From positions 1-64,000 of the forward strand of contig JADZEI010000032.1 in NCBI GenBank assembly GCA_020850615.1: a DNA stretch of 64,000 nt. The letters run 5' to 3'. Below the pieces are notes generated by a model that saw only the letters and a program-made list of their open reading frames with translations, did not search any database and was not told where the DNA came from. Of this stretch, positions 1-64,000 are shown in pieces; the first letter of the stretch is position 1; each line of letters opens with the position of its first letter. The position numbers were made by a program, and so were the translations under genes. Origin of the DNA: Dehalococcoidia bacterium (lineage in GTDB: Bacteria; Chloroflexota; Dehalococcoidia; Tepidiformales; Tepidiformaceae).

Positions 1-948
<948 letters not shown>

Positions 949-979
949 TTCGGGGACCTGCAGAGAAAGGGAACAGGCC

Positions 980-1147
980 ATGGCCAAGGCCAAGGGCGAT
1001 CGCATCATCATCCATCTCGCGTGCACGGAGTGCCGCGAGCGGAACTACACGACGCAGAAGAACCGCCGGAACGACACGGACCGGCTGGAGCTGACGAAGT
1101 TCTGCAACCGCTGCCGCGTGCGGCGCGCCCACCGGGAGACGCGGTAA
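980..1147 (+). CDS. rpmG: 50S ribosomal protein L33
   Basis: Fifty-five residues starting [18 protein letters not shown], a small protein of the large ribosomal subunit. Two CxxC pairs (C15-C18 and the later FCNRC) form the zinc ribbon, so this is the zinc-binding (C+) form of L33. [10 protein letters not shown] and [12 protein letters not shown] are family signatures. An AAAGGGA Shine-Dalgarno lies about 7 bases before the ATG. It sits between tuf and secE, with only 5 bases to secE, as in many bacterial operons. Confidence 0.96.
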
Positions 1148-1152
1148 CGCCG

Positions 1153-1518
1153 ATGGCACGCACACCACGCCGGCGCGAAGGCACAGCGGCCACACCCGCT
1201 CCCGGGGGGGAAGCGGCCGCTCGCCGCGTGCGCGAAAACCTGCCGCGGCCGGCGGCGGCCGCGCGTACGCCGGCTGCACCCGGCGGCGAAAAGGCGGCGG
1301 CCCCTCGGCGCTCCCGCAACCCGTTCGGCTTCCTCGGGAAGCTGCAACCGCGGTTCGTCGGCGATGTGATCAGCGAGCTCCGCAAGGTCACCTGGCCGAC
1401 GTTCGCCGAAACCCGCTACCTGACGTTCGTTGTCGCGGTGGTGGCCATCGCCGTGGGCTTCCTGCTCGGCGGCGTCGACCTCCTCTTCGGCTGGATCATC
1501 GAAAGACTGTTCTTCTAG
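1153..1518 (+). CDS. secE: Preprotein translocase subunit SecE
   Basis: SecE clamps the SecY channel of the Sec translocon in the cytoplasmic membrane. The protein has 121 residues. The last 60 match the short bacterial form: an amphipathic helix VISELRKVTWPTFAET followed by one transmembrane helix (about residues 93-117). The first 55 residues are an Ala, Arg and Pro-rich extension of low complexity, which is unusual for single-helix SecE. The start MARTPRRREG lies 5 bases after rpmG; the gap to nusG is 4 bases. Position and motif agree. Confidence 0.93.
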   Translation: MARTPRRREGTAATPAPGGEAAARRVRENLPRPAAAARTPAAPGGEKAAAPRRSRNPFGFLGKLQPRFVGDVISELRKVTWPTFAETRYLTFVVAVVAIAVGFLLGGVDLLFGWIIERLFF

Positions 1519-1522
1519 GCCT

Positions 1523-2197
1523 ATGACCAACGAACCGAACGCATACACGGCGCTGCAAGGGGTCCGCCCGGACCCGCCGAAGCGAGCGCCGCGGCGCCGC
1601 AAGGAAGACGACCTCGAACAGGAAGCCCTGACCGACGACGAGATCAACGCGGCCGGCCGCAAGTGGTACTTCCTTCACACCTATAGCGGCCACGAGAACA
1701 AGGTCCGCCACGCGATCAAGTCGACCGTCGAGCAGATGGACGCGAAGGACAAGGTCTTCCACGTCGTCGTGCCGACGGAGGACGAGATCGAGATCCGCGA
1801 CGGGCAGCGCCGAACGGTGAAGCGGAAGCTCTACCCGGGCTACGTGCTCGTCCAGACCATCGAGCTCAAGGAAGGCGACCCGGACAGCGACGAAGCGTGG
1901 CACATGATCCGGAACACCACCGGCGTCACGGGATTCGTCAGCTCGGGCACGCGGCCGGTGCCGCTTTCGACCGACGAGGTGAACCACATCCTCCGGGCGA
2001 TGCGGATGGAGCAGCCGCGCGTCCGCGTGGGCTTTGTCCCTGGCCAGAACGTCCGCATCATCGACGGCCCATTCGAGGACTTCGTCGGCCAGGTGGACGA
2101 CATCAACACCGAGAAGGGCAAGGTGAAGGTGCTCGTGAACATGTTCGGCCGCGAAACACCGGTCGAGCTCGACTTCCTCCAGGTCGAGAAGCTCTAG
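1523..2197 (+). CDS. nusG: Transcription termination/antitermination factor NusG
   Basis: NusG binds RNA polymerase and links it to Rho or ribosomes. The protein has 224 residues: an acidic/basic N-terminal extension (1-45), the NGN domain (about 47-165, starting KWYFLHTYSGHENKV, with RKLYPGYVLVQ), and a KOW domain (about 172-224, GQNVRIIDGPFEDFVGQV). The start MTNEPNAYTA lies 4 bases after secE; an in-frame ATG further upstream would overlap secE and add nonhomologous sequence. Unusually, rplK does not follow. A strong hairpin closes the operon and unrelated metabolism begins. Confidence 0.97.
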   Translation: MTNEPNAYTALQGVRPDPPKRAPRRRKEDDLEQEALTDDEINAAGRKWYFLHTYSGHENKVRHAIKSTVEQMDAKDKVFHVVVPTEDEIEIRDGQRRTVKRKLYPGYVLVQTIELKEGDPDSDEAWHMIRNTTGVTGFVSSGTRPVPLSTDEVNHILRAMRMEQPRVRVGFVPGQNVRIIDGPFEDFVGQVDDINTEKGKVKVLVNMFGRETPVELDFLQVEKL

Positions 2198-2222
2198 CAG
2201 CACCAGGGCAGCGACACACCGG

Positions 2223-2259
2223 AGCCCCCGTTCGCCAGCGCGGACGGGGGCTTCTTCTT
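2223..2259 (+). terminator. Rho-independent terminator after nusG
   Basis: A perfect 9-bp stem, AGCCCCCGT at 2223-2231 and ACGGGGGCT at 2244-2252, encloses a 12-base loop and is followed by TCTTCTTG. It lies 25 bases after the nusG stop and separates the translation operon from the CoA-transferase gene. Confidence 0.85.
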
Positions 2260-2284
2260 GTCTGCACAGAGCCGCGGGATTGGC

Positions 2285-2290
2285 TAAGAT
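2285..2290 (+). promoter_or_regulatory. -10 element, near-leaderless start of CoA-transferase
   Basis: TAAGAT ends 8 bases before the ATG at 2299, and no Shine-Dalgarno lies between them. One of a recurring set in this window. Confidence 0.5.
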
Positions 2291-2298
2291 GCCCGGCC

Positions 2299-4518
2299 AT
2301 GGACCTCCTGACCGGCAATCGATTCGATGTGCGTTCGTACGGCATAGGGGCCGCCTATGCCGGCTGGCTCCTCCGCGAGTTGGGCGCGGACGTTGACCAC
2401 CGCACGGCGCTCGACCCGGGCGGGCTCGGTGCGTGGCTCGCGGAAGGCGGGGCGTTCGAAGCCGGACCGGGGCTGGCACGGCGGAGCGGCGCAATGCTCA
2501 TCACCGATGCGCCGGTGACCGCGGCGAACCGCGCCGCGCTCGAAGGGCTCGCCAGCGAGGGGCCGGTCACCTGGATCACGCCGTGGGGGCTCGCGGGCGA
2601 GTGGGCGGAACGGCCGGCGAGCGATCTCGCGCTCTATGCGGCGAGCGGCTGGATGTCGGCGGTTGGCGACGCCGACCGGGAGCCGCTCGCACCTCCCGGC
2701 GCGCAGGTGCAGTTCATCGGCGGGCTGTACGCGGCGATCGCGGCGCTGGTCACGCCGGCGGGGAGCCGCGAGATCACCGACGTGCCACTGATCGAGTCGC
2801 TGGCGGCGACGCTGATCTACGACACGGTCTCGTTCCAGTACCACGGGCTCACGCGGGAGCGGGCGGGCAACCGCTTCAGCCCCGCGCAGCCGACACTCGT
2901 GACGCTGCCCTGCAAGGACGGCCACGTGGGGATCCACGCGGCACTGCACGGGCAGTGGATGGCGCTGATCGAGCTCGTGGGGCACCCGGAGCTGGCGCAG
3001 GACCCGCGCTTCGCGATGCCGCTGGACCGGGCCGCGAACCACGAGGCGCTCTACGGCTACATCCTGCCCTGGCTGCGCGAGCGGACGCGGCTGCAGGCCT
3101 ACCACGAGCTCCAGGCCGTGCGGATCCCGTCGTCGTTCATGCCGGACGTGGTCGAAGTGCTCGATTCGCCGCAGCTGGCGGCGCGCGAGGCGTGGCGCGA
3201 CGTGGCCCTGCCGGGCGGGCCGCAGGTGCGGCTGCCGGGTGCGCCGTTCCGGGTGCTCGCCGCCAACGAACCGCAGCCGGCCAGCGGCGAGCCGGGCCCG
3301 TGGCGCCCGGGCGCGCTCCGCGTGCTGGACCTCTCGATGGGATGGGCCGGGCCGATGGTCGGCTACGTCCTCGCGGAGTTCGGGGCAGACGTGATCAAGG
3401 TCGAAGGCACGTCGCACTTCGACTGGTGGCGCGGTTCGCGGCCGCCAACAGCGGACAGCGATCCGTGGCTCATCGAGATCAGCCATGTGCACAACGCGGT
3501 GAACCGCGGCAAGCGCGGCATCTCGCTGGACACGCGGTCGCCGGAAGGCCGGGAGCTGGTCTGCGACCTCGCGCGGACGGCGGACGTGATCGTGGAGAAC
3601 TTCGCGGCGGGCGTGATGGAGAAGCTCGGGCTGACGTACGAGGCGCTGAGCGCGGCGAACCCGCGGCTGGTCATGATGCGGCTGCCGGGCATGGGCTCGA
3701 CTGGCCCCGAGGCGCACTACACCACCTTCGGGAACACGATCGAGGCGATGGCGGGGCTGTCGTCGATCACCGGGTACGAAGATGGCCCGCCGATGATGCT
3801 GAGCAACGCGCTCGGCGACCCGATCGGCGGGCTCGTGGGGACGGTGGGGGTGCTCGCGGCGCTGGCGGGGCGGCAGCAGGACGGCCGCGGGCGGCTGGTC
3901 GAATGCGCGCAGCTCGAGGGCTTCCTGCCGATCGTCGCGGAGGCGTACCTGGAGTACCAGGTCGCGGGGGAGCTGCCGGGCAGGCGGGGCAACCGGCGGG
4001 CGGGGAGCGAGCCATCCGGACTGCTGCCGGCGGCCGGGGGCGCGTGGGTCGCCTTCGAAGTGCGGGACGATGCGGACTGGTCGCGGCTGGCACCGACCAT
4101 CGGGGAGGCGTGGGCCCTCGACCCGGCGCTCGCGAGCGCGGCCGGGCGCTCGCCGCGCTACGCGGAGCTCATGGCGCAGCTCCGGGCGTGGTCGGCGGGG
4201 ATGGACGCGGACGGCGTGGTTGCGAAGTTGCTCGGGGCGGGCATCGCGGCCGCGCTTGTGAGCAACGAGGCGGACGTGCTCGGGCTGGAGCCGCTCGTCG
4301 CCGGGGACTTCTGGGTCGGGCACGACCGGCCGCCGGTGGGGTACCACATGTACCCGTCGGTCGCGATCCGGCCGGGCGAGCGGCCACAGCTCACGCGGCC
4401 GGCCCCGATCCTCGGGGAGCACACGCGCGAGGTGCTGGCCGGGCTCGGGCGGACGCAGTCCGAGATCGACGCGCTGATGGCGCGCGGCATCGCGGGGGAG
4501 CCGGCCGTCGCGGTCTGA
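2299..4518 (+). CDS. Fused two-domain class III (CaiB/BaiF) CoA-transferase
   Basis: A 739-residue protein made of two family III CoA-transferase domains (about 1-320 and 333-739). These enzymes move CoA between carboxylic acids. The second domain opens LRVLDLSMGWAGPMVGYVLA and continues GADVIKVE, the classic start, then GISLDTRSPEGRELV and VIVENFAAGVMEKLGL. The first half is more divergent. The position of the catalytic Asp of Frc/CaiB reads Glu in both halves (ECAQLEGFL and DVPLIESLAA), as in some family members; the substrate is unknown. The start MDLLTGNRFD is chosen because the frame upstream is an antisense shadow of nusG and a -10 hexamer lies just before. It converges on an enoyl-CoA hydratase 18 bases away. 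Confidence 0.88.
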   Translation: MDLLTGNRFDVRSYGIGAAYAGWLLRELGADVDHRTALDPGGLGAWLAEGGAFEAGPGLARRSGAMLITDAPVTAANRAALEGLASEGPVTWITPWGLAGEWAERPASDLALYAASGWMSAVGDADREPLAPPGAQVQFIGGLYAAIAALVTPAGSREITDVPLIESLAATLIYDTVSFQYHGLTRERAGNRFSPAQPTLVTLPCKDGHVGIHAALHGQWMALIELVGHPELAQDPRFAMPLDRAANHEALYGYILPWLRERTRLQAYHELQAVRIPSSFMPDVVEVLDSPQLAAREAWRDVALPGGPQVRLPGAPFRVLAANEPQPASGEPGPWRPGALRVLDLSMGWAGPMVGYVLAEFGADVIKVEGTSHFDWWRGSRPPTADSDPWLIEISHVHNAVNRGKRGISLDTRSPEGRELVCDLARTADVIVENFAAGVMEKLGLTYEALSAANPRLVMMRLPGMGSTGPEAHYTTFGNTIEAMAGLSSITGYEDGPPMMLSNALGDPIGGLVGTVGVLAALAGRQQDGRGRLVECAQLEGFLPIVAEAYLEYQVAGELPGRRGNRRAGSEPSGLLPAAGGAWVAFEVRDDADWSRLAPTIGEAWALDPALASAAGRSPRYAELMAQLRAWSAGMDADGVVAKLLGAGIAAALVSNEADVLGLEPLVAGDFWVGHDRPPVGYHMYPSVAIRPGERPQLTRPAPILGEHTREVLAGLGRTQSEIDALMARGIAGEPAVAV

Positions 4519-4536
4519 CTCCCCCGCCTCCGGGGC

Positions 4537-5361
4537 CTACTCCAGCGGGGGCCAGACCGGGTCGCGCTTCTCGGCGAAGGCGGCGAGCCCCTCCTTGAAG
4601 TCGGGCGACGAGGTGGTGACGCGGATCCCCTCGTCGGCGGCGGCGACGGCCTCGCGGAGGTCCTGGAAGAGCGAGTCGTAGACGAGGCGCTTCGTGATCA
4701 TCATCGCGCGCGGCGAAATCGTGCGCGCGAGCGTGGCGACGTACTCCTTCGTCGCCGGGATGAGCTCGTCGTCGGGGTAGACGCGCTGGACGAGGCCGAT
4801 GCGGAGGGCCTCGTCCGCGCCGATGACGCGCGAGGAGTAGAGCAGGTCGAGCGCGTTGGCGGTGCCGACCATGCGCGGGAGGAGCCAGCTGGCGCCGTGC
4901 TCGGCGATGAGGCCCAGCTTCGAAAACGCGGTGCCGAAGCGGGCGGACTGGCTGGCGAAGCGCATGTCGGCGTAGAAGGTGGTGACGAGCCCGAGGCCGG
5001 CGGCCGGGCCGTTGACCGCGGCGATGAGCGGCTTGCGCATCGCGAGCGGCCAGGAATGCGGCTCCTGGTAGTTCGCTTCGATGCCGCCGGCGGCAGCGGT
5101 GGCGGCGTGCGCGGCGGCGGGGTTGCTACCGCCGCCGCTGGCGATCGAGTTCAGGTTGCCCATGTCGGCGCCCGCGCAGAAGCCGCGCCCCGCGCCCGTG
5201 AGGATAACGCCGCGGACGGCGGGGTCCTTGTCGGCGCGTTCCATCGCATCGCGGTACTCGCGCTGCATGGTCGGGGTCCAGGCGTTCAGGCGCTCGGGGC
5301 GGTTGAGGGTGATGACGGCGGCGGGGCCGTCCACTTCGTAGATGATGTCCTGGTAATCCAC
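4537..5361 (-). CDS. Enoyl-CoA hydratase/isomerase (crotonase) family protein
   Basis: A 274-residue crotonase-fold enzyme acting on acyl-CoA thioesters, probably in fatty-acid or aromatic-acid breakdown. The oxyanion-hole segments are visible: GRGFCAGADMGN and AAVNGPAAGLGLVTTFYADMRFAS. A Glu sits at the catalytic-Glu region (LIAEHGASWLLPR). The C-terminus, FKEGLAAFAEKRDPVW, is the family's usual end. The start is taken as GTG at 5361 (VDYQDIIYEVDG) because GGAGGA lies about 6 bases upstream; the longer frame adds 16 residues with no homology. Convergent with the CoA-transferase. Confidence 0.9.
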   Translation of the reverse strand: MDYQDIIYEVDGPAAVITLNRPERLNAWTPTMQREYRDAMERADKDPAVRGVILTGAGRGFCAGADMGNLNSIASGGGSNPAAAHAATAAAGGIEANYQEPHSWPLAMRKPLIAAVNGPAAGLGLVTTFYADMRFASQSARFGTAFSKLGLIAEHGASWLLPRMVGTANALDLLYSSRVIGADEALRIGLVQRVYPDDELIPATKEYVATLARTISPRAMMITKRLVYDSLFQDLREAVAAADEGIRVTTSSPDFKEGLAAFAEKRDPVWPPLE

Positions 5362-5425
5362 GGTGAGTCCTCCGGTGTCCCGGGGATTCTGGCCGTGCGC
5401 GGCAGCCACGGCAAGCCGTGGCCGG

Positions 5426-5962
5426 TCAGGCGGTCTGCTCGCGGCCGAGCTGCGCGCCGCGCCGGGCCAGGGCCCAGCCGGCGGCGAGGATGCCCACGCT
5501 CACCGCGAGGAAGCCAAGGTCCCATGGCAGGGGCTCGGCGACGTCGTCGCGGACGTGGTGGATGGTCAGGATGTGGTGGTCGACGATGCCTTCGGTGAGG
5601 TTGAAGAGCGCCCAGCCCACGAGGATGAGCCCGAAGAGCGCGACGCCCCACCCGCGGCGATGGACCGGCGCCGATTCCCAGAGCGCGTAGAGCCCGACCG
5701 CGGTCGCGGACCACGCGAAGGCGTGGAAGATGCCGTCCCAGAGGGTGTTGGTCTCGAGCCCGCCGACGGTGTCCATGGGGTGGTGGCCGGTGGCGGTGAG
5801 CATGCGGTGCCACTGCAGCATTTGGTGCAGGACGATGCCATCGATGAAGCCGCCGAGGCCGACACCGAGGAGGATGCCGGCGGCGATGAACCCGCGCGGC
5901 AGGCGTCCGGTGGATTCGACGGTGCGGCTGCCGAAGCGGCCGCGAGCGGAGAGTTCGGCCAT
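5426..5962 (-). CDS. DUF2243 family four-helix membrane protein
   Basis: A 178-residue integral membrane protein with about four transmembrane helices (near 25-45, 80-100, 110-130 and 150-168). Its His-rich loops (HQMLQWHRM, DGIFHAFAW, DHHILTIHHVRDD) are typical of the DUF2243 family. The function of the family is unknown; conserved histidines suggest metal or haem contact, which is inference. CGGAGGG precedes the ATG by about 6 bases. Divergent from the nuclease-like gene at 6121, with an inverted repeat between them. Confidence 0.8.
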   Translation of the reverse strand: MAELSARGRFGSRTVESTGRLPRGFIAAGILLGVGLGGFIDGIVLHQMLQWHRMLTATGHHPMDTVGGLETNTLWDGIFHAFAWSATAVGLYALWESAPVHRRGWGVALFGLILVGWALFNLTEGIVDHHILTIHHVRDDVAEPLPWDLGFLAVSVGILAAGWALARRGAQLGREQTA

Positions 5963-6007
5963 GGCGGGCCCTCCGGGGGGAGCGTGGTGCGTGTATCAGG
6001 GCACGCG

Positions 6008-6031
6008 CGCCGTTGCGAAGTGGCAACGGCG
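6008..6031. repeat. 9-bp inverted repeat, operator-like
   Basis: CGCCGTTGC (6008-6016) and GCAACGGCG (6023-6031) flank GAAGTG in the 158-base gap between two divergent genes. It could be an operator for either side. No T-tract follows, so a terminator is less likely. Confidence 0.45.
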
Positions 6032-6120
6032 GCCACAGGGGGAAACCGGAACCGTTTCGACGCCGGGAGTGCACGTTCGAGACGGGACCGGCGTATCGTG
6101 GGGGCGAGACGGGAGGGAGC

Positions 6121-6471
6121 GTGGCGGACCAGCCGGCCATTGACTGCCGCGATGTCTCAGGTACGCCGGTCAGGTGTTCGCGCGAGCGCTGGGTTGGGAA
6201 GATCGAGGCCAACCACCCGGAGCTGCGCGACCGGCCGGGCGACATCGCGGGCGTCATCGAAGCGCCAGACTGGGTGCTCCAGGACCGCCAGTACGGCAAC
6301 CGGCGCCACCACATTCGCCTTCAGGCGAACGGGCTCTTCCTCGTGGCCGTGGTAGAGTACCGCTATGTCGAGCAGGGTGTGGCCGGGCACCTTGTAACTG
6401 CCTTTCTGCGCACGAAGCTCCGGGAGGGAGACAAGGTCCTGTACTCGCATATACCGGAGGACACGGCATGA
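6121..6471 (+). CDS. Putative toxin nuclease of the PBECR/DUF4258-like group
   Basis: A 116-residue protein. The core WVGKIEANHPELRDRPGDI, VIEAPDWVLQDRQYGNRRHHI and HLVTAFLRTKLREGDKVLY resembles the Barnase/EndoU/RelE-like small nucleases that carry an HPE-type segment and a C-terminal TAF or TAY strand. Such proteins are often toxins. The GTG start is set by GGGAGGG about 3 bases upstream. A -10-like TATCGT lies at 6094. Its TGA overlaps the ATG of the next gene (ATGA), and the partner is a DUF2283 protein, a common antitoxin-like companion. RNase activity is inferred, not shown. Confidence 0.55.
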   Translation: MADQPAIDCRDVSGTPVRCSRERWVGKIEANHPELRDRPGDIAGVIEAPDWVLQDRQYGNRRHHIRLQANGLFLVAVVEYRYVEQGVAGHLVTAFLRTKLREGDKVLYSHIPEDTA

Positions 6472-6872
6472 CGACGCTGATTCAGCCGATGCTGGACCTC
6501 GCGGCGATCCGGACGATCGAGGTCGACTACGACGCAGAGGATGACCTTGCGATCATCCACATCAATGGGCCGCGCCCGGCCGTCACGGAGCAGGTCGACG
6601 ACGGCTGGTACCTGCGCGTGGCCGAACTCGAGGTCGTGGGCATCGAGTTGCACGGGCTGGTGCGGATGTTCCTCAGCCTGCCGTGGTTCGCGCGGGTGGC
6701 GCGCCCAGCGCTGACCGAGCTGGAGGCCTACGCGGGACAGCCGCTTGCGCGGTTGGGGCGCGTTTCGGCCGCGTCGGGAGAACTGCCGGCCACGACGCAC
6801 CTCCTCATCTTCCTCATCGGCCAGGCGATTGGCCGGTTGCACGACGAGCAGGTGGTGTCGCCCGCGATGTGA
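6468..6872 (+). CDS. DUF2283 domain protein, candidate antitoxin
   Basis: A 134-residue protein. Residues about 13-65 (IEVDYDAEDDLAIIHI, then VTEQVDDGWYLRVAELEVVGIEL) match the DUF2283 pattern, which is typically 60 to 70 residues long; here a C-terminal extension of about 70 residues follows. DUF2283 proteins are often encoded beside small nuclease-like proteins. The 4-base ATGA overlap with the upstream gene indicates translational coupling and co-expression. Toxin neutralisation is an inference from this arrangement. Confidence 0.6.
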   Translation: MTTLIQPMLDLAAIRTIEVDYDAEDDLAIIHINGPRPAVTEQVDDGWYLRVAELEVVGIELHGLVRMFLSLPWFARVARPALTELEAYAGQPLARLGRVSAASGELPATTHLLIFLIGQAIGRLHDEQVVSPAM

Positions 6873-6913
6873 CCTGCCGCGTCCTTGGTCCATGTGTGTC
6901 AGGAGGCGGACGA

Positions 6914-7171
6914 ATGACGGTTCCTCCAGTGATTGAGGCGGTGTTCGCGCACGCCAACCGGCTCACCAGGTTCTGGGACGAGAACTACGAGCAGCTGCTG
7001 GTTCGCTATCCGGATCAGTTCGTTGCTGCGCACGTCGACACTGGCGAAGTCATCGCAGCGAACCCTGACCTGGTCATGCTCATGTATGACCTTCGGGACC
7101 GGGGGATAGAGCTCCGCGACAACATCGGCATCGAGTACATCTCCACCCGGGCGGGCGCGGCGCAGCTCTAA
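6914..7171 (+). CDS. Small DUF5678-like protein
   Basis: An 85-residue protein. The segment LVRYPDQFVAAHVDTGEVIAANPDL resembles the DUF5678 pattern, in which a short tyrosine-proline turn leads into a strand with VA and V, followed by a helix. Function is unknown. AGGAGG at 6901-6906 sits 7 bases before the ATG and fixes the start. It follows the toxin-antitoxin-like pair by 41 bases on the same strand and may belong to that transcript. Confidence 0.55.
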   Translation: MTVPPVIEAVFAHANRLTRFWDENYEQLLVRYPDQFVAAHVDTGEVIAANPDLVMLMYDLRDRGIELRDNIGIEYISTRAGAAQL

Positions 7172-7328
7172 CCGCGAAACGCGCGCGTGTCACACCTGCG
7201 GCCATCCCGGGGAGTATCATCACCACCTGCTCCGCGTGGCCCGGAAACGGGCAGTTTCGGAGAAGCAGCCCGGCGCACCGCGCCCGTATGGTGCTGGTAC
7301 GCCACACCGGCGGACAGGAGGTCCAGTC

Positions 7329-7697
7329 ATGGGGAACCCGGTCGTCCACTTCGATATCTCAGTCAACGACGAAGCGAAGGCGCACGCCTTCTACAGCGAG
7401 ATGTTCGGCTGGAAGCTGAACCACATGCCGGAGATGGGCTATGCCCTCGTGGACCCCGACGCCGAAGGCCGCGGCATCATGGGCGGCATCGGCAAGGCGC
7501 AGGACGGGCAGCTGGCCGTGAACATCTACGTCGAAGTCGATGACGTGAAGACGGCGCTGGACAAGGCGATTTCGCTCGGCGGGAGGCTCGTCCAGGACGT
7601 GCAGGAGATCCCGGGGATGGTCATCCTCGGGATGTTCGCCGACCCGGAGGGCAACGTCATCGGGCTCGTCGGGTCGCAGACGCCGCCGGCGGAGTAG
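7329..7697 (+). CDS. VOC family (glyoxalase-like) protein
   Basis: A 122-residue single-chain vicinal-oxygen-chelate protein with the two beta-alpha-beta-beta-beta halves. The opening VVHFDISVNDEAKAHAFYSEMFGWKL and the close GMFADPEGNVIGLVG are family signatures. This size class covers glyoxalase and bleomycin-resistance-like proteins with many substrates, so no substrate is assigned. A perfect AGGAGGT at 7315-7321 sits 7 bases before the ATG. The glycosylase gene follows after 10 bases. Confidence 0.85.
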   Translation: MGNPVVHFDISVNDEAKAHAFYSEMFGWKLNHMPEMGYALVDPDAEGRGIMGGIGKAQDGQLAVNIYVEVDDVKTALDKAISLGGRLVQDVQEIPGMVILGMFADPEGNVIGLVGSQTPPAE

Positions 7698-7700
7698 GTT
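7695..7700 (+). promoter_or_regulatory. -10 element, leaderless start of Tag-like gene
   Basis: TAGGTT ends 7 bases before the ATG at 7708 and overlaps the end of the upstream VOC gene. Confidence 0.4.
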
Positions 7701-7707
7701 CGGCGCG

Positions 7708-8169
7708 ATGGAAGCGCCGCAGCAGGTCGACGCGACATCCCTGGCCGACTACCTCGAAGTCATGACGAAGGCGGTCTTCCAGTCGGGGATGAGCTGGGCG
7801 GTGGTCGAGGCGAAGTGGCCCGGGTTCCGGGCGGCGTTCCACGACTTCGACCCCGACCGCGTGGCGCTGACATCGCCGGACGAGCTGGATGCGCTGACTT
7901 CGGACGCGCGGATCATTCGCAACCGCAAGAAGATCGAGGCCACCATCGAGAACGCGCGGACGATGGTGGCCCTCGCCCACGAGCACGGCTCGTTCCCGGC
8001 GTACCTGGGCTCGCACGACGGCTTCGAGGCGACCGTGAAGGACCTGCGGCGGCGGTTCAAGTTCATGGGCGAGATGGGCTGCTTCTACTTCCTCTACGTG
8101 GTGCGCGAATCCGTACCCACGTACGAGGAGTGGTGCGTCTCGCGCGGGCGCGTGCCGGTCCACGGCTGA
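7708..8169 (+). CDS. DNA-3-methyladenine glycosylase I-like protein
   Basis: A 153-residue member of the Tag/adenine glycosylase family, which removes alkylated purines. SGMSWAVVEAKWPGFRAAFHDFDPDRVA and IIRNRKKIEATIENARTM match the helical core. It is shorter than E. coli Tag (about 187), and the N-terminal Cys/Trp segment and the C-terminal His/Cys zinc ligands of classic Tag are not evident, so it belongs to the shorter, divergent branch. It sits convergently beside a LigD-type polymerase, a possible repair neighbourhood. Confidence 0.75.
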   Translation: MEAPQQVDATSLADYLEVMTKAVFQSGMSWAVVEAKWPGFRAAFHDFDPDRVALTSPDELDALTSDARIIRNRKKIEATIENARTMVALAHEHGSFPAYLGSHDGFEATVKDLRRRFKFMGEMGCFYFLYVVRESVPTYEEWCVSRGRVPVHG

Positions 8170-8176
8170 CGGGCGG

Positions 8177-9187
8177 CTACTCGTCCTTCTTGCGGCGGCG
8201 GCTGGGCTGGGCGCGGACGGGTTCGCCTTCGGCGCGGGGGAAGTGGGGCGGGAGCGGGGCCTCGCCCAGGCCCTCCGCCTCCTGGCGGGCGACGAGCTCG
8301 AGCAGCGGCGCGAGCGGGTAGGCGACATCGTCGATGCCCGCGCCGGGGTCGCCGATTTCGGCGTAGCGCTTCGGGACCGTGGCGAGCGTGAAGTCGCCGA
8401 GCTCGACGGCATCGAGCTCATCCCAGTGGAAGGGCGCGGAGACGCGCGCGTCGGGCGTCGGGCGGATCGAGTAGGCCGAGGCGACCGTGCGGTCGCGGGC
8501 GTTCTGGTTGTAGTCGATGAAGACGCCGTGGCGCTCTTCCTTCCACCACTTCGTCGTCGCGAGGGCGGGCACGCGGCGCTCCACTTCGCGGCCGAGCGCG
8601 AGGGCGCAGCGGCGGACATCGCTGAACCCGTGGGTGCGCTCGATGCGGACGTTGATGTGGATGCCGCGCGAGCCGGACGTCTTCGGGTAGCCGCGGTAGC
8701 CGAGCTCTTCGAGCACCTCGCGCACGGTGCGGGCCACTTCGCGGACCATCGCCCAGTTGGCCTCCGGCGTGGGGTCGAGGTCAACGCGCAGCTCGTCCGG
8801 GTGGTCGACGTCGTCTTCGCGGACGGGCCAGGGGTTCAGGTCGAGGCAGCCCAGGTTCGCGACCCAGGCGAGGTCGGCCACCTCGTCGATGACGCAGAGG
8901 TCGGCGCTGCGGCCGCTGGGAAAGCTGACGTGGGCGGTGGTGATCCAATCGGGCCGGTTGGCGGGTGCGCGCTTCTGGAAGAAGGGCTCCTCGTTGGCGC
9001 CATTGACGAAGCGCTTGAGCACCGTCGGGCGCCGGTAGACGCCGCGGAGGGCGCCCTCGGCCACTGCCAGGTAGTAGTTCACGATGTCGAGCTTCGTGTA
9101 GCCGGTCTCGGGGAAGAAGACCTTGCCCGGGTTCGTCACCTTGACCGCGCGCCCGTCCGCCTCGACTTCGATGTCGTCTTTCGCCAT
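8177..9187 (-). CDS. LigD-type DNA polymerase/primase domain protein
   Basis: A 336-residue stand-alone polymerase domain of the archaeo-eukaryotic primase type used in nonhomologous end joining with Ku and a ligase. Motifs: KVFFPETGYTKLDIVNYY at the start, the metal-binding DxD in LRVDLDPTP, KTSGSRGIHINVRI, and FIDYNQNARDRTVASAYSIRPTPDARVS near the end. Ligase and phosphoesterase domains are absent, and neither ku nor a ligase is in the window. The start MAKDDIEVE is preferred over a longer frame because it begins at the family's usual point. Confidence 0.92.
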   Translation of the reverse strand: MAKDDIEVEADGRAVKVTNPGKVFFPETGYTKLDIVNYYLAVAEGALRGVYRRPTVLKRFVNGANEEPFFQKRAPANRPDWITTAHVSFPSGRSADLCVIDEVADLAWVANLGCLDLNPWPVREDDVDHPDELRVDLDPTPEANWAMVREVARTVREVLEELGYRGYPKTSGSRGIHINVRIERTHGFSDVRRCALALGREVERRVPALATTKWWKEERHGVFIDYNQNARDRTVASAYSIRPTPDARVSAPFHWDELDAVELGDFTLATVPKRYAEIGDPGAGIDDVAYPLAPLLELVARQEAEGLGEAPLPPHFPRAEGEPVRAQPSRRRKKDE

Positions 9188-9230
9188 GCGCGAACGGTAC
9201 GCGATCCGCGCGGCGATCCCCAAGCCCTGC

Positions 9231-9473
9231 CTACTGCTGGTAGCGCTCGACCACTTCCGGCGCGCGGAGCCGGGCATCCTCTTCCGGGCGGCCGTACTCG
9301 CGGGCGGCGCGGCGCTGGCGGAGGTAGTCCCAGCACTGGTCGAGCTCGACCTCGATGGTCTTCATCCGCAGACGGCCTTCGGCGTCGATGTCGCCCTGCT
9401 CTTCGCGTGAGCGGAGCTCGTGCTCTTCGTCGACGAGCTTCTTGATCACGTTCAGCACGGCCTGGTCATGCAT
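9231..9473 (-). CDS. DUF2630 family protein
   Basis: An 80-residue, charged, mostly helical protein: MHDQAVLNVIKKLVDEEHELRSRE, then LKTIEVELDQCWDYLRQRRAAREYG. The length and the LDQCWDLLRQRRA-type motif match DUF2630, a small family known in actinobacteria and Chloroflexota with no known role. GGAGGG precedes the ATG. A helical-hairpin or coiled-coil fold is likely. Divergent from the methyltransferase at 9575. Confidence 0.8.
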   Translation of the reverse strand: MHDQAVLNVIKKLVDEEHELRSREEQGDIDAEGRLRMKTIEVELDQCWDYLRQRRAAREYGRPEEDARLRAPEVVERYQQ

Positions 9474-9574
9474 GTGGCGTCCCTCCGAATGTCCGCCCCA
9501 GTATCGCAGGCGGCGGCGGGAAACGGTCTCACGCAGTGTTGCATGGGAAGCCTCGTTGCTCGCAGACTGCGACA

Positions 9575-10375
9575 ATGACCGTCGCGCCTGCGTTTATGTC
9601 GTTCGATCGCGTCGCCCACGTGTACGACGCGACGCGCGGGATGCCACCGGAGGCGAGCGCGGCGGTCGGCTCCGGGCTGGCGGCGATCCTCGCGGCGGTG
9701 GCGCCCCTGCCGCGCGTGCTCGAAGTGGGCGTGGGCACCGGGCGCGTCGCGGTGCCGCTCGCCGAGCACGGCGCGCGCGTGTGCGGCCTCGACATCTCGC
9801 GGGGGATGCTCGACCGGCTGCGGACGAAGACGCGGGCGGTGCCGGTGCTGCTCGCGGAGGCCACGCGGCCACCGTTCCGGGCGGGCGCGTTCGATGCGGC
9901 GCTCTTCGTACACATCCTCCACCTGGTGCCGGACCCCGAGGCAACGATCGACGCCGCGATCGGCGCGGTGCGCCCGGGCGGGATGCTCATCGCCGGCGCC
10001 ACGCGGCACGAGGGCGGGCTGAGCAAGGCCGGCGGGCGGCTGCGGGAGATCGCGGAGGAGACGCTCGGGCGGCCGCTGCACCAGACCGGCGGCCGGAACT
10101 TCCGGGCCGCGCAGGACTTCCGCGATGCGATGGCGGCGCGCGGAGTGGGCGTCGAAGAGCACGAGCTGGCGCGCTGGCCGGTCGTCGAAAGCGGTGGCGA
10201 ACTGCTCGCGGAGTTCGAGGCGCAGGTCCACTCCTGGATGTGGGACATCCCGGCCGGGCTCGTCCCGGTGGTCGCCGAGCGGGCGCGGCCGGAGGTCGAG
10301 CGGTTGTGCGGCGGGCTGGAGCGGCAGGTCGAGGGAACGAACGTCTTCCTGGCGATGGTTGCGAGGCTGGCATGA
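9575..10375 (+). CDS. Class I SAM-dependent methyltransferase
   Basis: A 266-residue Rossmann-fold methyltransferase. Motif I is VLEVGVGTGRVAVPLAEHG; the acidic residue after strand 2 is in VCGLDISRGML; VHILHLVPDPE and AVRPGGMLIAG give the later motifs. The opening SFDRVAHVYDATRGMP is typical of UbiE-like methyltransferases acting on small molecules; the substrate is unknown. ATG at 9575 is preferred because CAGACT ends 6 bases before it, fitting the local leaderless pattern; ATG at 9596 is the alternative. Neither has a Shine-Dalgarno. Confidence 0.87.
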   Translation: MTVAPAFMSFDRVAHVYDATRGMPPEASAAVGSGLAAILAAVAPLPRVLEVGVGTGRVAVPLAEHGARVCGLDISRGMLDRLRTKTRAVPVLLAEATRPPFRAGAFDAALFVHILHLVPDPEATIDAAIGAVRPGGMLIAGATRHEGGLSKAGGRLREIAEETLGRPLHQTGGRNFRAAQDFRDAMAARGVGVEEHELARWPVVESGGELLAEFEAQVHSWMWDIPAGLVPVVAERARPEVERLCGGLERQVEGTNVFLAMVARLA

Positions 10376-10476
10376 TTGAGGATTACACCCGGGCGGACAC
10401 CAACGGCACCGGCCTGTCACGAGGCTCCCACCCGGTTGGCCCTCTACCGGCGGACGCGAAGGGGCACACTGGAGGT

Positions 10477-10656
10477 ATGGACGAGGAGACCCGCCAGCTG
10501 CTGCGCGAAGTCGTCGATGCCCTCGATGCGCTACTGATCGCGACCCAGCTCGAAGGCCAGGCCGGCCTTCCCGGGCCGGATTTCGCGCTGCGCGAGGCCG
10601 TCCGGCGGGTGAACCGCCTCCGCCGTTCGATAAAGGAATCGGATGGGGCGGCCTGA
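10477..10656 (+). CDS. Small hypothetical helical protein
   Basis: A 59-residue protein, MDEETRQLLREVVDALDALL onward, with charged amphipathic helices and no motif that I recognise. GGAGGT lies directly against the ATG, too close to serve as a Shine-Dalgarno. CACACT ends 6 bases before the ATG, so a leaderless start is possible. It follows the methyltransferase by 101 bases. Coding is likely from its codon pattern but not certain. Confidence 0.5.
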   Translation: MDEETRQLLREVVDALDALLIATQLEGQAGLPGPDFALREAVRRVNRLRRSIKESDGAA

Positions 10657-10727
10657 TCGCACGGGTTCGCAACCCCAGGGCGAGCCGGATTATCCGGGCG
10701 ACACCCGACTCGCGACATCATGGTCCG

Positions 10728-10928
10728 ATGCCCCTGTACGTATCTGTTCTCGTTGTATTCGTCGCATCGGTGATCGGGATGCTCATCGGCTCGCTGTGGG
10801 GCGACCGATCGAGCGGCACGATCTCCGGCATCTCCGTCGGCATCAGCCTGGTGATCCTGCTGCACATCATGGTGCGTGCGCGCCGTTGCCGGGCCGAAAC
10901 GGAGCCCGGCGCGCATCAGCAGCGCTGA
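10728..10928 (+). CDS. Small two-helix membrane protein
   Basis: Sixty-six residues with two predicted transmembrane helices (about 4-24 and 32-49) joined by the short loop WGDRSSGT, ending in a basic, polar tail. The first helix has the glycine spacing VIGMLIGSLWG seen in LapA-like or glycine-zipper membrane proteins, but I do not recognise a family. It ends one base before the convergent serine hydrolase. Confidence 0.5.
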   Translation: MPLYVSVLVVFVASVIGMLIGSLWGDRSSGTISGISVGISLVILLHIMVRARRCRAETEPGAHQQR

Positions 10929-12053
10929 TCAGTCGTCGGTGACGACGGGCAGCCCGATCACCTTCGCGACTTCATCGAAGACGGCGAAGGCACGGTCGTG
11001 GCTGCCCATCTGGCGGGTCACATAGCCGAAGGTGAAGCCGTATTCGGCGTTGCCCCAGCCAAGAGCGCCGCCGAGGCCGCCCATCCCGAAACCGTCCGGA
11101 TCGACCTGGACGCCGAGGCCCCACGCCTGGCGCCGCCCGAGGAGCACGTCCTCGCCGTCGCACTGGATGGAGGTCATCTCGCGGACGAGGGATTCCGAGA
11201 GGATGCGGCGGCCGTCGAGCTCGCCGCCCGCGGCCAGGCCTGCATAGAGCCGCGCGACGCCACGGGCGGTGCCATGCCCATTGATCGCGGGGATCTCAGC
11301 CGCCCGCCAGGCGGGGCTGTTGACCACGCCAGCATCGAGCGCGCCGGGCGGGTTCTGCAGCGCGAGCTCCTTGAGCGACCCCGGCACGACTCCGATGGAG
11401 GCGCGCCAAGCATCGTCCATGCCGCGGACCTCGGCCGCGCGCGCCTGCTCGGGCCCGGTGAGGCCGATGGCGAAGTCGAGGCCCCAGGGCTCGCAGACTT
11501 CGCGGCGGAGGAACGCGCCGAGCGACTGGCCGGTCACGCGGCGAAGCACTTCGCCCACGAGGTGGCCGAAGTAGCGCGCGTGTTCGCCGTGGCGGGTGCC
11601 GGGCTCCCACCACGGCGCCTCCGCGGCGAGGGCGCGGCAGGTCGCGTCCCAGTCGAGGCTGTCCGCCAGGGATTGCGGCGCACGGAGTCCGAGCAGGCCC
11701 GCCTGGTGGCTGAGCAGCCAGCGCACCGGGATGGTGCCCTTGCCCGCCTGCGCGAACTCCGGCCAGTAGCGTGCGACCGGCGCATCGAGCTCGACTTCGC
11801 CGCGGTCCACGAGCACGAGCAGGGCCACGGCCGCGAACGCCTTTGTGACCGAGTAGGTGTGGACGATCGTGTCCTCGCGCCACTCCGCCGAGGCTGCGGA
11901 ACCGGCCTGGCCGCCCCAGAGGTCGACGACGGGCTCGCCGTCCACATAGGCGCAGACGGCGGCGCCGCTCTCGCCGAGCTCGGCGAAGCAGCGTTCGAAG
12001 GCGGCGCGGGCCGCAGCGAACGCGGGCGCGACCGTGCCGTGGATCGCGGTCAT
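10929..12053 (-). CDS. Serine hydrolase, beta-lactamase class C/EstB-like
   Basis: A 374-residue penicillin-binding-protein-fold hydrolase. The nucleophile motif SxxK is S68-V-T-K71 (TYSVTKAFAAVALL), followed by LLSHQAGL. Relatives are esterases or peptidases rather than true beta-lactamases; no signal peptide is seen. In EstB-like proteins the second motif has Tyr in a YHA context; here the aligned stretch reads RHGEHARYFGHL, so Glu appears to replace the Tyr. That alignment is by eye. The ATG overlaps the TGA of the ABC-F remnant upstream. Confidence 0.85.
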   Translation of the reverse strand: MTAIHGTVAPAFAAARAAFERCFAELGESGAAVCAYVDGEPVVDLWGGQAGSAASAEWREDTIVHTYSVTKAFAAVALLVLVDRGEVELDAPVARYWPEFAQAGKGTIPVRWLLSHQAGLLGLRAPQSLADSLDWDATCRALAAEAPWWEPGTRHGEHARYFGHLVGEVLRRVTGQSLGAFLRREVCEPWGLDFAIGLTGPEQARAAEVRGMDDAWRASIGVVPGSLKELALQNPPGALDAGVVNSPAWRAAEIPAINGHGTARGVARLYAGLAAGGELDGRRILSESLVREMTSIQCDGEDVLLGRRQAWGLGVQVDPDGFGMGGLGGALGWGNAEYGFTFGYVTRQMGSHDRAFAVFDEVAKVIGLPVVTDD

Positions 12054-12184
12054 CGCTGCACCGCCTGGCGTTCGCGGTAGTCGCTATAGCCGCCTTCGAA
12101 GACGCGCAGTTCGCCGTCGCGCACCTCGAAGATGCGGTCGACCAGGCGGTCGAGGAAGTAGCGGTCGTGGGAGACGACGATCAT
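12050..12184 (-). pseudogene. C-terminal remnant of an ABC-F family ATPase
   Basis: A 44-codon frame reads MIVVSHDRYFLDRLVDRIFE, then VRDGELRVFEGGYSDYRE. This is the switch-region VSHDRYFL and the end of the second nucleotide-binding domain of ABC-F translation factors (EttA/Uup-type, normally 500-650 residues). Upstream of the ATG homology stops abruptly near 12188, so both Walker motifs, the signature and all of domain one are missing. It ends in a normal stop that overlaps the serine hydrolase start. It is most simply a deletion remnant. Confidence 0.75.
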
Positions 12185-12225
12185 CGGTGTGCCCCGGCGG
12201 CTGTTTCGCGAAAGTACCAGCGTAG

Positions 12226-12248
12226 CGGGCGGCGGCGCGTGCCGCCCG
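12226..12248. repeat. 8-bp inverted repeat upstream of the DUF433 pair
   Basis: CGGGCGGC (12226-12233) and GCCGCCCG (12241-12248) flank 7 bases. The repeat lies 35 bases upstream of the -10 at 12283, between the ABC-F remnant and the antitoxin-like gene, where an autoregulatory operator might sit. Confidence 0.35.
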
Positions 12249-12282
12249 GGAGCTGCGTGGCGAAGGTCACGCGCGGCCGCGC

Positions 12283-12288
12283 TACAAT
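12283..12288 (+). promoter_or_regulatory. -10 element, leaderless start of DUF433 gene
   Basis: TACAAT, close to consensus, ends 7 bases before the ATG at 12296. Confidence 0.6.
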
Positions 12289-12295
12289 GGGCGGC

Positions 12296-12631
12296 ATGAC
12301 GACGACGCTGCCGCTCACGGACACGCCGGTGCTGATCGTCGCGCGCCCGGAAGGCGGGTACCGCGTGGCCGGGACGCGTGTGTCGCTTGAGTCGGCGCTC
12401 GCGGCCTACCTGCGCGGCCCACGGACGGCCGCCGCGATCCACGAGGCGTTCCCGGCAGTGGATCTGCCCACGGCAGCGGCACTCATCGCGTACTACGCGC
12501 TGCACGAAGAGCTGGTCGACCGCTACCTCGCGGAGGAGTCCGCCGCCGAGGAGCGGTCGCGCCTCGAGGACCGGGCGCTGCACCCGCAGCCAACGCTCGA
12601 TGAGCTCCGCCGGCGGCGTGCATCCGCCTGA
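12296..12631 (+). CDS. DUF433 antitoxin-like protein
   Basis: A 111-residue protein: MTTTLPLTDTPVLIVARPEGGYRVAGTRVS and ALIAYYALHEELVDRYLAE fit the DUF433 winged-helix-like pattern, in which a G-T-R-V element precedes a helix and a YY-type helix follows. DUF433 proteins commonly precede DUF5615 PIN-like toxins and are thought to bind DNA and neutralise them. The start follows a -10 at leaderless distance. Its TGA overlaps the next ATG (TGATG), so the pair is translationally coupled. Confidence 0.8.
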   Translation: MTTTLPLTDTPVLIVARPEGGYRVAGTRVSLESALAAYLRGPRTAAAIHEAFPAVDLPTAAALIAYYALHEELVDRYLAEESAAEERSRLEDRALHPQPTLDELRRRRASA

Positions 12632-12972
12632 TGGATGCACTCGCCGACGAGGACTTCAACGCAGCCATCACGGGGGAGTTGCGACGCCGGCAGATCGTCC
12701 GGCTGATCACTGTCCAGGAGGCCCGCCTCCGGTCTGTCCCGGATGCGAAAGTGCTCGAATGGGCGGCCGAGCAGGGCTTTGTGGTGCTCAGCCACGACTG
12801 GAAGACGATGCGACCGGCCGCCTGGCAGCGCGTCGCCGACGGGCTACCGATGCCCGGCCTGGTCATCGTGACCTGGGGTACGGACCCGGGAGTCGCGATC
12901 GACCACCTGGAAGTGCTGTTTGGTGCCGGGGACGCGAAGGACTTCGAGAACATGGTCCATCGCATCCCATAG
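12631..12972 (+). CDS. DUF5615 PIN-like protein, putative toxin
   Basis: A 113-residue protein: MDALADEDFNAAI, VLEWAAEQGFVVLSHDWKTM, PGLVIVTWGTDPGVAIDHLEVL. This is the Mut7-C/DUF5615 pattern, a PIN-like fold with acidic residues D6 or E7-D8 and a later Asp in LSHDWKTM as candidate metal ligands. Members are putative ribonuclease toxins. The gene overlaps the DUF433 stop by one base, the usual two-gene toxin-antitoxin layout. The reading of the partner supports the call; activity is inferred. Confidence 0.8.
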   Translation: MDALADEDFNAAITGELRRRQIVRLITVQEARLRSVPDAKVLEWAAEQGFVVLSHDWKTMRPAAWQRVADGLPMPGLVIVTWGTDPGVAIDHLEVLFGAGDAKDFENMVHRIP

Positions 12973-12984
12973 GACGGGCGCCTC

Positions 12985-15900
12985 TCACGGCCCGGCGGCG
13001 GCGATGGCGGCGCGGATGGCGGCTTCGATGCGGGTGCCGCGGCGGCTGAACCCGAGCTCCTGCACCATCTCGTCGAGCAGCTCCTCGTCCGTGCGCATGC
13101 GGCCGTCGGACGTGATCCAGCGCACGAGACCGATGAGCTCCCGCTGGGTGTACTCGTCGATGCTCTTGCCCTTGCGGACGCGCGGCCGGGGGAGCGGGCG
13201 CTCGGGCTGGGGCGGCTCGGCCGGGGCCGCGGTTAGCGGCGCGGCGCCCGCGGGCGCGGCCGTTGCGGCGGCGGGCTGCGCCGGGGGCGGCGTGCTGAGC
13301 GCGGCGAGCGCCGCCTGGTAGGCCGAGACGACCCGGCCGATCTCCTCGTCGCGGCGCTGGTACCAGTCGGTCGACCAGATGCGGAGGAAGCGCCAGCCGA
13401 GCCCTTCGAGCACCTGGCGGCGGAGCCTGTCGCGGTCCCGTGCGGTGGGGACGGACTGGTACGTCGGGCCGTCGCACTCGACCGCGAGGATGAACCGCTC
13501 GGGGTCGTCCGGGTTGCGGACGGCGAAGTCAATCCGGTAGTTCGAGGCGCCCCAATGGGGGACGACCTGGAGCCCGGCGGCCTCCAGCGCCTCCTTCACG
13601 TCCTGCTCGAATGGCGTGAGCCCGGCCGCGTCGCTGGCGGCGGTGCTGGCGTGGCCGCCGGCCGCCGCGTAGGCGATGTATTCGCGCAGGAGCTCGACGC
13701 CGCGCGCGGTCGAGCGCCCGGGATCCATGTCGAGGTGGCTGAAGGAGCTGACGAGCGTGACCCGCCGCCGGGCGCGCGTGACGGCGACGTTGAGCCGGCG
13801 CTCGCCGCCGTCGGTGAGGAGCGGCCCGAAACGGTAGGGCAGGCGGCCGTTCGCGTCCTTGCCGTAGCCGACCGTGAGGATGATGGCGTCGCGCTCATCG
13901 CCCTGGACGCGTTCGAGGTTCTTGACGAAGAAGCGCTCGTCGGCGGACTGGTCGAAGAAGGCATCGAGCTCGGGGCGGGACTGGAGGGCGTCGTCGATGG
14001 CGTCCTGGACGCGCTGGGCGTGCTTGATGCCCATCGCGATCACGCCGAGCGTCTCCTTCGGACGCTGTTCGGCGTGCGCCAGGACGAGCTCGACGACACG
14101 GCGGACCTCGGCCCCGGCGCTGTCGACGTCCTCTTCGCTACCGGCCGACTGCACGAGCTCGTGGCGGACCACCGGGGGGCCGCCGGGCCCGGGGAACGTG
14201 ACCAGCTGGCTTTCGTAGATGTAGCGGTTGCTGAAGGCGATGAGCGTCTCGTCGCGGCTGCGGTAGTGCCAGCGGAGGGTCCACGGTTCGAGGAAGCCGC
14301 GCATCAGGTCGAGCAGGCTCTCGAAGCCGGCGGTGGCATCGCCATCGTCGACGTCGCCGTCGTCATCGGCGTCGCCCGCGGCGAAGAAGGTGGTGGGCGG
14401 GAGCTGGCGGCTGTCGCCGGCGACGACGGCGTGCTTCGCGCGGACGAGCGAGCAGGCCGCATCCTCGGGGAGGACCTGGCTGGCTTCGTCGAAGACGACG
14501 ACATCGAAGTAGCGGCGGTTCGCATCGAGGAGCTGCGCGACCGTGAGCGGGCTCGCCATCCAGCAGGGGCAGAGCGTGGTGAGCACGTCCGGGGCCTCGG
14601 CGAGGAGGCGGCGAAGGGGGAGGTGGCGCGTCTTCTTCTCCGCCTCGCGCCGGACGAGCGCGTCCTGTTCGGGGAACGTGTTCATCGCGGCGACGGCGCG
14701 CTCGGCGTGGGCGCGACGGACGCGGGCGGTGGCGACTTCGAGGCGCTTGCGGTCGAGCTGGACGAACTCGTCGACGGCACGGTCGTGGACGCGGCCGTTG
14801 AACCCGGCGATGCTGGGGTCGGCCTCGCGGGCGCGGTCGAGCAGGGAGGATGCCCAGGCGAACGCGAAGCACACGGCCCAGAGCTCGGTCGGGGGCTGCA
14901 CCCGCCGGAGCTCGGCGATGATGTCGGCGGCGCCGGCGACGCCGATGGCGCGCTCGATCTCGAGCAGACGCGGGATGCGGTCGGGGGTGAGCGAATCGGC
15001 GGCGAGGCCGTTCACCGCCGCCTCGAACTCGACGGGGGTGAGCGAGCGGAGGGGGCGGCCGCCGAGCATGGGCGCGAGCGTCTCGACGCTGGCAGTGAAG
15101 GCGGCCGCGGCGCCGGACACAGTGCTGTTGCCGCCCATCGCCGGGACGGGGACGCCAGGTGCGAGCCGCTGCCATTCGGACTGGACGCCGGCGGCGGCCT
15201 CGACCTCGCCGATGAGCGTCTTCGGGCCCGCGGAGCTGGTGCGAAGGCCGCGCGCCGTTTTCGTGGCCGACTTGTAGCCGCCGTTGAAGAGCTTCGCGAA
15301 GAAGTGGGCGATGGCGTTGCCGCGCGCGGGCTGGAGGCGCTTCCCGAGCGCGCCGAGGTCCTGGGCGAAGAGCTCGGGGCGGTAGGTGCGCTGCACCTCC
15401 GCGACGCGGCCGGATGCGGCGACGGCGGCGAGCAGCGCGTCAATGGTCGCGGGCTCGGGCAGGCCGGTGGCGCCGCGGAGCTGGGTGAACGCATCGCGGA
15501 GCGCGGGCCACTCCGTGTTCGCGAGCCGCACCGCGAGGTCGCGCGCCTGGCGGGCGGCGGTGCCGTCGGGGAGGTTGGCGCCGTTCCAGGGCGAGGGGCT
15601 CGACCGGAGGAAGAGGTCGCCGAAGCCGGTCGCCTCGCCGAGGGCCGCGACGATGTCGCGCACGCGCGGCTCGGAGAGCGCGTCAAGCGCCGCGCCGCGC
15701 CACCGGGTGCTGACGTGGGCCTCGTCCGGGAAGCGCAGCAGCTCGCCCTGGAGGTCGTAGACGGACCGCTCGGAGGGCGCGACGACGGCGTGCATCCGGT
15801 TGCGGTGGAGGTTGAGCCGGTTGCGCCGGTCGATCAGCGGGCCGTGCACGGACTGGTCGGCGACCGGCAGGGCTTCGCGCACGGCGGCGAGCGACTGGGC

Positions 15901-16989
15901 GACGCGCTCCATGACCTGGCGGCGCGAGATGTCGGCGCTGTGGAGGTCGAGCGCGAGGTGGCCGAGGCCCGCGCGTTCGAGCCGCTTGAGCACGACATCG
16001 AGCGCGGCACGCTTTTCGGCGACGAAGAGCACGCGCTTGCCTTCGGCGGCGAGGCTGGCGATGAGGTTGACGATGGTCTGGCTCTTGCCGGTGCCGGGCG
16101 GGCCCTGGATCACGCCATCCTGCCCGGCCACGGACGCGACGACGACCGCCTGCTGGCTGGAATCGGCGTCGAGGACGAAGAATTCCTGGCCCGGGTCGGT
16201 GCCATCGAAGGCGCCGGTGTTGACCTCGCGGCGGACGCTGCGGACGGCCTCGCGGGCTTCCGGGACGCCGGCGATCGCGGCGATGAGGTCGTGCCGGGCG
16301 AAGGCGGCCGCCTGGTCGCGGAGGTCGCGGACCATGGCCATCTTGGCGAAGGCGAAGTTGCCGAGCGCGAACCGCGGGTTGACCGCGAAGCCGGGGAGGT
16401 CGGCCGCGGCAGCGCGGAGGCGGTCGAGGACGCCGGCGAAGCGGTCCGCCTCGGGGTCCTCGCCGAGCAGGGCTTCGGGTTCGAGCCGCACGCCGGCGGC
16501 CGTTTCGAGCGCCTGGAGGAGGACGAGGTTCACCTGGACATCGCCGGCGCGCTGGACGGCGAACGTCCGGCCATCGCGGCCGCGGGCGATGAGCTGCACG
16601 GGGAGGAGAAGCACCGCCGCCTCGGGAGGGCGGCCGGTGTCGGTCGCGGGCCAGGTGGCCATGTGCATGGCGATGAAGAGCGTGTTCAGGCCGCGCTCTT
16701 CGAGGTTGGCCTGGGCCCGGCGGCGGATCTCCTGGAGCGACTTGCCGGTGGCATCGGCGTCGGAGCCGGGGAGCAGCTTCGTCACGGGCACGGCGGCATC
16801 GGCGAGGAGCTGGGCCATCGCCTCCGGGTCGTGGAGGGTGAGGTCAAGGGTGCCGGTCTTGAGGTCGCGGTAGTAGAGGAGGTTGTTGCGGCGGGAGAGG
16901 TCGACGAGGCGGCGGATCCAGCCCTCGCGCACTCGCTCGACGGCGGCGATGCGCTCGGCGGCGCCGGGCGGATTGGGCTCGGTGGTCAT
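12985..16989 (-). CDS. SF1 helicase-nuclease (DUF4011, AAA_11/12, Vsr-like, DUF3320)
   Basis: A 1334-residue protein. Visible order: DUF4011-type N-terminus (about 15-110, RLVDLSRRNNLLYYRDLKTG); SF1 helicase with Walker A GPPGTGKS at 296-303, Walker B VVFDEASQVLPEDAA, GDSRQLPP, and the C-terminal lobe with VQGDERDAIILTVGYG and NVAVTRAR; a Vsr/DUF559-like endonuclease segment (FEQDVKEALEAAGL, IDFAV, ILAVECDG); a Pro/Ala linker; and a DUF3320 tail. Large COG1112-type helicase-nucleases like this often sit in phage-defence islands. The start MTTEPNPPGA follows a -10 by 6 bases; the 68-codon upstream extension is rejected. Divergent from an NYN protein. Confidence 0.88.
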   Translation of the reverse strand: MTTEPNPPGAAERIAAVERVREGWIRRLVDLSRRNNLLYYRDLKTGTLDLTLHDPEAMAQLLADAAVPVTKLLPGSDADATGKSLQEIRRRAQANLEERGLNTLFIAMHMATWPATDTGRPPEAAVLLLPVQLIARGRDGRTFAVQRAGDVQVNLVLLQALETAAGVRLEPEALLGEDPEADRFAGVLDRLRAAAADLPGFAVNPRFALGNFAFAKMAMVRDLRDQAAAFARHDLIAAIAGVPEAREAVRSVRREVNTGAFDGTDPGQEFFVLDADSSQQAVVVASVAGQDGVIQGPPGTGKSQTIVNLIASLAAEGKRVLFVAEKRAALDVVLKRLERAGLGHLALDLHSADISRRQVMERVAQSLAAVREALPVADQSVHGPLIDRRNRLNLHRNRMHAVVAPSERSVYDLQGELLRFPDEAHVSTRWRGAALDALSEPRVRDIVAALGEATGFGDLFLRSSPSPWNGANLPDGTAARQARDLAVRLANTEWPALRDAFTQLRGATGLPEPATIDALLAAVAASGRVAEVQRTYRPELFAQDLGALGKRLQPARGNAIAHFFAKLFNGGYKSATKTARGLRTSSAGPKTLIGEVEAAAGVQSEWQRLAPGVPVPAMGGNSTVSGAAAAFTASVETLAPMLGGRPLRSLTPVEFEAAVNGLAADSLTPDRIPRLLEIERAIGVAGAADIIAELRRVQPPTELWAVCFAFAWASSLLDRAREADPSIAGFNGRVHDRAVDEFVQLDRKRLEVATARVRRAHAERAVAAMNTFPEQDALVRREAEKKTRHLPLRRLLAEAPDVLTTLCPCWMASPLTVAQLLDANRRYFDVVVFDEASQVLPEDAACSLVRAKHAVVAGDSRQLPPTTFFAAGDADDDGDVDDGDATAGFESLLDLMRGFLEPWTLRWHYRSRDETLIAFSNRYIYESQLVTFPGPGGPPVVRHELVQSAGSEEDVDSAGAEVRRVVELVLAHAEQRPKETLGVIAMGIKHAQRVQDAIDDALQSRPELDAFFDQSADERFFVKNLERVQGDERDAIILTVGYGKDANGRLPYRFGPLLTDGGERRLNVAVTRARRRVTLVSSFSHLDMDPGRSTARGVELLREYIAYAAAGGHASTAASDAAGLTPFEQDVKEALEAAGLQVVPHWGASNYRIDFAVRNPDDPERFILAVECDGPTYQSVPTARDRDRLRRQVLEGLGWRFLRIWSTDWYQRRDEEIGRVVSAYQAALAALSTPPPAQPAAATAAPAGAAPLTAAPAEPPQPERPLPRPRVRKGKSIDEYTQRELIGLVRWITSDGRMRTDEELLDEMVQELGFSRRGTRIEAAIRAAIAAAGP

Positions 16990-16995
16990 GGCGCG

Positions 16996-17001
16996 ATTGT
17001 A
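16996..17001 (-). promoter_or_regulatory. -10 element, leaderless start of helicase-nuclease
   Basis: On the minus strand TACAAT ends 6 bases before the ATG at 16989. Four tandem 8-mers abut it upstream. Confidence 0.6.
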
Positions 17002-17003
17002 AA

Positions 17004-17035
17004 GGCGTAGAGGCGTGAAGGCGTGGAGGCGTAAA
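17004..17035. repeat. Four tandem 8-bp repeats upstream of the helicase promoter
   Basis: GGCGTAGA, GGCGTGAA, GGCGTGGA and GGCGTAAA follow each other without gaps and end two bases from the -10. The GGCGT core is invariant; the last three bases vary among A and G. Confidence 0.8.
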
Positions 17036-17183
17036 GTGGGCCCCTCGCAAGGCGTGCGGGTGGGCGCCAAACGAGCTGGGCGGGCGCCTGCGCTGGCGCC
17101 CTCGGTCGCGGGCTGACGTGTGAGGAGTGGACGGGCGCGGCTGGTGTAGGATTCGCTCGACCAAACCACGGTGACAGGACCCG

Positions 17184-17954
17184 ATGATGCCACCGATCCT
17201 TGACGAACCGAGCGGGATACACCACGATACCAATACAGCCCCGGTTGCTTCGACGGCCGGGCTCGAGGCTCCCGAGAGGGAGCCTCTTCGCGTTAACGTC
17301 TACGTTGACGGATTCAACCTCTACTTCGGCTGCCTTGAAAACACCCCTTATCGCTGGCTGGATATCTCGCAGCTCGTGCGGAATCTTCTGCAACCGATGC
17401 TCGGCGACTTCACCCTCAACCGGATTCGCTACTTCACCGCGCGCGTATCGGATCGTCCTGAGTCGCCCGGATCGTCACTACGCCAGTTGACCTATCTGCG
17501 GGCGCTCGGAAGCATCTCGACTCTCTCGCTGCATCTGGGGCAGTTCAAGACCAACAAACGGAGTTACAAGCTGGCAGATGGATCTGGATTCGCGGAAGTA
17601 ATCCGCAGCGAGGAAAAGGGATCCGACGTCAACCTCGCCTCATACCTCATTATCGACGCTGTCGACCACTGCTACGACGTTGCCCTCGTTATCTCGAATG
17701 ACACCGACCTCGTCCTCCCAATCGAGCTGACCAGGCAGCGGTTCGCCGTCGCGATTGGTGTGTCGGCGCCGTGCTACTTTCGCAACCGGCGCCCAATGGC
17801 TGACTTGGAGCGGGTCTCGGACTTCCAGGTGCATATCAGGCCGGAGCACAAGCAGTTGCTCGCCGCGAGCCAGTTCCCCGTGAGGGTTGAGTCGGCGCAT
17901 GGCGGCGCGGTTGTACGGCCGGAGCGATGGGCACCACAATCGCGATCCGGATGA
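17184..17954 (+). CDS. NYN (PIN-like) domain protein, LabA type
   Basis: A 256-residue protein. After a poorly conserved 35-residue lead, VNVYVDGFNLYFG opens an NYN domain, a PIN-related metal-dependent RNase fold. Asp residues recur at VYVDGFN, EEKGSDVNLASYLIIDA and ISNDTDLVLPI, the usual catalytic cluster. The C-terminal 50 residues look unstructured. Base composition is clearly lower in GC than the neighbours, hinting at transfer. It faces the helicase-nuclease across 194 bases, suggesting a shared defence-type locus; that link is inference. Confidence 0.85.
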   Translation: MMPPILDEPSGIHHDTNTAPVASTAGLEAPEREPLRVNVYVDGFNLYFGCLENTPYRWLDISQLVRNLLQPMLGDFTLNRIRYFTARVSDRPESPGSSLRQLTYLRALGSISTLSLHLGQFKTNKRSYKLADGSGFAEVIRSEEKGSDVNLASYLIIDAVDHCYDVALVISNDTDLVLPIELTRQRFAVAIGVSAPCYFRNRRPMADLERVSDFQVHIRPEHKQLLAASQFPVRVESAHGGAVVRPERWAPQSRSG

Positions 17955-17966
17955 CCCTTCCGCAGG

Positions 17967-18965
17967 TCAGGCCACGGCGCGGAGGTGGGGGGTGGCGCGG
18001 TAGCCGAGGTGGCGGACGACGGCGACCATCTCTTCCACACGCACACGGTCGCGTTCGAAGCGGATGGTGGCTTCCTGGGTGCGTTCGTCGACCTCGACAT
18101 CGAGCACGCCGGGGAGCTTGGCCAGGGAGCGGCCGATGAGGTACTCGCCGCCGGTGCCGGGTTCGAGGCCGAACAGGCGGAGGGTGGCGAAGATCACCTC
18201 GTCGTGCGACGGGAGCGGGGCGGCGAACTCGCCGCGCTCGCGGATGGCGACGCTGTAGCGCACCTCCGGGCCGAACCCCTCCATCGAGACGAGCCAGGCA
18301 TCGGCGGCGAACTGGACGCCGCCGGCGCGCCGGAGCGAGAGGCTGCGCTTCCCGGCGGCGAGCTCGGCGAGGCCGCTGGCATCGGCGGTGAGGTGGTGGA
18401 GCGAGGCCTCCGCCAGCGCCTCGATCGGGATGCCGAAGAGCGCGGCGGCCGCGGCGTTGGCGGTGACCACGTCGCCTTCGGGGCCGACGATCAGGAGCGC
18501 GTCGTGGCTCATTTCGAACAGCCGGGCGACGTGCCGTTCGCCGTGGGCGAGCGCGCGGGCGCCGTCGTAGCGGTCCATGGCGTTGCGGATGGCGCGGGCG
18601 AGCTGGGCGGGCCAGACCTCGACCTTCACGAGCGCGTCATCGGCGCCCGAGCGGCGGAGCATCTGCTCGTTGGAGGCGGGGTCCGGCCCGGCGAGGAGCA
18701 GCATCGGCATCGCCCAGCCGCAGGCGCGGAGCGTCCGCGTCACGGAGTCTCCGGCCCAGCCGTCGAGGTTGTGGTCGATGAGGCAGACATCGTAGCCGGG
18801 GTTGTCGTTGGTGAGGGCGACGTGTGGCGAGGGATGCCACTCAAGGTAGTAGGTGCGGTCGGGTACGAGCTCGAGCAGTCCCCGGATGAGGACATGGGCT
18901 TCTTCGTCGTCGTCGATGAGCAGGACCCTGATGACGCCATCGCCCAGGGTGTCCGCGATCGCCAT
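17967..18965 (-). CDS. REC-PAS protein with a C-terminal HMA-like domain
   Basis: A 332-residue protein with three parts. Residues about 12-125 are a receiver: VLLIDDDEEAH, phospho-acceptor Asp in YDVCLIDHNLDGW. Residues about 145-250 are PAS-like: LFEMSHDALLIVGPEGDVVTANAAAAALFG. Residues about 265-330 (LAKLPGVLDVEVDERTQEA, then VEEMVAVVRHLGYRA) fit the heavy-metal-associated ferredoxin-like fold but lack the metal-binding CxxC. There is no kinase or DNA-binding output. The combination is unusual and the role unknown; it may be a signalling adaptor. Divergent from the aldolase gene. Confidence 0.8.
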   Translation of the reverse strand: MAIADTLGDGVIRVLLIDDDEEAHVLIRGLLELVPDRTYYLEWHPSPHVALTNDNPGYDVCLIDHNLDGWAGDSVTRTLRACGWAMPMLLLAGPDPASNEQMLRRSGADDALVKVEVWPAQLARAIRNAMDRYDGARALAHGERHVARLFEMSHDALLIVGPEGDVVTANAAAAALFGIPIEALAEASLHHLTADASGLAELAAGKRSLSLRRAGGVQFAADAWLVSMEGFGPEVRYSVAIRERGEFAAPLPSHDEVIFATLRLFGLEPGTGGEYLIGRSLAKLPGVLDVEVDERTQEATIRFERDRVRVEEMVAVVRHLGYRATPHLRAVA

Positions 18966-19076
18966 GACGCCGGCCTCCTTGGCGCTGCGTGCAGCACCAG
19001 TTGGTTAATCGGCAGTGGGAGCGCGCAACGAAGGGGCCGGGGGTGTCGAATGTGGGACTCCCAACGGCCCTTGCGT

Positions 19077-19082
19077 ACACTG
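19077..19082 (+). promoter_or_regulatory. Possible -10 for the class II aldolase gene
   Basis: TACACT in the 215-base divergent gap would give a leader of about 90 bases before the ATG at 19181. No clear -35 is seen. Confidence 0.3.
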
Positions 19083-19180
19083 GGGCCGGGAGGAGGCCAA
19101 CGGGCCCGATTTTGGCAAGACCAAGGATCCCCCAAGAGAGGCGCGCACGGCCCTCGGCAGCGCGGCGTGGTTCCCCGAAA

Positions 19181-19801
19181 ATGACGCTCATGGACATCCC
19201 GGCACCCGTGATGAACAGCTTCCAGGAGGTTGGCCGCGACCTCTACCAGCTCGGGCTGGTGACGAGCCACGGCGGCAACCTGAGCATCCGCGACGGCAGC
19301 GCGATGTGGATCACCGGCACGGGGACGATGCTCGGCCGGCTGAAGGAGCGCCACATCGCGCGGGTGTTCGCCGATGGTGCCCACGCGGGGCCCACGCCTT
19401 CGAGCGACACGATGCTGCACACGGCGGTGTACGCGCTCACGGGCGCCGGCGCGGTGGTCCACGCCCACCCGCGGCACGCGATCGCGCTCTCGTTCGAAAC
19501 CACGACGTTCACGCCGGAGGACTTCGAAGGGAAGCTGCACCTGCAGGACGTGCCGGTCATCGAGCAGGGGACGGCGCAGCTCGAGCGGGTCGCCGGGGCG
19601 CTGCAGTCGCGGCTGGTGGTGCTCCTGCGGGGGCACGGCGCCTACGCGCGGGGGGCCACCCTCTGGGAGGCGCTGCACTGGATCACGGCGCTCGAAGAGA
19701 GCGCGCAGATCGCGGTGATCCGCCGCACGCTGGCGGCGGCGCGCCCGGTCGAGGAGCTCGACGGCGCGGGCATCGTCGGTGAGAGCGTCCAGTCCTACTA
19801 A
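19181..19801 (+). CDS. Class II aldolase/adducin family protein
   Basis: A 206-residue zinc-type aldolase or epimerase related to L-fuculose-phosphate aldolase. LVTSHGGNLSIRDG is the phosphate-binding opening; the zinc ligands lie in VVHAHPRHAIAL and in LLRGHGAYARG; an acidic residue near TPSSDTMLH fits the catalytic position. The substrate is not evident from context. The start is uncertain: ATG at 19181 and 19190 are both possible and neither has a Shine-Dalgarno. The longer frame upstream is divergent noise. Confidence 0.87.
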   Translation: MTLMDIPAPVMNSFQEVGRDLYQLGLVTSHGGNLSIRDGSAMWITGTGTMLGRLKERHIARVFADGAHAGPTPSSDTMLHTAVYALTGAGAVVHAHPRHAIALSFETTTFTPEDFEGKLHLQDVPVIEQGTAQLERVAGALQSRLVVLLRGHGAYARGATLWEALHWITALEESAQIAVIRRTLAAARPVEELDGAGIVGESVQSY

Positions 19802-19850
19802 CCGGTGAACGCGGGCCCGCCGGTCCATTCCGGGGCGCGGCGTGGGGGCG

Positions 19851-19856
19851 GATACT
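19851..19856 (+). promoter_or_regulatory. -10-like element, leaderless start of ABC ATPase
   Basis: GATACT ends 6 bases before the ATG at 19863. The first base departs from TANNNT. Confidence 0.4.
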
Positions 19857-19862
19857 GGTGAC

Positions 19863-20759
19863 ATGACCGCCGCGATCGAATGCGTCGAACTGACCCGGCG
19901 TTATGGCGACCACACCGCGCTCGACCGGCTGAACCTCTCGGTCCGCGAAGGCGAGATGCTCGGGTTCCTGGGTCCGAACGGCGCAGGGAAGAGCACCACC
20001 ATCCGGCTGCTCCTCGACCTGATCCGGCCGACATCGGGCCACGCGCGCGTGCTGGGGCACGACTGCCAGCGCGAATCGGAGCAGGTGCGCCGCCTGATCG
20101 GCTACCTGCCGGGCGACCTGCGGCTCTGGGGCAACATGACCGGGCAGGGCACGGCGGACTTCTTCGCGGGTGTGGGCCACCGGGCGGCGGACCCGGCCTG
20201 GACGCGGGAGCTGGCCGGGCGGCTGGAGCTGGACCTGGGCAAGCGCGTCTCCGCGTATTCGAAGGGGAACCGGCAGAAGCTCGGAATCCTCGTGGCGCTG
20301 CTGCACCGCCCGCGCGTGCTCCTGCTCGACGAACCGACATCCGGGCTGGACCCGCTCGTCCAGCGCGTCGCCTGGGACCTGCTGCGGGACGAAGTGCGGC
20401 GCGGGACGACCGTGTTCTTCTCGTCGCACGTGCTGAGCGAAGTGGAGCAGGTCTGCGAGCGGGTCGCGGTGCTGCGCGAGGGGCGGCTCGTGGCGGTCGA
20501 GGAGATCGCGCGGATGAAGGCGCGGGCGGTGCGCCACGTGGAGGTGACGTTCGCCGGCGCGGCGCCGGAGCCCGGCGCCATCGCCGCCCCGAACGCGCGG
20601 GAGCTGCGCCGCGAGCCGCGGACCATCGAGTTCGAGGTCTCGGGCGACTTCGACGCGTTCCTGAAGGCGCTGGCGCACCACACCGTGGCCGACCTGCGCA
20701 CGGAGCAGCCCTCGCTCGACGAGATCCTGCTGCGCTACTACGAGGAGGTGGCCGCGTGA
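19863..20759 (+). CDS. ABC transporter ATP-binding protein
   Basis: A 298-residue ABC-2-type export ATPase. Walker A is LGPNGAGKSTTIR, the signature region reads YSKGNRQKLGI (SKGN in place of LSGG), Walker B is VLLLDEPTSGLDP, and the switch His is in FFSSHVLSEVEQ. A C-terminal domain of about 80 residues follows, as in drug and antibiotic exporters. The start MTAAIECVEL follows a -10-like hexamer by 6 bases. The stop overlaps the permease GTG (GTGA). Substrate unknown. Confidence 0.93.
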   Translation: MTAAIECVELTRRYGDHTALDRLNLSVREGEMLGFLGPNGAGKSTTIRLLLDLIRPTSGHARVLGHDCQRESEQVRRLIGYLPGDLRLWGNMTGQGTADFFAGVGHRAADPAWTRELAGRLELDLGKRVSAYSKGNRQKLGILVALLHRPRVLLLDEPTSGLDPLVQRVAWDLLRDEVRRGTTVFFSSHVLSEVEQVCERVAVLREGRLVAVEEIARMKARAVRHVEVTFAGAAPEPGAIAAPNARELRREPRTIEFEVSGDFDAFLKALAHHTVADLRTEQPSLDEILLRYYEEVAA

Positions 20760-21640
20760 ACCGCCTGCCGCTCGTTGCCAAGACGCTGCGGGACTACCGC
20801 GTCTCCGTGGTCGCGATTGGGCTCACTATCGTCCTCATGGCGCTCGTGGTGATGCTCGTGTACCCGACCTACAGCGAGGCGCTCGCGGACATGGAGGTGC
20901 CGGCCGGGTTCGAAGGGTTCATCGGCGAAGCCGGGGACTGGTCGTCGCCGGCGGGGTTCCTTGCGGCCGAGTTCTTTTCCTGGATCCCGCTGGTGCTCAT
21001 CGTCCTCGCGATCATCGCCGGGACGGGCGCGGTGGCGGGCGAGGAAGCGGCCGGGACGATGGACCTGCTCCTCGCGCAGCCGGTCTCGCGGCGGCGCTAC
21101 CTGCTGGAGCGCTTCGCGGGGATCGCGCTCGCCGTGACGCTGGCGGCGGCGTTCGCGCTGCCCGGGTTCGCCATTGGCAAGCTCGCCATCGGCTACGACG
21201 TCTCGTACTGGCGGATGACCCAGGCGACCGTGAACATGCTGCCGGTGACGTACCTGTTCGTGGCGCTGGCGCTGCTGGGGAGCTCCGCGCTGCCGGGGCG
21301 GGGCGCGGCGACGATGCTCTCCGTGGGCGTGGTGGTGCTCGCGTACTTCCTCTACAGCATCGGCGCGGCGGTCGAAGCGCTGGACTGGATGGCGAAGGTC
21401 ACGCCGTTCTACTGGTCCGACAACAGCCGCGTGCTGGCCCACGGGTTCGACTGGCTGCGAGCAGGCGTGCTGCTGGCGGTCGCGGGCGTGCTGCTCGCGC
21501 TGGCGGTGGTGGCGTTCGAACGGCGGGATATCGCCTCGACCGGACGCGCATTCCGGCCATGGGCGGCGCTGCGCCGCGGCCGCGCACGCGAGGACGCGCC
21601 CGGGCACCGGACGGCCACGACGCCGGCCCACGACCGCTGA
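20756..21640 (+). CDS. ABC-2 type transporter permease
   Basis: A 294-residue membrane protein with about six transmembrane helices, starting VNRLPLVAKTLRDYR at a GTG that overlaps the ATPase stop. ALAIIAGTGAVAGEEAAGTMDLLLAQPVSRRRYL is the hallmark ABC-2 cytoplasmic segment (EE, GT, LL, P, SR). A large extracytoplasmic loop between helices 1 and 2 holds YSEALADMEVPAGFEGFIGE. It forms an exporter with the preceding ATPase. The tail is Arg/His-rich. Confidence 0.9.
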   Translation: MNRLPLVAKTLRDYRVSVVAIGLTIVLMALVVMLVYPTYSEALADMEVPAGFEGFIGEAGDWSSPAGFLAAEFFSWIPLVLIVLAIIAGTGAVAGEEAAGTMDLLLAQPVSRRRYLLERFAGIALAVTLAAAFALPGFAIGKLAIGYDVSYWRMTQATVNMLPVTYLFVALALLGSSALPGRGAATMLSVGVVVLAYFLYSIGAAVEALDWMAKVTPFYWSDNSRVLAHGFDWLRAGVLLAVAGVLLALAVVAFERRDIASTGRAFRPWAALRRGRAREDAPGHRTATTPAHDR

Positions 21641-21741
21641 TCCGCTGCAGGAGTGTGAAGGCGGCTACAGCGGCCGGACCTGCGTGTGCTGCACGGTCGA
21701 AGGGCGGCACCGCCGCGCCACCCCCGCGCAGGAGTCCCCCC

Positions 21742-22059
21742 ATGCAGGTCCTCATCGTCACCTTCAAGCTCGCCGGCATCACTCCAGAGGAGTACGCCGC
21801 CCGCTGCGACGAGATCGCGCCCGTGTTCGCGGCGATCCCCGGCCTCGTTTCGAAGACGTGGCTCGCCGACCCGGCGACGAATACGTACGGCGGCGTCTAC
21901 GAGTTCACGGACCGCGCGGCCGTCGATGCGTACTTCGGCGGCGACGTCTTCGCCATGGCGAAGGCGAACCCGGGGTTCGCGGACCTCCAGGTCCACGTCT
22001 TCGGGACGTTCGCGGCGCCGGGCCGGGTGACGCGGGCGGAGCGGAAGATGGCCGCCTGA
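21742..22059 (+). CDS. YdhR-like putative monooxygenase/ABM domain protein
   Basis: A 105-residue ferredoxin-like alpha-beta barrel protein: MQVLIVTFKLAGITPEEYAARCDEIAPVF, IPGLVSKTWLADPATNTYGGVYEF, AVDAYFGGDVFAMAKANPGF. This matches the YdhR family, whose biochemical role is unproved. CAGGAG lies about 7 bases before the ATG. It may be co-transcribed with the exporter 101 bases upstream, but a separate unit is as likely. Convergent with thiamine pyrophosphokinase. Confidence 0.8.
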   Translation: MQVLIVTFKLAGITPEEYAARCDEIAPVFAAIPGLVSKTWLADPATNTYGGVYEFTDRAAVDAYFGGDVFAMAKANPGFADLQVHVFGTFAAPGRVTRAERKMAA

Positions 22060-22061
22060 CC

Positions 22062-22697
22062 TCAGCTCGAGTGCGATTCGACCCAGCGCCCGCGGAAGAG
22101 CAGCAGCTCGCCGCGGGCGACCTGGATGCGCGCGGGCGGGTGCGCGACTTCGTTGTGGACGCCGTAAGGGCTGAAGCGCAGCGGGTAGTCGTGCAGGTCC
22201 CAGCGCAGGCCGTGCGTGGTGACGCCCTCGCAGGGGCTCACGGCGACGAGCGAGACGACCGTCCCGGGCCGGGCATCGACCACGGCCTCGCCGTCGACCA
22301 GGCTGACTTCGAAGAGGTCGTCGTGGATGCGAACGTCGGCCTTGCCGCGAAAGAGCGGGATGACCGACAGGTTCGCGAGCGCGTGGTCGGCACGGCCGCC
22401 GCCCGCGGCGAGGACGTCGACGCGCGCGGCGCCCCGGGCGAGGCAGAAGAGGATGGCCTTCTGCAGGTCCGTCGTGTCGAGGTCGTGGATGCGGTGGAGG
22501 CGGGAGGGGTGGACGCGGCCGCGGGCGTCGTCGCTGACCGAATCGAGGTCGCCGACGACGGCATCGACCGTCACACCGGCGGCGAGGGCCTTATCGACGC
22601 CGCCATCGGCAGCGACGAGGAGGCCGGCGCCCGCGCAGACCTCGGCGACGAGCTCGCTGGTGGGCAGTTCGCCGTTGGCGAAGACGACCGCGCGCAT
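22062..22697 (-). CDS. Thiamine pyrophosphokinase
   Basis: A 211-residue enzyme that converts thiamine to thiamine diphosphate. Motifs: VVFANGELP, LVAADGGVDKAL, AVVGDLDSVS (Asp cluster for ATP and magnesium), and DLDTTDLQKAILFCLARGA. The C-terminal half is the beta-rich thiamine-binding domain (GTVVSLVAVSPCEGVTTHGLRWDLHDYPL). The start MRAVVFANGE is the family's usual point; the longer frame runs antisense to the nuclease gene. Divergent from the secreted nuclease at 22785. Confidence 0.9.
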   Translation of the reverse strand: MRAVVFANGELPTSELVAEVCAGAGLLVAADGGVDKALAAGVTVDAVVGDLDSVSDDARGRVHPSRLHRIHDLDTTDLQKAILFCLARGAARVDVLAAGGGRADHALANLSVIPLFRGKADVRIHDDLFEVSLVDGEAVVDARPGTVVSLVAVSPCEGVTTHGLRWDLHDYPLRFSPYGVHNEVAHPPARIQVARGELLLFRGRWVESHSS

Positions 22698-22772
22698 CGC
22701 GGTGATACTGCGCCCGGCCACGCTTGAGGGGAAGCGTCCGGGTCGCGACGGGAGCTGACCCGGGTGGCGCGG

Positions 22773-22778
22773 TAGGAT
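22773..22778 (+). promoter_or_regulatory. -10 element, leaderless start of nuclease gene
   Basis: TAGGAT ends 6 bases before the ATG at 22785. Confidence 0.6.
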
Positions 22779-22784
22779 GCGCCG

Positions 22785-23282
22785 ATGCGTGTGCTCTTCG
22801 TTGCCGCGGCGGTCCTGCTCGGGATGTCCGCGCAGGCCTGCGTGCCGCTGGAAAGCGAGACCATCACCGGCGAGCTGCCCCCGTGCGAGTGGGCGGACGT
22901 CGTGAGCGTGACCGACGGCGACACGATCGTGGTGGAGCTCGATGGGCGCGAGGAGCGGGTGCGCTACATCGGCATCGACACGCCGGAGACGGGCGGGTTC
23001 CAGCAGGCGGAGCCGCTGGGCAAGGAAGCGACGGCGCGCAACCGGGAGCTGCTCGACGACGGTCGCGTCTGCCTGGAGAAGGACGTCAGCGAGACGGACC
23101 GGTTCGGGCGCCTGCTGCGCTACCCGTGGCTCGAAGACGGGCGGATGGTGAGCACGGTCCTGCTGGACGAGGGGCTCGCGGAGGTGGTGGAGTTCCCCCC
23201 GGACCTCAAGTACCACGAGTCGCTGCTCGACCCGGCGCAGTGGGACGCGCAGGCAGCGGAGCTCGGGATCTGGGGCGAATAG
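22785..23282 (+). CDS. Secreted thermonuclease (SNase) family protein
   Basis: A 165-residue staphylococcal-nuclease-like protein. Residues 1-19 form a signal peptide ending AQAC, compatible with a lipobox (C19). The SNase core follows: VVSVTDGDTIVVELDG, RVRYIGIDTPE (catalytic Arg and Asp region), GKEATARNRELL, and the second conserved Arg in DRFGRLLRYPWL. It probably degrades extracellular nucleic acid. ATG at 22785 follows a -10 by 6 bases. The convergent sortase gene ends 5 bases away. Confidence 0.88.
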   Translation: MRVLFVAAAVLLGMSAQACVPLESETITGELPPCEWADVVSVTDGDTIVVELDGREERVRYIGIDTPETGGFQQAEPLGKEATARNRELLDDGRVCLEKDVSETDRFGRLLRYPWLEDGRMVSTVLLDEGLAEVVEFPPDLKYHESLLDPAQWDAQAAELGIWGE

Positions 23283-23287
23283 GGCGG

Positions 23288-23974
23288 CTATTCGATGACG
23301 CGCCGGGCGACGACGACGTCGCGCTGGAGATAGGTGCCGGGGCCGCCGGGATAGAGCCGCTGGAGCTCGCCGCCGCAGGTGATGAGCGTGATCCACTCCT
23401 CGCCTTCGGGCTTGTTCTGCGGCCAGATGATGTCGCCCATGGGAATGTTGTTCGCGTCGTAGCGGGTCACGCGGATGACGACATAGCGGTACTCGCGGCC
23501 GTCTTCCATCTGGATGACGATCTCGTCGTCGCCATCGGGGCGGAGGGTGGCGAGCTTGTTGAACGGCCCGATGATGTTCGGGTAGTAGTCCACGTGCGCG
23601 GAGAAGACGGCGTTCCCGCCGAAGCCGGGCTTGTCGTAGATGTCGTACCAGCCGGTGTTGTACGGGTCGTGCGGGACATCGAGGCGGTTATCCGGCAGGA
23701 GGCCGATGTTCTCGATCTTCGAGCTGACTTCGAGCTGGGGGATCTTCAGGAGCGTAACCGCGCCGTCGTAAGGGGGTGGCGTGGGCGTGGCCGTGGGTGT
23801 TGCCTCGGGCTCCGTGGTCAGCGTCGGCGTGGGCGTGGCCTGGAGGTCGAAGGTGGTGGGGACGGGCTCGGCCGCGCTGGTATCGCCGCCGTCCTGGTTC
23901 GCGACGAAGCCATAGGCGAGCAAAGCCAGCCCGGCCACGAACGACACAACGGCAAGGACGCGGAGGGTTTTCAT
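23288..23974 (-). CDS. Class E/F-type sortase, first copy
   Basis: A 228-residue membrane-anchored transpeptidase. One N-terminal transmembrane helix (about 6-24), a Thr-Pro stalk (38-68), and a sortase barrel from about 70. The catalytic triad is readable: His127 (FSAHVDYY), Cys200 (TLITCGG) and Arg218 (QRDVVVARR). Sortases attach surface proteins to the wall or to other proteins. GAGAGGCAG lies upstream of the ATG. A second sortase with the same architecture lies 567 bases away on the same strand, and a candidate substrate lies beyond it. Confidence 0.88.
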   Translation of the reverse strand: MKTLRVLAVVSFVAGLALLAYGFVANQDGGDTSAAEPVPTTFDLQATPTPTLTTEPEATPTATPTPPPYDGAVTLLKIPQLEVSSKIENIGLLPDNRLDVPHDPYNTGWYDIYDKPGFGGNAVFSAHVDYYPNIIGPFNKLATLRPDGDDEIVIQMEDGREYRYVVIRVTRYDANNIPMGDIIWPQNKPEGEEWITLITCGGELQRLYPGGPGTYLQRDVVVARRVIE

Positions 23975-24541
23975 GCGATAGCAGCTGCCTCTCTTAGCTT
24001 ATACGGCAGAAGGGGTGGGTGGGATAAAGCGGGGCGGGGCGGCTGTCGGCTGTCGGCTGTCGGGCAGGATGGCGGGGCCCTCATCCCCCGGCCCCTTCTC
24101 CCGTGCGCGGGAGACACGATGGCAAAGGGCCAGGATGGTGGATGAAAATCGACTTTCGTCAGGGAGAGGCAACGAATAGCGAATCCAGATGCCCGGAACT
24201 ACGGCGCTATTTTCAGAGCAGAAGGGGAGCTCCGCGCTGGCGCGAGGCCGCGGTGCCGGGGCGCGGCCGAGCGCTCCCGATTGGTCGCGCCACTGATGGC
24301 GGTGTCGCACCGGCCACGGGTGTAGCCCGGGCCCCTGGTGGGCCCTGGCGGCAGCTCACGGACGTACCACCGATAGGTCACCAACGGCCGGTGCTGCGAG
24401 GGCGGGAGCGCAGCGACCGGCCGGCTCGTGGCGCGAGGTGCGTCGCGGGCGGCGACGCACGCTGCGCGCAGGGCAGATGTGCCGGGGCGCGAATGGGCGT
24501 GACCCAGGCTAATAACTGATGACCGATGACTGGTAACTGGC
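23975..24541. other. Intergenic region with repeat modules, no gene seen
   Basis: The 567 bases between the two sortase genes hold tandem CGGCTGTCGG units (24041-24061), a REP-like hairpin around 24087-24115, a GGTGCCGGGGCGCGGC stretch near 24252, and a GATGACCGATGACTGG repeat at the end. Frames on both strands are short and lack family features. Confidence 0.6.
24508..24541. repeat. AACTGATGAC/TGGTAACTGG repeat, copy 1
   Basis: Degenerate tandem AACTGATGAC, CGATGAC and TGGTAACTGG units abut the stop codon of the second sortase. The same units recur at 25418-25452 next to the surface-protein stop. Lower GC than the surroundings. Confidence 0.65.
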
Positions 24542-25228
24542 CTATTCGACGCGCTTCGCGACCACGACCAGTCGGTCCGGATAGGTGCCCGGGACGTTGC
24601 TGGAGAGGCGCTGGATGGTGCCGTCGCAGGTGATGAGCGTGACCCACTGCTCGCCGGCGGGGCGGTCGCCGGGCCAGACGACGTCGCCCATCGGGATCGT
24701 CGCTTCATCGAACACCTGGATCCTGATCACGACGTAGCGGTACTCGGTGCCGTTGTCCATGGCGACCTGGATGTCGGCGCCCGGTGCGATGGACCCGAGC
24801 GCCCAGAACGGCCCCTGGATGCGGGGCCAGTAGTCCTTGTGCGCGGCGAACACGGCGTTCCCGTCGAACCCGGGCTTGCCGTAGCCCTCGATCTCGTACC
24901 AGCCGGTGTTCAGCGGGTCCTCAGGGACAGCGAGCTGGCCGTTCGCCATGAGCCCGATCGCCTCGATCGCGGAATCGACCTCGAGCGACGGGATGCGAAG
25001 CCGCGCGACGGCACCGTCGTAGGGAGGCGGGGTTGGCGTGGCCGTCGCCGCGACTTCGGTGGGCGATAACGGAGCGGTGGGCGTCGGCGTTGGCGTGGCG
25101 ACGAACTCGGTCCGCGTCGGCGGGGGCGTGGCGGGCTGGCTGTCCCCCGTGCGCGCGGCCAGGCCGAGCGCGACGATAGCCACGCCTGCCGCGAAGGAGG
25201 CCACTGCCAGGACCCGCAAGACGTTCAC
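24542..25228 (-). CDS. Class E/F-type sortase, second copy
   Basis: A 228-residue paralogue of the sortase at 23288: N-terminal helix (about 6-25), Thr-Pro stalk (38-68, longer TPTPTP runs), and sortase domain with His130 (FAAHKDYW), Cys201 (TLITCDG) and Arg219 (DRLVVVAKR). Both share IPMGD, YRYVVIR and the VPxDPxNTGWY segment. The GTG start gives an N-terminus (VNVLRVLAVASFAAG) that aligns with copy one and has CGGAG upstream; the longer frame is rejected. Probably a local duplication with divergent specificity. Confidence 0.87.
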   Translation of the reverse strand: MNVLRVLAVASFAAGVAIVALGLAARTGDSQPATPPPTRTEFVATPTPTPTAPLSPTEVAATATPTPPPYDGAVARLRIPSLEVDSAIEAIGLMANGQLAVPEDPLNTGWYEIEGYGKPGFDGNAVFAAHKDYWPRIQGPFWALGSIAPGADIQVAMDNGTEYRYVVIRIQVFDEATIPMGDVVWPGDRPAGEQWVTLITCDGTIQRLSSNVPGTYPDRLVVVAKRVE

Positions 25229-25417
25229 ATCGTGCTCCGCTGCATCGCGCGGGGTGATGGTAGCACCCCGGTGCGGCTGTCGGCTGTCGGCGAGGATGGC
25301 GCGGCACGTCGCGGTCGCGGGCTGGCGCGGGGCGGCAGTGCCGGGGCGCGCCCTGCCCTTCCTCACGGTCGGGCTACTGATGTGCAGCGCCCAAGGCACG
25401 GCAGGCACGCGCCCCCG

Positions 25418-25452
25418 GCTGATAACTGATGACTGGTAACTGGCAACTGGCC
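25418..25452. repeat. AACTGATGAC/TGGTAACTGG repeat, copy 2
   Basis: ATAACTGATGAC, TGGTAACTGG and CAACTGGCC units abut the stop of the surface protein, matching 24508-24541. A CGGCTGTCGGCTGTCGG module at 25268 also matches the first copy's flank at 24041. Confidence 0.65.
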
Positions 25453-25453
25453 C

Positions 25454-26197
25454 TTACTGGCTGTCCGTGGGGGGCGGGGGGCCTTTGCTGCGGCGGGCGA
25501 GCATGTAGCCGCCGAAGATGCCGCAGGCGACGAGCAGGACGAGAGTGCCGAGGATGGTGCCGAGCACGGGGATACCATGCGTTTCGGTGTCCTGGGGGTC
25601 GGTGGGTGTTGGAGTGGGTGTTGCGATGCCCGGGGAGTTGGTGGCAGTGACCGTGCGGGCGGGGCCGCCGGGCTGGGGCGTCGTGGGGAGCTGGATGTCG
25701 TCCGTGGGCGGGACGACGGTACCGGAGGGGTTGGTGCGGGCGGTGGCGGTCGCAGTGGCGGCGGCCTGGGTGGCGTTCGGCGTCGCGGTTGGGGTTGCGG
25801 TGGGGAGCGGGACGGTCTGGCCGCTGCCCACGTTCAGGTCGAGCCGCTGTGGGCCGGTCTTCCAGGTGGCCCGCTGCGCCGCTTCGCGCCCATCGACCGT
25901 GAAGGTGACGGTATCGCCCTCTTCGGCGCAGCCCGGCTCCTGGGACTCGTGCATGACGATGATGGCGTAGGCGGAGACGCCGCCGTCCATCACGGTCTTC
26001 GGGTCCGGCGGGCCGGGCTGGCTGCAGTCCTTGCCGTTGACGAACGCCCGAACGGGGGTGCCGGGCGGGACGGACTGTCCGTCGATCGTGGCGGAACCGA
26101 AGTACGTGGCCGGGATCGACGGCTGTGCCAGCGCGGCCGGGGCGAGCGCGCCGAGGAGCAGGAACAGGAGGCCGGCCGCGCCGGCGCGAAACCGCAT
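25454..26197 (-). CDS. Cell-surface protein with stalk and C-terminal membrane anchor
   Basis: A 247-residue exported protein, possible sortase substrate. Signal peptide 1-24; a small extracellular domain (about 27-128) of the type YFGSATIDGQSVPPGTPVRAFVNGKDC with a Cys pair; a Thr/Pro/Ala-rich stalk (130-210); one transmembrane helix (about 212-237); and a basic tail ARRSKG. This is the layout of sortase substrates, but no LPxTG precedes the helix; the only similar string, LPTTPQ, is about 30 residues too early. The start follows a -10 by 6 bases. It lies beside two sortase genes on the same strand. Confidence 0.75.
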   Translation of the reverse strand: MRFRAGAAGLLFLLLGALAPAALAQPSIPATYFGSATIDGQSVPPGTPVRAFVNGKDCSQPGPPDPKTVMDGGVSAYAIIVMHESQEPGCAEEGDTVTFTVDGREAAQRATWKTGPQRLDLNVGSGQTVPLPTATPTATPNATQAAATATATARTNPSGTVVPPTDDIQLPTTPQPGGPARTVTATNSPGIATPTPTPTDPQDTETHGIPVLGTILGTLVLLVACGIFGGYMLARRSKGPPPPTDSQ

Positions 26198-26203
26198 ACC
26201 TGC

Positions 26204-26209
26204 ATCGTA
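26204..26209 (-). promoter_or_regulatory. -10 element, leaderless start of surface protein
   Basis: On the minus strand TACGAT ends 6 bases before the ATG at 26197. Confidence 0.6.
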
Positions 26210-26256
26210 GTGGTGCGGGGCGATGCGGGCATCGCGCCGGGTGTGCCGGGTTTCCC

Positions 26257-26994
26257 TCAGCGGAACTGGATGGCGCCGTGCATCTCCCAGATGAGCACTT
26301 CGGCGCCGGCTTCGCCCGCGGTCGCGGCGAGGGCGCCGCCGAGGGTGACGCGCGCGGCGTCGCCTTCGCCCAGCTGGCCCGCGACTTCCAAATCGACGCC
26401 GCCCTTCGCGACGAACACGTGCACGAACGGCGCATCCGGCAGGGTGACCCGCTCGCCGGGCTTGAGCCGCCCGGCCCAGAGCACCGCGCCCTCCTGCTTA
26501 ATCCCGATCGCGGCGTCGTGCCCGCGGCCGCTGGCGACCGGGACGAGCCCGCCGCGGGTGAGCTCCGAGTTGATGTCGAGCTGGGCGTAACCGGGGCGGA
26601 CCTTCGCCTCGTCGGGCACGACCCACATCTGGACGAAGTGGACGTCGCCGCCCTTCGTCGCGTTCATCTCGGAGTGGAGGATGCCCTGGCCGGCGCTCAT
26701 CCGCTGGGCGAGACCGGGGTAGATGAGCCCCGTGTGGCCGGTGCTGTCCTTGTGTTCGAGCTCGCCATCGAGGACCCACGTGACGATCTCCATGTCGCGG
26801 TGGGGGTGGGTGCTGAAGCCGGTCCCGGGCTTTACGACGTCGTCGTTGCTGACGAGGAGGAGGCCGAAGTGGGTGTTGTCCGGGTCGTAGTGGCCGCCGA
26901 AGGAGAACGAGTGTCGCGAGTCGAGCCAGTCGATGCGGGTGGCCATGCGCTCGCCGGCGCGGCGGAGATCGATGGCGGGAGTGAGGGTTGCCAT
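26257..26994 (-). CDS. Pirin family protein
   Basis: A 245-residue two-cupin protein. The metal-binding cupin is N-terminal: FSTHPHRDMEIVTWVLDGELEH gives two His and a Glu, and GILHSEMNA gives another His and a Glu. Bacterial pirins include quercetin 2,3-dioxygenases and redox-responsive proteins; the substrate is unknown here. CGGAGG lies about 8 bases before the ATG. It diverges from a MarR regulator with two TTGC-N4-GCAA palindromes between them, so MarR control is likely. Confidence 0.9.
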   Translation of the reverse strand: MATLTPAIDLRRAGERMATRIDWLDSRHSFSFGGHYDPDNTHFGLLLVSNDDVVKPGTGFSTHPHRDMEIVTWVLDGELEHKDSTGHTGLIYPGLAQRMSAGQGILHSEMNATKGGDVHFVQMWVVPDEAKVRPGYAQLDINSELTRGGLVPVASGRGHDAAIGIKQEGAVLWAGRLKPGERVTLPDAPFVHVFVAKGGVDLEVAGQLGEGDAARVTLGGALAATAGEAGAEVLIWEMHGAIQFR

Positions 26995-27013
26995 GGGGGC
27001 GGCCTCCGGTTAG

Positions 27014-27025
27014 TTGCTACTGCAA
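27014..27025. promoter_or_regulatory. MarR-type operator 1 (pirin side)
   Basis: TTGCTACTGCAA, palindromic with arms TTGC and GCAA (extended to GTTGC/GCAAC), 20 bases upstream of the pirin ATG. Confidence 0.6.
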
Positions 27026-27042
27026 CCATATCGATTTCACCG

Positions 27043-27054
27043 TTGCGGCCGCAA
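27043..27054. promoter_or_regulatory. MarR-type operator 2 (marR side)
   Basis: TTGCGGCCGCAA, a perfect 12-bp palindrome with the same arms as operator 1 and 29 bp from it centre to centre. It lies where the -35 of the marR promoter should be. Confidence 0.65.
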
Positions 27055-27073
27055 TAGCAGGCTACAGAGAGAG

Positions 27074-27079
27074 TAGACT
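27074..27079 (+). promoter_or_regulatory. -10 element, leaderless start of marR-type gene
   Basis: TAGACT ends 6 bases before the ATG at 27086. Confidence 0.6.
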
Positions 27080-27085
27080 GGAGCC

Positions 27086-27541
27086 ATGGCAGAGCAGCCA
27101 GAAGAACTGCAGCTCGCCGCGTGGCGGGCATTCCTCACGGCACACGCGCGAGCGATGGCGGTGCTCGAAGACGAGCTCCAGGCGGAGTGCGACCTCGCGC
27201 TCGCCTGGTACGACGTGCTCGTGCAGCTTTCGGACGCGGCGGAGAACCGGCTGCGCATGCACGAGCTCGCGCGCGCGGTGCTGCTGAGCCGCGCGGGCCT
27301 GACGCGGCTGGTCGACCGGATGACGGCGGCGGGGCTGGTGGAGCGGGTGCCCTGCCAGGAGGACCGCCGCGGCACGTGGGTGGCGATGACGGCGGAGGGG
27401 CGGCGCGTGCTGGACAACGCCTCGCCGGTGCACCTGCGGGGGGTGGAGCGCCACTTCACGCGGCACCTGGCGGATCGCGAAGCGGAAGAGCTGCGCGAGG
27501 TGTGCGCGCGGGTGGTCGCGGCGCTCGAACCGCGCCTTTAG
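27086..27541 (+). CDS. MarR family transcriptional regulator
   Basis: A 151-residue winged-helix dimeric regulator. The recognition-helix region reads MHELARAVLLSRAGLTRLVDRMTAAGLVERVPCQEDRRGTWVAMTAEGRRVL, a textbook MarR core with the wing motif DRRGT. One Cys (CQEDRR) near the wing might sense oxidation, which is speculation. It diverges from pirin and probably binds the two palindromes between them, repressing both genes. The start follows a -10 at leaderless distance. Confidence 0.92.
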   Translation: MAEQPEELQLAAWRAFLTAHARAMAVLEDELQAECDLALAWYDVLVQLSDAAENRLRMHELARAVLLSRAGLTRLVDRMTAAGLVERVPCQEDRRGTWVAMTAEGRRVLDNASPVHLRGVERHFTRHLADREAEELREVCARVVAALEPRL

Positions 27542-27561
27542 CGAGACCTGGAGTACGGGGA

Positions 27562-27595
27562 TCGGCCGGCCGGACTGGGAAGAGCGGCCGGCCGA
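27562..27595 (+). terminator. Hairpin after the MarR gene
   Basis: TCGGCCGGCCG (27562-27572) and CGGCCGGCCGA (27585-27595) form an 11-bp stem with a 12-base loop, 20 bases after the stop. No T-tract follows, so terminator function is tentative. Confidence 0.45.
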
Positions 27596-27737
27596 GAACC
27601 GCACAACCGGCGGGTGAGACCGGGCGGCCGGGAGAGCCCCGAAACGGCAACAACGGGACGCCCCCGGCCCGCCACCGTTATGCCCGACGGGGCGCCCCGG
27701 TGGAAAGGCGTGATTCCCGACATTTGTACCAATTGGC

Positions 27738-29432
27738 TCAACGCGCTGCTTCGGTGGCGTCCCAGGCGGCGTCATTCATCGGGTGCCAGTCGACCGCCCA
27801 GCAGGGGTCGAAGGCGTTCCAGCTGTTGATGAAGCACTGGAACTTCATGAGACGGCCATCGTCGCCGACCCACTCGAGGGGGGTGATGATGCGGCGGGGG
27901 GTCGGCCCGGATGGGTGCTGCGCCCAGGCGCCGTCCAGGTCTCGCAGCGCCCGCGGATCTTCGCGCCGGAGCATGCCGATTACGTCGGCCAGGTAGCCCG
28001 GCCGCTTCTCGTCGCGATAGCCGAGGACGAGGGGGCGGAGCGACTGGGGCACGATGGCGCGGGCGACCTCTTTCCAGTTGAGCAGGCGCTCCCGGAAGAA
28101 GGGGCTCATGAAGAACTGGAGCAGGTGCGGCCCCTCGCGGCCCGCGGGCGCCGGGCGCGAGCTGTAACGGGTGATGGCGTCGCCTGCCCGGTTCGCGCCT
28201 TCCACCTCGCAGCGGGCGTTGACGAGGAAGCAGGGGTGCGCCAGCGCCTGGAGCTCGGCGTGGAGCTGGGCCCGGGTGCGGCCGGTCATGGCTTCGCGGC
28301 CCTGGAAGATGCCGGCCCCCTCGTACCCGGCGAGGACCCGGGCGAAATCGGACGGCTCCTCGTCGTAGCCAGCAGTGCGGGTGAGCGCGTTGATCCGCAG
28401 GCCATCGAGCGTGAGCGCGCGGGCGATGGCGAGCAGGGTCTCGCGCCGGGGGTGCCGCTCGCCGGTCTCGTATTTGTAGACGCTGTCCTCGGAGATACCG
28501 GCGCGCTCCGCGAGCACGCGGCGGCTCATCTTCACGTCGAGGCGCGCCTCCTGGAGCATGCCGGGGAGGTCTTGGGCAATGAACTCGTTGAGGTGGTTCG
28601 CCCAGCCTCGGGGGCCGGTGCCGGAGAACTGTTCCGCGACCCAAGAACTGGTCTCGCGGTCCGCGGCCATCCAGTCGAAGGCGAAGGTGCCGTCAAAGAG
28701 GCTCCAGTCGCGGTAGATGCCACAGAAAGAAAGCTCGGTGCCGTCGCCGAGTCGCCAGCGAATGGGGTGGGTTTGCCGGACACCTTCCACGAACTCCGGG
28801 CTGACGAGCCAGGTGGTGAAGAAACGCTGGAGAGCGTGCGGGCGCTCGATGCCGACGCGGTCGATGAGGACCTGGAGGTAGGGCGGGATGCCGCCGGGTT
28901 CCTCCACGCGCACGTTCTCCCGCTTGAGCACGCCGATCAGCGAGCCGATGAGCTCCTCCCAGTTCGTGAGCCGGGCTTCGAAGTGCGGCAGCGACGCCAT
29001 CCAGAGAATGTTCCGTTCGAACAGCGTGGGCAGGTCCACGCCGAGGTCCATTTCGGCGACGGCATTCGCGAGGCCGTTCCAGGCGCGGATCTCGTGGCGC
29101 TCGTTGATGATGAGCGAGACCCACTCGTAGGCAGCGACCTCTTCGGCCATGACCGCGAATTCGGCCCGAAAGTCGCCGATCGCGCGGAGGAGCGGCGAGG
29201 CGGCCACTTCCTCGCCGCAAGCGAGGAGGAGCTGGCGCTCCTCGGCGGGGCCGAGCTCGAGGGCGCTGGTGAGCGCGTCGATGACGGCGCGCGCCGGCCT
29301 GCGCCGCCCGCCTTCGTAGGAACGGAGGGAATCGAGGCCGATTCCGGCTGCGCGGGCGAGCTGCGACTGGGTCAGCCCGGCCGCGCTGCGGAGCTGGCGG
29401 ATCAGGGGTCCCCAGGCAGCGGTGCCGCGCAT
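27738..29432 (-). CDS. Tandem double XRE-HTH/MmyB-like regulator
   Basis: A 564-residue protein containing the same two-domain unit twice. Unit 1: XRE helix-turn-helix (about 8-62, IRQLRSAAGLTQSQLARAAG, SLRSYEGGRRRP) and an MmyB-like ligand-binding domain (about 95-285, ending AFDWMAADRE). Unit 2: HTH (about 292-350, AERAGISEDSVYKYETGERHP) and a second MmyB-like domain (about 375-555, ending AVDWHPMND). MmyB-like regulators normally have one of each in about 280 residues. A head-to-tail fusion would act as a covalent dimer. TAGAAT lies 8 bases before the ATG; GTG 3 bases earlier is an alternative start. Confidence 0.82.
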   Translation of the reverse strand: MRGTAAWGPLIRQLRSAAGLTQSQLARAAGIGLDSLRSYEGGRRRPARAVIDALTSALELGPAEERQLLLACGEEVAASPLLRAIGDFRAEFAVMAEEVAAYEWVSLIINERHEIRAWNGLANAVAEMDLGVDLPTLFERNILWMASLPHFEARLTNWEELIGSLIGVLKRENVRVEEPGGIPPYLQVLIDRVGIERPHALQRFFTTWLVSPEFVEGVRQTHPIRWRLGDGTELSFCGIYRDWSLFDGTFAFDWMAADRETSSWVAEQFSGTGPRGWANHLNEFIAQDLPGMLQEARLDVKMSRRVLAERAGISEDSVYKYETGERHPRRETLLAIARALTLDGLRINALTRTAGYDEEPSDFARVLAGYEGAGIFQGREAMTGRTRAQLHAELQALAHPCFLVNARCEVEGANRAGDAITRYSSRPAPAGREGPHLLQFFMSPFFRERLLNWKEVARAIVPQSLRPLVLGYRDEKRPGYLADVIGMLRREDPRALRDLDGAWAQHPSGPTPRRIITPLEWVGDDGRLMKFQCFINSWNAFDPCWAVDWHPMNDAAWDATEAAR

Positions 29433-29440
29433 CACGGCGC

Positions 29441-29446
29441 ATTCTA
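29441..29446 (-). promoter_or_regulatory. -10 element of the double XRE gene
   Basis: On the minus strand TAGAAT ends 8 bases before the ATG at 29432 (5 before an in-frame GTG). Confidence 0.55.
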
Positions 29447-29577
29447 GCGATGCGGGCGCGTTGTACAAGCGTTTCGCGCATTGACGGATTGCCGGTCAGT
29501 CGTGGCAGCGGGGCGCGGGGGCGTGCGTGTACGATGGGGGATGGGCCGATGGCGGGGTGCCGGGCCCGGGAGGGACG

Positions 29578-30291
29578 ATGCCGCGGGCGATCTTCTTCGA
29601 CATGGATGACACGATCCTCGATACCTCGGGTGGGCTCGAGGAGGCGTGGGAGATCGCGTGCAGAGACGTGGCGCCGCAGCTCGGCTGCGACTGGTCCCAG
29701 CTCCGCGCGGCGATCCGCCGGGAGGCGATGGAGTTCTGGAAGGACGAGGCGGCCGTGGGGCACTGGCGCGTCCGGCTGGTCGAAGCGCGCGAGCACGTGG
29801 TCAAGCTGGCGCTGGCGGCCGAAGGGATGGACCCGGGCCTCGCGCCGCGGATCAACGACCGCTACGGCGAGGAGGTTGGCGGACGGATCAAGCTCTTCGA
29901 CGATGCCCTGGCGACGCTCGAACACTGCCGCGCCGAGGGCTACCGGCTGGCGTTGCTGACGAACGGGCCGGCCGACATGCAGCGCGGCAAGATCGCCCGG
30001 TTCGACCTGGAGAAGCACTTCGACGCCGTGGTCATCGAGGGCGTGTTCGGGCACGGCAAGCCGAACCGCGAGGTGTTCGACCACGCGCTCACGGCGGTGG
30101 ACGTGCGGCCGGAGGAGGCCTGGCACGTGGGCGACAACCTCTACGCGGACGTGGGCGGCGCCAAGAACGTGGGCATCCACGCGGTCTGGATCCACCGCGA
30201 GCGGCTGGAGCTGCGCGAGGACCTGCTGATCACGCCGGACCGGGTCATCGGGCACCTGCACGAGCTGCCGGGCGTGCTGCGCGAACCGTAG
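29578..30291 (+). CDS. HAD family hydrolase, YjjG/subfamily IA type
   Basis: A 237-residue phosphatase. Motif I is FFDMDDTILDT (nucleophile and acid Asp), motif II LLTNGPADMQRGKI, motif III Lys in GHGKPNREVF, motif IV HVGDNLYADVGGAKNVGIHAVWI. A helical cap lies between motifs I and II. The likely substrate is a small phosphometabolite or nucleotide, unassigned. GGGAGGG 3 to 9 bases upstream fixes the start; TACGAT at 29530 is a plausible -10 with a short leader. Confidence 0.92.
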   Translation: MPRAIFFDMDDTILDTSGGLEEAWEIACRDVAPQLGCDWSQLRAAIRREAMEFWKDEAAVGHWRVRLVEAREHVVKLALAAEGMDPGLAPRINDRYGEEVGGRIKLFDDALATLEHCRAEGYRLALLTNGPADMQRGKIARFDLEKHFDAVVIEGVFGHGKPNREVFDHALTAVDVRPEEAWHVGDNLYADVGGAKNVGIHAVWIHRERLELREDLLITPDRVIGHLHELPGVLREP

Positions 30292-30646
30292 GACGCGTCA
30301 GAAGCGGGCACGCACGACGACGTCCGTCGCCAGGCAGAGGCGGCCCTGGGCTAGCAGCAGGTGGAGGCGAGGTCATCGAGGTGACGATGCCCGTCCACTT
30401 TCGCAGCCCAATGGCAACCCGCGTGCCACCCGGATGGGGCGCCGGTGGCCGCGTCCACTGGCTGCTCACAGGCGCGTAACCCGGCCGCTGTAGATTCGTT
30501 CACGCCCTCTTTCCCGTGTGCCCTGCGGGCATCGGGGATTGCCCAAACGGATGGGCGACAAGTAACCATTCGGCCCCCCAGGCGTACACCCACTGGTCAG
30601 TCCGCGCCCCATGCCTGCCACCCGACAACAACCATGGGAGGTCGTG
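30292..30646. other. Intergenic region and possible structured leader, no gene seen
   Basis: These 355 bases hold no convincing gene. TAGATT near 30491 could be a -10 for the metalloprotease. The stretch after it can fold into small stems (TGCCC/GGGCA near 30520; GCCCA/TGGGC near 30541). I recognise no riboswitch class in it. Confidence 0.4.
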
Positions 30647-31660
30647 ATGGCTGTGCACGGTGGGGCGGGGCGGAGGACGAGGGGAGTTGCACAGGGCACG
30701 GACGGGGATGTGGCGGTGGTTGTCGCGGGGAATGCTGCGCCACCATCCACGACCTCCCGCCGCGCAGGAGGGCTCGGCCGCGGGATCGCGGCCGGCTTCC
30801 TGTTCGGCCTGGTCTTCTGGGCGGCGGTGCTCTTTTCGCTGGCGATCGCGAGCTCGTTCGCGTACCAGCCGCTGGACAACAAATGGGCGAAGATCGAGAT
30901 CGGCTACAGCGCCGACCCGGCGGTGGCGGGCTACACCGCGAACGGGATGGCGCAGTGGGCCGGCGCGAGCGCGCTCAGCCTCTATGCCGGCGGCGGCGAC
31001 ATCCGCGTGGTGGTGGGCGATCTGAAGCCGCCGATCTACTACCCGAACCAGACGGCGCAGGCGAACCTGGTGCAGGGCGGCGGGCAGATCACGTACTGCG
31101 AAGTGCGGCTGGACCAGGTGCACTTCATGGCCCTGAACGAGGCCGGCCGCCAGAACACCGTGACGCACGAAATCGGCCACTGCCTGGGGCTGGACCATTC
31201 GGAGCAGCCGAGCGTGATGATGAACCCGCTGTTCTACGGGTTCGGGGCGGACGACATGGCGGGGATCGCGGCGCTGTACCCGGCCCCGGCGCCTGCCGCG
31301 ACGGAGCCGCCAGCACCTGTCGCCACCGAGCCGCCCGCGCCCGCAGCGACCCAACCACCGGCCCCGGCCCAGCCCCGCGCGGTGATCACGCGCGAGGCCA
31401 AGCTGCCCCCGGTGGCGGCGACGCCCCGGGCCGCGAACGTGAGCGCACCCGCGCAGCCGGACCTCGCGCAGCCAGCAGCTGCGGCGCCCGCGACCAGCTT
31501 CGCGCGGCGGGACGCGGCGGCCGCGGACCCGGCGTCGCTGGGCGCCGACGTGGTGATGTCGGCCGACGGGCGGGCCTGGTTCCGGGCGCTCGACGGTGCA
31601 TTCGGCTGGCTGAACACGTTGCCGGAGCTCGACCCGGGCGCCAGCTACATCGTCCGCTGA
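30647..31660 (+). CDS. Membrane-anchored metzincin (M10-like) metalloprotease
   Basis: A 337-residue protein. A cytoplasmic lead of about 40 residues precedes one transmembrane helix (about 47-70); a protease domain follows (75-205) with the zinc motif H174-E-x-x-H178-x-x-G-x-x-H184 (THEIGHCLGLDHSE) and a Met-turn at M191-M192. A Pro/Ala/Glu repeat stalk (PAATEPPAP units, about 208-240) and an unrecognised C-terminal domain follow. It probably acts outside the membrane. ATG at 30647 is chosen over 30611 because GGGAGGT ends 4 bases before it. Confidence 0.82.
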   Translation: MAVHGGAGRRTRGVAQGTDGDVAVVVAGNAAPPSTTSRRAGGLGRGIAAGFLFGLVFWAAVLFSLAIASSFAYQPLDNKWAKIEIGYSADPAVAGYTANGMAQWAGASALSLYAGGGDIRVVVGDLKPPIYYPNQTAQANLVQGGGQITYCEVRLDQVHFMALNEAGRQNTVTHEIGHCLGLDHSEQPSVMMNPLFYGFGADDMAGIAALYPAPAPAATEPPAPVATEPPAPAATQPPAPAQPRAVITREAKLPPVAATPRAANVSAPAQPDLAQPAAAAPATSFARRDAAAADPASLGADVVMSADGRAWFRALDGAFGWLNTLPELDPGASYIVR

Positions 31661-31778
31661 GCGCGTTCTGGACGAATTTCTCCGCAGAATGGGTTGCCCC
31701 CTTCACATCCGTGTCGGGCGGTGTACGCTGATCCATCGAAGCTCGCGATGGACGCCATCGCAGGGAACCGGAGGAAAC

Positions 31779-32387
31779 GTGGAACTCAAGCCCCAGGAAA
31801 ACAGGGAGTTCAACTTCAGCGGGATCAATCACCTCGCGCTCGTTTGCAAGGACATGGAGCGCACGGTGCACTTCTACCGCGACATCCTCGGGATGCCGCT
31901 CATCAAGACGCTCGACCTCCCGAAGGGCATGGGCCAGCACTTCTTCTTCGACATCGGGAACGGGGACTGCCTGGCCTTCTTCTGGTTCCCGGACGCGCCG
32001 GAAGCGCACCCGGGCGTCTCTTCGCCGGCCGGGATGCCGGGGCTGGGGCAGGAGATCACGACGGCGCACGGGTCGATGAACCACGTGGCCTTCAACGTGG
32101 CGGAAGACAAGTTCGACGAATACGTGCAGAAGCTCCACGACAAGGGGCTGAACCCGAGCCCGGTCCTGAACCACGACGACAGCAAGTGGCAGGTGGCGAA
32201 GGAGATGCACCCGGGCGTGTTCGTCCGGTCGGTGTACTTCATGGACCCCGACGGGATCATGCTCGAGTTCGCGACGTGGACGAAGGTGTTCACGGAGGCG
32301 GACGCGCAGCACAAGCCGGCGCGCTACGAAGACCGCGAGCGCTACCTGGAGATGGGCAAGCCGCGCGAGGCAGCGGGCGTAAGCTGA
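31779..32387 (+). CDS. VOC family dioxygenase-like protein
   Basis: A 202-residue vicinal-oxygen-chelate protein: INHLALVCKDMERTVHFYRDILGMPLIKTL supplies the first metal His; SMNHVAFNV the second; YFMDPDGIMLEFATW the third acidic ligand. It resembles ring-cleaving or glyoxalase-type members, larger than the copy at 7329. The GTG start (VELKPQENREF) has GGAGGA 3 to 4 bases upstream. A strong hairpin terminator follows 23 bases after the stop. Confidence 0.87.
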   Translation: MELKPQENREFNFSGINHLALVCKDMERTVHFYRDILGMPLIKTLDLPKGMGQHFFFDIGNGDCLAFFWFPDAPEAHPGVSSPAGMPGLGQEITTAHGSMNHVAFNVAEDKFDEYVQKLHDKGLNPSPVLNHDDSKWQVAKEMHPGVFVRSVYFMDPDGIMLEFATWTKVFTEADAQHKPARYEDRERYLEMGKPREAAGVS

Positions 32388-32410
32388 ACTCCGGGGCCGG
32401 AGAGAACGGG

Positions 32411-32441
32411 AAAGGCGGCGCGATTGCGCCGCCTTTCTTCG
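32411..32441 (+). terminator. Rho-independent terminator after VOC gene
   Basis: AAAGGCGGCGC (32411-32421) and GCGCCGCCTTT (32426-32436) form a perfect 11-bp stem with the loop GATT, followed by CTTCG. Symmetric, so it could act on both strands. Confidence 0.88.
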
Positions 32442-32554
32442 TGCCCTCCGCCCCCCCGCCCTCTCCCTGCGGCGGGCGAGGGGAGCTCGTTCGGGGCGAA
32501 GGAGTCGAGCGCTTCGAGCCGCCGCGAGGGCACACCCCCTCGCAGTGGGCCGCG

Positions 32555-32560
32555 TATACT
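32555..32560 (+). promoter_or_regulatory. -10 element of a possible small RNA
   Basis: TATACT, near consensus, stands alone in the gap between the VOC gene and rpsU and points toward the terminator at 32657-32690. No good -35 is seen. Confidence 0.4.
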
Positions 32561-32566
32561 AGCGAA

Positions 32567-32695
32567 AGTCCCCGTCGCCCGCTTCTTCCCGTCCGCGCCA
32601 ACCGGACAACCGGCGTCGGACAACGGATAACGGACGACGGGCAACGCCAACGACGCAAACACGCCCGCCTCGGTTGAGGCGGGCGTGTTTGTGTA
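32567..32695 (+). ncRNA. Candidate small RNA between VOC gene and rpsU
   Basis: A transcript of about 130 bases could start after TATACT at 32555 and end at the 14-bp hairpin at 32657-32690. The body contains repeated CGGACAAC, CGGATAAC, CGGACGAC units. There is no known RNA family match that I can name and no coding frame of note. Speculative. Confidence 0.25.
32657..32690. terminator. Bidirectional hairpin terminator downstream of rpsU
   Basis: AAACACGCCCGCCT (32657-32670) and AGGCGGGCGTGTTT (32677-32690) form a perfect 14-bp stem with a 6-base loop. It lies 32 bases beyond the rpsU stop on the minus strand. Confidence 0.88.
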
Positions 32696-32722
32696 GTTGG
32701 TTTGACGCCAGGGGAGCGGGCC

Positions 32723-32944
32723 TCAGCGGCGCGCGCGTTCCCGGTCGCGAGCTTCGCTGCGAAGCTTCTTCTTCAGGAGCTTGCGGGCGCGAGCTGCTTC
32801 CTTGCGCTTCTTCTTCACGCTGGGCTTCTCGTAGTGTTCCCGGCGGCGGGCTTCCGAAAGGATCCCGTCCAGCATCACGCGCTTGTTGAAGCGCTTCAGT
32901 GCCGCCTCGAACGACTCGTTATCCCCGACAACGACTTCGGACAG
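32723..32944 (-). CDS. rpsU: 30S ribosomal protein S21, apparent CTG start
   Basis: Seventy-three codons encode [54 protein letters not shown]: unmistakable S21, with a lysine/arginine-rich C-terminal extension. The codon before SEVVVGDNE is CTG at 32944-32942; a TGA lies three codons upstream in frame, so no ATG, GTG or TTG can start a full-length protein. The first internal ATG would delete 23 conserved residues. GGTGAT, complementary to the 16S 3' end, sits 5 bases before the CTG. Either initiation is at CTG or the sequence has an error there. Confidence 0.9.
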
Positions 32945-33072
32945 TGGGTATCACCCGCTTTCCCGCGCAGGGTTCAGCCTCCGGCCGAACGCGGAATCCA
33001 CAGCGTACCACGGGCCGCCGCACCGCGCGCAAATCCGGCCGCGCTTTACGCGAATTCGCCCATCCCCGGCGA

Positions 33073-33078
33073 TAGACT
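33073..33078 (+). promoter_or_regulatory. -10 element, leaderless start of Tat lipoprotein gene
   Basis: TAGACT ends 6 bases before the ATG at 33085. Confidence 0.6.
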
Positions 33079-33084
33079 CGCCCC

Positions 33085-34044
33085 ATGGAGAACACCGCCC
33101 GCAGGTGGAGCCGCCGCACCGTCCTCGGTGCGGCCGGGGTCGCGGTCGCCGGGCTTGCCGTCGGGTGCGGCGGCAGCGGCAAGCCCGGCAGCGTGCTCAC
33201 CCTCCCCGGCCAGCTGGAGGACGACGATGCCGGCGCCAACGGCGGCGATTCCGCCCCGGCGGCGACCGCCACCGCACCGCCACCAACACCCACTCCCACC
33301 CCGGTCCCCGTGCCGCCGGCGGGACGTACCACCCGTGTGCTTCTCGAAGGCACGCCCGCCGAGACCGAGCTCGTCATCGCGCACAGCGGTGTCCGCGGGC
33401 CGGCGGTGATGTTCCTCGGCGGCGTGCACGGCAACGAACCAGGCGGCTGGCTCGCGGCGGAGGAGATCGCGACCTGGGCGCCGGCCGCCGGCTCGCTACT
33501 TGTCCTGCCGCACGCCAACGTCCGCGCTATCGCCAGCTTCGTCCGCACCTTCGACGACATCGGCGACCTGAACCGCCTCTACCCGGGCGCGGCGGATTCG
33601 GAGTTCCTGATGGAGCGCATGGCCGCCGAGATCGTCGCCGTAGCCCGCGAGCACCGCGTCGAGCTCCTGCTCGACCTGCACGAGTCCTGGGCCTTCTACG
33701 CGAACCGCCCCCAGAACGGCACCGCCTTCCTCGGCCAGACCGTCTCCGCCGGCGTCGGGCCGCGCAACCCAGGCTTCGTGTCCGAGCTCGTCACCGCCGT
33801 GAACCCGGGGCTCGCCGTCGAGCGCGACCTCCTCATCCCCCGCGATGGCGCCGCGTTCCGGCGCGACGACCAGGCGCCACAGGCCACGAACCGCGGCCGC
33901 AGCTCGCTCTCGCTCGGCGGGCACGTCCCCGGTCTCACGCCCATCCTGGTCGAAATGGGGCAGGAGGACCAGGCGATCGAGCGCCGCGTCGAGCTGCACC
34001 TCGCCGTTGCCGAGAGTGCGCTCCGCATTACGGGCGTCATGTAG
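33085..34044 (+). CDS. Tat-exported lipoprotein, AstE/AspA (M14-like) hydrolase
   Basis: A 319-residue protein. The twin-arginine signal is S9-R-R-T-V-L-G with the lipobox ending at C28, so it is probably exported folded and lipid-anchored. A Pro/Thr linker runs from 55 to 80. The catalytic domain has the zinc ligands H115 and E118 (GGVHGNEPGG) and H199 (LLDLHES), with a Glu near the end (ILVEMGQEDQ) as the likely general base. The family includes succinylglutamate desuccinylase and carboxypeptidases. Substrate unknown. Start supported by the -10 spacing. Confidence 0.87.
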   Translation: MENTARRWSRRTVLGAAGVAVAGLAVGCGGSGKPGSVLTLPGQLEDDDAGANGGDSAPAATATAPPPTPTPTPVPVPPAGRTTRVLLEGTPAETELVIAHSGVRGPAVMFLGGVHGNEPGGWLAAEEIATWAPAAGSLLVLPHANVRAIASFVRTFDDIGDLNRLYPGAADSEFLMERMAAEIVAVAREHRVELLLDLHESWAFYANRPQNGTAFLGQTVSAGVGPRNPGFVSELVTAVNPGLAVERDLLIPRDGAAFRRDDQAPQATNRGRSSLSLGGHVPGLTPILVEMGQEDQAIERRVELHLAVAESALRITGVM

Positions 34045-34053
34045 CGCCCGCCG

Positions 34054-36237
34054 CTATGGCGCTGCCAGGAACTCCGTCGCGGCCCAGCCCCAGTACGGTT
34101 CCGCCGGGACGATGACCTCCTGCCAGGTGCGTCCGCCCGCTTCTTGCGTCGTGCCCGTGTGCTTCAGGAGCGTGCCGTCCGGGTAGCAGGCGATGACCGC
34201 GGCCGACACCGAAGGCTGCCGCCGCACATTCAGGCAGTCGCCCGCGCCGGTCACCCGCGTGAGCGGCCCCGAATGCAGCCCCAGCACGGTCCGCCGGTTC
34301 ACTACGCCGTACGCGTCCGCGAAGAACTGCGGTTCGATCGGCTCCACGGTGCCCTTGAGGTAGTCCACCGTTGCCGGCCACGGAGTCGGGAAGTCGGGGC
34401 CCTGTGCGACCTGGATCCCGAGCTGGGCCGGCGAAAGGACGGCATTGCCCAGCGACGGGCTGGACCGGCTCGCCCCCATCCCGATGTCGCCCGAGTACAC
34501 CCGCACGAGCTGCCCGTTGCTGAAGATGGCAAGGTAGCCTTCGCCGCCCGTGCCCGGCCCCGTGCCGGTCTGGAAGCTCGCCAGGAGCAGCCCGTCCGGG
34601 CCGTTCTGCAGGTACACCCCGTCCGCGTTCGGCAGCGCCCCGAACGGCGACTCCCAGAACACCGTCCCGTCGTCGTACAGGTAGCGCAGGCGGTCCGGCG
34701 CCATCACGGCGATCCGGCCATCGGGCGCGACCACCCACGGCATCTGCGGCAGCTCGACCGCCTCGCCCGACGGCCACTGTTCGTACCGGTACTCCCACTC
34801 CCGCGGGTCGCCCTCCCCGTGCGCCCGGCCCAGCACGAGCTCGCCGCCGAACTCGCGGACATCGGCGGCACCTTCGAACGTGGCCAGCCGCTCCCACGTC
34901 ACGCCGCCGTCCTTCGAACGCAGCAGCTCCGAGGCCGAGTCGGGCGTGAGCGCGTTCAGCGGGCCGCAGTAGCCCTGCGTGCAGCGCGTCACGTAGATGT
35001 CGCCCACCATCGCCGCCAGCTTCTGCGGTCCCGCCCGGACGACCACGCCGGTGATGTCCCCTTCGAGCAGCTTCTCGCGCAACAGCGTGCCGTCCGCCTT
35101 CTGGTACACCCGGTCGATCGACGTGTGGTTCCCTTCGCACGCCCAGCACCCGCCCGCGATGTAGAGCACACCCTCGAAGGGGATCTCAGCGGCCGGCGCG
35201 AGCGTCATCTCCTGCACTGCCACGCCGTTCACGTACTCCGTACCCGGCGGGTTGGTCGTCACCGCGGCCCATTCGCTGCGCACCTCGGAGTCCGTGATCC
35301 CGGTCGGCCGCCCGGCGAGCGTGCCGCCCTGGATGAACCCGCCCTTCGTCACCGCGTGGCGCGTGTCCGCGTCCGCCGGGTTCGTTGCCGAGACCAGGTA
35401 CGGCGCAGCTGCGGGTGTGGCCGAGCAGTCGGGCAGGCGGCCGGTGTCGTACCACGGCCGGTAGTCGCACTGTTCGTCGCGAACGAACGCGAAGGTGGCG
35501 ATGCCTGACTCGAGCTCCGAGGGGTTCTGCCCCGGCGGCAGCGACGAGAACGCGAGCCCGAACGTCCCTTCGCAGTTCAGCGGCATGGCCGCGAACGGGC
35601 AGCCGATCGCCACCAGCCGCGCGTCCTGGGGGTTCAGGGTCTTGAGCACGCGCGTCACGTCCGAACGCCCCTGGTCCGTGTCCAGCGGCGAATCGAGCAG
35701 GATCGCCGAAAGGTCCAGGGCGCGCACGTGCGCCTCGAACTCCACCGCGAACGCACAGACGTCGTCCGGCACGCCCGCGGGGCACTGCGCGATCGGCGTG
35801 GGCGCGGGGCCGGGCGTTGGTGTTGCCGTGGTGGTCACGCTCGGCTGCGGCGTCGGGCTCTCGCCGGGCGATGCCTGCTCGGTGCCGTCATCCCGCCCCG
35901 CGAACACCGCCAGCAGCACCGCGACCAGCGCACCCAGCGCCGCGACGCCCGCTGCGCCCAGCGCGAGCTTCGCCCACGGCGTCGCGAGCAGCCCCCGCCG
36001 CGCGCGCTGCGGGAAGGCGCGCTCGTGCCGCCAGTACTCCGCGGCCTGTTCGCGCGACGGCACGCCGAGCTTCGAGAGGATCTCGGCGACGTGCCACTTC
36101 GCGCCATCGAACGAGATCCCGAGCTGTTCGCCGATCTCGGCGTTGGTCTTGCCCGCGGCCAGGAGGTCCAGCACCTCCCGCTGCCGCGGCGTCCACTCGA
36201 TGCCCTCCGTGGGCGTTGCCGTCCGCGAACCACGCAT
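34054..36237 (-). CDS. Membrane-tethered LuxR-type regulator with large ectodomain
   Basis: A 727-residue protein. Residues about 15-70 (WTPRQREVLDLLAAGKTNAEIGEQLGIS, AKWHVAEILSKLGVPSREQA) are a LuxR/FixJ helix-turn-helix. One transmembrane helix (about 90-112) follows, then a Thr/Pro stalk and a large extracytoplasmic region with several Cys pairs, ending in an SH3b-like domain (about 655-727, DCLNVRRQPSVSAAVIACYPDGTLL). The middle has propeller-like repeats (DGGVTWERLATF). N-terminal HTH before an anchor implies one-component membrane signalling. A -10 sits 6 bases before the ATG. A paralogue is at 60362. Confidence 0.8.
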   Translation of the reverse strand: MRGSRTATPTEGIEWTPRQREVLDLLAAGKTNAEIGEQLGISFDGAKWHVAEILSKLGVPSREQAAEYWRHERAFPQRARRGLLATPWAKLALGAAGVAALGALVAVLLAVFAGRDDGTEQASPGESPTPQPSVTTTATPTPGPAPTPIAQCPAGVPDDVCAFAVEFEAHVRALDLSAILLDSPLDTDQGRSDVTRVLKTLNPQDARLVAIGCPFAAMPLNCEGTFGLAFSSLPPGQNPSELESGIATFAFVRDEQCDYRPWYDTGRLPDCSATPAAAPYLVSATNPADADTRHAVTKGGFIQGGTLAGRPTGITDSEVRSEWAAVTTNPPGTEYVNGVAVQEMTLAPAAEIPFEGVLYIAGGCWACEGNHTSIDRVYQKADGTLLREKLLEGDITGVVVRAGPQKLAAMVGDIYVTRCTQGYCGPLNALTPDSASELLRSKDGGVTWERLATFEGAADVREFGGELVLGRAHGEGDPREWEYRYEQWPSGEAVELPQMPWVVAPDGRIAVMAPDRLRYLYDDGTVFWESPFGALPNADGVYLQNGPDGLLLASFQTGTGPGTGGEGYLAIFSNGQLVRVYSGDIGMGASRSSPSLGNAVLSPAQLGIQVAQGPDFPTPWPATVDYLKGTVEPIEPQFFADAYGVVNRRTVLGLHSGPLTRVTGAGDCLNVRRQPSVSAAVIACYPDGTLLKHTGTTQEAGGRTWQEVIVPAEPYWGWAATEFLAAP

Positions 36238-36243
36238 GCGACC

Positions 36244-36249
36244 AGCCTA
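36244..36249 (-). promoter_or_regulatory. -10 element, leaderless start of membrane LuxR gene
   Basis: On the minus strand TAGGCT ends 6 bases before the ATG at 36237. Confidence 0.55.
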
Positions 36250-36441
36250 CCCCCACCCCCCGCGCCACACCCTACCCGATGGCCCCAATTCCCCGGCCGC
36301 ATAGACCAAGCCGCCGCGCATTCGGGCAGAAGCGTCCTCACAAATGCCGGGCACCTTCTCGCCTGTGGGCTCCCTGCCAACAGCCAATAGCCACGAGCCG
36401 ACAGCCCCCCGCGCCGCTACCCCGTAACTCCCGCCCTTTGG

Positions 36442-36447
36442 TACCAT
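36442..36447 (+). promoter_or_regulatory. -10 element for tRNA-Ser(CGA)
   Basis: TACCAT ends 7 bases before the mature 5' end of the tRNA at 36455, which would leave essentially no 5' leader. Confidence 0.4.
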
Positions 36448-36454
36448 GCCCGGC

Positions 36455-36542
36455 GGAGAGGTGTCCGAGTGGTTGATGGTGCCGCTCTCGAAAAGCGGTG
36501 TGCAGCAATGCACCGGGAGTTCGAATCTCCCCCTCTCCGCCA
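36455..36542 (+). tRNA. tRNA-Ser (anticodon CGA)
   Basis: An 88-base class II tRNA including encoded CCA (36540-36542). The acceptor stem GGAGAGG pairs with CCTCTCC, the anticodon stem CCGCT/AGCGG encloses CTCGAAA giving CGA, a long variable arm (around GTGCAGCAATGCAC) is present, and the T loop is TTCGAAT. All features fit tRNA-Ser. Confidence 0.96.
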
Positions 36543-36604
36543 TCCCTGCCCCGAGGGTGCCCCGTGAGAGGCCCGTCAGCTACCATAGGGGCAGCCCGGG
36601 CGCC

Positions 36605-38119
36605 CTACCGCGGCCGGAATTCGCGCCGGAACAGGGCCAGCGTGACTACGAACAGCACGATCGCCCACCCCGCGAGGATCGCCAGGTCCTCCGGGTGGCG
36701 CAGCACGCCGCGCAGCATCACGTCCTGCAACGTGCGGATCGCGTAGGTCGAGGGCAGCGCGTAGGACAGCGCCCGCACCGGCCAGGCGATCCGGTCCAGC
36801 GTGAACACGAACCCGCTGAAGAAGATGGACGCGAGCAGGATCAGCATCGCCAGCTGCGCCGCGTGCTGTTCGCTCGAAGAAATCAGCGAGATCACGAAGC
36901 CGATGCCGAGCGACGCCACCACCAGCAGCAGCAGCCCCGCCGCCACCATCACCCACGAGCCGAAGACCGGCACATCGAGCAGCAGCACCACCAGCGCGAC
37001 CAGCAGCCCGCCCGCGACCACGCAGATCGTCGCATACGAGAGGTAGTTGCCGAGCACGACTTCGCGGGGCTTCACGGGCGCGACTCGGAGCAGGTCCATC
37101 AGCCCGATGAGCCGCACGCGCGCCATCGACAGCGCCCCCAGCGTGATGGCGAGGTGCTGGAGCAGCAGCGCGAGCACCGCCGGCGCGTAGAACCCGGCGA
37201 AATCGGGTACGAACGGCGCGATGTTCTCGAGCCGGAGCTGGAATGGCGCGCTCAGCGTCTCGGCCGGGATGCGCTGCGCCTCCGTGACCGTCTCCTCGAT
37301 CCGCGCGAGGTCCTGTTCGATCTTCGCGAGCTCCTCGTCGGTCGGGATGGTCTCGCTGGTGGCGCTGTCGAGCCGCGCGTCCAGCGTGTCGAGGTTCGCG
37401 CGAAGGTTGGCGATCGATTGGTTCAGCGCGTCCGTCTCCAGCCGCTCCCGCCCCAGCCCGGGCAGCACGAACGACACGCCGTCGACCGCCGCGTTCACGC
37501 GATCCGCCGTCTCCGCGAGCGGCACGACCACCGCGCGGATCTGGTCCACCTGCCGGCGCGTCTCCTCGACATCGCCGCGCGCATCCCGGGCGAGCCGCAC
37601 GTAGTCGCGCGCCTGCTGGATGTGCATCCCCACGTCGCCCACGGAGGCCTGGGCGTCGCCGATCGCCTTCGCGATCGTCTCGCGGTTCAGGCGCGCCACC
37701 TGGTCCGAAAGGTAGGCGCTCGCGTAGCTCTTGCGCACGGGGTCGATCTCGCTGGTCAGCACCTGGAGCGGCACCCGCTCGCCCGTCTTCACGGTCGCCT
37801 CCGGGTCCGCCGGCACGACCACGACCGCGTCGACCTTCCCGTCGCGGAGTTCCCGCCGCGCCGCTTCGAGGTCTTGGGTTTCACCCACGATCGTGATGTG
37901 GTCGTTGAGCTGGTCCGGCAGCGGCTGCATCTCGCCCGTCGCCTCGGCCGGCCGGACGATGATCGTGCGCGGCCGGCTCCCGCCGATGTCCACGCCCTGC
38001 CCGAAGGCGAGGAGCACGAGGAACGGCCCCAGCACCAGGCTGAACATCAGCGCCGGTTGGCGCACGATCTCGGCGCTCCACTTGACGAAGAACGCCCCCA
38101 CGCGCGCCGGGTTAATCAT
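36605..38119 (-). CDS. ABC-2 type transporter permease with large periplasmic-type domain
   Basis: A 504-residue membrane protein. One N-terminal helix (about 22-40) and a cluster of five helices near the C-terminus (about 270-495) bracket a large extracytoplasmic region. The region contains a long predicted coiled coil (about 125-250, QVARLNRETIAKAIGDAQAS to NLRANLDTLDARLDSATSE). This is the YhgE/Pip or ABC-2 membrane layout of exporters. The ATG overlaps the ATPase stop by 8 bases, which fixes the start. Substrate unknown. Confidence 0.87.
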   Translation of the reverse strand: MINPARVGAFFVKWSAEIVRQPALMFSLVLGPFLVLLAFGQGVDIGGSRPRTIIVRPAEATGEMQPLPDQLNDHITIVGETQDLEAARRELRDGKVDAVVVVPADPEATVKTGERVPLQVLTSEIDPVRKSYASAYLSDQVARLNRETIAKAIGDAQASVGDVGMHIQQARDYVRLARDARGDVEETRRQVDQIRAVVVPLAETADRVNAAVDGVSFVLPGLGRERLETDALNQSIANLRANLDTLDARLDSATSETIPTDEELAKIEQDLARIEETVTEAQRIPAETLSAPFQLRLENIAPFVPDFAGFYAPAVLALLLQHLAITLGALSMARVRLIGLMDLLRVAPVKPREVVLGNYLSYATICVVAGGLLVALVVLLLDVPVFGSWVMVAAGLLLLVVASLGIGFVISLISSSEQHAAQLAMLILLASIFFSGFVFTLDRIAWPVRALSYALPSTYAIRTLQDVMLRGVLRHPEDLAILAGWAIVLFVVTLALFRREFRPR

Positions 38120-39119
38120 CGGAGTCCACCAGCCGGGTGAAGATCTCGTCGAACGATGGGTTGTAGGGCCGCACCTCTTCGAGCTCCGTGCCCCGGTCGT
38201 GGAGTGCATCGGTCACGGCCACGGTCGCCGTCGCGGTGTCGTCCACGGTCAGCCGGAGCGTGCGCCGGCCGAGCCATTCGACCTGCTGCACACAGGGCAG
38301 GTTCCAGAGCGCGACGATGTCCGCGCGTTCCACCTGCCCCACGCGGATGTCCAGGGCGTCGCCGCCAAAGGCCTTGCGGCGGAGCTCCTCCGGGCTCGCG
38401 ATGACCGCGATCCCGCCGTCGCGCATCACCGCCACGCGGTCGCAGTAGGCGGCTTCGTCCATGTACTGCGTGGTCACGAGGATCGTGCAGCCGGTGTTGC
38501 ACAGCTCGCGCAGGTGTTCCCAGATCTTGGTCCGAAGCAGCGGGTCGAGCCCCGCCGTGGGCTCGTCGATGAACAACACTTCGGGCGAGTGAAGCAGCGC
38601 GCAGGCGAGCGAAAGGCGCCGTTGCATGCCGCCGGAGATGTCCCGCGCGAGCCGCTTGCGGGCGTCCCACAGCTCGAGGAACTGGAGCACCTGCCGGGTC
38701 CGCCGCCGGCGCCGCCGCCACCCGAGTCCGTACAGCCCGGCGACGAACCGCGCGTTCTGCTCAACGCTCAGCGACGGATAAAGGAAGAACCCCTGGGGCG
38801 TGTAGCCGATGCGCTTGCGGTGCTTCGTGTCGAAGTCGGCTGGCGCGCAATCGAGCACCCGCACGAGCCCGTCGGTGGGCTGCTGGAGCCCCGTGAGCAG
38901 CTTGACGAGCGTCGTCTTGCCGCAGCCGCTCGGCCCCACCAGCCCGACGATCTCGCCGCGCCGGACGTTCAGGTTCACGTCCTTCAGCACGTCCAGGTCG
39001 CCGAACGACTTTGCGGCGCCTTCGACGCTGACCACGCCGGGTGCGGCGGGCGGAGGGGCGAGCTGCGCGCCGATCGTTGCGTCGGGGTATTCGGGCGGGG
39101 AGACCGTACGGGATGCCAT
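38112..39119 (-). CDS. ABC transporter ATP-binding protein
   Basis: A 335-residue export ATPase with Walker A GPSGCGKTTLVK, signature DISGGMQRRLSLACALLHSPE, Walker B VLFIDEPTAGLDP and switch Thr/Gln in LVTTQYMDEAAYCDRV (the usual His is replaced by Gln, as in some drug-exporter ATPases). A C-terminal domain of about 90 residues follows. The N-terminus has a 25-residue Pro/Ala lead before the fold. It overlaps the permease gene by 8 bases, forming one exporter operon. Confidence 0.92.
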   Translation of the reverse strand: MASRTVSPPEYPDATIGAQLAPPPAAPGVVSVEGAAKSFGDLDVLKDVNLNVRRGEIVGLVGPSGCGKTTLVKLLTGLQQPTDGLVRVLDCAPADFDTKHRKRIGYTPQGFFLYPSLSVEQNARFVAGLYGLGWRRRRRRTRQVLQFLELWDARKRLARDISGGMQRRLSLACALLHSPEVLFIDEPTAGLDPLLRTKIWEHLRELCNTGCTILVTTQYMDEAAYCDRVAVMRDGGIAVIASPEELRRKAFGGDALDIRVGQVERADIVALWNLPCVQQVEWLGRRTLRLTVDDTATATVAVTDALHDRGTELEEVRPYNPSFDEIFTRLVDSDD

Positions 39120-39228
39120 CGCTGCCTCGTTGCGGGACCTCGCTCACCACGACCGTAGTGGCTGGAGCCCCGCCGGCGTGTTACTCCCGGGCCGGTCAGT
39201 GTCGCGAAGATATGCAATACCGGGGCGG

Positions 39229-39837
39229 CTACTCCGGGCCGTTCGCGCCCAGCAACCCCGGTTCGAGCACCAGGTGCACCACGAGGGCGCCCTCGCCCAC
39301 CTCGATCTCGTTGACCCGGTAGCCCTCCGGCCGCACCGCCCGGGTGAGCTCGTCGTTCACGATGTCCTCGATCAGCCCCTGCACCGAGCCCGGCAGCCGC
39401 CCGCCCAGCACCCGCGTGTTCGAAAGATCCGCGAGGACCGCCCCGTCCGGCCCGGCGTGCGGGTGGGCGGTGGTCGAAAAGCGCGCGCTCACCGGGAACC
39501 CGGCGACCTCGAACTCGTTGCGCGCGGAGATGGCGATGCCCGTCTCGCCAAGCTCGGCCGAGATGTCCGTCAGCGTGCCCGGCACCTCCGCCTGGAGCAG
39601 CCCATCGACGATCGCCTGCTCCACGACGCCCGCCTCGACCAGCACGACCGCATCGTCGCCCGGCGCGAGCGCGACCGGCCCTTCGCGCACGATGACGGGC
39701 ACGTGCTCCTTCGTGCCCGTCCCAAAGACGAGCTTCCCTGCGAGCACGCCCACGAGCAGCACCGCCGCCAGCGCCCCCACCGCCACCAGGGGCGGCACTT
39801 CGCCAATCGCCCGCCGCCAGGATGCCCGACTCGCCAT
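39229..39837 (-). CDS. Membrane-anchored DUF2993/LmeA-like protein
   Basis: A 202-residue protein with one N-terminal transmembrane helix (about 15-36) and an extracytoplasmic domain. EAGVVEQAIVDGLLQAEVPGTLTDIS and IEDIVNDELTRAVRPEGYRVNEIEVGEGALVVHL resemble the DUF2993/LmeA lipid-binding fold in being a two-part barrel with an amphipathic repeat, but the match is by eye and weak. The start MASRASWRRAIGE begins just before the helix. It may share control with the exporter downstream (110 bases). Confidence 0.55.
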   Translation of the reverse strand: MASRASWRRAIGEVPPLVAVGALAAVLLVGVLAGKLVFGTGTKEHVPVIVREGPVALAPGDDAVVLVEAGVVEQAIVDGLLQAEVPGTLTDISAELGETGIAISARNEFEVAGFPVSARFSTTAHPHAGPDGAVLADLSNTRVLGGRLPGSVQGLIEDIVNDELTRAVRPEGYRVNEIEVGEGALVVHLVLEPGLLGANGPE

Positions 39838-39970
39838 GCTCCCAGTCTCGCCCGCCGGGGATTGCGGGCGGCTCGGCCCGGGCACGAGCGGCGTGGCACT
39901 TCCGTCTTGACCGGGAAAGTTGGCCGCGGGGGGTTGACGCGGCTTTCCCGCGGGAATAACGTGCAACCAG

Positions 39971-40315
39971 ATGGTTGTACGTGACGAACAGCACCGCCTG
40001 CCCGACGACGCGGTGGACCGCATCTTCCACGCCCTCGCCGATGCGACCCGCCGGGACATCGTCCGCCGCACGCTGGGCCGCGAGGCGAGCGTCTCGGAGC
40101 TGGCCGCCGCCTACGCCATGTCGTTCGCGGCCGTGCAGAAGCACGTCGCCGTCCTGGAAGGAGCCGGCCTTGTGACCAAGCACCCGAACGGCCGGGAACG
40201 CCTCGTCCGTGGCAACCCGGACACCATCCGCCGCGCGCAGTCGCTGCTCGATGACTACGAGCACATCTGGCGCGGGCGCATCGAACGGCTCGACGCGCTC
40301 CTCGCCGACGGCTAA
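39971..40315 (+). CDS. ArsR family winged-helix regulator
   Basis: A 114-residue regulator: DRIFHALADATRRDIVRRTLGREASVSELAAAYAMSFAAVQKHVAVLEGAGLVTKHPNGRERL is the ArsR/SmtB core of the subgroup paired with AHSA1 proteins. No metal-binding Cys or His cluster is seen, so it is probably not a metal sensor. TAACGT lies 8 bases before the ATG. The SRPBCC gene starts 28 bases after it, a very common pair in which the regulator controls its own operon. Confidence 0.9.
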   Translation: MVVRDEQHRLPDDAVDRIFHALADATRRDIVRRTLGREASVSELAAAYAMSFAAVQKHVAVLEGAGLVTKHPNGRERLVRGNPDTIRRAQSLLDDYEHIWRGRIERLDALLADG

Positions 40316-40343
40316 ACGCACCAGGAGAAAGGATCCCCCACCA

Positions 40344-41321
40344 ATGCCCATCACGTCCGTCCAGAAGAACCTCGACGCCCTGACCATGACCGTCGTCGCC
40401 GAATTCCCCGTCCCCCTCCGCCGGCTCTGGGACGCCTACGCCGACCCGCGCCAGATCGAGAAGTTCTGGGGCCCGCCGGAGTGGCCCGCCACCTTCACCC
40501 GCCACGACATGGCCCCCGGCGGCCGCTCCGACTACTACATGACCGGCCCGGAGGGCGAGCGCTCCGCCGGGCACTGGGACTTCCTCACCGTCGAAGCTCC
40601 GCGCTCGTTCGAAGTGCGCGACGGGTTCTCGAACGCCGATGGCTCGGACAACACGGAGATGCCGACGATGCGCATGGTCTTCGCGTTCGACGAAACAGCC
40701 GCCGGCTCCCGCCTGACCACCACGACCACCTTCGGTTCGCTCGAACAGCTCGAGCAGCTCATCGGCATGGGCATGGAAGAGGGCATGCGCGCCGCCATGG
40801 GCCAGATCGACGCCGTCCTCGCCGACCTCGCGTCGTTCGCCGCCGGCCGGGCCACCGAAGCGCAGGTCCTCAGCGACACCCACGTCCGCGTCAGCCGGGT
40901 CATCCGCGGTTCCGTCGACCAGGTCTGGAAGGCGCACCACGAGCCCGCGCTCGTGAAGCGCTGGCTGCTCGGCCCCGACGGCTGGACGATGCCCGTCTGC
41001 GAGCTGGGCAACAAGGCCGGCGACACCTACCGCTACGAATGGGCGAACGCCCAGGGCGAGGAGCGGTTCGGGTTCACCGGCGAGCTCCTCGAATCCAGCC
41101 CGCCCCATCGCGAAGTGACCACCGAGCGCATGATCGGCATGGAGGGCGAGGCCACGGTCAACGAGATGACGCTCACGCCGGTCGAAGGTGGCACGCTCCT
41201 CTCGATCGTCATCATCTACCCGAATGCCGCCACCCGGGACGCCATCCTCGCGACCGGCATGACGGACGGCATGGAGACGAGCTACGCCCGCCTCGAGTCC
41301 GAGATCCTCGCCCCCGCCTGA
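40344..41321 (+). CDS. Tandem AHSA1/SRPBCC domain protein
   Basis: A 325-residue protein with two START-like AHSA1 domains. The first (about 10-165) opens MTVVAEFPVPLRRLWDAYADPRQIEKFWGPPEWPATF and ends with TTFGSLEQLEQLIGMGMEEGM. The second (about 175-320) opens VSRVIRGSVDQVWKAHHEPALVKRWLLGPDGWTM and ends ATGMTDGMETSYARLE. Single-domain members are about 150 residues, so this is a fusion or duplication. These folds bind hydrophobic ligands; the ligand is unknown. AGGAGA precedes the ATG. Coupled with the ArsR gene upstream. Confidence 0.88.
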   Translation: MPITSVQKNLDALTMTVVAEFPVPLRRLWDAYADPRQIEKFWGPPEWPATFTRHDMAPGGRSDYYMTGPEGERSAGHWDFLTVEAPRSFEVRDGFSNADGSDNTEMPTMRMVFAFDETAAGSRLTTTTTFGSLEQLEQLIGMGMEEGMRAAMGQIDAVLADLASFAAGRATEAQVLSDTHVRVSRVIRGSVDQVWKAHHEPALVKRWLLGPDGWTMPVCELGNKAGDTYRYEWANAQGEERFGFTGELLESSPPHREVTTERMIGMEGEATVNEMTLTPVEGGTLLSIVIIYPNAATRDAILATGMTDGMETSYARLESEILAPA

Positions 41322-41328
41322 GCCGCCG

Positions 41329-41383
41329 CAACCCTCACCCCCTAACCCCCTAACCCCTCTCCCTGCGGGGAGAGGGGAACCTT
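41329..41383 (+). repeat. REP-like element R1 (forward)
   Basis: ACCCTCACCCCCTAACCCC is followed by a 10-bp hairpin, CCCCTCTCCC at 41354-41363 and GGGAGAGGGG at 41368-41377. The first of four alternating elements. Confidence 0.85.
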
Positions 41384-41433
41384 GCTGCTGCTTCTGCCTC
41401 GGCCGCGGCAAACGTCACAAACGACGAGGCCAG

Positions 41434-41477
41434 GCCCCCTCTCCCGCCGCAGCGGGAGAGGGTCGGGGTGAGGGTGG
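41434..41477 (-). repeat. REP-like element R2 (reverse)
   Basis: CCCCCTCTCCCGC and GCGGGAGAGGG hairpin followed by TCGGGGTGAGGGTGG, the inverted form of R1. Confidence 0.85.
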
Positions 41478-41511
41478 CGCCGTCGCGGGTGCCGTTCCGC
41501 TGTCGCCGCGG

Positions 41512-41556
41512 CAACCCTCACCCCTAACCCCTCTCCCTGCGGGGAGAGGGGAACCT
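41512..41556 (+). repeat. REP-like element R3 (forward)
   Basis: AACCCTCACCCCTAACCCC with the same CCCCTCTCCC hairpin as R1; followed, like R1, by GGGGAACCTT. Confidence 0.85.
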
Positions 41557-41593
41557 TCGTGTCACGGGAACAAGGTGGCAGACGGCGAGGCCA

Positions 41594-41640
41594 GCTCCCT
41601 CTCTCTCCGCCGCGAGAGAGGGTTGGGGTGAGGGTGGTGG
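41594..41640 (-). repeat. REP-like element R4 (reverse)
   Basis: CTCCCTCTCTCTC and GAGAGAGGG hairpin with TTGGGGTGAGGGTGG, inverted relative to R3. Each reverse element is preceded by a shared CGAGGCCAG string. Confidence 0.82.
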
Positions 41641-41702
41641 CACCCCTCTTGGCCATCCGCAACTCCCCGTCCCCGCTGCTGTCCGTCCTACCGCGCGGTC
41701 AC

Positions 41703-41738
41703 GGCCGTTCGGGCCCCCTAAATTGGGGCCGAACGGCC
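41703..41738. repeat. Long imperfect palindrome upstream of the Fe-S operon
   Basis: GGCCGTTCGGGCCCC (41703-41717) and GGGGCCGAACGGCC (41725-41738) pair over 14 bp with one bulged G and the AT-rich loop CTAAATT. It is unlike the neighbouring REP elements and lies 64 bases before the first ATG; operator, attenuator or terminator are all possible. Confidence 0.6.
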
Positions 41739-41801
41739 CACGGACCGTGGCCCCCGCATGCGTAGGGTTCCCCTGAGAATACCGGCGGCCCGGAGGATGC
41801 G

Positions 41802-42662
41802 ATGTGCCGAATGTGCGATAGCCTGGGTGGGGACGCGGCCAACCCGTGGTACCTGAACCCAAAGAACTACAGCAACCGGATGTACAAGCTGCGCGAGCCG
41901 GGCAAGGGTCCGCAGCAGGCGGCGACCGCCGGCGCCATCGAAGCGGGTGGCGAAGCCCAGCACGCCTCGCCGATCAACACCGCCATTGAGGCCAAGGCCA
42001 ATGGCGATATGGAGACGTTCAACAAGATCATCGGCGAGATGAACAAGCGCGCTGCCCTGCGCCCCGGCTGCCAGGTGGTCCCCCTCCACGAAGTCATGGA
42101 AGTGCTCGACATGGGCATGCCCGTGGCCGCCATGCAGTGCATCTGCCGCAAGACCACCCGCGGCTGCGAGGAGTGCTCCCTCAAGGAATACACCGGCCTC
42201 GGCCTCGGCACCGGCATGCTCAAGTGGGAACGCTGGCCCGAGCGCTACCGCGGCAAGGTCGAGTTCCTCAGCACCAAGCAGGCCAAGGAGTTCGTGGAGT
42301 TCTGGGACAAGAAGGGCTTCATGCACATGCTGATGCAGGAGGGCGGCGACTTCATCGGCGGCCTCTGCAACTGCGACTACCCCGACTGCCTCCCCATCCG
42401 CCAGCGCATCGACTACGGGCTCACCGCCCAGCTCGTCAAGAGCGAGTACGTCTGCTTCGTTGACTGGGATAAGTGCAACGGCTGCGGCGACTGCCTGGGC
42501 CGCTGCGACTTTAACGCTCTCAAGTACGAAGCCACGACCGAAAAGGCGCACATCGACCAGTTCCAGTGCTTCGGCTGCGGCCTCTGCGAGACCGCCTGCC
42601 CCCGCAACGCGATCGAATACCGGGACCGCAAGCAGATCCCCGGCCTGGCGAAGGTGTGGTAA
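41802..42662 (+). CDS. Multi-cluster 4Fe-4S protein, first gene of Fe-S/PHP operon
   Basis: A 286-residue Cys-rich protein with 19 cysteines. An N-terminal C2-x2-C5 opens it. Then come C113-x-C115-x6-C122-x2-C125 (CICRKTTRGCEEC) and C189-x-C191-x4-C196 (CNCDYPDC), the CxCR and CNC signatures of an archaeal-type Fe-S family. Two standard 4Fe-4S motifs follow, C225-x2-C-x2-C-x3-C235 and C256-x2-C-x2-C-x3-C266. It is probably an electron carrier or redox subunit. GGAGG lies 6 bases before the ATG. TAATG overlap with the next gene. The partner enzyme is not known. Confidence 0.75.
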   Translation: MCRMCDSLGGDAANPWYLNPKNYSNRMYKLREPGKGPQQAATAGAIEAGGEAQHASPINTAIEAKANGDMETFNKIIGEMNKRAALRPGCQVVPLHEVMEVLDMGMPVAAMQCICRKTTRGCEECSLKEYTGLGLGTGMLKWERWPERYRGKVEFLSTKQAKEFVEFWDKKGFMHMLMQEGGDFIGGLCNCDYPDCLPIRQRIDYGLTAQLVKSEYVCFVDWDKCNGCGDCLGRCDFNALKYEATTEKAHIDQFQCFGCGLCETACPRNAIEYRDRKQIPGLAKVW

Positions 42663-42934
42663 TGGAAGCCATCATCGCTCCCGTCATCGATATCGACCGC
42701 GAACGGTGCACCACGCCCTTCGCCTGCAAGAAGTGCCTCCAGATCTGCCCGACCGCCGTCCTCGCCGTGCACGAAACGCGCATGGTCCGGCTGGAAGAGA
42801 CAGACAAGTACCTGCCCGGCACCTACCGCCTGCGCATCGCCTACCGCGATAAGTGCAGCGGCTGCAACCGCTGCGTCGACGTCTGCCCCGAAGACGCCAT
42901 CACCGTGCGCATGCTCGAGGAGGTCGGAGCGTGA
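42662..42934 (+). CDS. Dicluster 4Fe-4S ferredoxin-like protein
   Basis: A 90-residue protein with two cluster motifs: C16-x5-C22-x2-C25-x3-C29 (the first spacing is longer than usual) and C65-x2-C68-x2-C71-x3-C75 followed by PEDAI. It resembles a small ferredoxin with a 35-residue insert between the motifs. The ATG overlaps the previous TAA by one base and its own stop overlaps the next GTG, so expression is tightly coupled. Presumably it passes electrons to or from the first gene's product. Confidence 0.82.
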   Translation: MEAIIAPVIDIDRERCTTPFACKKCLQICPTAVLAVHETRMVRLEETDKYLPGTYRLRIAYRDKCSGCNRCVDVCPEDAITVRMLEEVGA

Positions 42935-43542
42935 CCGCAGCAATCGAACGCGAACGCGTCGTATTCCCCAAGGACTGGACTTTCGACCTCGCCGAAGAGA
43001 TGGTCGAAGCGATCGCCCACGAGTTCGCCCCGGCCGAGGTCGTGGCCGAGCTCGCCCGGCGGATCAACGGCAAGCCGCAGGCCGAGGCGGTCGCGGAGGC
43101 GGAAGCGTACTTCGCCGACCACGGCCACCGCTGGATGGGCCGCACGATCGAGCTGGGCGAGAAGTACCGCGACCGCACCTACGAAGTGCTGCTCGCGGCC
43201 GCCGAAGCGACGGGCGAGCTCGCCTTCCCGCACGTGCCGGAGCGCTTCATCGAGATCGCCTACCTCAGCACGCAGCCGCTCTACTCGCTGCCCATCGTCG
43301 AGAACACGCGCCACTGCTTCGCCTTCAAGATGGTGTTCTGCGACACCTACCGTGCGCTCGAAGAGCAGTGCGGCGACGCGATGGCGGCGGCCCTGCCCTG
43401 CCGCAAGAGCTGCCTCGCCGCCGTCGACCGCGCCTTCCGCGATAAGGGCTTCGACGTCGAGGTGGTGCAGGATTCCTCGCTCGCCGACGGGGAGTTCTGC
43501 CAGTTCACCTCACGCAGGCGGGAGGCCGCGAGCGGTGCATGA
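42931..43542 (+). CDS. Unrecognised Cys-rich protein of the Fe-S operon
   Basis: A 203-residue protein that I do not recognise with confidence. The N-terminal 125 residues are helical and charged. The C-terminal part has C129, C137, C147, C157-x3-C161 and C190 in GEFCQFTSRR. The closing C-x-F with an upstream Cys cluster recalls V4R and aminothiazoline-carboxylate-hydrolase-like domains, a weak eye match. GTG start overlaps the upstream stop (GTGA); an 8-base overlap follows. Its membership of the operon is the best evidence of a redox role. Confidence 0.65.
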   Translation: MTAAIERERVVFPKDWTFDLAEEMVEAIAHEFAPAEVVAELARRINGKPQAEAVAEAEAYFADHGHRWMGRTIELGEKYRDRTYEVLLAAAEATGELAFPHVPERFIEIAYLSTQPLYSLPIVENTRHCFAFKMVFCDTYRALEEQCGDAMAAALPCRKSCLAAVDRAFRDKGFDVEVVQDSSLADGEFCQFTSRRREAASGA

Positions 43543-43786
43543 CGGCCACCCCCACGGGAGCTGCGGCGACTGCGTCGGCTTCGTGACGCCGTTCACCCGG
43601 GTGGCGCGCTATGCCGCCTGGGGCTACTGCGGCGAACAGACGCCGTCGCCCCCGGCGGGCGCGCTCGATGAGCTCGAACGCGCCGCGCTGGCCGGCGACC
43701 GTGCCGCCCTTCGCACGAACGCCATCGGCCTTTTCCGGCCGGAGGACGACGACTGCTGCGACTTCTTCCGGGAGCGCCAGGTGTGA
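43535..43786 (+). CDS. Small Cys-rich protein, possible HiPIP-like cluster binder
   Basis: An 83-residue protein with C10-x2-C13 (GSCGDCVGF), C32 (WGYCGEQ) and C74-C75 (DDDCCDFF). The layout of CxxC, then a GYC turn, then a D-C close to a Phe, resembles small subunits of glycyl-radical enzymes such as benzylsuccinate synthase, which bind a 4Fe-4S cluster; this is an inference from spacing only. GTG start with GGAGG about 9 bases upstream; it overlaps the preceding gene by 8 bases and the next by 4. Confidence 0.6.
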   Translation: MHDGHPHGSCGDCVGFVTPFTRVARYAAWGYCGEQTPSPPAGALDELERAALAGDRAALRTNAIGLFRPEDDDCCDFFRERQV

Positions 43787-44511
43787 CTGCGCCCGCGCGT
43801 CCCGCTGCCACGCTCGTGGACCTGCACTGCCACACCGGCTGGGGGTCCGGCGATAGCCATACGGACCCGAACGTGCTCATCGCCCAGGCGAAGGCGTTCG
43901 GGCTCCAGGGCATTTGCATCACCGAGCACAACCAGCTCTGGGACGCGAAGCGCATCGAGCAACTCTCCGACAAGCACGACTTCCTCGTCATCGGCGGGAT
44001 CGAAGTCGATACCGACATCGGCCACGTGCTCGTCTACGGGCTGCGCGCGCCCCGCCGCTTCATCCGCCTCCCGCGGATCGAAGAGCTCCGGCGGATGGTC
44101 GACGAAGTGGACGGCGCGATGGTCGTCGCCCACCCCTTCCGCAAGCGCGCGAAGCCCGCGACGACCGAGTTCACTTCCGGCCACGCGCTCGAGCTCGTCG
44201 AACAGGCGCTCGAACTGCCGTTCTTCGACCTCGTCGACGGCGTCGAGGTGCACAACGGCATCGCGGGGCCGCTCGAACGCGCGTTCGCGGGCGTTGTCGC
44301 CGGCGAACGCAAGCTCCCCACCACCGGCGGGAGCGACACCCACCGGCACCCCGAGGTCGGCACGACCTTCACCGTGTTCCCCGGGGGTGTCCGCACCGAA
44401 CAGGACCTCATCGACGCCATCAAAGCCGGCGAAATGCGCGGCGCAGACTGGGACGTCGAAGGGATCCACGACCGCCGCCTTACTTCGCTATTGCCACGCT
44501 ACGCCGGCTGA
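43783..44511 (+). CDS. PHP domain metal-dependent phosphoesterase
   Basis: A 242-residue PHP protein. Metal-binding motifs: DLHCHTGWGSGDSH, ITEHNQLWD, GGIEVDTDIGHVLVYG, MVVAHPFRKRAKP, and GGSDTHRHPEVG near the end. Such proteins are phosphatases or RNases acting on small phosphates or 3',5'-bisphosphates. The GTG start overlaps the previous stop (GTGA). It is the last of five coupled genes; a phosphoesterase beside Fe-S proteins is an unusual combination. Confidence 0.85.
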   Translation: MTAPARPAATLVDLHCHTGWGSGDSHTDPNVLIAQAKAFGLQGICITEHNQLWDAKRIEQLSDKHDFLVIGGIEVDTDIGHVLVYGLRAPRRFIRLPRIEELRRMVDEVDGAMVVAHPFRKRAKPATTEFTSGHALELVEQALELPFFDLVDGVEVHNGIAGPLERAFAGVVAGERKLPTTGGSDTHRHPEVGTTFTVFPGGVRTEQDLIDAIKAGEMRGADWDVEGIHDRRLTSLLPRYAG

Positions 44512-44548
44512 AATCATCGCGGGCTGAGCCCGTCGGAGGACGAAAACC

Positions 44549-45760
44549 ATGACTGCGACCAGCGACACACTCCTTTCGACACCGCCCGCGGAGTTGGTGG
44601 CGGCCGACCTCACCGCGCTCGTCGCGACCACCCCGGCCGCCGAGCGCTACGCCGTGCTCTCCGAGTGGTCGCGCCAGCGCGTGGCCGCCGAGGCAGCTTC
44701 CCTGGCCAACACCGGCGGCGGCGTTGTGATCATCGGCGCCCAGCAGGCTGCCGGCGGCGCCATCTCCGGCTTCGCCGGCGGCGGTGCGTCCATGGCCGGC
44801 GAAATCGCCAGCATCGCAAGCGACCTTGGCCCGGCCGGCGCCCATCTCGTCGCCCACGCCATCGTCGATGTCGGCGGCGCGCCCGTCGGCGTCATCCGTG
44901 TCGCCGAGTCCGTCGCCCCGCCCGTGCTCGTCGAGACCGACGGCGCGATCTACAACCGCACGGCCGCAGGCTGCACCCGCGTCCTCACCCGCGCCGGGCT
45001 CGACGCCCTCACCGGCCGCGAACGGTCGCTGCGCGAGCGCGCCGAGAAGAACCTGAACGCGATGGTGACCCGCAACGAATCGGGCCACTTCAACTACATG
45101 ACGCTCGCCGTCACCATCGCCCCCCGCGTCACCGGCGCCGGCCCCTACGCCTGGGCAAACAGCAACCAGGCCGCACTCGTGGACCGCAGCCGTGGCCTCG
45201 CCGCGCGCTGGAGCTTCGAGCCCGGCTTCGTCGGCGTCTCCGCCGGCGAGATCGTCGTCGCCCCCGCGGGTGAAGTCGGCGGGTTCCTCCGCATCTCGCG
45301 GAATGGCACCGTCGCCGCCGGGGAGCACCTCCGCCGGCCGCCGAGCGCCACGTTCATCCCGGCCACCGAGCTCGCGGACCGCCTCCGCGCCATGGTCGAG
45401 CTGGCCGCCCTGCCGCTCCGCGGCGCCGGCGGTGGCCTCGTCGTCGCTGCGGTGTCCGTCGAATGCGTGCGCGACCTGCGCCTCAACGTCGAAGGCGGCC
45501 TCTCCCGCCCGGCGAGCCGCGACACGGCCACGGTCTTCGTCGCCGAGCGCTACCTCGAAGACGACTCCGAGCTCGCGCAGCTCACCGCCGACGTGCTCGC
45601 CGCCGCCGGAGCCCTCTGGGGTGCCGACCTCGTCGCGGGTACCGGCGCCTACGCCGGCGAAGCCGAGGACAGCACGAACGACGCCCGCACCTGGCACGGC
45701 ATCACCCGCCGCACCGAACGCCGCGTCGCCGGCGCCCGCGGCCACGGCAGCGCGCGCTAG
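44549..45760 (+). CDS. AlbA_2/Schlafen-type putative DNA-binding protein
   Basis: A 403-residue protein. Residues about 35-135 (EWSRQRVAAEAASLANTGGGVVIIGAQQ, GAPVGVIRVAESVAPPVLVETDGAIYNRTAAGCTRVL) match the AlbA_2 pattern, in which a helix precedes NTxGG and an IIG strand and a Y-x-R-x-G-x-x-T segment ends the fold. The C-terminal 250 residues show no motif that I know. Known relatives are putative regulators and Schlafen-like nucleases. CGGAGGA lies about 8 bases before the ATG. A hairpin lies 50 bases after its stop. Confidence 0.72.
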   Translation: MTATSDTLLSTPPAELVAADLTALVATTPAAERYAVLSEWSRQRVAAEAASLANTGGGVVIIGAQQAAGGAISGFAGGGASMAGEIASIASDLGPAGAHLVAHAIVDVGGAPVGVIRVAESVAPPVLVETDGAIYNRTAAGCTRVLTRAGLDALTGRERSLRERAEKNLNAMVTRNESGHFNYMTLAVTIAPRVTGAGPYAWANSNQAALVDRSRGLAARWSFEPGFVGVSAGEIVVAPAGEVGGFLRISRNGTVAAGEHLRRPPSATFIPATELADRLRAMVELAALPLRGAGGGLVVAAVSVECVRDLRLNVEGGLSRPASRDTATVFVAERYLEDDSELAQLTADVLAAAGALWGADLVAGTGAYAGEAEDSTNDARTWHGITRRTERRVAGARGHGSAR

Positions 45761-45810
45761 CCGACGGCGTCGCCGGGTGCGGCGAAGCCACACCGGGCCA
45801 TGAACGCACA

Positions 45811-45835
45811 AGCCGGCGACGGGCTGTCGCCGGCT
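45811..45835 (+). terminator. Hairpin downstream of the AlbA_2 gene
   Basis: AGCCGGCGAC (45811-45820) and GTCGCCGGCT (45826-45835) form a perfect 10-bp stem with a 5-base loop. There is no T-tract, so terminator function is tentative. Confidence 0.5.
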
Positions 45836-45916
45836 GGCGTGGTGCTGCTTGTCCGAACGTCCTCCGTCAGGCCACGACCGGCTGCACCCCGCCGCGCGCC
45901 GTGCACCGGCCCGTCG

Positions 45917-45922
45917 TATCCT
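45917..45922 (+). promoter_or_regulatory. -10 element for tRNA-Ser(UGA)
   Basis: TATCCT ends 8 bases before the mature 5' end of the tRNA at 45931. Confidence 0.4.
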
Positions 45923-45930
45923 GAAGGCAC

Positions 45931-46017
45931 GGAGAGGTGCCCGAGAGGTTGAAGGGAACCGTCTTGAAAACGGTCGACCGATGAGGTCCGTGGGTTCGAA
46001 TCCCACCCTCTCCGCCA
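45931..46017 (+). tRNA. tRNA-Ser (anticodon UGA)
   Basis: An 87-base class II tRNA with encoded CCA at 46015-46017. The acceptor stem GGAGAGG/CCTCTCC is identical to the other tRNA-Ser; the anticodon stem ACCGT/ACGGT encloses CTTGAAA giving TGA; a long variable arm (around GACCGATGAGGTC) is present and the T loop is TTCGAAT. Confidence 0.96.
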
Positions 46018-46091
46018 TGCCCGTCCCGCTGCTCCGCCAACCCTCGCCGCGCCCCGGGCGGACGCGTCGTGAGCGCTATCCCCTCGCGCGC

Positions 46092-46097
46092 TACACT
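46092..46097 (+). promoter_or_regulatory. -10 element, leaderless start of sensor kinase
   Basis: TACACT ends 7 bases before the ATG at 46105. Confidence 0.55.
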
Positions 46098-46104
46098 CCC
46101 CCGA

Positions 46105-47871
46105 ATGCGGGACGTCCTCAGCCGCCAACTCCTCGCCCAGGGCCTCGCCGTTGTCGCTGCGATGCTCGCTATCGGCATCGTCACCGTCTTGGCCACACGC
46201 TCCGTCGTCGCGGCGAGCGAGGACCTGGACCGCTCCCACGCCCGCGTCACCGCCCTCGCCGAGCTCCTCTCCGTCCTCCAGGACATCGAGACCGGCCAGC
46301 GCGGCTTCCTCCTCACCGGCGACGCTGCCTATCTCGAGCCCTACGACGCGGCGCTGGAGCGCCTCGAACAGGCCTGGGATGCCGTGGCCGCGCAGGTCCA
46401 CGATGCATCGCGGCTTGCCGTCCTCCGCGCCGAGATCGATGCCCGCACCCAGATCGCCGCCGATGCTGTCGAGCGGGAACGCACGGGCGACGAGCGTGGC
46501 GCGGAATCGCTCCTTCTCAGCGGCGCAGGCAAGGCCCGCATGGACGCCATCCGCGGCCAGGTTGCCGCACTCCGTACCGATGCCGAAGACGACCTTCAAG
46601 CCGCGCACAACCGCGTCGACCGCACCGCCATCGGCGCCACCCTGGCCATGGTCGCCCTCGTCGCCGTCGCCCTCACTGTCCTGGGCTTCGGGTTCGGGCG
46701 CCTGCGCGCCGAGGCGCTGGCGCGGAGGCGCGCCGACTTCCTCCGTACCGAGGCCGAGGCAGGGCTCCGCACCTCCGAGGCGCGCTATCGCGGCCTCTTC
46801 CGGGCGATGGCCGATGCTGCGATCGTGACCGACGACAGCGCCGTCGCAACGGACTACAACCCGGCATTCATCCGGCTCCTGGGCTACGGACCGTTCGAGT
46901 TCGTCGGCCACTCCGCGCGCGAGCTCTACATCAGCGACGACGCGTGGCGCGAAGCCGCGGAACTCGCCGGGAAGACGGCCGGCGGCCGCTTCCTGACGAA
47001 CCTTCGCCGCAAGGATGGCGAGCTCGTGCCTGTGGCCGCCGGCCTTTCGACGATTACTTCCCGGGACGGGGAGCGGCTGGGGTTTCTCGGCGTCATCCGC
47101 GACATGTCGGAGGAGGAGGCCCAGCGCGCCCGGATCGAGGCCCTCAACCGCGACCTCGACCAGCGCAACACCGAGCTCGAGGTCGCTAACGCGGAGCTCG
47201 AGTCGTTCTCGTACTCCGTCTCGCACGACCTTCGCGCGCCTCTGCGGGCGGTTGCCGGGTTCACCCAGGTGCTCCAGGAGGACTACGCCGACCGCCTCGA
47301 CGCCGAGGGCCTCGGCGCGCTCCATCGCGTCCGCGCCGCAGCGGGGCGCATGGGCCAGCTCATCGACGACCTGCTCGCCCTCTCGCGCGTTACCCGGGCG
47401 GAGTTGCGCCGCGAGCGAACCGACCTCTCCGCCATCGCCACCTCGATCGCCAACGACCTGCAGCGCGCGCACCCCGAACGTCCTGTAGGATGGGACATCT
47501 CCCCCGGCGTGATAGTCGAAGGCGACCCGCCCCTCCTCCGGATCGCGCTCGAAAACCTCCTGGGCAACGCCTACAAGTTCACCGGCAACGTGGATCAGCC
47601 GCGAATCGCGTTCGGCGTAACGACAGGAGAAAATGGCGCCAACGAATACTACGTCCGAGACAACGGGGCAGGGTTCGACATGGAGTACGCAGGGAAACTC
47701 TTCAGTCCATTCCAGCGCCTTCACCGCACCGAGGAGTTCGAAGGCACCGGGATCGGCCTCGCCACCGTGCACCGGATAATCCGGCGCCACGGCGGCACCA
47801 TCCGCGCCGAGGGCGCCGTTGGCGCGGGTGCCGCGGTCTTCTTCACGCTGCCTGCCCAGGCGGCGACGTGA
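46105..47871 (+). CDS. CHASE3-PAS sensor histidine kinase
   Basis: A 588-residue membrane kinase. TM1 (about 8-31), a CHASE3-type four-helix sensor (35-170, DIETGQRGFLLTGDAAYLEPY), TM2 (about 180-201), a PAS domain (about 220-340), a short coiled coil, HisKA with the phospho-accepting His in SYSVSHDLRAPLRA (near 370), and HATPase_c (NLLGNAYKFT, DNGAGFDMEYAGKLFSPFQRLH, GTGIGLATV). Cyanobacterial-phytochrome-like kinases share this end. The GTG of a partner response regulator overlaps its stop. The stimulus is unknown. Confidence 0.93.
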   Translation: MRDVLSRQLLAQGLAVVAAMLAIGIVTVLATRSVVAASEDLDRSHARVTALAELLSVLQDIETGQRGFLLTGDAAYLEPYDAALERLEQAWDAVAAQVHDASRLAVLRAEIDARTQIAADAVERERTGDERGAESLLLSGAGKARMDAIRGQVAALRTDAEDDLQAAHNRVDRTAIGATLAMVALVAVALTVLGFGFGRLRAEALARRRADFLRTEAEAGLRTSEARYRGLFRAMADAAIVTDDSAVATDYNPAFIRLLGYGPFEFVGHSARELYISDDAWREAAELAGKTAGGRFLTNLRRKDGELVPVAAGLSTITSRDGERLGFLGVIRDMSEEEAQRARIEALNRDLDQRNTELEVANAELESFSYSVSHDLRAPLRAVAGFTQVLQEDYADRLDAEGLGALHRVRAAAGRMGQLIDDLLALSRVTRAELRRERTDLSAIATSIANDLQRAHPERPVGWDISPGVIVEGDPPLLRIALENLLGNAYKFTGNVDQPRIAFGVTTGENGANEYYVRDNGAGFDMEYAGKLFSPFQRLHRTEEFEGTGIGLATVHRIIRRHGGTIRAEGAVGAGAAVFFTLPAQAAT

Positions 47872-48311
47872 ATAGCGGCCCTATCCTTCTCGTCGAAGAT
47901 AACCCCGACGACCGGGACCTCACCCTCCGCGCCTTCAAGCGCGCGAACCTCGCGAACGAGATCGTCATCGCCGAAGACGGCGTCGAGGCGCTCGACTGGC
48001 TCTTCGCGACCGGCAAGCACACCGGGCGCGATACCTCGCAGGTGCCTGCCGTCGTCCTCCTGGACCTCAAGCTCCCCCGTATCGATGGGCTCGAAGTGCT
48101 GCGCCGGATGCGTGCCGATGAGCGAACAAAATTGCTTCGTGTCGTGATCCTGACCTCATCCGTTGAGGATCAGGATCGGTTGAGCGGGTATAGTCTCGGT
48201 GCGAGCAGCTATGTCCGAAAGCCGGTTGACCTCGGCGACTTCATGGAGGCGGTGCGCCAGCTCGGCGTCTACTGGCTCGTCCTGAACGAGGCGCCGCCGG
48301 TCACGGCGTAG
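47868..48311 (+). CDS. Single-domain response regulator (Rcp1-like)
   Basis: A 147-residue receiver with no output domain. ILLVEDNPDDRDLTLRAFKRANLANEIVIAEDGVEALDWLF, phospho-acceptor Asp in VVLLDLKLPRIDGLEVL, Thr/Ser in VVILTSSVEDQD and Lys in SYVRKPVDLGDF. It resembles Rcp1-type regulators that follow CHASE3 or phytochrome kinases. The GTG start overlaps the kinase stop (GTGA), so it is the probable phosphorylation target of that kinase. Confidence 0.93.
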   Translation: MNSGPILLVEDNPDDRDLTLRAFKRANLANEIVIAEDGVEALDWLFATGKHTGRDTSQVPAVVLLDLKLPRIDGLEVLRRMRADERTKLLRVVILTSSVEDQDRLSGYSLGASSYVRKPVDLGDFMEAVRQLGVYWLVLNEAPPVTA

Positions 48312-48333
48312 CGTCCCACCGCAGGGGGATTCT

Positions 48334-50289
48334 GTGGCGGAAAAGCAATCGGCGAGCGGCCCGGGCGATGCTGCCGGCATCGAGGGACTCCGGGTCCTCA
48401 TGGTCGAAGATTGCGAGGACGACGCGCTTCTCGTCCTGCGCGAGCTCCGCCGCGGCGGTCTCGACGCCGAATGCGTCCGCGTGGAGTGCAACGACGACTT
48501 CGCCGCGGCTCTGCACGACCGCACCGACTGGGACGTGATCCTCTGCGACTACACGCTCCCGAAGAGCGACGCACCCTCCGTGCTCGCGGTGCTGCACCGG
48601 ACTGGCCTGGATATCCCCTTGATCGTCGTCTCCGGGAAGATCGGCGAAGAAACCGCAGTCGACATGATGCGCGCCGGCGCGGCTGACTACGTGATGAAGG
48701 ACCACCTCGCCCGCCTGACGCCCGCCGTCCGCCGGGAACGCCTGGAGGCGAGCTACCGCCGGGCCGCCCGGGCCGCCGAACAGGCGCTTCAGCGCGAACA
48801 GGCCATCCTCGGCGCGCTCGTCGGTTCCGCCATGGACGCGATCATCACCCTCGGCCGCGACCATCGGATCCTCGTGTTCAACCCCGCCGCCGAGCAGATG
48901 TTCGGCGTCCCCGCCGCTGAAGTCCTCGGCAGTACCATCGATCGGTTCATCCCGCTCGCCTCCCGCGAGGTGCACATCGCCCACGTCGAGCGGTTCGCCA
49001 CCTCCGGCGTGACGCGGCGCAACATGCACCCGATCAATCCATTGAACGCGGTCCGCGCCAACGGCGAGGAGTTCCCCGTCGAGGCCACCATCTCGCAGGC
49101 CAGCGTCGGCGACGAACTGTTCCTCACGGTCATTATCCGCGACATCAGCGAGCGCAAGAAGCTCGAAGCCGAGCTCCTCCAGTCGCAGAAGATGGAGGCC
49201 ATCGGCAAGCTCGCCGGCGGTGTCGCGCACGATTTCAACAACCTGCTGACCGCGATCCTCGGCTACAGCGAACTCGCCCTCATGGAGGCGGATGACCCTG
49301 AGCGCCTGGGGATCGACATCGGCGAGATCAAGGCCGCGGCCGAACGCGCCGCCGCGCTGACGCGACAGCTCCTCACCCTCAGCCGCCGCAGCGTCGCCGC
49401 CCCCGCGGCCATCGACCTCAACGCAGTCGTCACCGAGCTCGAGCGCATGCTCCGCCGGATCATCGGCAAGAACTACCAGGTCGTTTCCGAAGCGCAGGAG
49501 GCCGTCTGGCCAGTGAAAGCCGACCGTGGCCAGGTCGAACAGGTCATCCTCAATCTCGTCGTCAACGCCCAGGACGCCATGCCCGACGGCGGGACGATCA
49601 CCGTCCGCACCGGGAACGTCACCGTCCGCGACGGCGAGCGCGGCGTCGAGCCGGGTGAGTACGTCGTCCTCTCCGTCAGCGACCACGGCATCGGCATGGA
49701 CGACGCGACCCGGAGCCGCATCTTCGAGCCGTTCTTCACGACCAAGGGCGCCACCCACGGCACCGGCCTCGGGCTGGCCATCGTCCAGGGCGTCATCGAG
49801 CAATCGAATGGCACCGTCACGGTTGATTCCGCACCCGGCCAGGGCACGACGTTCTACGTCTACTTCCCCCGGGCGAGGGAGGCCGGGCAGCCGGCCGCCG
49901 AGCACCAGCCGGCCGACATCCGCGGCACCGAGACCATCCTCCTGCTGAAGCAGGACAACGCGGTCCGGTCGCTCGAACAGCAGCTCCTCGAACAGTACGG
50001 CTACACCGTCGTGCCCGCCGGGACAGTCGACGAAGCCCGCTCCGCGCTCGCCGCCCGCGGCGGCATCGACCTCCTCGTGATGAACGCGATGCTCATCGGC
50101 TACCGCGGCACGGGGGTGCTGCGAGAGCTGCGCGCCCTTTCGCCCGGTCTTCGCGCCCTCTTCCTCACCGGCTACACCGATGAGGCGCTGCTGCACGACA
50201 TCGAGGAGGTGGGGCACGCCCATCTCCTCGAAAAGCCGTTCACCAGCGGCGGGCTCGCGCGCGCGGTACGGCGCGCGCTGACCGCCTGA
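48334..50289 (+). CDS. Hybrid kinase REC-PAS-HisKA-HATPase with degenerate receiver
   Basis: A 651-residue soluble hybrid kinase. REC1 (about 22-140) has its Asp in DVILCDYTLPKSD. A PAS domain (about 155-270) follows, then HisKA (GGVAHDFNNLLTAILGYSELAL), HATPase (LNLVVNAQDAMPDGG, DHGIGMDDATRSRIFEPFFTTK, GTGLGLAIV) and REC2 (about 525-651). REC2 reads DLLVMNAMLIG where the acceptor Asp should be, and LLLKQDN in place of the acidic pair, so it is probably not phosphorylated. AGGGGGA lies before the GTG start. Third gene of the signalling cluster, 22 bases after the response regulator. Confidence 0.92.
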   Translation: MAEKQSASGPGDAAGIEGLRVLMVEDCEDDALLVLRELRRGGLDAECVRVECNDDFAAALHDRTDWDVILCDYTLPKSDAPSVLAVLHRTGLDIPLIVVSGKIGEETAVDMMRAGAADYVMKDHLARLTPAVRRERLEASYRRAARAAEQALQREQAILGALVGSAMDAIITLGRDHRILVFNPAAEQMFGVPAAEVLGSTIDRFIPLASREVHIAHVERFATSGVTRRNMHPINPLNAVRANGEEFPVEATISQASVGDELFLTVIIRDISERKKLEAELLQSQKMEAIGKLAGGVAHDFNNLLTAILGYSELALMEADDPERLGIDIGEIKAAAERAAALTRQLLTLSRRSVAAPAAIDLNAVVTELERMLRRIIGKNYQVVSEAQEAVWPVKADRGQVEQVILNLVVNAQDAMPDGGTITVRTGNVTVRDGERGVEPGEYVVLSVSDHGIGMDDATRSRIFEPFFTTKGATHGTGLGLAIVQGVIEQSNGTVTVDSAPGQGTTFYVYFPRAREAGQPAAEHQPADIRGTETILLLKQDNAVRSLEQQLLEQYGYTVVPAGTVDEARSALAARGGIDLLVMNAMLIGYRGTGVLRELRALSPGLRALFLTGYTDEALLHDIEEVGHAHLLEKPFTSGGLARAVRRALTA

Positions 50290-50298
50290 CCCCGGACG

Positions 50299-51480
50299 CT
50301 ACGCGCGCGGAAGGCCCAGGCCCCGGGTGGCGATGATGTTGCGCTGGATCTCGCTCGTCCCGCCTTCGACCGTGTTCGCCACCGCGCGCAGGTACATGTA
50401 CTTCACGCGGCCCTTCATCGGCGCCTCCGGGCCGGCGCTCTTGCCGTCGAGCTGCCCGTAGAGCCCGAGCATCTTCATGCCGGTGCGGTAGATCCGCTGG
50501 TTCAGCTCCGTCCCGTAGAGCTTGGCGACGCTCGCCTCGTGCCCGGGCGGTACGCCTTCCTTCGCCTGCATCGAGACGATCTTGTAGCTCATCATCGTCG
50601 CCACCTGGGCCTCGATGTACCGCTCCATCAGCTCGCCCCGGAGCGACCCGTTGTGCGCGAGCGTGCTCATGTGGTCGGCCACGTGCTCCTTCGCGAAGGT
50701 GACCATGTCCTCTACCGTCTGGCGCGCGCCCACCGCCGAGCCGATGTTCGAACGCTCGAAGCTCAGCGTCGTCTGGGCCAGGTACCAGCCCCGGTTCTCC
50801 TCGCCGATGATGTTCGTCCGCGGGATGCGCACGTCTTCGAAGAACACCTCGTTGAACTCGTGCGAATCGGCCATGTTCACCAGCGGACGCACTGTGATGC
50901 CCGGGCTCTTCATGTCCACGATGAAGTAGGTGATGCCGCGGTGCTTCGGCGCATCCGGGTCCGTCCGCGCCAGCAGGATCATCCACTTGGACCAGTGCGC
51001 GCCGGAGGTCCAGATCTTCTGGCCGTTCACCACGAAGTCGTCGCCATCGCGCACGGCGCGCGTCTGCAGCGCCGCCAGGTCCGAGCCGGCGCCCGGCTCG
51101 CTGTAGCCCTGGCACCAGACCACGTCGCCGGAGAGGATCTCCGGCAGGTGCTTCTTCTTCTGCTCCTCGGTGCCGTGGACGATGAGCGTGGGCCCGGCGA
51201 AGCCCACGGCGATGCCGAACGGGCGCGGGGCACGCGCCTCGGCCAGCTCGGAGTTGAAGATGAACTGCTCCATCACGCTCATCCCGGCGCCGCCGTATTC
51301 ACGCGGCCACGCGGGCGCGATCCAGTTCCGGTCCGCCAGCTTCTTCAGCCAGGCGCGCGTGCCCTCCATCGCGAACGGGTCGGCAGCGCCGCGCGGCGCG
51401 TCCTTCGGCTGCTCGGTGGCGATGAAGTTGCGGATCTCCGTGCGGAACGCCGCCTCGTCGGGCGTGTCGCGGAATTCCAT
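50299..51480 (-). CDS. Acyl-CoA dehydrogenase
   Basis: A 393-residue flavoenzyme that introduces a double bond into acyl-CoA. Full-length for the family: helical N-domain, middle beta domain with WCQGYSEPGAGSDLAALQTRAV and VVNGQKIWTSGAHWSKWMILLART, and C-terminal helices with AVANTVEGGTSEIQRNIIATRGLGLPRA, the FAD and substrate loop. It is related to the FadE/CaiA-type branch. GGGGA lies about 5 bases before the ATG. Convergent with the hybrid kinase. The substrate range cannot be told. Confidence 0.92.
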   Translation of the reverse strand: MEFRDTPDEAAFRTEIRNFIATEQPKDAPRGAADPFAMEGTRAWLKKLADRNWIAPAWPREYGGAGMSVMEQFIFNSELAEARAPRPFGIAVGFAGPTLIVHGTEEQKKKHLPEILSGDVVWCQGYSEPGAGSDLAALQTRAVRDGDDFVVNGQKIWTSGAHWSKWMILLARTDPDAPKHRGITYFIVDMKSPGITVRPLVNMADSHEFNEVFFEDVRIPRTNIIGEENRGWYLAQTTLSFERSNIGSAVGARQTVEDMVTFAKEHVADHMSTLAHNGSLRGELMERYIEAQVATMMSYKIVSMQAKEGVPPGHEASVAKLYGTELNQRIYRTGMKMLGLYGQLDGKSAGPEAPMKGRVKYMYLRAVANTVEGGTSEIQRNIIATRGLGLPRA

Positions 51481-51629
51481 GTGTTCCCCTCGATCGGTTT
51501 TTCGTGCGCGGATGATAGCAGGGCGCGCCCCAGCCCGCCGTCTGCTGCGCAGTGCCGGGTGCGAGCGGGCGGTTCCCGCTGCGCCGTTGGGCCGTGGGCA
51601 ACGGCCGCTCGCGGGCGAATGATCGCCGT

Positions 51630-54600
51630 ATGACGCAACCAACGGGCGCCGGGCCGGTCCTGAATTGTCCTGGGTGTGGTGCCCCGGTCCGGGCTGCGGC
51701 GCACTTCTGCGGTGGCTGCGGCGCCACGCTGTATGCGCAGTGCCCCGGTTGCGGCCAGCCCTCCCGCCACGGCGATGCCTTCTGCGGGCACTGTGGCGCG
51801 GCGATGGCCGATGCGCCGCTCGTGGTGGGGACACCCGTTCAAGGCCGCCAGGTCACCACGCGGCCGGTGCGCCGCTCCCCGCTCCCGCGACTCGCCGCCG
51901 CCGGGGGCGTGCTGCTCGCCCTCGTGGTGCTGGCCGGCGGCGCCTGGGCGCTCCTCCGCAGCGGCGGCGGCGACGATGACGGCGGCGGCGATACGCAGCC
52001 CGCCGAGCCCCTCCAGAGCACCGCCACCGTGCTCGAACCGGTCGCCGCCGATGCGGTCGACCCCGTGCTCGGGCTGCCGCTTCGCCCGCACGTCCGGCTC
52101 GACCACCCCGACGGCGCCCGCGCGGACATCCCCGGCGGCTCCGCCCTCTACGGCGACGTCATGGACCTCCGCCGGGTCGACCTCGCGGAGGATCGCCTCT
52201 GGGACCACGGCGGCACCGGCTGGGAGTTCGTCTCGTTCGTGGGCGTGCCCATCGAAGGCGAAGCCGTCATCGACCTCCCGGCGGGCGCAGCCGGCTCCGT
52301 GCCGCTGGTCCGAACAGCTATCGGCCTCTGGCTGGAGTTGCCGTTCGAGCCGGTCACGCTCGCCGGCGGCGAGGGTGTGCGCGTCCGCGTGACGAACGTC
52401 CCCGCACCGTGGGTCTTCGCGCTCGCAACACCCCGGCCCCATGCCCCGGCGCTCACCGCCGACGACCTCGACGCTCTCCGCCTGGAGCAGCTCTACTGGA
52501 CCGACCGCGCCGCCTGGGAAGCCGAGGTCCTGGACTGGCTCGCGACCGAGGAGCTCACCGCCCACGTCCAACAGCCCCTGCTCGCGTTCCAGGACCCAAG
52601 CCCCGCCGAGACGTACGACAGGATCCGGGGCCAGCTCCGCTACACGACGAAGATGTTCGCCGCTGCCCGGGCGGGCCTCACCGGCGACCTCACCATCGCG
52701 CCTGCGGTGCCCCTGCCGGGGCTCGCCCTCAGCTCGACCGCCGTCTGGGGCGCCGCGGTCCAGCGGCTCTACGCCGTCCAGCAGAACTGGCTCGAGTTCC
52801 GCGCGTCGCTCGGCGACCTGTCGGTGCAGGGGCCCAACTTCCGTGTCGCCATCTACTTCGTGGACGAGTGGATCGAGACGGCGATGCACGACTACACGCC
52901 CTGGGGCATCGACTTCGTGAAGACGCTGCTCGATACGGGCGGGCTCAAGGGCTTCGACATCCGCGTGCTCAAGCCGTACGGCGAACTCAAGTGGATCGAC
53001 GTGCAGATCGACGCCGGCGACATGCCCGCGATCGACGAAGCGGTGAACGACGTCCTCGCCGCCGAGACGGTCGCGCCCATCGCCGGCACGCCGAACATCC
53101 ACCGCGTGATGCGGCTCTACTCCGTGCGCGCCATGGAGCGGCTCGCCGTCGTCGACTGGCTCAAGGAGAACGTCGACTGGATCGTGCGCTGGTTGCCGGT
53201 CGGGCTCGCGGCCGTCGGGCTCATCCCCGGCGCGGTCGGCCTCTCTTTCGCCTTCGCCGCGGCCGACCAGATCCTGAGCTGGGTGCAGGACTGGTACACC
53301 GCCGGGGACGCCTCACCCTACGCCTTCCTCAACTTCGAGGCCGCGTCCGCCGGGGGCCTGGGTGGCACCAGCTTCCTCATGGACATGTGGGAGGAGAAGG
53401 TCCTGATGAGCCGCGAAGCGCGGCCTATGCTCGCCTCCCACGGGCTCACGATCGCCCAGTTCGCCTATTCGGTCGGCATGTACACCGCCGTCCGCGGCAC
53501 GGACTGGTACCTGTTCAAGACGCTCCGGGAGATCAACGCCGGCACGCGGGGCTACTGCGCCTGGAGCGTCTGCGACGAGATCACCGGCGCCATACCCCCG
53601 GTCATGGTCCACGTCCGCGCCACCGGTCTGCTCGCACGCGACCCCGGCGATTATCCCACCGGCGTCGACCGGATGATGGCCTACCGCCTCGAGACCGGCG
53701 CGATGGACTACCACACGGGCTGGCTCCAGGGCCATCGCACGCCAAACGGTGCGCTCGCCGACCTCGGCTTCAATGAATACGGCCGCAAGGGCTGGCCGCT
53801 GGTGGTCCAACGCACGGCGCCCGAATACCAGGCCATCCGGCTCGCCATCCCGAAAGCCGCGATCCCGCCGGAGGTGTGGGGCGACCGCCCGGCGGATACC
53901 GCGCTCTCCGAGTTCGGCGCCTACGTCACGCTCGAGGCGCCGTCCCAGAGCTCGGTCACCATCGACCTCACCGCGCCAGCAACGAAGCTGCCAACCGACC
54001 GCGCCGACACGTTCTACGCGACCGTGCGCGTCCGCGACAAAGACGCGAAGGGGGTCGGCGGGCTGACGCTCTACACGTTCGAGGACGGCTACGACGCCCC
54101 CGAGGCGCACGAAGGGACGATGGCCGGCTCGCAACAGCCACAGATGCTCCTCAAAGGCACCGTCGGCTTCGCGGACGACCGCATCGAGCCGCTCACCTTC
54201 GACCTCGACTTCAGCAAGCTGCCGATGCGCCAGGCGCTGCTGACGGATCTCCTCAGCGACGAGCCGATCCTGACCTCGAACGACCAGTGGGTCCGCGTGC
54301 AGTACGCCGCCGTCACGCTCCAGCAGGAGATCTTCGGGAACTACCAGCTGACGAGCTGGCAGTTCCTCGGCGGCTCGCCCGAGCTGGTGCAGATCTACAT
54401 GAACGGCGACCTCTACTACACCGGCCGCAACTGCGAGATGGACCCGGCCGGCTGTACCTTCAGCGTCACCCAGTCCCCGGCCCGCGGGGCGGACCCGGCC
54501 TACATCCGCGCGATGGTCTGCGGGCCAGGGGACGGCACGACCAGCACATGTATCGCACTCGCGGATTCGCGCAGCTGGGCCGCGCAACACACGGACTCGA

Positions 54601-54866
54601 CCGGTCTGCCCCCCACCGCGCACGACAACTTCGTGCAGATTGCCGGGCCGATCCTCACCGGCAGCGATGACGTCAACTCCAGCTGGAACCCCGGCGAGGT
54701 GGTCACGATCAACCACTGGAACGAAGTCCATGCCGAGTTCGATGGCGACCGCGTGACCGGGACCATCACCACCGGCCAGGTCGTGTGGGACGTGGTCAAC
54801 GGGCAGAAGGCGAACATCCGCGAGATCGCGGTGAAGGTGGCGTTCGAGGCCAAGCGTGTGAAGTAG
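51630..54866 (+). CDS. Giant zinc-ribbon membrane protein of unknown function
   Basis: A 1078-residue protein. The N-terminus has two zinc ribbons: C13-x2-C16 with C27-x2-C30, and C38-x2-C41 with C52-x2-C55. One transmembrane helix (about 88-110) leads to an ectodomain of about 950 residues that I do not recognise, starting after a Gly/Asp-rich linker. Residues about 530-560 (WIVRWLPVGLAAVGLIPGAVGLSF) form a second hydrophobic stretch. The C-terminal third is beta-rich with Cys pairs. ATG at 51630 is preferred: AATGAT ends 6 bases upstream, and the preceding in-frame segment is nonhomologous. Confidence 0.7.
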   Translation: MTQPTGAGPVLNCPGCGAPVRAAAHFCGGCGATLYAQCPGCGQPSRHGDAFCGHCGAAMADAPLVVGTPVQGRQVTTRPVRRSPLPRLAAAGGVLLALVVLAGGAWALLRSGGGDDDGGGDTQPAEPLQSTATVLEPVAADAVDPVLGLPLRPHVRLDHPDGARADIPGGSALYGDVMDLRRVDLAEDRLWDHGGTGWEFVSFVGVPIEGEAVIDLPAGAAGSVPLVRTAIGLWLELPFEPVTLAGGEGVRVRVTNVPAPWVFALATPRPHAPALTADDLDALRLEQLYWTDRAAWEAEVLDWLATEELTAHVQQPLLAFQDPSPAETYDRIRGQLRYTTKMFAAARAGLTGDLTIAPAVPLPGLALSSTAVWGAAVQRLYAVQQNWLEFRASLGDLSVQGPNFRVAIYFVDEWIETAMHDYTPWGIDFVKTLLDTGGLKGFDIRVLKPYGELKWIDVQIDAGDMPAIDEAVNDVLAAETVAPIAGTPNIHRVMRLYSVRAMERLAVVDWLKENVDWIVRWLPVGLAAVGLIPGAVGLSFAFAAADQILSWVQDWYTAGDASPYAFLNFEAASAGGLGGTSFLMDMWEEKVLMSREARPMLASHGLTIAQFAYSVGMYTAVRGTDWYLFKTLREINAGTRGYCAWSVCDEITGAIPPVMVHVRATGLLARDPGDYPTGVDRMMAYRLETGAMDYHTGWLQGHRTPNGALADLGFNEYGRKGWPLVVQRTAPEYQAIRLAIPKAAIPPEVWGDRPADTALSEFGAYVTLEAPSQSSVTIDLTAPATKLPTDRADTFYATVRVRDKDAKGVGGLTLYTFEDGYDAPEAHEGTMAGSQQPQMLLKGTVGFADDRIEPLTFDLDFSKLPMRQALLTDLLSDEPILTSNDQWVRVQYAAVTLQQEIFGNYQLTSWQFLGGSPELVQIYMNGDLYYTGRNCEMDPAGCTFSVTQSPARGADPAYIRAMVCGPGDGTTSTCIALADSRSWAAQHTDSTGLPPTAHDNFVQIAGPILTGSDDVNSSWNPGEVVTINHWNEVHAEFDGDRVTGTITTGQVVWDVVNGQKANIREIAVKVAFEAKRVK

Positions 54867-54888
54867 CCACGGGTGTCGCCCGGTGCGC

Positions 54889-54894
54889 TAGGAT
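54889..54894 (+). promoter_or_regulatory. -10 element, leaderless start of Uma2 gene
   Basis: TAGGAT ends 6 bases before the ATG at 54901. Confidence 0.6.
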
Positions 54895-54900
54895 TGCCGT

Positions 54901-55443
54901 ATGACGAGCACCCAGGTGCGGATGACGGTGGAACAGTACCTCGCCCTCCCCGAGGAGAAGCCGTACCGCGAGTACGTCTGCGGGGAGGTCATCGCCAAAG
55001 CCATGCCGGACGACGACCATGGCCAGCTGGTCTACACGCTCGCGCAACTTGCTGGCCCGGCGCTCACCGAGCTGGGCGGCCGCGCCGGCCCCGAGATCCG
55101 CTGCCGCTTCGATACGGAGCGCGGTCCAGAGTACCGCCTGCCCGATTTCGCCTACTGGCGCCCGGACAAGCCGCGCAAGGACGGCGACGACGTGCTCCCG
55201 CCCACGCTCGCCGTGGAAGTGCGTTCTGCAAACGAAACCGCCTCCGAGCAGCGCGCGAAGTGCGCCTACTACCGCCACTACGGCGTCGACGTCTGCTGGC
55301 TGATCAACCCGGTGAGCCGCACCGTCGAAGTGTTCGAGGGCGACCTCGAAGCCGAGCCGCTCGCCCCGGACGCCTCGCTCACGTCCCCGCTCCTGCCCGG
55401 CCTCGCGATCCCCGTCCGGCAACTCTTCGCCGCCCTCGACTGA
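54901..55443 (+). CDS. Uma2 family (DUF820) putative endonuclease
   Basis: A 180-residue PD-(D/E)xK-fold protein: MTVEQYLALPEEKPYREYVCGEVIAKAMPDDDHGQLVYTLAQ, the PD of RLPDFAYWRPDKP, ELAVEVRS-type strand (LAVEVRSANETASEQRAKCAYYRHYGVDVCWLINP), and a final L-P-G-L-x-I-P. Uma2 proteins are very common in cyanobacteria and Chloroflexota; nuclease activity is inferred from the fold. Leaderless start. Convergent with the DUF3037 gene, 15 bases away. Confidence 0.88.
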   Translation: MTSTQVRMTVEQYLALPEEKPYREYVCGEVIAKAMPDDDHGQLVYTLAQLAGPALTELGGRAGPEIRCRFDTERGPEYRLPDFAYWRPDKPRKDGDDVLPPTLAVEVRSANETASEQRAKCAYYRHYGVDVCWLINPVSRTVEVFEGDLEAEPLAPDASLTSPLLPGLAIPVRQLFAALD

Positions 55444-55458
55444 CTCAGAGAATCTGAC

Positions 55459-56301
55459 CTATGCCACTACCTCCGCCTGTGTTGGAAACTCCCTTCTGAG
55501 TTCGTCCAAGCCGAGCACGGTCAGCCCAGGTACGTCTTTCAGAATAGTCCGTGCGACCGTCGCCGGATTATCGGCCTTCGCAAGGTCGACCTCGGCGTCA
55601 CCGAGCACGGCGAAGTACTGAGCGGTTCCATAGCGTTTCCTCAGATCATTCACGACCGTGGGCAGGGCGTCTCGAATGAGCGGGGCCGATGGGCCTACCA
55701 ACGGGGTGGCGAAGAACAGCATCCGCGGTCGAGCATCCTCAAACGCCACTAAGTCCGCCATGTGAGTCGTGATGGCTCCGGCAACCTCTGTCTTCGCTTC
55801 GATCGTGAGATCTGACGCACGCGCGCGCGCCCATGAGCCCAAGATGTCCCCAATCATGCTTCGGAGCGCAGCACGCGCCATGTAGCGCGTCTTGCGGGGG
55901 GCGGGCGGCGCATCCTTGATGAACCGGCGGAACAACCGATCTGCGGCATCGCTGAGACAGCTGGCGATGTACGATCGCGGCTCGGTTAGTCCGAAGCCGT
56001 TCGAGCTGAATTGCGCGAGGGACTCGAGCGACGATCCGGAAGCACTAAGCTGTTCCTTCTCGCCCAGGAGCATCTGATGCGTGTCGGCCAACGCGTGGCG
56101 GAGGTCACGCGTGAACGCGAAGAACAAGCTCCTGCTAAAGGACGGCCAGAGGGAAACGATCCGGCTCGGCGCCGATCGGTCGATCACGACGCGCGAACGG
56201 CCGTCGTGGCCGACCACGGCCACGCCAACGTTCAATGCCTCCCTTCGGACCGGGTCACCACGGTACTGCAGCAACGAGTACTGAAACATCTCGTTTGTCA
56301 T
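55459..56301 (-). CDS. DUF3037 domain protein
   Basis: A 280-residue protein. FQYSLLQYRGDPVRREALNVGVAVVGHDGRSRV is the DUF3037 signature (residues about 6-40), and the rest is helical with a basic middle. DUF3037 proteins typically sit next to HipA-like kinases, as here: the ATG overlaps the HipA-like stop (ATGA). Function unknown. GC content is lower than in the surrounding genes, suggesting that the pair arrived together. Confidence 0.82.
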   Translation of the reverse strand: MTNEMFQYSLLQYRGDPVRREALNVGVAVVGHDGRSRVVIDRSAPSRIVSLWPSFSRSLFFAFTRDLRHALADTHQMLLGEKEQLSASGSSLESLAQFSSNGFGLTEPRSYIASCLSDAADRLFRRFIKDAPPAPRKTRYMARAALRSMIGDILGSWARARASDLTIEAKTEVAGAITTHMADLVAFEDARPRMLFFATPLVGPSAPLIRDALPTVVNDLRKRYGTAQYFAVLGDAEVDLAKADNPATVARTILKDVPGLTVLGLDELRREFPTQAEVVA

Positions 56302-57053
56302 AGTTTGACCCCTAAGCCCTGCTCTATGAGCGAGCGAACTCCAGTCCGAGCATCGAGCAAGTAGCTGACAAGCTTGCCCTTGCCCTCGTCACCGAGCCAC
56401 CCATCGGGAATGGTATGGACCATCTTGACGATAACAGCGTCCGAAGTCGACTCGATTCGGTTGACCGCTTCCCTGATTTCGGCGATGTCCAGTAGAGGCT
56501 TGATCTCCGCCCGACACACGATCCGGCGAAGCTCTCGGCGGTGGCCGAAGAGGGTCATCAATGCCTCAGAAAAACACAACCCGAAGTCGATCGCCAGCAA
56601 CTCAGGTGAGGGCTCGTCGGTGTCGATGAGCAGATTGCGCCCAAACTCCGGTGTCATGCGGTCCTCTGTTTGGATCCAGGTGTCGAGAGCGACCAGTCGG
56701 CTAAGGAGCTGGCGGTGATTGCCGCATGCAAGGATGGAGTCAAGGCCTGTGATTGTGGAGGCGGCACTGAAGTACGTGTTTGAGTATGCGATTCCCGGTT
56801 CGGCCTCGATGGCGAGCGCCGGCGGCATCGTCTCGATCGCCGAGGCCGTCACCGTCAAGAGGGATGGAAATGGTGCGGCCACGCCCAGTTCGACCGCCAA
56901 CAGACCACCAACCCAATCGGATGCCATGCCCTCGTAAGTCGACAGTCGGCGCATCTTGACGACGCGGTCTATGCCGTCAGAACACTCGAAGACCTGGGGC
57001 CGCGAGAGCCCTGAGCCTAGATCATAGAGGTGGTTTACGGCCTCGGGAATCAT
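56298..57053 (-). CDS. HipA-like kinase domain protein
   Basis: A 251-residue protein related to HipA Ser/Thr kinases but about half their length. AVNHLYDLGSGLSRPQVFECSDGIDRVVKMRR holds the likely ATP Lys; DTWIQTEDRMTPEFGRNLLID stands in the catalytic loop position and LLAIDFGLCFSEAL gives the metal-binding DFG-like motif. This is the HipA-like group that pairs with DUF3037, not the HipBA toxin. GAGGGAG lies upstream of the ATG at 57053; the 117-residue upstream extension is rejected as noncoding. Lower GC than neighbours. Confidence 0.8.
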   Translation of the reverse strand: MIPEAVNHLYDLGSGLSRPQVFECSDGIDRVVKMRRLSTYEGMASDWVGGLLAVELGVAAPFPSLLTVTASAIETMPPALAIEAEPGIAYSNTYFSAASTITGLDSILACGNHRQLLSRLVALDTWIQTEDRMTPEFGRNLLIDTDEPSPELLAIDFGLCFSEALMTLFGHRRELRRIVCRAEIKPLLDIAEIREAVNRIESTSDAVIVKMVHTIPDGWLGDEGKGKLVSYLLDARTGVRSLIEQGLGVKL

Positions 57054-57124
57054 CGACCCGCTCCCTCTGCGCGACTCTTGCGCGAAGCCTACGGCAATCC
57101 CGTCCCACCGTCCTGACTGAACAC

Positions 57125-57445
57125 TCAGCCGCGCGCTTCCTGCTCTGGCTTCTGCGCTGGCGCGTCCACCGTGCGGCCGCGGGCGGGCATCGCGAACCGG
57201 CGGGCTGCCAGCAGCGCGACCGGCACCACCGCCGCGGCCACAAAGCTGAGCACAAGCCCTGTGCCGTCGCGCAATCCCAGTATGGGCACTGCCAGCGCGC
57301 CCACGACGCCCGCGAACAGGCAGAGCGGCAGCATCCCCAGCCCGGCGTGGCCGCGCGTAAACACCGAGAACAGGAACCACGGCAGGTACGCGCACACCAG
57401 CCATCCCGCGACCAGCACCGTCAGCGCGATCGCCTCGAAGGTCAT
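57125..57445 (-). CDS. Small membrane protein, three helices
   Basis: A 106-residue protein with three predicted transmembrane helices (about 5-27, 36-56 and 62-82) and a basic, Pro/Ala tail. I do not recognise a family. It lies 7 bases downstream of rseP on the same strand, so it is probably the last gene of the dxr-rseP operon. Confidence 0.65.
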   Translation of the reverse strand: MTFEAIALTVLVAGWLVCAYLPWFLFSVFTRGHAGLGMLPLCLFAGVVGALAVPILGLRDGTGLVLSFVAAAVVPVALLAARRFAMPARGRTVDAPAQKPEQEARG

Positions 57446-57452
57446 GGCCGCG

Positions 57453-58640
57453 CTACGAGACCAGCCGCGAGATGTCGAACCACGTCACCACGAGCACGCC
57501 CGCCATCAGCAGCGCGAACCCGGTGAGGTGCACGAGCGCTTCCTTCTCGGGGCCGATCCGGCGCCCGCCGCGCAGGATCTCGATGAACACGAAGAGCGCG
57601 CGCCCGCCGTCCAGCATCGGGAACGGCAGCGCGTTGAAGATGCCCAGGTTCAAACTCAACACCGCCGCGATGTCGATGATCGTGCGCCAGCCTTCCGACT
57701 TCACGAGGTCGCCCGTCTGGTCGGCGATGCCCACAGGCCCGGTGAACACGGGCTGGTCTTCGCCGCCACCACCGCCGCCCACGCCTTCGCTGCCGTTGAG
57801 CCGCGCCTGGATCTCGTTCTTGGTCAGGATCATCAGCTCGCCAAGCGAGCCCACCGCTTTCGGCACCGCCTCCCACGGCATGTACGTCACGGACTCCGTG
57901 AAGGGGTAGAGGAGCTGGCAGTTCGTGAGCTCGCCCTGCTCGTCGACACCGCAGGTGGTCGGCGCGGCGATCCGGATGCCCGTCGGCCCTTCGCCCACGG
58001 GCGGGTCCCAGCGCGCGTAGACGTACGCCGTCAGCGTCGAGCCGCTGCGCTGGATCACCCACTCCTGCGTCTCGCCCAGGTTCAGGCGGTTCGCGTAGAT
58101 GAGCTCGCTCGTGTTCTTGATGTCCCGCCCCTCGGCGCGGGTCACGATGTCGCCGGGCTGCAGGCCCTGCTCCGGCTCACTGCCATCACGCATCTCGCCT
58201 TCGATCCGCGCCTCGGCTGCGGGCGACCCATCGGCCACCTGCACGACCTGGGCCAGCGAAAGCGCGCGCTCCCGCGGGATCATCAGGCTGATCGCGAGCA
58301 GCAGGATCGCCGCGACCACGTTCATCACCACGCCCGCGTACATCACCACCAGGCGCTTCCAGCGGGGCTGCGCGGCCAGCGAGCGCGGGTCCGACGGGTC
58401 CTCTTCGCCCAGCAGCCGGACGAACCCGCCGATCGGCAGCCAGTTGATCGTGTACTCGGTCTCGCCCTTGCGCCAAACCAGCTTCTTCACGCGCGGCGGG
58501 AAGCCAATCCCGAATTCGAGCACCTTGACGCCGAACATCTTCGCCGTGATGAAGTGGCCCAGCTCGTGGACGACCACGAGGGGCACGAGGATGGCGAGGA
58601 ACAGGCCGCCATAGAGCAGGATCGTCAGCAGGGATTCCAT
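57453..58640 (-). CDS. rseP: Site-2 protease, RseP/M50 family
   Basis: A 395-residue intramembrane metalloprotease that cuts anti-sigma factors or other membrane proteins. The zinc motif H25-E-L-G-H29 lies in the first helix, and the third ligand Asp is in LPFPMLDGGRALF near residue 330. A PDZ domain (about 125-215, SPAAEARIEGEMRDGSEPEQGLQPGDIVTRAEG) lies between helices. It overlaps the dxr stop (TGATG), the standard bacterial pairing of dxr and rseP. Confidence 0.94.
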   Translation of the reverse strand: MESLLTILLYGGLFLAILVPLVVVHELGHFITAKMFGVKVLEFGIGFPPRVKKLVWRKGETEYTINWLPIGGFVRLLGEEDPSDPRSLAAQPRWKRLVVMYAGVVMNVVAAILLLAISLMIPRERALSLAQVVQVADGSPAAEARIEGEMRDGSEPEQGLQPGDIVTRAEGRDIKNTSELIYANRLNLGETQEWVIQRSGSTLTAYVYARWDPPVGEGPTGIRIAAPTTCGVDEQGELTNCQLLYPFTESVTYMPWEAVPKAVGSLGELMILTKNEIQARLNGSEGVGGGGGGEDQPVFTGPVGIADQTGDLVKSEGWRTIIDIAAVLSLNLGIFNALPFPMLDGGRALFVFIEILRGGRRIGPEKEALVHLTGFALLMAGVLVVTWFDISRLVS

Positions 58641-59785
58641 CAGGCGTGAGCTCCGGTGGCTACGCTCGCGGCCACCTGGCGGGCCCAGGCATCGGCTTCG
58701 AGCACGGCGTCGAGGTCAGGATCGGCAACTCCCGTGTGCCGCCGCAGGGTAGCGTCGATCACGATCGGGATATCGGTGAAGCGGATGTCGCCATCGAGGA
58801 AGCGGTACACCGCCACCTCGTCGGCCGCGGCCATCACGGCGGGGTAGGTCCCGCCCTCGCGGCCCGCCTCCATCGCCAGGCGCAGGCAGGGGAATCGCGC
58901 CATGTCCGGCGTCCCGAAGTGGAGCGTGCCCAGCTTCGCCAGGTCCAGCGCGGGCGCCGGCGGGGTGGGCATCCGTTCCGGGTAGGCCAGGGCGCACTGG
59001 ATCGGGAGCCGCATATCGGGGACACCGAGCTGGGCCTTCACGCTCCCGTCGCTGAACTCCACCAGCGAGTGCACGATCGATTCGCGGTGCAGGACGACTT
59101 CCACCTTCTCCATGGGGACATCGAACAGCCACATGGCCTCGATCGTCTCCATGCCCTTGTTCATCAGGCTCGCGCTATCGACCGTGATCTTGGCGCCCAT
59201 GTTCCATGTGGGGTGGTTAAGTGCCTGTTCAGGGGTCACCGCCGCCAGTTGCGCCTCGTCCAGGTCGCGGAAGGCGCCGCCGCTCGCCGTGAGCAGGACC
59301 CGCCGGATCGCGTGGCCTTCTTCGCCCCAGAGGCACTGCCAGATCGCCGAGTGCTCGCTATCGACCGGCCGCAGCTCGCCGCCGCCGTCGACCATCGCCT
59401 TCCGGACGATGTGGCCGGCCATCACCAGCACTTCCTTATTCGCGATGGCCACCGGCTTGCCCGCGCGCAGCGCCGCCAGCGTCGGCATCAGCCCCGCCGC
59501 GCCCGCGGTCGCGATCAGGGGCACATCGCACGCGATCGCCATCTCCTCGGTGCCGATGGTCTGCGTGCCGTCGGGCAGCGTGGCCAGCGCGGGCGCGGCA
59601 TCGCCCTCCCACGCCACGAAACGCGGGCGGAACTCCGCGATCTGCCGCGCGAGGAGCTCGTGGTTCCGGCCCGCGGCCAGCGCCACCACTTCGAACCGGT
59701 CCGGGAGCTGGCGGATGACGTCCAGCGCCTGCCGCCCGATCGAACCCGTGGAACCGAGGACGGCGACGCCTAGCGGTTGACTCAC
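58640..59785 (-). CDS. dxr: 1-deoxy-D-xylulose-5-phosphate reductoisomerase
   Basis: A 381-residue enzyme making 2-C-methyl-D-erythritol 4-phosphate in the MEP isoprenoid pathway, with NADPH. Motifs: LGSTGSIGRQALDVI (NADPH loop), ANKEVLVMAGHIV, PVDSEHSAIWQCLWGE (metal ligands), LTASGGAFRD, and NHPTWNMGAKITVDSASLMNKG. Complete. The GTG start (VSQPLGVAVLG) follows TACGAT by 6 bases, and the longer frame is rejected. Its stop overlaps rseP. Confidence 0.97.
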   Translation of the reverse strand: MSQPLGVAVLGSTGSIGRQALDVIRQLPDRFEVVALAAGRNHELLARQIAEFRPRFVAWEGDAAPALATLPDGTQTIGTEEMAIACDVPLIATAGAAGLMPTLAALRAGKPVAIANKEVLVMAGHIVRKAMVDGGGELRPVDSEHSAIWQCLWGEEGHAIRRVLLTASGGAFRDLDEAQLAAVTPEQALNHPTWNMGAKITVDSASLMNKGMETIEAMWLFDVPMEKVEVVLHRESIVHSLVEFSDGSVKAQLGVPDMRLPIQCALAYPERMPTPPAPALDLAKLGTLHFGTPDMARFPCLRLAMEAGREGGTYPAVMAAADEVAVYRFLDGDIRFTDIPIVIDATLRRHTGVADPDLDAVLEADAWARQVAASVATGAHA

Positions 59786-59791
59786 GCAGCC

Positions 59792-59797
59792 ATCGTA
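59792..59797 (-). promoter_or_regulatory. -10 element, leaderless GTG start of dxr
   Basis: On the minus strand TACGAT ends 6 bases before the GTG at 59785. Confidence 0.6.
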
Positions 59798-59843
59798 CCG
59801 CCCGCGCGACAGCGGCGACAGGAGCGGGCCCACGACGGCGGCG

Positions 59844-60317
59844 CTACCCGGCGCCGAACCCCAGCGTGCGCAGCACCGCGATCGTCTCGCGCGCGGAGGT
59901 GTGCTGCACGAACACGCCGCCGGTCTGCTCCCAGAGGTGCGCGAACTTCGTCGTGTCGTCGACCAGCACCGCGCCCGGAGTCGCGAACGACCACTTGTCG
60001 CGGGCCATGCAGGTGATCACGGGCACCTCCACGCCGAAGTGGCGCGCGACCCACGTCCGCTTCTGCGGCCCGGCCCAGGTGCCCCGTGGCAGGCCGGTCA
60101 GGATCGTCGGCTCGTGCGGTTCGCAGAACGCCCAGAGCTCGTCCGCGTCGGGCGTCTTCGGCATTGATTCGAAGAAGCCCGGCGTCTTCGCCGCCCGCCC
60201 CCACAGCACCCCCGGCGGGATGCGGTCCGGCGCCCGCCCGAAGAGCGCGCCCACCTGCGCATCGAAGTCCGCCAGCACACCATCGAGGTCGAGGAAGAGG
60301 TCGCGTTCCCGGTCCAT
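59844..60317 (-). CDS. HAD-like 5'-nucleotidase, NT5C type
   Basis: A 157-residue HAD protein. Motif I is LFLDLDGVLADFDAQVGALFG; motif II is in EPTILTGLPRGTWAGPQKRTWVARHFG; motif III/IV Lys and Asp are in CMARDKWSFATPGAVLVDDTTKF. The short form with DxDGVLADF is typical of deoxyribonucleotidase-like proteins of bacteria and phages. Substrate unproved. AGGGAG lies about 5 bases before the ATG. Confidence 0.82.
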   Translation of the reverse strand: MDRERDLFLDLDGVLADFDAQVGALFGRAPDRIPPGVLWGRAAKTPGFFESMPKTPDADELWAFCEPHEPTILTGLPRGTWAGPQKRTWVARHFGVEVPVITCMARDKWSFATPGAVLVDDTTKFAHLWEQTGGVFVQHTSARETIAVLRTLGFGAG

Positions 60318-60361
60318 GTCTCCCTACGAGCATAGCGAACCGGGCCGGGCGCCGCGCGACG

Positions 60362-61240
60362 TCAGGGAACGACGGCCAGGGCCGACGGCGCACCCCTGTC
60401 GGTGCAGGGCGGTGTCGCAGGAAGCGGCGCATAGTAGACCCAGCCCACCTGCTGATCTGCTGGCGGCGCGAGCTTCAGGCGGATGTCCGCAGCCGGTGTT
60501 TCCACGGCTTTGCCGCAGAAGTTGCGCCACTCGAAGCGGACGAACAGCGACTGGTCCCGGTCCCGCTCGATCACGCGGTCAAGCGCGGCAACGGCCGGCG
60601 GCGGGGCGAAAGCCGCTTCGAGCGGGACAGGGTCACGTTCCGGCGTGAGCGGGCTCTCCAGGATCCGGACCTCGAAGTCCCCTGCCAGGCGGCAACGGGT
60701 CTCGTGGGCGATGCCGATGTATTCCCACGGATAGGTGTGCACCTCCCGGTACCAGAGCTCCGCTGTCATCACGATCGCATCCTGGTCAGCCACCGCCGTG
60801 ACCAGCACGTGCACGTCGTCGAGTTCGCACTGGGCCGCCTGCACGCTGTCGTCCGCGCCCGCGGTGCCGCCGCCGCGCGGTATCGCGACCGCGAAGGCCG
60901 CCACCAGCACCACCACGCCGGCGGCCCCGGCCGCCACGCCCGCCCAGGCCAGCGGCCGCGCCAGGAGCAGTGCCGGGAACGCCGCGAACCGCCGCCGCGC
61001 CCGCACCGTCAGCGGTGGCCGCGTCCGCCACGCCTCCGCCGCCTCTTCCCGCGAGGCCACGTTGAACCGCGCGAGGATCTCCCGCACGTGCCACTTCACG
61101 CCGTCCAGCGTCAGCCCGAGCTCCTGCGCTATCTCGCCGTTCGTCCGCCCGGCCGCGATGAGGTCCATCACCTCGCGCTGTCGCGGCGTCAGCTCGCCCG
61201 CCCGTCCCAGCTTGTAGTGCGCCGCCCGCTGGTCGTCCAT
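60362..61240 (-). CDS. Membrane-tethered LuxR-type regulator, second copy
   Basis: A 292-residue protein. Residues about 15-70 (LTPRQREVMDLIAAGRTNGEIAQELGLT, GVKWHVREILARFNVASREEA) form a LuxR-type helix-turn-helix nearly identical in layout to that at 34054. One transmembrane helix (about 92-116) leads to a 175-residue ectodomain unrelated to the other copy, with Cys residues at CELDD, TRCRL, NFCGK and TPPCTD that may form disulfides. TATCGT lies 7 bases before the ATG. A one-component signal-transducer role is inferred. Confidence 0.82.
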   Translation of the reverse strand: MDDQRAAHYKLGRAGELTPRQREVMDLIAAGRTNGEIAQELGLTLDGVKWHVREILARFNVASREEAAEAWRTRPPLTVRARRRFAAFPALLLARPLAWAGVAAGAAGVVVLVAAFAVAIPRGGGTAGADDSVQAAQCELDDVHVLVTAVADQDAIVMTAELWYREVHTYPWEYIGIAHETRCRLAGDFEVRILESPLTPERDPVPLEAAFAPPPAVAALDRVIERDRDQSLFVRFEWRNFCGKAVETPAADIRLKLAPPADQQVGWVYYAPLPATPPCTDRGAPSALAVVP

Positions 61241-61247
61241 GCAGCGG

Positions 61248-61253
61248 ACGATA
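61248..61253 (-). promoter_or_regulatory. -10 element, leaderless start of second membrane LuxR gene
   Basis: On the minus strand TATCGT ends 7 bases before the ATG at 61240. Confidence 0.5.
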
Positions 61254-61330
61254 CGCCGGCAAGCACTACGATTCCCTACTCCATGGGCAACATAGCGGAA
61301 TGCCGTAGGCCCGCTAACCGCCCCCGCGCG

Positions 61331-61501
61331 CTACGCCGCCAGCTCGTCCTGGTCGAACGGGTTCACGGCCACGACGCGCTTCGGGCGGGCGAGCGTCTGC
61401 CGAGCCCCACACTGCAGGCAGACGATGTCCCGCGTGAAGAGGTCGTCCTCGATATAGGTGTTGCCGCTGCACCGCCCACAGTTCTTGCTCATCATCGCCA
61501 T
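61331..61501 (-). CDS. Small zinc-ribbon protein
   Basis: A 56-residue protein, MAMMSKNCGRCSGNTYIEDD, then DIVCLQCGARQTL. Two C-x2-C pairs in the order CGRC and CLQC form a single zinc ribbon, and a short acidic C-terminus follows. Such proteins may bind nucleic acid or partner proteins; no specific role is evident. AAGGAGG lies 6 bases before the ATG at 61501, which fixes the start against a longer frame. Confidence 0.72.
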   Translation of the reverse strand: MAMMSKNCGRCSGNTYIEDDLFTRDIVCLQCGARQTLARPKRVVAVNPFDQDELAA

Positions 61502-61677
61502 CGCTGGCCTCCTTCCGCGCCACCGGGGGTACCGGTGCGCCTCCGAGAATCCTATGGGCACGAGTAGCGCGCGGACGTATCAGCCCCGCACGAGACAATC
61601 TCGGATCCGTGCAACCCGGCACCCCGGGCGCTTGGAACTGGGCACCGGGTACGAGGGTGGTGCAGGGCGGGGCGCGC

Positions 61678-61683
61678 TATCCT
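61678..61683 (+). promoter_or_regulatory. -10 element, leaderless start of putA
   Basis: TATCCT ends 6 bases before the ATG at 61690. Confidence 0.6.
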
Positions 61684-61689
61684 GTCCCC

Positions 61690-64000
61690 ATGGCGAACAC
61701 CCCTCCCGCGCGGCCCGGCAGCGATGGCGCATTCGACCTCGAAGCCGCCATCCAGCGGCGTGGCCGCGACCTCCTCGCCGGCGTCAAGCCCGAGCGGCTC
61801 ATCGCCCTCACCCCCGCCTGGTGGCAGGAGCGGCTCATGGGGTGGGCCACCGCCGACCCGGACTTCCGCGTCAAGCTGCTCCGCTTCGTCGATGTCCTGC
61901 CCGCCCTGCGCAGCAGCTCCGCTGTCGCCGACCACGTCCGCCAGTACTTCCGCGGAGACACGCCCCTGCCCGTGCGCATGGGCTCCGCCGCCGCCAGCGC
62001 GGGCGCCTTTCGCCCGGTGCTCTCCAAGGTGGTGCGCCAGGGTGTCTTCGCGATGTCGGACCGGTTCATCGGCGGCAGCGGCCCCGCGGAGGCGTTGCCC
62101 CGGCTCAAGGAGCTCGTTGAAAGCGGCGCCACCTTCACCATCGACCTCCTCGGCGAGGCGACGCTCTCGGAGCCGGAGGCCGATGCCTACCGCGCGCGCT
62201 ACGAGGAGCTCATCGCCGCCCTCGCCGAGGCCGCACCCGGCTGGCACGCGCCCGATGCGGTCCGGCGGCCGAACATCTCAGTCAAGCTCTCCGCGCTCAC
62301 CTCGCACTTCGAGCCCGCCGCCCCAGCGACCACCTCCCGCGCCGTGCGCGAACGGCTCGTCCCGCTCCTCCGGGCGGCGCGCCAGGCCGGCGCCTTCGTG
62401 AACGTCGACATGGAGCAGCACCGCTACCGCGAGCTGACCCACGTCATCTTCGAAGACATCGTCCTCAGCGATGAGTTCAAGGACTGGGATGGCATCGGCA
62501 TCGTCGTCCAGGCCTACCTGCGTGACAGCCCCGGTGACATCGCCCGGCTGCGCAACCTCGCCCAGCTTCGCGGCACGCCGATCACCGTCCGCCTCGTGAA
62601 GGGCGCCTACTGGGACGAGGAGGTCATCGTCGCCGGCCAGGAAGGCCACCCGGTGCCCGTGTTCGAAGACAAGGACGCCACCGACGGCTGCTACGAAGCC
62701 TGCACCAGCCTCCTCGTCGATGCCTACCCGCACCTGCGCCCGGCCTTCGGCACCCACAACCCGCGGACCATCGCCCAGGCGCTGGCCAAGGTCGAGCGCT
62801 CGAACATCATCAACGAGCACGTCGAGTTTCAGGTGCTGTACGGCATGGCCGAAGGGCTGCGGAAGTCCGTCCAGGCGCTCGGGTATCGCACCCGCGTCTA
62901 TGTCCCGGCCGGCGAGATCCTCCCGGGCATGGCCTATCTCGTCCGCCGCCTGCTCGAGAACACATCGAACCAGTCCTGGCTGCTCCACCGCCACGAAGAG
63001 GGCGACCCGGCCGAGCTCCTCCGCCCGCCGCGCATTCGCCCCCTGCGCGAGGACGCCCCGCCCGCCGCGGCGTTCGTGAACGTGCCCACCGCCGAGCTGC
63101 ACAAGCCGGGCCCCGCGAAGGAGCTCCGCGACGCCATCGCCACCGCCCGGCGCGAGGCCGGCGCCCAGTTCCCGCTCGTCATCGGCGGCGCCGAGATCGC
63201 CGGCCGCGAGTGGCACCCCGTGACCAGCCCCGCAGACCCCTCCTTCGTGCTCGGCCACGCCGCCCGCGCCACCCGCGAGGACGCCGACGCGGCCGTGGCC
63301 GCTGCCCGCGAGGCCCTGCCCGGCTGGCGCGCAACCCCCGCCGCGGACCGCGCCGCCATCCTCCGCGAAGCCGCCTCCCGCATGGAGCAACGCCGTTACG
63401 CGTTCGCCGCCACCATGGTCCTCGAAAGCGCCAAGCCCTGGCGCGAGGCCGACGGTGACGTCGCCGAGGCCATCGACTATCTCCGCTACTACGCCGCCGA
63501 GGCGGAGCGCATGGTCGCGGGCGTGCCCCTGGTCCAGGTGCCGGGCGAGCTGAACACCTACCGCTACGAACCGCGCGGCGTCGCCGCCGTCATCGCGCCG
63601 TGGAACTTCCCGCTCGCGATCATCACTGGCATGGCGAGCGCGGCGATCGCCGCCGGCTGCCCGGCCATCCTCAAGCCCGCCGAGCAGTCGCCGCTCATCG
63701 CCGCGAAGCTCGTGCAGCTCCTCCGCGAGGCCGGCCTGCCGCCGGGCGTCGTCCAGTACCTCCCCGGCAGCGGCGAGGAGGTGGGCCGTGCGCTCGTCGA
63801 GCACGCCGGCGTCGACGTCATCGCCTTCACCGGCAGCAACGCCGTCGGCCTTTCGATCATCCAGTCGGCCGCGGTCGTGCGGCCCGGCCAGCGCAACATC
63901 AAGCGCGTCATCTGCGAAATGGGCGGCAAGAACGCCGTCATCGTCGACGAGGACGCCGACCTCGACCAGGCGGTCGCGGGCGTCGTCGCCTCCGCCTTCG
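61690..64000 (+). CDS. putA: Proline dehydrogenase / P5C dehydrogenase fusion, 3' truncated
   Basis: At least 770 residues, running off the window. It oxidises proline to glutamate in two steps. The proline dehydrogenase barrel (about 70-440) shows NISVKLSALTSHFEP, FVNVDMEQHRYR, IGIVVQAYLRD, VRLVKGAYWDEEV and FGTHNPRTIAQA. The aldehyde dehydrogenase half starts near 490 (FPLVIGGAEIAGREWHPVTSPADP) with APWNFPLAIITG, GCPAILKPAEQSPL and VIAFTGSNAVG. The catalytic Cys lies beyond the edge. There is no N-terminal DNA-binding domain, so it does not repress itself. Leaderless start. Confidence 0.96.
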   Translation, partial: MANTPPARPGSDGAFDLEAAIQRRGRDLLAGVKPERLIALTPAWWQERLMGWATADPDFRVKLLRFVDVLPALRSSSAVADHVRQYFRGDTPLPVRMGSAAASAGAFRPVLSKVVRQGVFAMSDRFIGGSGPAEALPRLKELVESGATFTIDLLGEATLSEPEADAYRARYEELIAALAEAAPGWHAPDAVRRPNISVKLSALTSHFEPAAPATTSRAVRERLVPLLRAARQAGAFVNVDMEQHRYRELTHVIFEDIVLSDEFKDWDGIGIVVQAYLRDSPGDIARLRNLAQLRGTPITVRLVKGAYWDEEVIVAGQEGHPVPVFEDKDATDGCYEACTSLLVDAYPHLRPAFGTHNPRTIAQALAKVERSNIINEHVEFQVLYGMAEGLRKSVQALGYRTRVYVPAGEILPGMAYLVRRLLENTSNQSWLLHRHEEGDPAELLRPPRIRPLREDAPPAAAFVNVPTAELHKPGPAKELRDAIATARREAGAQFPLVIGGAEIAGREWHPVTSPADPSFVLGHAARATREDADAAVAAAREALPGWRATPAADRAAILREAASRMEQRRYAFAATMVLESAKPWREADGDVAEAIDYLRYYAAEAERMVAGVPLVQVPGELNTYRYEPRGVAAVIAPWNFPLAIITGMASAAIAAGCPAILKPAEQSPLIAAKLVQLLREAGLPPGVVQYLPGSGEEVGRALVEHAGVDVIAFTGSNAVGLSIIQSAAVVRPGQRNIKRVICEMGGKNAVIVDEDADLDQAVAGVVASAF

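Follow-up and report, generated by a model that had tools for sequence, protein, structure and literature searches.

What kind of system is encoded by a run of five overlapping genes for ferredoxin-like, cysteine-rich and PHP-type proteins in the genome of a Dehalococcoidia bacterium? The window, a stretch of 64,000 nucleotides from contig JADZEI010000032.1, carries these five co-directional genes at 41802-44511, with successive overlaps of 1, 4, 8 and 4 bases. We call them P1 to P5, and P6 the sixth gene 3' of P5, which lies outside the interval considered in the first-pass annotation:

41802-42662, plus strand: P1, 286 aa with 19 Cys, ferredoxin-like
42662-42934, plus strand: P2, 90 aa with 8 Cys, dicluster ferredoxin
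42931-43542, plus strand: P3, 203 aa with 6 Cys
43535-43786, plus strand: P4, 83 aa with 5 Cys, small Cys protein
43783-44511, plus strand: P5, 242 aa, PHP-fold CehA/McbA-type metallohydrolase
44549-45760, plus strand: P6, 403 aa, starting 37 bases past the end of P5

The first-pass annotation had described a coupled five-gene Fe-S operon containing a 19-Cys protein, a dicluster ferredoxin with an odd first motif, two unrecognised Cys-rich proteins and a PHP protein. Gene order, the overlaps of 1 to 8 bases and each of these descriptions are borne out by the analyses below. Its statement that overlap means stoichiometric synthesis does not follow, since overlap is compatible with translational coupling and implies nothing further. 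Relative to L033, the closest homologous operon, the genes show dN/dS values of 0.13 for P1, 0.14 for P2, 0.16 for P3, 0.42 for P4 and 0.10 for P5, indicating purifying selection on all five, and of 0.30 for P6. By these values P1-P6 are all maintained proteins, and because the low dN/dS is accompanied by a gene order kept in relatives, P1-P5 are real genes. The operon is present in four relatives of the same family (L033-L036), and in each of them P6 directly follows P5; with P6 added, the operon appears to be longer than five genes.

An Rfam search of the operon returned no match. Palindromic repeats rich in G+C occur in the intergenic region at 41347-41660, where one 37-bp copy at 41347 recurs unchanged at 41521, and a 36-bp near-perfect palindrome (GGCCGTTCGGGCCCCCTAAATTGGGGCCGAACGGCC) lies upstream of P1 at 41703-41738. 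The latter was rejected as an operator candidate, as it was not found upstream of six relatives. Two tRNA genes are located near the operon on the plus strand, at 36455-36539 and 45931-46014.

Whether the five genes always travel together was addressed by a scan with P1 as query, using one genome per species: 97 relatives were obtained and 80 kept, five of which end at a contig edge. P2 and P3 lie directly behind P1 in 73 of the 75 untruncated loci. One of the two exceptions (L067) is on the same contig as a locus with an intact triad (L075), and the other (L057) appears to belong to G066, a genome in which P1 is on contig C30 but P2-P3-P4 are on contig C39; neither is thus clearly lacking the set. 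The cluster is conserved in relatives, and P1-P2-P3 do nearly always occur together. P5 does so often (it adjoins the triad in 18 loci from several phyla, downstream in most of these phyla and, in Desulfosporosinus, directly upstream of P1), and P4 in part of the class. From these comparisons the conserved unit is the triad P1-P2-P3, not the five genes. The P1 relatives belong among Bacteria to Chloroflexota, Desulfosporosinus, Desulfovirgula, Desulfobacterota, Hydrogenedentota, Poribacteria and Abyssobacteria, and among Archaea to Bathyarchaeota, Asgard, Baldrarchaeum and Methanolliviera; the intact triads come from Chloroflexota, Desulfosporosinus, Desulfobacterota, Hydrogenedentota, Bathyarchaeota, Asgard and Methanolliviera. 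Most of these genomes are MAGs, in which single contigs (the 'Pseudomonadales' one, for example) may be misbinned; the Desulfosporosinus hosts include cultured species. P3 itself is present in 11 of 99 genomes of relatives and in 39 of 393 genomes of the class.

A standard 2x[4Fe-4S] ferredoxin domain is predicted at the C-terminus of P1, with its Cys at positions 225/228/231/235 and 256/259/262/266. This tail and P2 both match Fer4 models above curated cut-offs, with two CxxCxxCxxxCP-type motifs each. The N-terminal region of about 210 residues has no family match in Pfam or NCBIfam, and searches of the PDB by sequence and by fold matched essentially nothing beyond the ferredoxin tail. Across 38 aligned sequences, the ferredoxin Cys and seven others (C2, C5, C113, C115, C189, C191 and C196) are invariant, the latter forming the motifs C2-x2-C5, C113-x-C115-R and C189-x-C191-x4-C196, and a KWERWP motif is nearly so. 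The same order of Cys motifs (CxCR...ICNCC...2xFer4), with a ferredoxin tail, occurs in unnamed Fe-S proteins of about 350-385 aa that are named by Pfam and NCBIfam only through Fer4-type models (L183, L184 and L185). Unlike P1, these proteins have an additional N-terminal region, whereas P1 starts with MC-x2-C, has KWERWP and adjoins P2-P3; they are distant, longer cousins of P1 within the same class. This family is broad, with several copies per genome (a member is encoded at L183:1196-2344). A paralogous P1-P2 pair without P3 was also observed (L050:837-1888, also in L049), some 8 kb away from the main triad, its P1 copy being 31% identical to that of the window.

The unusual feature of P2 is its first motif, C-x5-C-x2-C-x3-CP in place of the usual CxxCxxCxxxCP, which recurs in the relatives read (L083 and L069, for example). 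In one lineage P2 and P3 are fused into a single 294-aa protein (L097:8874-9755). At another locus the P2-P3 pair is duplicated and flanks P1 on both sides (L065:3200-5880).

Four Cys of P3 are invariant (C137, C157, C161 and C190 in the window protein), and 23 homologues keep four Cys, one Arg, one Glu, one Gly and one Phe without exception. It matched no family in Pfam or NCBIfam, being missed by the models PF14196 and PF02830 (V4R), and PDB matches by sequence were at chance level, revealing no solved relative. Its fold was approached through the AlphaFold (AF2) model of a homologue, L006, which is 51% identical to the window P3 (mean pLDDT 93). In the PDB, Foldseek matched this model best to TRAPPC3/Bet3 proteins and to H-NOX domains. 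The lowest E was 3e-4 and the probability about 1.0, with TM-scores of 0.3-0.5 that denote partial similarity; a fold search of BFVD gave nothing below E = 0.001. Profile comparison with hhalign yielded 89.5% (P = 2e-6) between P3 and PF14196 (ATC_hydrolase) over the C-terminal 90 residues or so, with three of the four invariant Cys aligned, and 95.5% between PF14196 and V4R, against a negligible 3.2% for P3 and V4R directly and 0.15% for P4, used as an unrelated control. The P3 profile thus appears distantly related to PF14196, from which P3 differs by its fourth invariant Cys, its own N-terminal half and its tie to ferredoxins; unlike V4R, it is not a regulator's domain. V4R domains share the Bet3 fold, and binding of hydrophobic ligands has been proposed for them (PMC2253512); in DmpR, phenol is bound in the V4R domain adjacent to a zinc liganded by Cys151, Glu172, Cys177 and Cys185 (PMC7264223). 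In view of the fold matches, the profile links and the DmpR precedent, P3 is best described, on the basis of the model, as a new family with a predicted Bet3/H-NOX-type fold, and is probably a metal-bearing binder of small molecules.

P4 homologues start with MH[D/E] and have C10-x2-C13, C32 and C75 invariant; they belong to no curated family in Pfam or NCBIfam and were detected in Chloroflexota only. P4 is present in 14 of the 393 genomes of the class, 10 of which carry P3, as compared to 39 of 393 overall (Fisher p = 2e-8). P5 scored 90.8 bits against NF038032 (CehA/McbA), for which the curated cut-off is 80, and its metal-site motifs HCH, TEH, AHP and SDTH are intact. It is accordingly predicted to be a CehA/McbA-type PHP metallohydrolase, differing from known members of this family by its genomic link to an Fe-S triad, reported here.

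Other neighbours of the triad are more variable. Many loci encode a GltD-like flavoprotein (PRK12771), which we liken to DsrL, immediately before P1 and an SDR on the downstream side; most triads do not have the flavoprotein. The window triad differs from such NAD(P)H flavoprotein systems in that none is adjacent and the acceptor proteins are different. Further neighbours include a CooC/ParA-like ATPase, an enoyl-CoA hydratase, HpaB-type enzymes and an unnamed protein of about 193 aa. The family of the last one, exemplified by L064:11146-11733, has no Pfam match and recurs downstream of triads behind the SDR gene. In L049-L051 the triad neighbours a PPDK gene, with dgt, dnaG and rpoD genes close by. 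Since the metabolic neighbours differ by lineage, no single pathway is implied.

The reading that we favour, tentatively and at a little below an even chance, is that of a ferredoxin-wired redox complex whose P3 subunit would bind a small organic substrate next to a metal liganded by Cys. P1, P2 and P3 would assemble into a soluble iron-sulfur complex. P1 and P2 are predicted to carry about four [4Fe-4S] clusters between them, and the N-terminal domain of P1 a probable further metal site. Electrons would pass from these clusters to P3, or in the reverse direction, and would be drawn from the ferredoxin pool or from NAD(P)H where the flavoprotein gene immediately precedes P1. As the Bet3/V4R-type ligand-binding subunit, P3 would accommodate a small, probably hydrophobic organic substrate next to its presumptive four-Cys metal centre. 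P5 may then hydrolyse an ester or phosphoester of this substrate, and P4 may serve as an accessory or metal-binding part in the Chloroflexota version. Two ferredoxins constantly accompany P3, which speaks for electron transfer, as do the P2-P3 fusion and the NAD(P)H flavoprotein that many loci encode; the fold of P3 speaks for a bound small molecule. Further points in favour of the complex are the near-constant triad itself, the invariant Cys of P1 and P3, the position of P5 beside triads of several phyla and the three 2-oxoacid:ferredoxin oxidoreductase matches in the host genome. Against it, no cofactor for catalysis and no active-site motif was identified in P3, whose four Cys could instead form a structural zinc site. 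The lineage-dependent metabolic neighbours, the triads that have no flavoprotein or no P5, the negligible direct match of P3 to V4R and the partial fold similarity also count against it. A bolder version, in which the triad is an undescribed oxidoreductase of Bacteria and Archaea with P3 as its metal-bearing catalytic subunit and with electrons supplied by two ferredoxins that include a novel metal domain at the N-terminus, seems possible but rather doubtful. To our knowledge, no member of the Bet3/H-NOX fold has such a catalytic role.

The host genome contains two full COX1 genes and three matches to the gamma domain of 2-oxoacid:ferredoxin oxidoreductase, and COX1 also occurs in the host's family. 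These COX1 genes rule out a restriction of the system to strict anaerobes. P3 is nevertheless rarer in genomes with COX1, which is found in 13 of 39 P3 genomes versus 214 of 354 others (p = 0.002).

Among the alternatives, the one that survives best, although we consider it unlikely, is a redox or ligand sensor. P3 would sense a small molecule or a gas, the clusters of P1 and P2 would report the redox state, and output would be relayed by partner proteins; P5 might hydrolyse a nucleotide used in signalling. The V4R and H-NOX relatives of the P3 fold are sensors (PMC2253512, PMC7264223), some triads have regulators close by (sigma-54 activators in Desulfosporosinus, MerR-like genes in Dehalococcoidales), and P6 displays a weak, sub-threshold Schlafen/AlbA_2 similarity. 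However, no output domain or regulator is conserved with the triad across phyla, no fusion of P3 to a signalling domain occurs in the loci seen, and two ferredoxins would be excessive for a sensor.

Somewhat less probable still is a cofactor-assembly or metal-delivery module that would serve another oxygen-sensitive enzyme, with P3 and P4 as carriers. Several loci have CooC/ParA-like ATPases downstream of the triad, and in two genomes without P3 (G075 and G097) the P4 homologues L159 and L160 adjoin such an ATPase and a small protein that we take to be CooT-like. P3 is also enriched in genomes with Ni-CODH (20 of 39 versus 80 of 354, Fisher p = 3e-4), a comparison confounded by kinship. On the other hand, about half of the P3 genomes, including that of the window, have no CODH, most triads are devoid of the ATPase, and no client enzyme is constantly linked to them.

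Chance adjacency of unrelated genes could explain why P4 and P5 are missing from many triads and why their order is swapped in L021, and may apply to P6; it is refuted for P1-P3 by the conservation of the triad across domains, and the co-occurrence of P4 with P3 and the presence of P5 on either side of triads from several phyla make it very improbable as a general explanation. The weakest candidate, for which we see hardly any room, is that of accessory Fe-S subunits of a glycyl-radical enzyme, a lead raised in the first-pass annotation from the loose resemblance of the P4 Cys spacing to such small subunits: these have been solved structurally, yet the P4 profile matched no PDB chain even at E = 10, and in the loci examined no radical enzyme or activase was recognised, as the annotation itself had remarked.

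The ferredoxin-wired redox complex thus combines parts of known general kinds, namely ferredoxins, a PHP protein and a known fold, into a set that matches no described system we found. The open-access literature yielded none with this gene content, in agreement with the first impression of the locus, and P3 and P4 were not found to be subunits of a known enzyme. By sequence, P3, P4 and the N-terminal domain of P1 have neither a named family nor a solved relative. That the triad is maintained in Bacteria as well as in Archaea implies a biochemical function of its own, as yet unassigned as far as we could find; the databases searched list the triad under no name or function. Naming this function would annotate many genomes of microbes that are hard to grow, and the triad would offer a test of whether redox catalysis can involve a fold familiar from sensors and from proteins that tether vesicles.
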